Source: a virus
Length of the DNA stretch: 22,431 nucleotides
Direction: 5' to 3' (one strand)
Virus record (IMG/VR): IMGVR_UViG_3300036835_000059
Coordinates: 1-22,431 of that record
Shown piece after piece: positions 1 to 22,431 of this stretch (positions within the stretch are counted from its first letter, which is position 1; every line of letters starts with the position of its first letter). Below the pieces are notes generated by a model. It had not been told where the DNA came from, ran no database searches, and saw only the letters and a program-made list of their open reading frames with translations. Both the position numbers and the translations under genes were made by a program.

Positions 1-458
1 AGTGGCACCGGGTGAAGGCGATGGCTTTACGCGGTTGGGAGCTCGCCGACGACGGGCGCCTCTACCATCGCACGATCGCCGAATTGGTCGCCTTGACGAT
101 GGAATGGACGGGCTGGGAGCCGGGGCAAAAGCGGGGCAAAAGCGGGGCAAAAGCGGGGCAGCCAAAACGTGAACCGTCTTTAAAATCAATGCCAATTTTC
201 GACAAAGAAAAAGGAAAGGACTCTCCCCCTTCGGGGGAGTCCGCGCGCGACCCGCGCGCGACGCGCCCACGCGAGAAGCCCCGCCGCTATGGACCGATGA
301 CAACCCTTTTCGAGGGAGGCGCACGTGCCGCCGAAGCCTACATCGCCCGCAACGGTCTCCGCGATCTCGATCCTGGTGACGAAGCTGCTCAGCCACTACT
401 GGACGGCGGAGGAACACCCCGCCGCGCGGCAGGCGCAGGTGGAGGACTGGATCGGTGA
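1..458 (+). CDS. DUF1376-like phage replication-associated protein, 3' part only
   Basis: The frame is already open at the left edge, so the gene is cut by the window. The first visible residues include the motif RGWELADDGRLYHRTIAE, which is typical of the C-terminal half of the DUF1376/YdaU family of phage proteins found next to replication and recombination genes. After this motif the protein is low in complexity: a Gly/Lys stretch encoded by an 11-bp tandem repeat (121-160), then a Lys-rich AT-richer segment, then an Arg/Pro-rich tail. The last 134 bases overlap the next gene in another frame, and there the protein becomes Gly/Arg-rich and unconvincing, so the tail may be poorly conserved. 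The GTG at 12 and ATG at 21 are probably internal codons rather than starts. Exact function is unknown. The family is often placed with helicase-loading or primosome proteins by context only. Confidence 0.6.
   Translation, partial: WHRVKAMALRGWELADDGRLYHRTIAELVALTMEWTGWEPGQKRGKSGAKAGQPKREPSLKSMPIFDKEKGKDSPPSGESARDPRATRPREKPRRYGPMTTLFEGGARAAEAYIARNGLRDLDPGDEAAQPLLDGGGTPRRAAGAGGGLDR
121..160 (+). repeat. 11-bp tandem repeat, 3.6 copies, inside coding sequence
   Basis: The unit cggggcaaaag occurs perfectly at 121-131, 132-142 and 143-153, followed by a partial copy at 154-160. Because 11 is not a multiple of three, gain or loss of one unit would shift the reading frame of the DUF1376-like gene. 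Three complete units together keep the frame (11 codons). Perfect identity suggests recent slippage. Confidence 0.9.
218..242 (+). other. G/C-rich inverted repeat (hairpin) inside the first gene
   Basis: Arms at 218-229 and 233-242 can pair as two 5-bp stems (ggact/agtcc and ccccc/ggggg) separated by a 2-base bulge, with a 3-base loop TTC. No T-run follows, so it is not a convincing intrinsic terminator. It lies about 80 bases upstream of the start at 325 and might affect translation or mRNA decay, but that is inference. Confidence 0.4.
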
Positions 459-822
459 CCTCATCGAATTCGGTTCCGGCGTCGTGCAAGAGGCGTGCGC
501 GGAATGGCGCCGCAGCGAAACCCGCCGCCCGCTCCCCGCGGACATCCGCAAATTGTGCCAGGAGGAACGCGATCGCCGTCAATGGCGGGCGACCCGCGCC
601 CTGCCAGCGCCGGCCCCGGTTCCAACACAGCGCCAACGCGACCACGCCGAAGAACGGCGCCTGGCGGAAGCGATCAACACGATGCGCTACGCCCGCGGCG
701 ACGCCTATCGGGCCGGCAAGCTCGCCGAATGGGACGCCGCCAACGCCGCCCGTCTCCAGGAAGCGCGCGATCGCCTGCGCGAGCTACAGGACCGGGACCG
801 GCAGCGCCGCACCGCTGCCTGA
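325..822 (+). CDS. Small helical phage protein, possible helicase-loader-like
   Basis: This 165-residue protein starts at GTG 325, which is preceded by a good ribosome-binding site (gggagg at 314-319). The N-terminal half is predicted helical with a conserved-looking block: residues about 14-30 are hydrophobic, followed by WTAEEHPAARQAQVEDW and then a Trp-Arg-Arg ... Pro-ADIR element. The pattern of an acidic helical region followed by 'P..DIR.LC' resembles small phage replication accessory proteins such as helicase loader/inhibitors, but I cannot assign it firmly. The C-terminal half (about 95-165) is Arg/Glu/Ala-rich and probably coiled coil. It sits directly after a DUF1376-type gene, a common pairing in Rhizobiales prophages, which supports a role near replication. 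Function remains uncertain. Confidence 0.7.
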   Translation: MPPKPTSPATVSAISILVTKLLSHYWTAEEHPAARQAQVEDWIGDLIEFGSGVVQEACAEWRRSETRRPLPADIRKLCQEERDRRQWRATRALPAPAPVPTQRQRDHAEERRLAEAINTMRYARGDAYRAGKLAEWDAANAARLQEARDRLRELQDRDRQRRTAA

Positions 823-915
823 GCTTGGGGGAGGGGGAAGGCGGACCGTCGTCGTTGTTGTGGGCCTCGGCGGCGGTCCGTCGTTTGGAAATGACCACGA
901 AGGAGGAAGTGGAAA

Positions 916-1392
916 ATGCCGGAAGCACACGAGGGCGTCGTCGATCGCGAAGCATTGAAGCGCTATTGCGAGCGGACCAGGGAGTTGCGCGCCGAACGCC
1001 GCGAGATCAACGAGTCGCTTGGCGAGGTCATGAAGGAGGCCAAGGGCGCCGGCTTCGTCCCGGAGATGATCCGCGGGATCGTCCGCGAAATGGAAATGGA
1101 GGACGAGGCACGCGAGACGTTTTTCGCGACCCAGGCAGCGTATCGCCGCGCGGTCGGGCTTCTCGCCGATCTGCCGCTCGGTCGCGCATCGGCACCGCGC
1201 CCGAAATATCCGACGCACCGCTGGGGCGAGAAACCCGGCGACGGCGCCGACGACGCGACCGTCACCAAGCCGCCCGAATTCGCGAAGCAACCACTGCACC
1301 GCGGACGCCCGAAAAAGACCGAGGCCACCAAGCCGGCGCCCGACAAGGGGATCTGGGACGGTAGCCCGTCAATGCCGCAGGGCAACGCATGA
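916..1392 (+). CDS. GapR-like (DUF2312) DNA-binding protein
   Basis: The 158-residue product has a strong ribosome-binding site (aaggagg at 899-905) before ATG 916. Residues about 11-85 match the GapR/DUF2312 pattern: a charged coiled-coil helix (REALKRYCERTRELRAERRE), a short linker, then EAKGAGFVPEMIRGIVREM, equivalent to the 'EAKGNGFD...LR.VI' block of GapR. GapR is an alphaproteobacterial nucleoid-associated protein that encircles overtwisted DNA and assists gyrase/topoisomerase during replication. The C-terminal half (about 95-158) is Pro/Lys/Thr-rich and not part of that domain, so this is a tailed variant, longer than the roughly 90 residues typical of GapR. A phage copy could manage supercoiling of replicating phage DNA or compete with host GapR; that is inference. 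It overlaps the next gene by ATGA. Confidence 0.72.
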   Translation: MPEAHEGVVDREALKRYCERTRELRAERREINESLGEVMKEAKGAGFVPEMIRGIVREMEMEDEARETFFATQAAYRRAVGLLADLPLGRASAPRPKYPTHRWGEKPGDGADDATVTKPPEFAKQPLHRGRPKKTEATKPAPDKGIWDGSPSMPQGNA

Positions 1393-2363
1393 TCCACCAT
1401 CTCGCCCTCGCCGCGATCCGTCTCGATGACGCTTGTCAGCCGCGCGCCCAACTCGATTTGGGCGTCGTCGCTGAATATGCCGAGGCGCTGGCGGCGGGTG
1501 CGACATTCCCGCCGGTGACGGTCTTTCACGACACCGTCGACCATTGGCTCGCCGATGGGTTCCACCGCTACGCCGCGAAGAAGGCGACCGGACAAGAGAC
1601 GATCAACGCCGAGGTCCGACCGGGCACTCGGCGCGACGCGGTCCTCTATTCGGTCGGCGTCAACGCGACGCACGGTTTGCGTCGGACCAACGAGGACAAG
1701 CGCCGTGCGGTGTCGACGATGCTCGCCGATCCGGAATGGGCGTGCTGGTCGGATCGCGAAATCGCCCGCCGCTGCGCGGTCAATCACCACCTTGTCGCGC
1801 AGCTTCGCGGGAGTTCTCCCAGTGACGAGCGGACCTACACGACGAAGCATGGCACCGTCGCGACCATGAACACCGCCGCGATCGGCGCGGCCGATGTCGA
1901 CGACGACCCGGAAGTCGCCGAGCTGGTAGTAAAGACCGTCGCCCGAATTGAGAGCGGCGAGCCGATCACCAGCCTGGCCGATCTTAAAAACACGATCCGC
2001 GAGGTCTGGCGCGAGGACCATCCGTCGCCGCCGACAATTCTTCACGAGTTGCCCATGACGCCGCCGATCAAGCTGTCGCGCCCTGATCACTCCGGGCTCG
2101 ACACGTTCGGCGTGATCCGCGCCGTTGCGCGCCATGCCGCCGACAACCCCGTCGCCGCGTCGATCGACAAAATCGGCAAATGGACCCGCCTAAACATTCT
2201 CGACGATTTGCCGATCGCGATCGCCTACCTCACCGAATTACACGCCGCCCTAACCGGGGGATCGCCCAATGCCTCTACTGTTGACGAAGGGAGAAGTGAT
2301 CGAGCAGATACGCGACTGTCGGAACCGGATTCGACTGAGGACGCCGCGCGTAAAAGCGCGTGA
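1389..2363 (+). CDS. ParB/sulfiredoxin-like domain protein (first of two)
   Basis: This 324-residue protein starts at ATG 1389, overlapping the GapR-like gene by ATGA. Residues about 8-80 carry a ParB N-terminal-type fold: a hydrophobic strand and helix (DLGVVAEYAEALAAGATFPP), a strand (VTVFHD), and the motif ADGFHRYAA at 55-63, equivalent to the 'G.HR..A' active/nucleotide-binding motif of ParB/Srx-like proteins. Residues 94-140 (TNEDKRRAV...WSDREIARRCAVNHHLVAQLR) look like the helix-turn-helix that follows in phage ParB-like regulators. The remainder is less conserved, and the last about 30 residues overlap the next ORF out of frame. Such proteins act in partition, transcription control or as nucleases; which role applies here cannot be read from sequence. 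Confidence 0.78.
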   Translation: MIHHLALAAIRLDDACQPRAQLDLGVVAEYAEALAAGATFPPVTVFHDTVDHWLADGFHRYAAKKATGQETINAEVRPGTRRDAVLYSVGVNATHGLRRTNEDKRRAVSTMLADPEWACWSDREIARRCAVNHHLVAQLRGSSPSDERTYTTKHGTVATMNTAAIGAADVDDDPEVAELVVKTVARIESGEPITSLADLKNTIREVWREDHPSPPTILHELPMTPPIKLSRPDHSGLDTFGVIRAVARHAADNPVAASIDKIGKWTRLNILDDLPIAIAYLTELHAALTGGSPNASTVDEGRSDRADTRLSEPDSTEDAARKSA

Positions 2364-2805
2364 TATCGCGCTCGAAATCTACGACGCCTTCACCTTTACT
2401 GCTGAGGTCACGCGCCTATTCATCATCGACGCGCTGACCGCGCTTTGCCGCGACGTGATCCAGGAGGAAAGGGCGCGATCGGGTGCGCGAGCTCATGCCG
2501 CCGCCGGTGCGGCTGCAGTCGCGCGCGGAACGCCTGAATTTCCGGATTTCGCCGACATTTGCGATCCCTGCCCGCGCAACTATGCGCTACCGGCAGACGA
2601 GCCAAACGAGACGATCTACGTCGAGACTTTCGACGAGGATTTTCAATCCTTGCCCGAGGGCTATGGCTATTTGCGGAAATTCGCGGAGGGCGCTCAGCGG
2701 AACGCTACGGCCCTTGAAAACCTCTATCGATTGTGTCGCCGCCTGGGTGGGATTCCCGGTGATACGCCGCGCGAAATCTTGCTGCGGCATGGGTTCACCA
2801 TTTGA
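2269..2805 (+). CDS. Hypothetical protein
   Basis: The 178-residue product starts at ATG 2269, with a G-rich stretch (cggggg at 2255-2260) upstream. It overlaps the end of the ParB-like gene by 95 bases, which is long for this tightly packed genome and makes the exact start less certain. The N-terminal 70 residues are Arg/Leu-rich and helical; the middle is Pro/Asp-rich (about 88-115) and includes ICDPCPRNY; the C-terminus is again helical, ending in LGGIPGDTPREILLRHGF. I do not recognise a family. The ORF ends in TGATG, shared with the following nuclease gene, which supports it as a real member of the operon. Confidence 0.55.
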   Translation: MPLLLTKGEVIEQIRDCRNRIRLRTPRVKARDIALEIYDAFTFTAEVTRLFIIDALTALCRDVIQEERARSGARAHAAAGAAAVARGTPEFPDFADICDPCPRNYALPADEPNETIYVETFDEDFQSLPEGYGYLRKFAEGAQRNATALENLYRLCRRLGGIPGDTPREILLRHGFTI

Positions 2806-3251
2806 TGCTCGGCGCCGCGCCGGCCTTTCGACTGACGCCCGAGCTCGTCGCCGAGCAGGACATCCACGAGGCTTGCGCGGCCGCGCTCGATCGCCTGTTA
2901 CTGCCGCCGGCGCTGTGGTTTTGCTATCCGGCCGGCGCGACGCAACTCTCCGCGCAGCAGATGGCCCGCTACTCCCGCATGGGCCTCAAGCGCGGGATGC
3001 CGGACCTTTGGGTCCTTCATGCCGGGGTTTACTGCATCGAATTGAAGCGCCAGGGCGGGCGCCTGTCGAAAACCCGGATCGCGCGGACCCGCCGGGGCTC
3101 CCCCAGGATCCTCGCCGGTCAGGAGGACACGTTTCCGCAATTGATCGCCTCTGGCGGGGTGCTCGACATCGCGATCGCGCACTCGGTCGACGAAATGCTC
3201 GAGGTCCTGGAGGGCTGGCGCGTTCCGCTGCGCCCGCACCACCGATGGTGA
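2805..3251 (+). CDS. VRR-NUC domain nuclease
   Basis: This 148-residue protein is read from ATG 2805, inside a TGATG junction with the upstream gene; a TTG three bases earlier is less likely. It has the VRR-NUC/PD-(D/E)XK signature: GLKRGMPDLWVL (Asp67), then a strand and IELKR (Glu79, Lys81), followed by a GG and SKTR segment. VRR-NUC proteins of phages are Holliday-junction or flap-type nucleases acting in recombination and replication. Length is close to that of other standalone phage VRR-NUC proteins. A late QEDTFPQLIASGG segment fits the family's 'Q......L...G' helix. The neighbours are ParB-like and HTH-like proteins, consistent with a DNA-processing operon. Confidence 0.85.
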   Translation: MLGAAPAFRLTPELVAEQDIHEACAAALDRLLLPPALWFCYPAGATQLSAQQMARYSRMGLKRGMPDLWVLHAGVYCIELKRQGGRLSKTRIARTRRGSPRILAGQEDTFPQLIASGGVLDIAIAHSVDEMLEVLEGWRVPLRPHHRW

Positions 3252-3706
3252 GCTCGTATCTGCGCCAACACGTCGAATTCGACGCGCCCGCGGTCGACGA
3301 CGATAATTTTCGCCCTTTCTGGCGCCGCCGGACGCGCCTCGACGACCTCGTCGCCGACAAATCGATCGGCCCGCGCGAGTATCTGGCCGCGATCGCCTAT
3401 CGGGACCTCGTCGAGCGCGTCGGCGCCTCCGCCTGGGGCGCGCTGCGGACCGAAACCATCGATCGCGCGACCGCCGGGGCTGAAATCACCGGACGCGCGT
3501 CCGCGGACCGCCGCTTGACAGCGATCCGCGCGAAACTCGGCGCCTTTGCCGCGCGCCTCGTCGATCTCGTCGTCGTCGTCGACATGCCATGGGCCGAGCT
3601 CGGGCGCCGATACCGCGTCGACCCGAAAACCATCCGCCGCTGGGCGATTGAGACGCTGCAATTACTCGCCGGCGTCATGGCTCAAACTACGGAGGCACCA
3701 CGATGA
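3245..3706 (+). CDS. Helix-turn-helix phage protein
   Basis: The frame is open upstream for several hundred bases, but that part only shadows other genes. The real start is probably ATG 3245 (153 residues) or GTG 3248, which makes a GTGA overlap with the nuclease gene. Residues about 115-145 (PWAELGRRYRVDPKTIRRWA) form a clear helix-turn-helix of the kind used to bind DNA in phage regulators and terminase-like small proteins. Residues about 35-70 (DDLVADKSIGPREYLAA...) form a helical region common to similar proteins in Rhizobiales prophages. The protein may regulate late transcription, but there is no direct sign of a specific target. Confidence 0.72.
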   Translation: MVSSYLRQHVEFDAPAVDDDNFRPFWRRRTRLDDLVADKSIGPREYLAAIAYRDLVERVGASAWGALRTETIDRATAGAEITGRASADRRLTAIRAKLGAFAARLVDLVVVVDMPWAELGRRYRVDPKTIRRWAIETLQLLAGVMAQTTEAPR

Positions 3707-4065
3707 AAGGGAAGCTATGGCTGATCCGACCGGGTGAGACGACACCGACCGTCATTCAGTACGACGAGGTGATCATGCTCGACGACCTCCAGGACGCGGT
3801 CGGCGGGTTTATCGAAACCGTGCCGTTTTTCTTCTCGTTTCACGACCCGGACGAGGGCCGTCGCGTGCGCTGTGTCGCGTTCTGTCATGAGGAAGGAAAA
3901 CTCGAAGGGTTGCCCTACAATCACGGCGCACAATTGCTCTGGCAAGCCGCTCTCGACGCCTTTTTCGCTGAGGCCAACGATGGGAAGCCCGTCACCAACG
4001 ACGACCAACTGGTCGGACCCATCGTGATCGTCACCGGCGACGACGAATTCCTGGCCGCGCTGTGA
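3703..4065 (+). CDS. DUF3846 domain protein
   Basis: The 120-residue protein starts at ATG 3703, overlapping the HTH gene by ATGA. The order of elements matches DUF3846: an N-terminal strand pair, then LDDLQDAVGGFIETV, an acidic turn, CHEEGKLEGLPYNHGAQLLW and a C-terminal strand (VGPIVIVTGDDEF). DUF3846 proteins are frequent in phages and plasmids. Their role is not established, and some have been grouped with ArdA-like anti-restriction proteins on weak grounds. The protein is acidic overall. Confidence 0.75.
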   Translation: MKGKLWLIRPGETTPTVIQYDEVIMLDDLQDAVGGFIETVPFFFSFHDPDEGRRVRCVAFCHEEGKLEGLPYNHGAQLLWQAALDAFFAEANDGKPVTNDDQLVGPIVIVTGDDEFLAAL

Positions 4066-4328
4066 GCCAGTTCACGATCGACTGGCGCGACAGTGGTTTC
4101 GAGCCCGAATGCGCGCCCAATCCCGATTATCCCGAGGGGATTGATCTCGACGTGACCCGCGGTGCCATGCTGCGCTGTCGCGCGCCGCTGCCCTATCCTG
4201 CGAAGCGCGTCGGCGTTTACACCGTGCGGTGCACGATCTGCGGCTTTCAGACGGGTTGCACAACAGCGGGGCGCGCCGATGATCCTCGCTCGATCACCCT
4301 GCCGTGTCGGGTCGCGGGCCGCGCATGA
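4062..4328 (+). CDS. Conserved small phage protein with CxxC pair
   Basis: The 88-residue product starts at GTG 4062 in a GTGA overlap with the DUF3846 gene. The second half has YTVRCTICGFQTGCTTAGR, with a CxxC and an additional Cys, then DDPRSITLPC. This block is familiar from small unannotated genes in Rhizobiales prophages and may bind zinc through its cysteines. No function is known. Translation is probably coupled to both neighbours, since it also ends in an ATGA overlap. Confidence 0.7.
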   Translation: MSQFTIDWRDSGFEPECAPNPDYPEGIDLDVTRGAMLRCRAPLPYPAKRVGVYTVRCTICGFQTGCTTAGRADDPRSITLPCRVAGRA

Positions 4329-4585
4329 ATACTCCCGGCTTCTGGCAATACGAGCAGAGCGGGCGCTTGCGCCCTGTCGTCGTCGCCTACCTCCACGGCA
4401 AGCCGCTCGACGACGAGCAAGTGACGATGATGCGCGCCTACCTGCGCCAGTGGATCAATGCCGACGTGTGGCGCAACGATCCGGGGCTCGACCAGTTGCG
4501 GACCCGGATCGACGAGCTCGTCGATCGCGCGTCGATCGACCGCTGGCTCAGCGACGCCCTCGATCTCGGGATCGACCCGCTGTGA
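4325..4585 (+). CDS. Hypothetical protein
   Basis: This 86-residue protein is read from ATG 4325, which overlaps the previous stop by ATGA. An in-frame GTG at 4304 is possible but would lengthen the overlap. The N-terminus (MNTPGFWQYEQSG) is followed by a helical region and by VTMMRAYLRQWINADVW and IDELVDRASIDRWLSDAL, so the fold is mainly alpha-helical. Many prophages carry similar small proteins at this position. I cannot assign a function. Confidence 0.65.
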   Translation: MNTPGFWQYEQSGRLRPVVVAYLHGKPLDDEQVTMMRAYLRQWINADVWRNDPGLDQLRTRIDELVDRASIDRWLSDALDLGIDPL

Positions 4586-4592
4586 CCGCGGC

Positions 4593-4865
4593 ATGACCGA
4601 CCGCGCCGCCTTTTTCGTCGTCGCACTGGACCTGGCCGGGCGCGAGACGCCCGCGATCTATTGGGATGAACTGCCGCGCACCCCGATCCGCCGGATGACC
4701 TATGTCGTCAGGCTCGACCAGCTGCCCAACGCCGAGGCGCTCGGGCTGTGCCATGCGAACCTGTGGGAGCTGTTCAAGGTCTACCGACACATGAAGGCGC
4801 GCGGGAAGCTGCCGCCGCGATGGGAGCCGCCGAAACCCAAAAAGGAAGCGGCCCCCGAACCGTAG
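4593..4865 (+). CDS. Hypothetical protein
   Basis: The 90-residue ORF is open further upstream, but ATG 4593, eight bases after the previous stop, gives the best spacing. It reads as two strands (FFVVALDLAG, MTYVVRLDQLP), a helical middle (NAEALGLCHANLWELFKVYRHMK) and a Lys/Pro-rich tail. No family is recognised. It is the last gene before the largest gap in the window, so it probably ends the early or middle transcription unit. Confidence 0.6.
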   Translation: MTDRAAFFVVALDLAGRETPAIYWDELPRTPIRRMTYVVRLDQLPNAEALGLCHANLWELFKVYRHMKARGKLPPRWEPPKPKKEAAPEP

Positions 4866-4889
4866 TCCGGAAGCCGCTCGGTGTAAGCA

Positions 4890-4912
4890 ATCGGGGGCAC
4901 CACCCGCCCGAT
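4890..4912 (+). terminator. Possible weak hairpin terminator after the early operon
   Basis: The six-base arms atcggg (4890-4895) and cccgat (4907-4912) can pair across an 11-base loop. They lie 24 bases after the stop of the last early gene and before the promoter at 4973. No T-run follows, so intrinsic termination is doubtful and the call rests mainly on position. The rest of 4866-4972 shows nothing else recognisable, apart from a short AT-rich block at 4931-4939. Confidence 0.25.
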
Positions 4913-4972
4913 CGCCCCGTCACCACCGCGCTAAATATAGGCTCCGCCGCCGCCCCCGACAATAAATCCGGC

Positions 4973-5001
4973 TTGACTCCGAATTCCCGGCGCGGCTATG
5001 G
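4973..5001 (+). promoter_or_regulatory. Probable sigma-70-type promoter of the HNH/terminase/structural operon
   Basis: The -35 element TTGACT (4973-4978, preceded by GC, giving the alphaproteobacterial CTTGAC form) is followed after exactly 17 bases by CTATGG (4996-5001), a fair -10. It sits in the only sizeable intergenic space and faces the HNH, packaging and head/tail genes. The -35 overlaps GACTC (4975-4979), a GANTC site of the CcrM cell-cycle methylase of Alphaproteobacteria, so methylation- or GcrA-dependent control is conceivable. If the promoter is real, the ATG at 4998 falls inside the -10, and translation must begin downstream. Confidence 0.5.
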
Positions 5002-5045
5002 GAAAAACCATCATTCGCGAGTTGCGACTGATACTTCCCGAAAAC

Positions 5046-5375
5046 ATGCCAGAACGCGCGCCGCTGCATCGAGCGGCTGGCTACCTTTCGAGCGCCGATC
5101 GCCGCCGTCTTTACGACGCCGCGCGCCCGTCGCCGTCCCGGATTTACGGGCATCAGTGGCGCCGATTGCGCCTCATGTATTTGCGCGCGCACCCGATTTG
5201 TGAGTGTGAGGATCACTGCGGCCGCCCCGCGACCGTCGTCGATCACCGCACGCCGCACAACGGCGATCACGCGCTGATGTACGCTTGGGACAATCTCCAG
5301 GCGATGACGAAACCCTGTCACGACAAGAAAACCGCGGCGCGCGACGGCGGTTTCGGCAACCCGGTTCGCCGATGA
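5046..5375 (+). CDS. HNH endonuclease
   Basis: Read from ATG 5046 the product has 109 residues and begins MPERAPLHR, as in other phage HNH proteins of this kind. The frame also offers ATG 4998, but that start would overlap the proposed -10. Neither start has a clear ribosome-binding site. Key features are YGHQWRRLRLMYLRAHPICE, then CGRPATVVDHRTPHNGD (Asp66-His67 of the HNH motif), WDNLQAMTKPCHDKKTA (the Asn and final His of the motif) and a C-terminal basic tail. Small HNH enzymes lying just before terminase genes are known in HK97-type phages to assist packaging by nicking or cutting DNA together with the terminase. Confidence 0.88.
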   Translation: MPERAPLHRAAGYLSSADRRRLYDAARPSPSRIYGHQWRRLRLMYLRAHPICECEDHCGRPATVVDHRTPHNGDHALMYAWDNLQAMTKPCHDKKTAARDGGFGNPVRR

Positions 5376-5569
5376 GCCTCAAAACTCCCCATGCGACACC
5401 GAAAAAAGATGACTGGGGCGCGATCCAGACCGCGGTTGGTCCAAAGTTTTACCCCCCCTACCCCCGCGACCGGGAGGGGTTCCGAATGCCGTGCGCGTTC
5501 TGCGGCGGCTGCCCGCCACCCTGCCCGCTGCAGGGCTCGTGTGCCTTCATCAAGGAGGGCCAATGCTGA
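5372..5569 (+). CDS. Cys-rich small protein of unknown function
   Basis: The 65-residue product starts at ATG 5372, overlapping the HNH stop by ATGA. The first half is ordinary (KKDDWGAIQTAVGPKFYPPY); the last 27 residues contain six cysteines, beginning CAFCGGCPPPCPLQGSC. That spacing could hold zinc or an iron-sulphur cluster or form disulphides; this is inference. I do not recognise a family. Its stop lies seven bases into the next mini-gene. Confidence 0.55.
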   Translation: MSLKTPHATPKKDDWGAIQTAVGPKFYPPYPRDREGFRMPCAFCGGCPPPCPLQGSCAFIKEGQC

Positions 5570-5688
5570 CACCCGATCCGAAACCGCAAGACGACCCCGG
5601 CGAGGGCGATCACGAACGCCGCGAACCGGGCGAAGACGAGCACGAGGACGATGGCGAGAGCCAGGTCGACGACAAAGAAACCGCCTGA
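5563..5688 (+). CDS. Very acidic 41-residue mini-protein
   Basis: ATG 5563 is preceded by one of the strongest ribosome-binding sites in the window (aaggaggg at 5552-5559). The product has 41 residues, of which 17 are Asp or Glu, with almost no hydrophobic core, so it is probably disordered. It overlaps the upstream Cys-rich gene by 7 bases and the downstream ParB gene by 38. The acidic composition recalls DNA-mimic inhibitors, but proteins this short can also be simple translational-coupling leaders for the next gene. The call of a true gene rests mainly on the ribosome-binding site. Confidence 0.5.
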   Translation: MLTPDPKPQDDPGEGDHERREPGEDEHEDDGESQVDDKETA

Positions 5689-6382
5689 GCCATTACCGTG
5701 GCCGGCTGATCATGTTGAGCGGCGGCCGGTATCGTCATTGATGCCGTCCGCCCGCAACGCGCGTGTGCACAGTGCGCGACAGGTCAGCACCATTGCTGCA
5801 TCGATCAAGGAATTCGGTTGGACCGTTCCAGTGTTGATCGATGAGGAAGGCGAGATCATCGCGGGCGCAGGGCGTGTGTTAGCGGCGCCGACGTTGGGCC
5901 TTGTGGAAGTACCGGTGATTGTCGCGCGCGGCTGGACCGACGAACAGAAGCGCGCCTATCGCCTCGCCGACAATCAGATCGCGCTCGGTTCCACGTGGAA
6001 CAAAGCTCTTCTGCAGGTCGAGCTCAGCGATTTGCGGAAGCATTTCGACCTGGAGCTGATGGGCTTTGCCGCGAAAGACGCCGCCACGTCGAACGGCTTG
6101 GCCAGCGAGGAATTGCCGCCGGCGCTGCAACTGGAACCGCCGCGCGAATATGCGCTGATCATGTGCGCGAGCCCGGAGGAATGGGAACGGCTCAAGGTCG
6201 CCTTAAAACTGACACCAGTCCGCCGCGGCGGCTACAAACAGGGCTCCCAATTCGACGATGTCGGCACGCAACGCATCGTGCACGCCGCGGACGTGCTCGC
6301 CATGATCGAGCCCCCCATTCCGCGGCTCGTGGCTCCCGCCGATCCGAACTATCAACCCGATGTTGATCGCGATCCCGTCTAA
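5651..6382 (+). CDS. ParB-domain protein (second), partner of the glycosyltransferase
   Basis: The 243-residue protein is read from ATG 5651, inside the preceding mini-gene. Residues about 22-110 form a typical phage ParB-like nuclease domain: RPVSSLMPSARNARVHS, TIAASIKEFGWTVPVLIDEE, IIAGAGRVLAA (71-79) and DNQIAL. The usual GHGR motif is GAGR here, which may reduce nuclease activity. The C-terminal part (about 160-220, YALIMCASPEEWERLKVAL...) is a second domain shared with phage ParB proteins that are often fused or adjacent to DNA methyltransferases. Such ParB proteins help base-modifying enzymes act on phage DNA; the adjacent glycosyltransferase makes that plausible here. Confidence 0.82.
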   Translation: MARARSTTKKPPEPLPWPADHVERRPVSSLMPSARNARVHSARQVSTIAASIKEFGWTVPVLIDEEGEIIAGAGRVLAAPTLGLVEVPVIVARGWTDEQKRAYRLADNQIALGSTWNKALLQVELSDLRKHFDLELMGFAAKDAATSNGLASEELPPALQLEPPREYALIMCASPEEWERLKVALKLTPVRRGGYKQGSQFDDVGTQRIVHAADVLAMIEPPIPRLVAPADPNYQPDVDRDPV

Positions 6383-7076
6383 GGGCCGCGCCGGCAAGGT
6401 GCGCTCGCTCAAGGTGCTGCCATCGGCGAGCGTGTTCGTGCCGCACCTCGAGGCCGAGGCTTATCTCGCCACCGGGTGCCGCAATGTCGTCGCCGTGCCG
6501 GACACCGTGCGCGGGATCACGGCGACCCGAAACTGGATTCTGCGGAACACCGACCACCGCCGGCTGGTGATGATCGACGACGACGTCGTCACCGCCGGCT
6601 ATGTGAAGCTCCACAGTCACGCGGCGCAGACGATCCCGCTCAGTGAAGAAGTGTGGCTCGGTGAATTTGCGAAGATTTTCGACGTCACCGAATGCCTGGG
6701 TTATCGCATCTGGGGCGTCTCGACCGACGGGGCGACCCGGAGCGTGTATCCCTATCACCCGTTCCGCTTCCGCTCTTACGTGACCGCCTCGTGTATGGGG
6801 ATCGTCAACGACGGCCGGACCACGTTTGACGAGAGTTTCGCGGTTAAGGAGGATTACGAGCTTTGCCTCCGCTGCATCGTGCAAGACGGCGGCGTCGTCA
6901 CCGCTGAATACCTCTATTGGCGCAACAGCCATTGGCACGACGAGGGCGGGTGCAAGGACTACCGCACCCAGGCGGTCGAGGACGATTGCATCAAACGCCT
7001 GCGCCGATCCTATCCCGGCCTCGTGCGCGTCGCGCAGCGGGCCAACTCGGAGTGGGCGATCCAGATCGCGGCATGA
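6360..7076 (+). CDS. TET-associated-type glycosyltransferase (TAGT)
   Basis: The 238-residue protein starts at ATG 6360, overlapping the ParB gene by 23 bases. It matches the TAGT family: IPSKGRAGKV at the N-terminus, ITATRNWIL, MIDDDV with the DxD-like metal site (Asp73-Asp75), FDESFAVKEDYEL (Lys163-Glu167) and a late GGCKDYR segment. TAGT enzymes have a GT-A-like fold and are predicted to transfer sugars onto hydroxylated bases in phage DNA, next to TET/JBP dioxygenases or other base-modifying enzymes. No dioxygenase is present here; the base-modifying partner would have to lie outside the window or be supplied by the host. Glycosylation of a protein or another substrate remains an alternative. 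Confidence 0.78.
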   Translation: MLIAIPSKGRAGKVRSLKVLPSASVFVPHLEAEAYLATGCRNVVAVPDTVRGITATRNWILRNTDHRRLVMIDDDVVTAGYVKLHSHAAQTIPLSEEVWLGEFAKIFDVTECLGYRIWGVSTDGATRSVYPYHPFRFRSYVTASCMGIVNDGRTTFDESFAVKEDYELCLRCIVQDGGVVTAEYLYWRNSHWHDEGGCKDYRTQAVEDDCIKRLRRSYPGLVRVAQRANSEWAIQIAA

Positions 7077-7585
7077 GAACGTCCGGGCAGCGTCCAGTGC
7101 CGACCGAATTGCACCGGATGCGCGGGACCTATCGCGCCGATCGCCACGGTGCGGCGCCTATCGCGCTCGGCGACCTCGTCAAACCGCCGTCGCACTTCAA
7201 CACCGAACAGAGGAAGTCGTGGCGCTACGCGATCGAGCACGCGCCGGCGCATTTGCTGCGGATGATCGACCGCGGAACGCTCGCGGTGTGGGTCGAGGCC
7301 GAGACTCGGCATTTCGAGGCGACCGCGGCGCAAAACGAGCTCAATAAGCAAACCGGGGTGAAGTACCTCATCCCCGGACCGATGGGCGGGCTCGTCGCCT
7401 CGCCGCTCGTCGACGTCATCGACAAAGCCGGAAAAACGATGATGCGCGCCGCGCAGGATTTGGGGTTCTCGCCGGCGACGCGGACCCGGATCGTCGTCGC
7501 GCCGGATCAGGAAGCGGCCAACGACGACGGCACGCCGGACACAAACCCCTGGTCGGTGCTGAGATTGGTCAAGGGCGGTGACTGA
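7073..7585 (+). CDS. terS: Terminase small subunit, P27 family
   Basis: ATG 7073 overlaps the glycosyltransferase stop by ATGA; the frame is open upstream but only as shadow. The 170-residue product matches the P27 TerS pattern: RMRGTYRADRHG, FNTEQRKSWRYAIEHAPAHL, a long central helix, PLVDVIDKAGKTMMRAAQDL and the characteristic LGFSPATRTRI near the C-terminus. TerS recognises the packaging start of phage DNA and activates TerL. Its position directly before TerL, with an 8-base overlap, is the standard arrangement. Confidence 0.88.
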   Translation: MRTSGQRPVPTELHRMRGTYRADRHGAAPIALGDLVKPPSHFNTEQRKSWRYAIEHAPAHLLRMIDRGTLAVWVEAETRHFEATAAQNELNKQTGVKYLIPGPMGGLVASPLVDVIDKAGKTMMRAAQDLGFSPATRTRIVVAPDQEAANDDGTPDTNPWSVLRLVKGGD

Positions 7586-9257
7586 TTTCTCGCGCCTCGT
7601 GCCGGACGCCGTGATCTACGCCGAGAAGGTCGAGGGTGGGGCGATCGTCGCATCGCATCATGCGAAGGCGGCGTGCGTCCGGTTCCTCGACGACCTGGAC
7701 GTCGCCCGCCGCGGCGATGGTCAGTGGGAATTCCGCGAGGACCTTGCCGCGCGCGCCATGCTGTTTGCGGGCACGATGCCCAACATCAAAGGCCCGATGG
7801 CCGGCCGCTCGATCGAGCTTATGGATTGGCAGAAATTCGCCTATGCCAACATCTTCGGGTGGGTCGAACGCGGGACCGAGACGCGCCGTTTCCGCCAGGG
7901 CGTGATCTTTGTTCCGAAGGGCAACGGGAAGACGACCGTTAGCGCACCCCTCGCGCTTTACCTCACCTTTGGCGAGGGCGAGGGCGGCGCCGAGGGCTAC
8001 GCGGCCGCGGTGTCGCGCGATCAGGCGCGCATCTTGTTCGACACCGCGCAGAACATGGCGCGCCGTTCGACCGATCTGCGCCGCGAATGGGGCGTCGGCG
8101 TGCTGACAAACTCGATCTTTCAGGAAGCGACCGCGTCGAAGTTCATTCCGATATCGAGTGACGCGAAGGCACTCGACGGGCTCAACGTTCATTGCGCGGT
8201 GTGCGACGAGATCGGATCGCACCGCACCAGCGAGGTCTACGATGCGCTTCTTACGGCAACCGGCAAGCGGCGTCAGCCCTTCCTTCTTAGCATCTCGACC
8301 GCCACCGGCAACGCCGCGGGGATCGGGAAGCAGCTCTGGGACTACCTCATGCGGGTTCTGTCGACGGGTCCGCGGGACGATCGTGTTTTTGGCATCATCT
8401 ACTCGATCGACGATGACGACGATCCGTGGGAGGAGGCGACCTGGATAAAGGCCAATCCGGGGTGGGGCGTCTCGGTTCAGCCGGACGCGATCCGCGCGAT
8501 CATGAAGCAAGCGCGCAACAACCCCGCACAGGAAGCCGCGGCAAAAACCCGTCATTTGAACGTGTGGGTTGGCGCCGACGAGTCGCTGTTCTCGACCTCC
8601 GCCTGGGGGGCCTGCGCGAAGCCGCTGCGGATCGATGATTACCGCGGCCGCGAGTGTCATCTCGCGTTCGACGGCGCGAGCAAAACCGACCTCGCCGCGC
8701 TTGCCGCCGTGTTCCCCGAGGGCGACGGACGCTACACCGCCTTTTGCCGCTGCTACCTTAACGAGGCCGCGGTGCTGGAGGCGCGCAACCCGTCCTATCC
8801 GGGGTGGGCGAACGATGGCCATCTCGTGATCACGCCCGGAAACGAGACGGACTACGCGACGATCGAGGCCGACATTCTCGAATGGTCGCGCATGTTGCGC
8901 GTGCGGTCCTTTGCCTACGATCCCTGGGGCTCGACCTACCTCGCGCAACGCCTCGACGAAGCGCGCGTGCCGATCGTCGAATTCCGCTCGACGACGCAAA
9001 ACTTCTCGGAGCCGACCAAGGAGCTCGACGCCGCCATGCGGTCGGGCCGGATCAGCCACGACGGCAACGGACCCTTGACCTGGTGCATCGGCAACGTCGT
9101 CGGCCATTACGACGCGCGCGGCAACGTCTATCCGCGGCGGCCGCGTCCGGAGAACAAGATCGACGCCGCGATCGCGCTGATCATGGGCATCGCGCGGTGC
9201 ATGACCGACGAGGGGCCCAGCGTCTACACACCGACGCGCGGGATCATCTCGATTTGA
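7578..9257 (+). CDS. terL: Terminase large subunit, Terminase_1 family
   Basis: The 559-residue motor/nuclease starts at GTG 7578. The ATPase half contains FVPKGNGKTT, the Walker A motif (residues 112-119, Lys118), and VHCAVCDE, the Walker B motif (Asp210, Glu211), followed by a coupling-type LSISTATGN segment. The RNase H-like nuclease half has LAFDGAS (Asp365), YDPWG (Asp448) and ENKIDAAIAL (Asp529), the three expected acidic residues. Length and order agree with HK97-type TerL. The enzyme pumps DNA through the portal into the prohead and cuts the concatemer. The stop overlaps the portal start by TTGA. Confidence 0.96.
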   Translation: MTDFSRLVPDAVIYAEKVEGGAIVASHHAKAACVRFLDDLDVARRGDGQWEFREDLAARAMLFAGTMPNIKGPMAGRSIELMDWQKFAYANIFGWVERGTETRRFRQGVIFVPKGNGKTTVSAPLALYLTFGEGEGGAEGYAAAVSRDQARILFDTAQNMARRSTDLRREWGVGVLTNSIFQEATASKFIPISSDAKALDGLNVHCAVCDEIGSHRTSEVYDALLTATGKRRQPFLLSISTATGNAAGIGKQLWDYLMRVLSTGPRDDRVFGIIYSIDDDDDPWEEATWIKANPGWGVSVQPDAIRAIMKQARNNPAQEAAAKTRHLNVWVGADESLFSTSAWGACAKPLRIDDYRGRECHLAFDGASKTDLAALAAVFPEGDGRYTAFCRCYLNEAAVLEARNPSYPGWANDGHLVITPGNETDYATIEADILEWSRMLRVRSFAYDPWGSTYLAQRLDEARVPIVEFRSTTQNFSEPTKELDAAMRSGRISHDGNGPLTWCIGNVVGHYDARGNVYPRRPRPENKIDAAIALIMGIARCMTDEGPSVYTPTRGIISI

Positions 9258-10678
9258 TCGACGACCTCATACCGATTGCCTCATCCGTTCCGCAGATCGC
9301 GCTTGGTCCCGCCGCGTCCGCACCACCGGAGAAATCCGACACTGCGCCGCCGGCCGCCGCGTCCGCACCACCGGAGAAATCCGACACTGCGCCGCCGGCG
9401 CCCGCTGCGCCTGCCGTCGCCGCTGCAGGTGGCCGCGGGGGTGATGTCGTCTCGACCACCAATGCGCTCGCCTTCCCCTACTTCCCAGGCATGGGCTTCC
9501 CGTCAAACGCGGGGATCCCGGTCACGCCGCTCACCGCGATGCAAAGCGCCGCCGTTTATGGGTGCTGCAAGTGTATCGCCGAGGACATCGCCGGCCTGCG
9601 CGTGCAAATCCGCCGCGCCACCGATGACGGCGGCTGGATCGTCGATCGCGGCCATCCGCTTAATCGGCTGTTTCGCCGCCCGAACCGGTGGCAACCGCGC
9701 TTTCACTTCTGGGTCTTTGTGCTGATCGCCTATTCCCTGCGCGGCAACGCTTACATGGTGATCCTGCGCGACCGGGTCGGCCGCCCGGTCGAGCTCGTGC
9801 CGGTGTGGCCGGATAGCGTCTCGGTCCATCCGCCGGTGCGCGGTGATGGCTACGGGCGCGTTTGGTACACCGTGACCTCCCGCTTTCTCGGCGGCACCTA
9901 CCGGGTGCCGAGCGAGAACATGGTGCACATGATGAATATGAGCTTCGACGGCTTCGTCGGACTCTCGCCGATCGCCTGCGCGCAAGATGTCGTCGGGCTC
10001 GCGCTCGCCACCCAACAGCACGGCGCGATTTTGTTCCGCCAGGGCGGGCAAGTCGGTGGCGTGCTCAGCCATCCCGGACGCATCGGCACCGAGACGATGC
10101 AGGCGATCGCGCAATCGTGGCGCGATGTTCATTCCGGGGTCCAGAACGCGCACAAGATCGCGGTCCTCGAAGAAGGCATGAAGTACGAGAAAATCGCGCT
10201 GACCAACGAGGACGCGCAATTTCTCCAGACGCGGCAGTTCCAGGTGATCGACATCTGCCGGCTGTACCGCGTGCCGCCGCACAAGGTCGGCGAATATGGC
10301 CGCGCGACCTTCAACAACCTGGAGCAACAGCAGCAGCAATACATCGATGATTGCTTGCAGCCGCACACCGACCAGCTTTCCGACGTGCTGGGTGACGGGC
10401 TGTTGTTCGATGACGAGCGCGGGGACTATGAAGTCCGCTTCGATTATTCGACGTTGCTCACCGGCGACATGAGCCAGCGGTATTCCGCCTATCAAACCGG
10501 GCTCAACAACGGGTTTTTGAACCGAAACGAGGTCCGCGCCCGCGAGGGCATGAACCCGATTCCGGGCGGTGACGAGTACCGCGTGCCACTCAACACCGGC
10601 AACCCGATCGACCCGACCAACGCCGCGCAGCAGACGCCCCGCGACGGCGACAACGATGGGGAGCTCAACGAAGAATGA
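9254..10678 (+). CDS. HK97-type portal protein
   Basis: The dodecameric channel through which DNA enters the head. The frame is open far upstream over terL, but the first credible start is TTG 9254, in a TTGA overlap with terL, giving 474 residues. Residues about 1-60 form a disordered Pro/Ala-rich extension with a duplicated 15-residue unit. The portal domain follows: AVYGCCKCIAEDIAGL, LRGNAYMVILRDRVGRPVEL, VGLSPIACAQ, HGAILFRQGG and NEDAQFLQTRQFQVIDICRLYRVPP (the portal crown/clip region), then EQQQQQYIDDCLQP. The C-terminus is Gly/Asp-rich and ends at the ATGA overlap with the protease. No in-frame ATG or GTG precedes the conserved part, which is why the TTG is preferred. Confidence 0.92.
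   Translation: MIDDLIPIASSVPQIALGPAASAPPEKSDTAPPAAASAPPEKSDTAPPAPAAPAVAAAGGRGGDVVSTTNALAFPYFPGMGFPSNAGIPVTPLTAMQSAAVYGCCKCIAEDIAGLRVQIRRATDDGGWIVDRGHPLNRLFRRPNRWQPRFHFWVFVLIAYSLRGNAYMVILRDRVGRPVELVPVWPDSVSVHPPVRGDGYGRVWYTVTSRFLGGTYRVPSENMVHMMNMSFDGFVGLSPIACAQDVVGLALATQQHGAILFRQGGQVGGVLSHPGRIGTETMQAIAQSWRDVHSGVQNAHKIAVLEEGMKYEKIALTNEDAQFLQTRQFQVIDICRLYRVPPHKVGEYGRATFNNLEQQQQQYIDDCLQPHTDQLSDVLGDGLLFDDERGDYEVRFDYSTLLTGDMSQRYSAYQTGLNNGFLNRNEVRAREGMNPIPGGDEYRVPLNTGNPIDPTNAAQQTPRDGDNDGELNEE
9311..9400 (+). repeat. 45-bp direct duplication in the portal N-terminus
   Basis: Two adjacent 45-bp units (9311-9355 and 9356-9400) differ only at the last base. They encode two copies of a 15-residue unit, AASAPPEKSDTAPPA. 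Near identity at DNA level points to a recent duplication that kept the frame. Confidence 0.92.
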
Positions 10679-11367
10679 TCCCGCTCGTCTCGTCGAACAC
10701 GTTCAAATCGATGGTCGCGACGCGGACGGCGGACCGCCGGATCGTCATGGCCAAACGCGCGCCGCTTGTCGGCGTCGTGAAATCCGAGGTGATCGAGCCC
10801 GTCGAGAAACTGGACGATCGCACGCTCCGCTTTGTGATCTCGACCGGGTCCGTCGATCGCGACCAGGACCGCATCGATCAATCCGGCTGGGTGCTCGATC
10901 ACTTCGCCAAAAACCCGGTCGTTCTGTGGGGGCACAACGCATCGATGCCGCCGATCGGCAAGGCGCTCGACGTCGGCGTGAAAAACGGACGCCTCACGTC
11001 CGCCGTGCGCTTCCTGCCCGATGAAGGCTACGGGACGGCCTCGGCCTGGGCCGATCAGATTTACAAGCTCGCCAAAGATGGCTGGCTGTCGGCGACGTCG
11101 GTCGGCTTCCGTCCGCTCAAATGGGATTTCACCGACGACCCGGAACGCGGTGCCGACGATTGGTTTCCGGGGATCGACTTCCACTCATCCGAGCTCGTCG
11201 AGCTCTCGCTCGTGACCGTCCCGGCCAATCCCGAGGCGCTGATCGAGGAACCTGTCGCCACCGATGAAGGCACCACCGCAACCGTCGCGGCATTCGACAC
11301 CGGTCGTGGGCGCCGAGCCCGCGCCGCGGCTGTCGCGAACATCTTCCCGCGGAGGGCAATTCGATGA
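10675..11367 (+). CDS. HK97-family prohead protease
   Basis: The 230-residue serine protease starts at ATG 10675 (ATGA overlap with the portal). Landmarks are STGSVDRDQDRI, LWGHNASMPPIGKA with the catalytic His87, a central WLSATSVGFRP block and ELSLVTVPANPEALIE with the catalytic Ser178. It removes the scaffold-like N-terminal domain of the capsid protein and drives head maturation. A Gly/Arg/Ala-rich tail follows the catalytic domain. The stop overlaps the capsid gene by ATGA, which should keep protease and capsid expression coupled. Confidence 0.93.
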   Translation: MIPLVSSNTFKSMVATRTADRRIVMAKRAPLVGVVKSEVIEPVEKLDDRTLRFVISTGSVDRDQDRIDQSGWVLDHFAKNPVVLWGHNASMPPIGKALDVGVKNGRLTSAVRFLPDEGYGTASAWADQIYKLAKDGWLSATSVGFRPLKWDFTDDPERGADDWFPGIDFHSSELVELSLVTVPANPEALIEEPVATDEGTTATVAAFDTGRGRRARAAAVANIFPRRAIR

Positions 11368-13118
11368 CGACCGAAAAGCTGCACGAGTACCTACGCCGTC
11401 GCGGGGAGATCGCCGCGCGGATGAAGGCGATCACCAAGCAGGAGGACGAGCTCCCGGAAGGCGAGGCGCTTTCCGAGGACACGCTCTCGGAATTCCAACA
11501 GTTGCAAGTCGAGCTCGCCGCCCTTGAGGGCCGGATTTCGCGTCTCGAGGCCGCGCTCGCCGCGGAAGCCTCGACCGCAGACGACGGCAACGGCGAGAGC
11601 GGCAACGGCGACGATGCCGGTTCCGGTGACGGCGACGACGACAACACCGCCTCCGCCCGCGGTGTGATCACCCGCGGTGGCTTCCGAGTGTTCGCCACGC
11701 CTGCGCGGCGTCCAAACGATGCCGAAAAGGGCTTCTCGGTCGCCCGGTTCATGATCGCCGTCGCCTATCGCAAGATGAACGGCGCGACGTGGGATCAAAC
11801 CGCCAACTTCATCTCGCGCCGATTCCACGACGACCGCGTCGCCAAGGAAGTGAAGGCGCTCAACACCCAAGTCGTGAGTGAAGGGGGCGCGCTCATCCCG
11901 CAAGACTTCATGCCGGACCTGATCGAGCTCCTACGCGCCCGCGTCGTCGTGCGCAACGCGAGCCCGGTGGGTGTCGGGATGCCTCTCGGCAACATGACGA
12001 TCCCGCGCCTCGCCGGCGGCGCCTCGGCCAACTACCAAGGCGAAATGGACGATATGTCGCTCACGGAGGAAGTGTTCGACGACGTCGACCTGTCGGCCAA
12101 AAAGTTGACCGCAATGGTCCCGGTGTCGAATGACCTCCTGCGCCGCTCGCCGATCGGGATCGAACCGATCATCCGCGACGACCTCGTCGAGACGATCGCC
12201 CGCAAGGAGGACATCGTTTTTATCCGGAGTGACGGTTCGGGCAAATCGCCGATCGGCTGGCGATCGCTCGTGCTGCCGGCGAACCTGATCACGGTTCCCG
12301 CGATCGCCGCCGGATCATCGGGGCTCGACGAGGTCGTCGCCGCATTGTCCGCGGGTATCCTCACGCTCACCAACGGGATGAGCCGGATGCTGCGCCCGCA
12401 CTGGTTCATGGCGCCGACAATCGCCCGGTTCATCGCGACCCGGCGCGATCAGGTGGGCGGGTTCTACTACAAGGACGAGATGGCGGGCGGCACCCTGGAG
12501 GGTATCCCGTTCTCGATCACGCAGCAGATTCCGACCAATCTCGGCGGCGGCAACGGCTCCGAGATTTACCTCGTCGACATGGCGGACACGATCATCGCCG
12601 ACACCATGTCGGTGCAGGTCGATATGTCGGACGTCGCCGCGTATTACGGCACCGATGGCGACATCGTCTCGACCTTCCAGCGGGATCAAAGCCTGTTCCG
12701 CGTGATCGCCGAGCACGATTTCAACATGCGGCACCTTCAGTCCTTGGCGATCCTCATCGTCGCAGATTGGAAGTTCGCGGGCCTCGCCGGGGTGCCGGGG
12801 GCGCCGTGGTCGTCGCAACCGCTCAACAAGTCCTGGGCGATGGTGCCGTCCGCGTGGCCAGCGGTCGCCACCGGGGCCAATCCGCCGCCGACCCTCTACG
12901 ATCCGGGGCAGGCCGAAAGCTCCGCGTTCGATGGCGCGCTGACCGACAACGCCGGCGGTGGGCCGTATCCGACTGGGCCGTATATCGATCCGGACACGGA
13001 CACCCCGACGCCAAACCCGCCGGCGGGGAGCACGGGCGCAACGGGCGCTGCCGCTCAAGCGACCAGCGCACGCCGCACGAGCAGCACCAGCGGCTCGGCC
13101 GGCGCCACTGGCGCATAA
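11364..13118 (+). CDS. HK97-family major capsid protein with long C-terminal extension
   Basis: The 584-residue product starts at ATG 11364. Residues about 1-70 form a coiled-coil delta (scaffold) domain that the upstream protease should remove; about 73-95 form an acidic Asp/Gly linker. The HK97 fold follows: GGALIPQDFMPDLIELLRARVVVR (N-arm/spine region), ISITQQIP-type and MADTIIADTMSVQVDMSD segments and DQSLFRVIAEHDFNMRH, ending near DWKFAGL (residue 468-474). About 110 further residues are rich in Pro, Gly, Ala and Thr, with a GSTGATGA collagen-like end. Most HK97-type capsid proteins stop near residue 390-470, so this tail is unusual and may be surface-exposed. Confidence 0.93.
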   Translation: MTTEKLHEYLRRRGEIAARMKAITKQEDELPEGEALSEDTLSEFQQLQVELAALEGRISRLEAALAAEASTADDGNGESGNGDDAGSGDGDDDNTASARGVITRGGFRVFATPARRPNDAEKGFSVARFMIAVAYRKMNGATWDQTANFISRRFHDDRVAKEVKALNTQVVSEGGALIPQDFMPDLIELLRARVVVRNASPVGVGMPLGNMTIPRLAGGASANYQGEMDDMSLTEEVFDDVDLSAKKLTAMVPVSNDLLRRSPIGIEPIIRDDLVETIARKEDIVFIRSDGSGKSPIGWRSLVLPANLITVPAIAAGSSGLDEVVAALSAGILTLTNGMSRMLRPHWFMAPTIARFIATRRDQVGGFYYKDEMAGGTLEGIPFSITQQIPTNLGGGNGSEIYLVDMADTIIADTMSVQVDMSDVAAYYGTDGDIVSTFQRDQSLFRVIAEHDFNMRHLQSLAILIVADWKFAGLAGVPGAPWSSQPLNKSWAMVPSAWPAVATGANPPPTLYDPGQAESSAFDGALTDNAGGGPYPTGPYIDPDTDTPTPNPPAGSTGATGAAAQATSARRTSSTSGSAGATGA

Positions 13119-13132
13119 GGGGGGGCTGATCG

Positions 13133-13402
13133 ATGGCCGAACCTGATCCGCCCGTCCGCGCCGGTCCGATGGGCCGCGGCTTTGCCGTGCGCTTCATGCG
13201 GCAATGGCAGAACTACTTTCCGGGGGACGTCGCGACGTTTCCCGCGCGCATGGCCGCGGGCCTCGTCTCGCGGCGCATCGCCCGCGCTGTCGATATCGCG
13301 GAACCGGGCAACGTGCCGACAGGCGCGCCGCTCGCCATCCGCGGACCCGGCAAACCGCGCGTGGTGAAGGCGCCCGATTTCATGGAAGGGTTTGAGTTCT
13401 GA
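13133..13402 (+). CDS. Small conserved head-region protein
   Basis: The 89-residue product starts at ATG 13133, 14 bases after the capsid stop, with a strong G-rich ribosome-binding site (aagggggg at 13117-13124). The central block (MRQWQNYFPGDVATFPARMAAGLVSRRIA) resembles small proteins often found between capsid and connector genes, in which a 'Y.PGD.A.F....A..LV..G.A' motif recurs. The C-terminus is Lys-rich and ends in MEGFEF. Function is unknown; it could be a minor head or connector accessory protein. The stop forms a CTGA overlap with the next gene. Confidence 0.72.
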   Translation: MAEPDPPVRAGPMGRGFAVRFMRQWQNYFPGDVATFPARMAAGLVSRRIARAVDIAEPGNVPTGAPLAIRGPGKPRVVKAPDFMEGFEF

Positions 13403-14034
13403 CCTACTCGACCCTCGTCGAGATCGAGGCGCCCGCGACGGAGCCCGTCGACATCGATCTCGTGCGCCGGCATTGTCGCGTTGATGCCGAGTACGACGAC
13501 GACCTGTTGACGGGCTACGCCATCGCCGCGCGCGTGATGGCCGAAGCCTGGACGAACCGCGCGTTCATCACGCAAAAGCTGCGCTACACGATCACCAATG
13601 CTCCGCCGCCTTATTCGGCGCCGCTCGTGCCGCAATCGCTCTTGGTGCTGCCGCTGAACTGGCCCGCGGCCGGCTTCCTGCGCCCGATCCCCTTGCTGCG
13701 GGCGCCGTGCCAGACGCTCGACGCCGTCAACTGGGGCTATATCGGCGAGCTCCAGCCCGCGCCATCGGATCAATACACGCTCAACAATCAGGCCGCGCCG
13801 GCGATGGTCAACGTCAGTGCCGGCATTGCGCCGATGATCTCGACCCGCTCGATCCAGTTCGACTACACCGCCGGCTACGGCGACGACCCGGCCGCCGTGC
13901 CGCCGCTGATTAAGCAAGGCATCCTCATGCTGACCGCCGCCTTTTACGAGAACCGTGGCGACGTCGCGGTCGAGGCGTGCGACGCCGCCTATGCGTTGCT
14001 CGGTCCCTACAGGCTGTTCCAGTTTGCCGGATAA
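13399..14034 (+). CDS. Head-tail connector (gp6-like), probably starting at CTG
   Basis: This is the connector ring protein below the portal (HK97 gp6 / phage QLRG-type). Residues after the start include EPVDIDLVRRHCRVDAEYDDDLLTGYAIAARVMAEAWTNR in the expected order, followed by YTAGYGDDPAAVPPLIKQGILMLTAAFYENRGD, the conserved C-terminal helix pair. The nearest canonical start is GTG 13462, but that would remove the conserved EPVDIDLV segment and has no ribosome-binding site. CTG 13399 sits in a CTGA overlap with the previous stop and has ggaaggg eight bases upstream, so a non-AUG start giving 211 residues is the best reading. No other in-frame start lies between the stop at 13393 and 13462. 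Confidence 0.85.
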   Translation: MTYSTLVEIEAPATEPVDIDLVRRHCRVDAEYDDDLLTGYAIAARVMAEAWTNRAFITQKLRYTITNAPPPYSAPLVPQSLLVLPLNWPAAGFLRPIPLLRAPCQTLDAVNWGYIGELQPAPSDQYTLNNQAAPAMVNVSAGIAPMISTRSIQFDYTAGYGDDPAAVPPLIKQGILMLTAAFYENRGDVAVEACDAAYALLGPYRLFQFAG

Positions 14035-14476
14035 TCCCTCGGGCTCGCTGCCCTACTCGACCGGGATCGGCTCGCTCCGCTGGCTCGTGACGCTCTATCG
14101 CCGCGATCAGTCACCGGGACCGAACAGCGCCATTTCCGAAAACCTCGTGCCGATCGCCAAGGTTCACGCCGATATCCAGCCGACCTATCCCGGCACGTTC
14201 TACGGCTCTGCCGTCGTCGACACGCCGGTTAGTCACCTCATCCGGATGCGGTGGGTCGACTATGTCGAGACGATCTACGTCGTCATGCGGACGACGACGC
14301 GCCCATCCGATGGGACGAAACGCACCGAGCTCTACCGCGTCCGCCGTGTGAAAGAGCTCGCCGGCCGGAAGCGGTTCGTCGAGCTCGAATGCGAGTTTGA
14401 GCGGACCAAAACCACCGTCGGCGACACCGACGAGGAACGCGAAGCCGAATTTGCGGAAAACCCGGTGCTCAACTGA
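14024..14476 (+). CDS. Head closure / head-tail adaptor protein (SPP1 gp16-like)
   Basis: Read from TTG 14024 (11-base overlap with the connector gene), the 150-residue product begins MPDNPSGSLPYSTGIGSLRW and continues LVTLYRRDQ, the usual N-terminal pattern of the phage head-tail joining family (PF05521). A central beta-rich part follows (THRR-free; YVETIYVVMRTTTRPSD...), then a C-terminal RVRRVKELAGRKRFVELECEFE. It closes the connector channel and links it to the tail. The next in-frame candidate, GTG 14087, would remove the conserved GSLRW segment. The start is therefore non-ATG, as is its neighbour's. Confidence 0.8.
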   Translation: MPDNPSGSLPYSTGIGSLRWLVTLYRRDQSPGPNSAISENLVPIAKVHADIQPTYPGTFYGSAVVDTPVSHLIRMRWVDYVETIYVVMRTTTRPSDGTKRTELYRVRRVKELAGRKRFVELECEFERTKTTVGDTDEEREAEFAENPVLN

Positions 14477-14685
14477 TGGCTGACACTCGCGAACCGATGC
14501 TGCAGTTCTTCGCCTGGGATCATCTCCCGGTGCCACTCCAGAACGTGAGCCGCCCGTTCTGGCAGCTTGCCTTGCAGATCGTCGAGAAGGTGCCACGCAA
14601 CCCGGAGCGGACCGTTGCGCTGCGGAAATTGCTGGAGGCGAAGGACTGTGCCGTCCGCGCCGCGATCTACGATGGCCGCGCTTAA
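14476..14685 (+). CDS. Small helical-hairpin protein, Acb2/Tad1-like candidate
   Basis: The 69-residue product starts at ATG 14476, sharing TGATG with the upstream gene. It reads as a two-helix hairpin: helix 1 (NVSRPFWQLALQIVEKVP), a turn (RNP) and helix 2 (ERTVALRKLLEAKDCAVRAAI). The pattern 'LA..I....P...E.T.AL.KL.EA...A..AI' is close to that of the Acb2/Tad1 hairpin family, whose members bind cyclic nucleotides and block CBASS or Thoeris immunity. The N-terminal HLPVPLQ segment and the 'LLEAKDCAVRA' block also recur in unannotated phage genes. It lies among head-tail genes but has no obvious structural role. Homology to Acb2/Tad1 is inferred from pattern only and remains to be shown. Confidence 0.6.
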   Translation: MADTREPMLQFFAWDHLPVPLQNVSRPFWQLALQIVEKVPRNPERTVALRKLLEAKDCAVRAAIYDGRA

Positions 14686-15199
14686 ACTCCGCATCAACCA
14701 TTGGGGCGAGGTCGCCCTCGATCGGCGCGCACTCCGCGCCGTTATGGCCGCGGCCGCGCGCGACGTCGCCCGCAAGGATCGCGCGCTGATCAGTTCGAAC
14801 GCCGGATCGGGCCGGCTCTATTACGGGGGCGGCGGCGCAGCCTACCGGGGGTCTTATCGTCCGGGCCGCTACCGTGCGTCCGCGCCCGGATCGCCGCCTG
14901 TGCGCGTCACCGGAACGCTCGGCACGTCGATTAAGACCTACACCTACAAGGACGGCACCGGCTTTGCCGTCCGGGAACGCGCGTTCTATTCGCTGTTCCT
15001 GGAGGCCGGCGCCCGCGGTGGCGGCAATCCCGGATCACGCGCCGCGCGCTCCGCTCGCCGGCGATCGCGCCGCTACGGCAACCGCATCATGGCGCCGCGT
15101 CCGCATCTCGACCGCGTCATGCAGCAGGCGCAAGCCGAGCTCGATCGCCGGGTCCGCAAGGCGCTGTCCGAAGGGCTCACGTGGCGCGAGACGAAATGA
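14672..15199 (+). CDS. Tail completion/neck protein, HK97 gp10-like
   Basis: The 175-residue protein is read from ATG 14672, overlapping the hairpin gene by 14 bases. Features of the gp10 family are RVTGTLGTSIKTYTYKDG, AFYSLFLEAGA and, at the C-terminus, MAPRPHLDRVMQQAQAEL followed by RRVRKALSEGL. The middle (about 45-70) contains a Gly/Tyr/Arg-rich stretch (LYYGGGGAAYRGSYRPGRYR), which is longer than usual. The protein connects head and tail by ring assembly at the neck. Its stop overlaps the tail terminator by ATGA. Confidence 0.78.
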   Translation: MAALKLRINHWGEVALDRRALRAVMAAAARDVARKDRALISSNAGSGRLYYGGGGAAYRGSYRPGRYRASAPGSPPVRVTGTLGTSIKTYTYKDGTGFAVRERAFYSLFLEAGARGGGNPGSRAARSARRRSRRYGNRIMAPRPHLDRVMQQAQAELDRRVRKALSEGLTWRETK

Positions 15200-15831
15200 T
15201 CCTTGGCCCGACGATCGAACATCTCCGCGCCTATTGCCCGGTGTTCAACGGCAACGTCGCGGGCACCGCGAATTTCCGCCTGGGGCTGGAGGATTACGCC
15301 GCGAGCCTCCCGCTTCCCGCCGCCTATGTCGTGCCGCTCGATCAGGAAGCCGAGCCCAACGCCAACATGGTCGGCTACTTCCAGATCGTGCGAAAGATGA
15401 TCGGGGTCATTGTCGAGCTCGACGCCACCGCGGACCGCCGCGGCCAGGATCCGGCGATGCAGTACGACATCGTCGAGGCCGCGCTGTTTTCCGCGCTGAT
15501 CAACTGGTCGCCGGTCGAGTGCCGCGTGCCAAACATGCAGGGCTACCAGATGGCCGGCGGGCGGTTCCTCGACCTGGACCGCGCGCGCCTCTTTTACCAA
15601 TGGGAGTTCTTGCTCCCCTTCCAGGTGAACGATGACGACGGCTGGCACGAGCCTGGCGAGCCCGTCGATCTCGTGGGGATCGAGGTCGACATCTACAAGG
15701 CGCCGCCGTTCGCGCCGCTGCCGCCGGACGATCTCACGCCGCCGGCGGCGATCGTCGTGATCCCGACAGCCGGTCAACCCGTCGAACCACCGCCAGTGCC
15801 GACACCGATCGATGAGGAGGTCGCGAAATGA
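15196..15831 (+). CDS. Tail terminator protein, Mu gp37-like
   Basis: ATG 15196 (ATGA overlap) is preferred over the in-frame GTG 15181; the product is then 211 residues. It begins MILGPTIEHLRAYCPVF, as in Mu-type gp37 proteins, and continues LPLPAAYVVPLDQEAEPN, VIVELDATADRRGQ, a helical region (DIVEAALFSALINWSP) and FLDLDRARLFYQWEFLLPF. The last about 35 residues are Pro-rich. This protein caps the assembled tube and sheath. It stands directly before a gp38-type gene and the sheath gene, exactly as in Mu. Confidence 0.8.
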   Translation: MILGPTIEHLRAYCPVFNGNVAGTANFRLGLEDYAASLPLPAAYVVPLDQEAEPNANMVGYFQIVRKMIGVIVELDATADRRGQDPAMQYDIVEAALFSALINWSPVECRVPNMQGYQMAGGRFLDLDRARLFYQWEFLLPFQVNDDDGWHEPGEPVDLVGIEVDIYKAPPFAPLPPDDLTPPAAIVVIPTAGQPVEPPPVPTPIDEEVAK

Positions 15832-16010
15832 AAGTGAAGCTCGCCGAGGGCCGCGCGCTCCGCGACCCGGACACCCGCCAGATAATGACGCCCGACGAGG
15901 TCCGCGAGGTCCCGGCGTCGATCTATTGGACCCGTCGGCTGCGCGACGGGGATGTCGTGCTTGTCGACGATCCGGCGCCGAGGACACGCGCCGCGGCCAA
16001 GGAGGATTAA
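15828..16010 (+). CDS. DUF2635 small tail protein (Mu gp38-like)
   Basis: The 60-residue protein starts at ATG 15828 in an ATGA overlap. The pattern KVKLAEGRALRDPDTRQ, VPASIYWTRRLRDGDVV fits DUF2635, the Mu gp38 family, which sits between terminator and sheath genes in Mu-like phages. Its exact role in tail assembly is unknown. A strong ribosome-binding site for the sheath gene lies at its 3' end. Confidence 0.82.
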   Translation: MKVKLAEGRALRDPDTRQIMTPDEVREVPASIYWTRRLRDGDVVLVDDPAPRTRAAAKED

Positions 16011-16013
16011 CCG

Positions 16014-17486
16014 ATGGCGATCCAATTCACCTACTACCCGGAGTCGAACCGCGTCCCTGGCGTCTATGTCGAGATGGACCCGTCGCAGGCCAACGCGGCG
16101 CAGACGCTTCAACGTTCGCTCCTACTCGGCTCGATCACTGAGGATGGCGACGCCGTGCCGTTGCAGCCGATCGAGGTCCAATCGCTGACCCAGGTGCAGC
16201 TTGCCTGCGGGCGGGGATCGATGCTCGCGCAGATGGCACAGAACTACCTACTCGGCGATGATTTCGGCGATCTCTGGATTCTCCCCTACGCCGACAATCC
16301 GGCGGGGCAGGCTGCCACCGGGTCAATCAAATTCGCCGGTCCGTGCACCGTGCCCGGTACCTTCAACATCTACGTCGGCGGCGTGCGCGTTCAAATCGGC
16401 GTCAACCTCAACGATGACGGCGCCGCAATGGCGACAAAGTTCGCCGCCGCAGTCACCAGCAACCCCGATCTCGCCGTCGACGCCGTCGCCGCGACCGATA
16501 CCGTCACGCTCACCGCCAAAAACAAGGGCGAGGCCGGTAACGACATCGATCTCCGGATCAACTATCTCGGGCAACTCGGCGGGGAATTCACGCCACAGGG
16601 CGTCACCGCCACGATCATCGCCATGACCGGTGGGACGGGAAACCCTGACATCACGCCGGGGCTCGCGAACCTGTCGGATCAAACCTACGACTTCATCGTC
16701 GTTCCCTACACCGACACCGCCAATTTGAACGCAATGGAAGTGTTCCTCTCGGACTATCAGGGTCGATGGTCCTGGGAGCAAATGCTCTACGGCGGCGCGT
16801 TCTCCGCGTATCGCGGAACGCTGGGCGAGCTCACCGCCTTCGGGACCGCGCGCAACGATCAGCACATGGCGGTGATGGGGTTTGACGACAGCCCCGATCC
16901 GGCCTGGGTGTGGGCCGCTCAAATCGGCGGCTACTGCGCCGCGAGCCTGCGCGTCGATCCGGGGCTCCCGCTGCAATACATCGCGACGCAGCTCAAGGCG
17001 CCGCCCGTTCAATCGCGCCTGTCGATCGGCGAGCGGAACACCTTGCTCTACGACGGGATCAGCACGTTCCGAGTGAACGATGCCGGCGCCGTCATCATTG
17101 AGAGGATGCGAACCACCTACCAACACAACGCCGCCGGCGCCGACGACGACAGCTACCTCGACGTTGAGACGATGTATGGGTTGATGTTCGTCGCGCGCGA
17201 TCTGGCCAATTACCTGCTATCCCGCTACAGCCGAAAGAAGCTCGTCACCAACGGGACGCCGGTCCTGCCGGGCAGCAATTGCGTCACGCCCGCGATGATC
17301 CAGGCGAGTGTCGTCGCCGAGTATCGGGTGCTCGAGGCGAACGGCTACGTCCAGAACAGCGCGACCTTTGCCCGCAACATCGTCACCGAGGACGCGGGGC
17401 ATGGGCTCGTGAAAATCCTCGCGCCCGTCGACCTCGTCAATCAACTGCGGCAGATCGCGATTTTGCTGCAATTCCGCAAGAGCTAA
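16014..17486 (+). CDS. Tail sheath protein, Mu L-like
   Basis: The contractile sheath subunit, 490 residues from ATG 16014, with an excellent ribosome-binding site (aaggagg at 15999-16005). It begins YYPESNRVPGVYVEMDPSQAN, the N-terminal strand exchanged between subunits, and contains an inserted domain (about 95-220, with GGVRVQIGVNLNDDG and TDTVTLTAKNKGEAGND), then QTYDFIVVPYTD, the sheath core, and a C-terminus with DLVNQLRQIAILLQFRK. Length is close to that of Mu L (about 495). It identifies the phage as a myovirus. A 38-base gap with a small hairpin follows. Confidence 0.93.
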   Translation: MAIQFTYYPESNRVPGVYVEMDPSQANAAQTLQRSLLLGSITEDGDAVPLQPIEVQSLTQVQLACGRGSMLAQMAQNYLLGDDFGDLWILPYADNPAGQAATGSIKFAGPCTVPGTFNIYVGGVRVQIGVNLNDDGAAMATKFAAAVTSNPDLAVDAVAATDTVTLTAKNKGEAGNDIDLRINYLGQLGGEFTPQGVTATIIAMTGGTGNPDITPGLANLSDQTYDFIVVPYTDTANLNAMEVFLSDYQGRWSWEQMLYGGAFSAYRGTLGELTAFGTARNDQHMAVMGFDDSPDPAWVWAAQIGGYCAASLRVDPGLPLQYIATQLKAPPVQSRLSIGERNTLLYDGISTFRVNDAGAVIIERMRTTYQHNAAGADDDSYLDVETMYGLMFVARDLANYLLSRYSRKKLVTNGTPVLPGSNCVTPAMIQASVVAEYRVLEANGYVQNSATFARNIVTEDAGHGLVKILAPVDLVNQLRQIAILLQFRKS

Positions 17487-17496
17487 GCGGTCTGAT

Positions 17497-17510
17497 TAGC
17501 TCGGGAGCTA
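17497..17510 (+). other. Small perfect hairpin next to the tube gene's ribosome-binding site
   Basis: The 14 bases tagctcgggagcta form two six-base arms around GG, lying in the sheath-tube gap. The purine-rich ribosome-binding site of the tube gene (about 17510-17515) touches the 3' arm. Such a hairpin could set the sheath-to-tube ratio or protect the mRNA; no function is shown. Confidence 0.5.
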
Positions 17511-17524
17511 GGGAGATAACGGCA

Positions 17525-17899
17525 ATGGCGAATTGTGAGCGGCTCGCCGGGATCACCGGCGTTTCGATCGATGGGACCGCGTACATGGTCGTGTCGGATG
17601 TCACGTGGTCGCCGGCCAAGTGGAAGCGCGAGACGCTGGTCGGGCTCGACAGCGTGCACGGCTTTAGCGAGGTCCCGATCCAAGGTTACATCGAAGCGAC
17701 CCTGCGCGACTCCGGATCGATCGTGGTCGGCGACTTCAACGACATGCGCTGCGTCGAGGTCCAGGTGCAGCTTGCGAACGGCAAGATCGTCGCGGGCTCG
17801 AATATGTGGAACACGTCCGCGCTCGAGGTCCGCGCCGCGGAGGGCACGTTCCAGGTGCGGTTCGACGGCGTCGACGTTTCCGAACAGGCCGCGCAATGA
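17525..17899 (+). CDS. Tail tube protein, Mu M-like
   Basis: The 124-residue protein starts at ATG 17525 behind gggagat, within the usual spacing. It has the tube-protein pattern of the Mu M family: AGITGVSIDGTAYMVVSDVTWSPAKWKRE, GFSEVPIQGYIEATLRDS and, near the end, TFQVRFDGVDVSE. The product stacks as hexamer rings inside the sheath. Its length is close to Mu M (about 118). The frame is open upstream over the sheath gene, but only as shadow. Confidence 0.9.
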   Translation: MANCERLAGITGVSIDGTAYMVVSDVTWSPAKWKRETLVGLDSVHGFSEVPIQGYIEATLRDSGSIVVGDFNDMRCVEVQVQLANGKIVAGSNMWNTSALEVRAAEGTFQVRFDGVDVSEQAAQ

Positions 17900-18255
17900 G
17901 TGCGCCGATGAACGGCGTCGGCCTGCACAATCCCGGCGACGGGGCGCACCCGGCCGACGACCTCCCGCGTACTCTGGTTATCGAGATCGACCCGCCGATC
18001 ACCTGGTCGAACGAAAAGACCTACACCGAATTGCGCCTTGAGGAACCGACCGGGCAGCAGGTCATTAAGGCGGAGCAAGAGCTCGTGCCGCCGCTTACCT
18101 ACGTGAAACTGCGGATGTACCAGTTTGTGTTGATCAGCCTCGTCGCGGACGTGCCGCGCGGCGTCGTCGAGCAATTGCGGATCAGCCAGATCACCAAGGC
18201 CACGGATTTTTTATCGGCTTATATGCCCGGTGGCCTGTCAACTGGCGCGATCTGA
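17896..18255 (+). CDS. Tail assembly chaperone, Mu gp41-like, zero-frame product
   Basis: The 119-residue zero-frame product starts at ATG 17896 (ATGA overlap with the tube gene). Central residues (RTLVIEIDPPITWSNEKTYTE, LRLEEPTGQQVIKAEQEL) match the gpE/gp41 family of tail assembly proteins, which bind the tape measure and guide tube polymerisation. Near the 3' end it carries a run of six T followed by A (18207-18213), read GAT TTT TTA, an ideal -1 slippery site. A few residues later the frame ends at 18255, while the -1 frame continues to 18383. Confidence 0.88.
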   Translation: MSAPMNGVGLHNPGDGAHPADDLPRTLVIEIDPPITWSNEKTYTELRLEEPTGQQVIKAEQELVPPLTYVKLRMYQFVLISLVADVPRGVVEQLRISQITKATDFLSAYMPGGLSTGAI

Positions 18256-18383
18256 TCGCGGACCTCACCCATTACTGGCACTGGTCGCCGCGCGACGCCT
18301 GGGCGCTGACGGGGACCGAGCTCGTCTGGTGGCTCGATCAGGCGAACCGCATCATCACCCGCGACAACGCGCGGACTGAGTAG
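17896..18383 (+). CDS. Frameshifted tail assembly chaperone (E+E' type)
   Basis: If ribosomes slip -1 at 18207-18213, translation continues from codon ATC 18213 to the TAG at 18381-18383, giving a fusion of 162 residues: 106 from the zero frame plus 56 from the -1 frame. The added part is not random: it reads WRDLIADLTHYWHWSPRDAW, then ALTGTELVWWLDQANRI, the Trp-rich helical pattern of P2 gpE'-type extensions. The -1 frame has no start codon of its own in this stretch, and the tape-measure ATG 18384 follows its stop directly. This matches the conserved frameshift before tape-measure genes in tailed phages and explains the otherwise empty 128 bases. Confidence 0.82.
18207..18213 (+). promoter_or_regulatory. 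Programmed -1 ribosomal frameshift site T TTT TTA
   Basis: The heptamer fits the X XXY YYZ rule in the zero frame of the chaperone gene (codons GAT TTT TTA, 18205-18213). It lies 42 bases before the zero-frame stop, in agreement with known tail-chaperone sites. The conserved-looking -1 frame product is the strongest support. No downstream pseudoknot was modelled. Confidence 0.82.
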
Positions 18384-20792
18384 ATGGCCGGCTACAGTGT
18401 CACCTATACCGTCGTCGACCAAGCGACCGCGCAGATCAACGCGATCAACAAGCGCATCCAACAATTGCGCGCGCCGCTGGAGGCGCAGGCTAAGACCATG
18501 TCGAAGTTTATCGACGTGTCGGGCCTGCGCGCCGTTGAGAACGGATTTAAGGCGATCGGCGGCGCCGCCCTCTCCGCTGCCCAATCGGTCGGGCGCATGG
18601 TGCCTGCCCTGGGCGCGATCACCAGCGCGACGACGCTCGCGGGCCTCGGGAAGCTTGTCACCGATTTTGGCGACATGGCGATCGAGCTCACCAAAACCGG
18701 ATTGTTGCTCGACGAGACGCCCGAAAAACTATCCGGCGTCGCGCAGGCGATGCGGTCGGTCGGCGGCAATGCTCAAACCGCGATCGAAGCGCTCAAGGAA
18801 CTGAGGAACACCGCATACGACGCCGCGATCGGGCTCAACGGCACCGCGGCCTATGCCTTCCATCAAGCCGGGATCGCGCTCGTCGACTTCAACGGAAACC
18901 TGCGCGACACGATCGATATCGAAGCCGACGTGTTGAAGCACCTCGACGCGATTCCGAACGCGATGGATCGCCAACGGGAAGCCCTGCGGCTGGGAGGTCA
19001 GGCGCTCGCCGACACCTATCTCCAATACAAGGCGATGAACATCTCGACCGAGGAATTCATCAAGCGTGAGAAAGCGATGCAGACGCTCACCGCGGAGCGG
19101 ACGCGATCGTTGCGCGAGATGGAACTCTCGATGGCGACGCTCAACACCGCGTTTTACGACCTGGGGGCGACGATCTCCGGCGCCGTTGCGCCCGCGCTGA
19201 GTGAAGTCTTCGGCGAGCTCGCCGGCTACCTGCGCGAACACAAGGGCGAGATCAGCGCCGAGATCGAGCGCATGGGGAAGGCTTTCGAGAACTGGGTCAA
19301 GAGCGGCGCCGCCAAACAGATGGCGGAGGATTTCGGCGCCGTGCTCGGTGTCGTGTTGAAGCTGGTCGAGGCGCTTGCGTCGCTTGTCCGCTACCTGGGC
19401 GATGTCCGGACGCGGCTCAACGGAATGCCGACCGCGGAGGATATCCTCAACGAGTCGCCGCTCGCCAAAGGGCTCAGCGACGAAGATAAGCGCCGCATCC
19501 TCGAAGCGTCGCCGGGCGCGCACGCCACGCCGGAATTGTTTCCCGGCGTCGGCGGCGAGACCGCAAAGGAACGCGAAGCGCGAATCCGCAATCAACTCGG
19601 CGTTCCCGGTGGACCGCCACCGGGCGTCAACCCCAATCAGCCCTACGGGACCGCGACGATCCCGCCTGCAGGTGGCGCCGCTGCACCGACACCAGCACCG
19701 ACACCAACACCCGCGCCGGGGCCGCAGAGCGCCGCCGGCGGCGCTCCCGCCGCGTTCAAACAGGCGATCGAGGACACCGAACGCGGTGGACCTGGGGGCT
19801 ACTACAACAACGCGCCGACGCCGGGGCACTCCGCCACCGGCCCGCGCCAGATGATGCCCGCCACGTTCGACGAAAATAAGCTACCCGGCGAGCGGATCGA
19901 CAACCCGGAGGACAACCGCCGAGTCAGCGATCGCCTCATCGACAAACTGTGGAAGAAGTACGGGGGCGATCCGCAAAAGGTCGCCTATGCCTACGCCAAC
20001 GGCTCGACGAGCTCGCCGGACCGCAACCCCGGCTATTCCGACAAGGTCATGAGCTATTACTCGCAGCGGCAAGCCACCATGCCGCCGCCGACGGCGGTTC
20101 CTGGCCCGACCGCTCCGACGCCTAACACGATGGCGAGCGCGCCGAACACACCGGGCGGTGGCGCCGCAGCCGGCGTCGTCGATCAGATGGTCGCGCTCGC
20201 CGGCACTCGAGGTGCGGCGGTCCGCGAATTCCTCCGCGATCCGAATGGCAAGATCGCGCGCGATCCCGACCTCGGCCTGTGGTGCGCGGAGTTCACCCAA
20301 TCATACCTGCGGCACCTGGGCATCGTCGGACCTGGGGGCGGCAAGAACCTGATGGCCGCATCGTTCGCGACCTGGGGGCAGGAAGTCGCGAAGGACCAAA
20401 TCCAGAAAGGCGATGTGCTGCTAAACACCAATCTCAAGCACGTGGGCGTGTCGACCGGGCGGACCTGGCTCAATACGCCCGGACACAAACCGGGGGACGT
20501 CGAGGAAATTTCGTCGAACTCGATCGGCCCGAACGGCGAACTGCTCAACATTCCGGGCACACGCTGGCGGTCGGATGTCACCGCGCGCCGCTCCCAGGAG
20601 CTCGCGATCGCCGAAGCCAAGGGGGCTGCCGGAAACCTCGTCGCTGGCGGCGGGACGCCGAATGGCGGCGTTGACGTGACCGTCACCCACAAGAACGCGC
20701 CCGCCGATGTCTCGGTCGCCGCGACAGCCTATGGGACCGGCCTCACCCTCGGCGCGCCGCGCGTCGAACATCAGCAATTCGGGCAGATATGA
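18384..20792 (+). CDS. Tape measure protein with lytic transglycosylase-like and NlpC/CHAP-like domains
   Basis: The 802-residue protein starts at ATG 18384, right after the frameshift product's TAG. Residues 1-350 are helical (MAGYSVTYTVVDQATAQINAI... and a hydrophobic stretch around 50-85), as expected of a tape measure that sets tail length. A Pro-rich linker (about 410-455) leads to a transglycosylase-like segment (456-550) with ERGG (Glu466), SATGPRQMMPATF and YGGDPQKVAYAYANGS. A second Pro-rich linker is followed by a peptidase-like domain (about 610-700) with LWCAEFTQSYL (Cys634) and LKHVGVSTG (His686), an NlpC/P60-CHAP-type pair. Such domains open the cell wall during DNA ejection. 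It is longer than typical Mu tape measures. Confidence 0.88.
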   Translation: MAGYSVTYTVVDQATAQINAINKRIQQLRAPLEAQAKTMSKFIDVSGLRAVENGFKAIGGAALSAAQSVGRMVPALGAITSATTLAGLGKLVTDFGDMAIELTKTGLLLDETPEKLSGVAQAMRSVGGNAQTAIEALKELRNTAYDAAIGLNGTAAYAFHQAGIALVDFNGNLRDTIDIEADVLKHLDAIPNAMDRQREALRLGGQALADTYLQYKAMNISTEEFIKREKAMQTLTAERTRSLREMELSMATLNTAFYDLGATISGAVAPALSEVFGELAGYLREHKGEISAEIERMGKAFENWVKSGAAKQMAEDFGAVLGVVLKLVEALASLVRYLGDVRTRLNGMPTAEDILNESPLAKGLSDEDKRRILEASPGAHATPELFPGVGGETAKEREARIRNQLGVPGGPPPGVNPNQPYGTATIPPAGGAAAPTPAPTPTPAPGPQSAAGGAPAAFKQAIEDTERGGPGGYYNNAPTPGHSATGPRQMMPATFDENKLPGERIDNPEDNRRVSDRLIDKLWKKYGGDPQKVAYAYANGSTSSPDRNPGYSDKVMSYYSQRQATMPPPTAVPGPTAPTPNTMASAPNTPGGGAAAGVVDQMVALAGTRGAAVREFLRDPNGKIARDPDLGLWCAEFTQSYLRHLGIVGPGGGKNLMAASFATWGQEVAKDQIQKGDVLLNTNLKHVGVSTGRTWLNTPGHKPGDVEEISSNSIGPNGELLNIPGTRWRSDVTARRSQELAIAEAKGAAGNLVAGGGTPNGGVDVTVTHKNAPADVSVAATAYGTGLTLGAPRVEHQQFGQI

Positions 20793-21601
20793 GCGCCGCG
20801 CCGCCGCTCAACCCGATCGGCACCGCCGCCCCGACGCCGATCGAGACGACCGACACGTCATGGACCGCGGGGACGTGGTGGCAACAACTCCAGCCCGGAT
20901 CGTGGCGGGGCGTCGCTTTCGTCATGGATACGACACCGACGAAGGCCGGCCGCCGCGTCGCTCTGCACGAGTACCCGTACCGTGACACGGTCTGGCCGGA
21001 GGATCTGGGTAAGCTGCCGCGTCGCTATCAGGTAAGCGCGTTCCTCGTCGGTGATGACGTCTACTCGCAAAAGCGCGCGATGATCGCCGCCTGTGAGGAA
21101 GCCGGTGCGGGGACGCTCGTGCACCCGATCCTCGGCGCGATCCAGGTCGTGTTGCTCGATTTCACGACGACCGAGCGGCGCGATCGCGGACGCTATGTCG
21201 AGGTCGAGCTCGAATTCATCGACGCCGCGTCGGCGGCACTTGCGCCCTCGTCGAGCTCCGCGACTGGCGAGGCGGTGAAGTCGCTCGCCGGCACGCTTAA
21301 CACCACGTCCGCGACCGCGCTCGCCAACAACCTTGCGGGCCTGCCGCCGCTCGCGACGATGCCGGTCAACGCCGTGTCGGATTTCGCCCGGGTCGCGGTC
21401 GATGCGGTCAACGATCCGACGCGCGCGCTCAACGCCGTGGCCGGCCTCGTCGGTCTGTACGGGCGCTATGCGAATGGCCGGATGTCGACGCTGCTACCCG
21501 AGACGGCGACCGTTTCCTCGGTGCTGTCGACCGCGATCAACACCCGACAGGCCGTGCTCGCCGCGGCCGATGCGCTGCAGGGCGCGGCGCGGGCGCTGTA
21601 G
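20789..21601 (+). CDS. Mu N-like DNA circularisation / tail protein, N-terminal domain
   Basis: The 270-residue product starts at ATG 20789 in an ATGA overlap with the tape measure. Residues about 30-150 match the DNA_circ_N family: WWQQLQPGSWRGVAFVMD, RRVALHEYPYRDTVWPEDLG, RYQVSAFLVGDDVY and VELEFIDAAS. In Mu-like phages gpN is a baseplate-hub associated component; the name comes from a reported DNA-circularising role. The C-terminal half is Ala-rich and less conserved. A full-length relative would normally continue with the domain found in the next ORF. Confidence 0.82.
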   Translation: MSAAPPLNPIGTAAPTPIETTDTSWTAGTWWQQLQPGSWRGVAFVMDTTPTKAGRRVALHEYPYRDTVWPEDLGKLPRRYQVSAFLVGDDVYSQKRAMIAACEEAGAGTLVHPILGAIQVVLLDFTTTERRDRGRYVEVELEFIDAASAALAPSSSSATGEAVKSLAGTLNTTSATALANNLAGLPPLATMPVNAVSDFARVAVDAVNDPTRALNAVAGLVGLYGRYANGRMSTLLPETATVSSVLSTAINTRQAVLAAADALQGAARAL

Positions 21602-21611
21602 GGGCCGGAAG

Positions 21612-22178
21612 ATGTCCGCCGCCTCCGATGCCTTCGCCACAGCTTCAACGCAACTGGCGACCGCCCTGGCCGCGGCTACGACCGATCCCGCCGACGCGGT
21701 GCGTCTGTTGCTCCCGCTCTGCACCTGGGAGCCGCCCCCGGTGTTTGGCGGCGGACCGCTCGCCGCCGCCGTCGCGAAACAGCAAGCCGCGATCGTCCGC
21801 AACCTCCACTGCGCCGCGATCGCCGCCCTCACCTCGGCGTGCGCCGACTACAGGCCGATCAGCTACCAGGACGCCTTGTCGCTCCGCTCGATCGTGTGCT
21901 CGGCGATCGATGCCGTCGCGACGCGCGCCGCGGACGCCGGCGACGACCAGACCTATTCCGCGCTCCGCAATCTGCGCGTCGCCGTCGCGATTGATCTCGC
22001 CGCCCGCGGCGCGAACCTCCCCGCGCTGATCGAGGTCCAGACGCTGGTATCGATGCCGTCGCTCGCCGAGGCCTGGGAGCTCTATCAGGACACCAGTCGC
22101 GAGCCCGAGCTCGTCGCCGCGGCGGACGCGCCGCATCCGCTGTTCCTGCCCCTCTCGTTTCCGGCGCTATCGCGATAA
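21612..22178 (+). CDS. C-terminal part of a Mu N-like protein, encoded separately
   Basis: ATG 21612, ten bases after the stop of the preceding gene and with ggaag just upstream, gives 188 residues. The sequence resembles the C-terminal region of N-type proteins: YQDALSLRSIVCSAIDAVA, DDQTYSALRNLRVAVAIDLAARGANLPAL and SLAEAWELYQDTSREPELV, ending HPLFLPLSFPAL. It may therefore be the missing half of gpN, made as an independent chain; I infer this from pattern and position. The stop forms TAATG with the next gene. Confidence 0.72.
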   Translation: MSAASDAFATASTQLATALAAATTDPADAVRLLLPLCTWEPPPVFGGGPLAAAVAKQQAAIVRNLHCAAIAALTSACADYRPISYQDALSLRSIVCSAIDAVATRAADAGDDQTYSALRNLRVAVAIDLAARGANLPALIEVQTLVSMPSLAEAWELYQDTSREPELVAAADAPHPLFLPLSFPALSR

Positions 22179-22431
22179 TGGCCGACACCCCGTCGACGAC
22201 CCTCGACGACGTCGACGTCACCGCCCAGGCGCCGGACAACAATCCGACCGCCTCGACCGCGTACAAGCCGGACCCGCCCGCCGGCGGCGACGACCTCACG
22301 CTGACGATCGGCAACGTCAATTGGGTGGGCTGGCAGCGGGTCCAGGTCACACGATCGATGGATAGCGTCCCGGCGAATTTCGAAGTGCTCGTGACCGAAA
22401 AATATCCGAACGCGCCGGATATCGACATCAA
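22178..22431 (+). CDS. Mu P-like baseplate hub protein, 5' part only
   Basis: The gene starts at ATG 22178 in a TAATG junction and runs off the window. Visible are a Pro/Asp/Thr-rich N-terminus (about residues 1-38), then LTLTIGNVNWVGWQRVQVTR, a MDSVPANFEVLVTEKYP segment and the cut end. These match the start of Mu P / gp44-type hub proteins, in the expected place after N. The N-terminal extension before the conserved LTLTIGN is longer than usual. Confidence 0.78.
   Translation, partial: MADTPSTTLDDVDVTAQAPDNNPTASTAYKPDPPAGGDDLTLTIGNVNWVGWQRVQVTRSMDSVPANFEVLVTEKYPNAPDIDI

Follow-up and report, generated by a model that had tools for sequence, protein, structure and literature searches.

We propose that a ParB-domain gene and the glycosyltransferase (GT) gene that it overlaps probably form a single phage DNA-modification module, in which the GT would glycosylate the phage's own double-stranded DNA with the ParB-domain protein as its constant partner. 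The pair lies in a 22,431-base contig without end repeats, a fragment that makes up the entire virus record and that we call the window. Its open reading frames (ORFs) include HK97-type head genes and a contractile Mu-like tail (portal, protease, capsid, sheath, tube and DNA circularisation N), and the genes around the pair are arranged as follows:

4998 to 5375, plus strand: HNH endonuclease upstream of the ParB–GT pair (phrog_144, E=4.8e-21)
5651 to 6382, plus strand: ParB-domain partner, 243 aa (phrog_620, E=1.1e-45; Noc/ParB CTPase fold match)
6360 to 6382, plus strand: 23-base overlap of the ParB and GT genes, read directly in the sequence
6360 to 7076, plus strand: GT-A glycosyltransferase of the TAGT/bgaGT family, 238 aa (PF20691, E=1.9e-12; phrog_842, E=1.2e-20)
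7073 to 7585, plus strand: terS, small terminase subunit (Terminase_4 PF05119, E=2e-9; phrog_83, E=1.1e-19)
7578 to 9257, plus strand: terL, large terminase subunit (PF20441, E=3.4e-40; phrog_9, E=2.5e-153)

A conserved pair of genes

An earlier note on this DNA had described a ParB gene running by 23 bases into a GT gene directly before terS, and had picked out the motifs IPSKGRAG, MIDDDV and KEDYEL; the ORFs lie exactly so, and all three motifs are located in the GT. It was also right that the window holds no TET/JBP or nucleotide-modifying enzyme, in that no other ORF of this fragment record matches a known base-modification family. What it missed is that the module includes the ParB as well. 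The 23-base overlap is probably a sign of translational coupling, and the start of terS overlaps the GT stop as ATGA (7073-7076). The HNH endonuclease gene belongs to the packaging neighbourhood and falls outside the ParB–GT module. Elsewhere in the window, positions 1389-2363 in the early region encode a second ParB-like protein (phrog_1033, E=3e-16), of a different ParB family from that at 5651-6382, and positions 916-1392 encode a protein with a GapR-like DNA-binding domain (PF10073, E=1.1e-10).

To the window we added 63 loci from a viral-contig scan with the GT, nine from bacterial genomes, and two from annotated phages, the complete Streptococcus phage Javan291 and Microbacterium phage Ariadne, for a set of 75 GT loci. 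A ParB gene lies directly upstream of the GT in 68 of them; six are cut by the contig end and one (L064) truly lacks ParB, so that the pair is present in 68 of the 69 loci having enough upstream DNA, including 9/9 of the bacterial genome contigs. The overlap is exactly 23 bases in 35 of the 75 loci and 4 bases in 14. Counting the named hosts of these relatives, which are phages or proviruses, the pair occurs in at least six bacterial phyla, namely Planctomycetota, Bacillota (Phascolarctobacterium, Streptococcus), Verrucomicrobiota, Lentisphaerota, Bacteroidota and Actinomycetota (Microbacterium). Chance pairing of the two genes is excluded.

The terS and terL genes that follow the pair are dissimilar among loci, and four loci (L005, L006, L019 and L052) have their terminase genes on the other strand, away from the pair. 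Because the pair precedes unrelated terminases, its position was not inherited from one packaging module, and we rejected hitch-hiking with a single terminase type on the same grounds and because the pair sometimes lies apart from the terminases altogether. Among isolated phages, the GT is present in 56 Microbacterium phage records, most of them annotated with ParB and UDP-glucose dehydrogenase genes adjoining. In Ariadne (L066) the pair maps to the right arm, next to a sigma factor, where positions 44719-47792 form one run of sigma factor, ParB, GT, nucleotide-sugar dehydrogenase-like and AAA-annotated genes; the UDP-glucose/GDP-mannose dehydrogenase-like gene after the GT encodes 259 aa, which is short, and may be degenerate. 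The ParB-less locus (L064 3080-3865, record G022:5557-6186) has a TAGT-type GT 1.7 kb from a thymidylate-synthase-type gene, an arrangement like the canonical hydroxymethyl-base pathway.

The glycosyltransferase and its two-domain partner

The GT matches the Pfam TAGT profile PF20691 from position 2 to 205 of 205 with 48 bits (cut-off 27.5), and its best PHROG, 842, is that of the beta-glucosyl-HMC-alpha-glucosyltransferases; it is 24% identical to Klebsiella T4-like enzymes. By sequence it belongs to the TAGT enzymes, yet its genomic context, in the records searched, is not TET-associated. A sequence search for a structurally solved relative found none. An AlphaFold2 model built from 36 window and locus sequences has a mean pLDDT of 89, and its leading PDB matches, KdsB excepted, are GT-A glycosyltransferases (WrtF, RmlT, TarP and TarS, TM ~0.5-0.6). 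Among viral proteins it matches TAGT and bgaGT enzymes best, with TM ~0.8 as against ~0.57 for WrtF; these include the bgaGT protein of PKO111 (TM 0.80), and the viral list also contains TAGT proteins of Ralstonia phage RSL1. A mere polysaccharide GT2 enzyme is a less likely reading, the viral TAGT/bgaGT models being much the closer matches. Across the 36 sequences P6, S7, R10, R57, D73-D75, E164-D165 and G196-G197 are invariant, and the predicted GT-A fold carries a metal-binding DxD (D73-D75) and a catalytic ED (E164-D165).

The ParB protein comprises a ParB/Srx-type NTP-binding N-domain (~aa 20-145) and a C-terminal domain (~aa 158-217). The predicted fold of the N-domain matches Noc/ParB CTPases and, more weakly, sulfiredoxin and a serine kinase, and its NTP-pocket residues are kept (G72 in 36/36 sequences, R75 in 33/36, N108 in 35/36). 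PHROGs identify it clearly; against Pfam ParB_N it scores 22.3 bits, under the cut-off of 26.3, and against TIGR00180 27.3 bits, where the cut-off is 58.45. Family matches are confined to the N-domain, no match to a central helix-turn-helix (HTH) DNA-binding domain was found, and the PDB ParB/Noc profile matches stop near position 120 of 210. No ParA-type family appears among the 29 ORFs of the window, itself a fragment. A canonical partition ParB was ruled out on three grounds, the missing HTH-domain match, the family score below cut-off and the lack of a ParA in the window; from its modelled fold, the protein is best described as a ParB/Srx-domain protein.

The C-terminal domain, a small beta-alpha-beta-alpha unit in a lower-confidence model, is specific to GT-linked ParBs. 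Its profile is found in 57 GT loci and in none of the best 80 listed relatives of the N-domain, even at E<=1, and a separate scan of viral contigs with the C-domain alone returned 40 loci, some on contigs common to the GT scan, with the GT downstream in 40/40. Distances between C-domains follow those between GTs (Spearman 0.90) far more closely than do distances between N-domains (0.39), and L056 and L059, which are 76% identical in the GT and 89% in the C-domain, are only 34% identical in the N-domain. Physical linkage could account for part of this correlation, the C-domain adjoining the GT gene, so the C-domain may, rather than must, bind the GT.

The N-domain is, by contrast with this GT-specific C-domain, an interchangeable part common to amino-methyltransferase, Mom, DpdA-like and class-2 TAGT systems. 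We read gene by gene the best 80 among the matches listed, picked by similarity to the window's N-domain. In 58 of these 80 the protein runs on into a DPPY/SPPY/DPPW amino-methyltransferase motif; all 6 of the fusions scanned match N6_N4_Mtase, as do L084 and L131, fusions that lack the motif. Some of these methyltransferase (MTase) fusions (L077, L079, L080, L081 and L082) stand directly before terS homologues, the spot held here by the ParB–GT pair. Others among the listed relatives are short ParBs whose next gene, overlapping or close by, encodes Mom, TAGT, radical SAM and then TAGT, a histidine phosphatase-cytidylyltransferase or a DpdA-like protein, and a few, such as L086-L088 and L096, have no identified partner. 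Short ParBs with a TAGT occur in L089 and L129. In a quick tree of 80 N-domains, a sample biased to window-like sequences, the window's clade (7 members, GT-linked) is nested in a starred clade whose members are linked to MTase, Mom or TAGT, and it is separate from the main GT-linked clade; the starred branches require the GT label to change at least twice, and nine changes are needed over the whole set.

Several of these neighbouring systems are worth recording in their own right. A Mom-family gene is overlapped by a ParB gene in L068 (2870-4100) and L126 (961-2161). In L072 (3989-7307) ParB, a radical SAM-SPASM protein and a class-2 TAGT stand in a row before terS, a cassette for which radical-chemistry hypermodification is possible, and L073 has the same order of short ParB, radical SAM and TAGT. 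In L071 (3959-5717) the gene that ParB overlaps encodes a histidine phosphatase fused to a cytidylyltransferase, and the same record also has a class-2 TAGT (G027:8770-9438); such a system may produce an activated sugar or polyol for itself. Finally, in L100 (559-1955), L119 (3983-5376) and L122 (966-2359) the ParB N-domain gene overlaps a 287-aa gene. That of L100 matches queuine tRNA-ribosyltransferase and is DpdA-like (PHROG 887, E=3.5e-31), and the other two have a gene of the same length and an N-domain of the same clade, which suggests a small phage ParB–DpdA-type pair.

The acceptor base and rival readings

The earlier note had left a choice between a new modification route and a partner enzyme lying elsewhere, and the second of these options is now weakened. 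Tet_JBP was found in none of 23 records (22 of them ParB–GT) and in none of 30 further ones, in a search that had no positive control above cut-off and among records most of which may be fragments; for Ariadne it consisted of an hmmscan of its proteins only. The 2OG-FeII_Oxy_6 family was found in 0/19 records, likewise with no positive control. C5-methyltransferases were found in 0/25 records, in a search whose positive controls matched, and the thymidylate-synthase type (PF00303) above cut-off in 1/25, the ParB-less L064, with one sub-cut-off match among the ParB–GT records. None of the 65 non-structural proteins of the complete Ariadne and Javan291 matches a known base-modification family. 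A TET/JBP partner elsewhere in the genome is accordingly less likely, since neither the longer relatives nor the complete phages have one by this uncontrolled search, nor do they have a recognisable C5-methyltransferase or hydroxymethylase. Amino-MTases (PF01555) were rejected as makers of the acceptor, being present in merely 3/25 records and broken by stops in two of the three. Given these negative searches, the phage itself does not account for the usual hydroxylated acceptor, which may instead be supplied by the host or by an enzyme that goes unrecognised; alternatively, the GT may act on an ordinary base.

It is possible, though rather unlikely, that the pair takes the last of these routes and glycosylates an ordinary unhydroxylated base directly, perhaps at the exocyclic amine of adenine or cytosine, with ParB as a general NTP-driven loader plugged onto various DNA-modifying enzymes. 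Such chemistry would resemble that of the amino-methyltransferases with which this ParB N-domain is also associated, a domain which stands directly upstream of the GT here and, in its relatives, upstream of or fused to MTase, Mom, DpdA-like and TAGT proteins. Mom acts on adenine. The canonical two-step route, in which an unrecognised or off-fragment phage enzyme makes 5hmC or 5hmU, the GT glycosylates it as in T-even and TET systems, and ParB assists, would fit the GT's match to the T-even bgaGT family, the thymidylate-synthase-type gene near the ParB-less L064 and the fragmentary state of the window record. We consider it unlikely: Ariadne, Javan291 and ~20 more ParB–GT records show none of the enzymes that it calls for beyond that one sub-cut-off match, in searches of which two had no positive control, and the proteins of the two complete phages speak against it as well.

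The other readings take DNA out of the reaction. If the GT acted instead on a virion protein, on the host surface (in serotype conversion or superinfection exclusion) or on a host defence protein, its adjacency to ParB would be a coincidence of the packaging neighbourhood; WrtF, RmlT, TarP and TarS, its best PDB folds, do act on polysaccharide or wall teichoic acid, and the next gene after the GT in Microbacterium phages resembles that for UDP-glucose dehydrogenase. Yet the pairing is reciprocal and specific and is kept both beside unrelated terminases and apart from terS, the ParB N-domain otherwise occurs mostly with DNA-base modifiers, and the viral TAGT/bgaGT folds match far better than WrtF, all of which makes a target other than DNA quite improbable. 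A purely regulatory pair, in which the GT would modify either the terminase or a ParB-like protein serving in partition or packaging, would explain why the genes so often lie directly before terS with a translational overlap, but we regard it as highly improbable in view of the absence of a ParA-like family among the other window ORFs, the restriction of the ParB matches to the N-domain, the four loci whose terminase genes are on the other strand and the position of Ariadne's pair next to a sigma factor.

Proposed mechanism and relation to known systems

Since the N-domain's relatives are mostly fused or adjacent to DNA-base modifiers, DNA is the likeliest target of the GT and ParB its likely NTP-binding partner. 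We envision that, after replication and shortly before packaging, the ParB N-domain would load onto or move along the DNA using NTP while its C-terminal domain holds the GT, a GT-A enzyme that would take the sugar off a nucleotide-sugar and attach it to a base in the double-stranded DNA of the phage itself. The suggestion in the earlier note that this phage may carry sugar-modified DNA therefore stands insofar as DNA glycosylation is the best-supported reading, given the TAGT/bgaGT sequence and predicted fold and the company that the ParB family keeps; its second part, that the sugar protects the DNA from restriction, we only infer.

If DNA glycosylation by the pair is correct, it would represent a widespread phage cassette that is not coupled to a recognised pathway for hydroxylated bases. 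The frequently overlooked phage gene for a "ParB-like nuclease" would then be a module common to several DNA-modification chemistries, and the neighbourhood of this ParB N-domain would be the place in which to look for modification enzymes not yet known. Direct glycosylation, if true, would add a one-step route to sugar-modified DNA. A direct test is possible, as dozens of sequenced Microbacterium phage isolates that grow on standard laboratory hosts carry the pair, among them Quhwah, Ariadne and Fireman (hosts M. foliorum NRRL B-24224 and M. paraoxydans NWU1).

We found no literature that joins ParB with TAGT or a glycosyltransferase in phage DNA modification, and the known systems each share a part of this one. 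With the TAGT enzymes (PF20691) the window's GT has in common a score above the profile cut-off, a GT-A fold and conserved DDD and ED motifs, but no TET/JBP was found with GTs of its type, whose constant partner is instead a ParB-domain protein that has a C-terminal domain dedicated to them. The T-even bgaGT enzymes (PHROG 842) are close in best PHROG, in sequence identity to the Klebsiella T4-like enzymes and in fold to the PKO111 protein, whereas T-even phages make 5hmC through a dCMP hydroxymethylase, and none was found with the ParB–GT pair. Phage fusions of ParB to DNA amino-methyltransferases (PHROG 498) have an N-domain 50-65% identical to that of the window and, in some phages, the same place before terS; they differ in having the fused methyltransferase as effector and in lacking the GT-type C-domain. 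The CmoX carboxymethylcytosine system likewise has a ParBc gene adjoining a phage DNA-base modifier, ParBc genes being found both near CmoX and fused to DNA MTases with a precise function that the paper gives as unknown, but it relies on Cx-SAM methyltransferase chemistry, and the paper makes no mention of glycosyltransferases (PMC12783734). In DpdA–DpdB, DpdB is a ParB-like ATPase that works with DpdA (PMC12839542), and a ParB-like NTPase is thus again joined to a separate DNA-base-modifying enzyme; the window's effector differs in being a glycosyltransferase, not a transglycosylase, and no deazaguanine genes were seen. By analogy, the ParB–GT module would work like other ParB-partnered DNA-modification modules, such as DpdA–DpdB and the ParB–MTase fusions.
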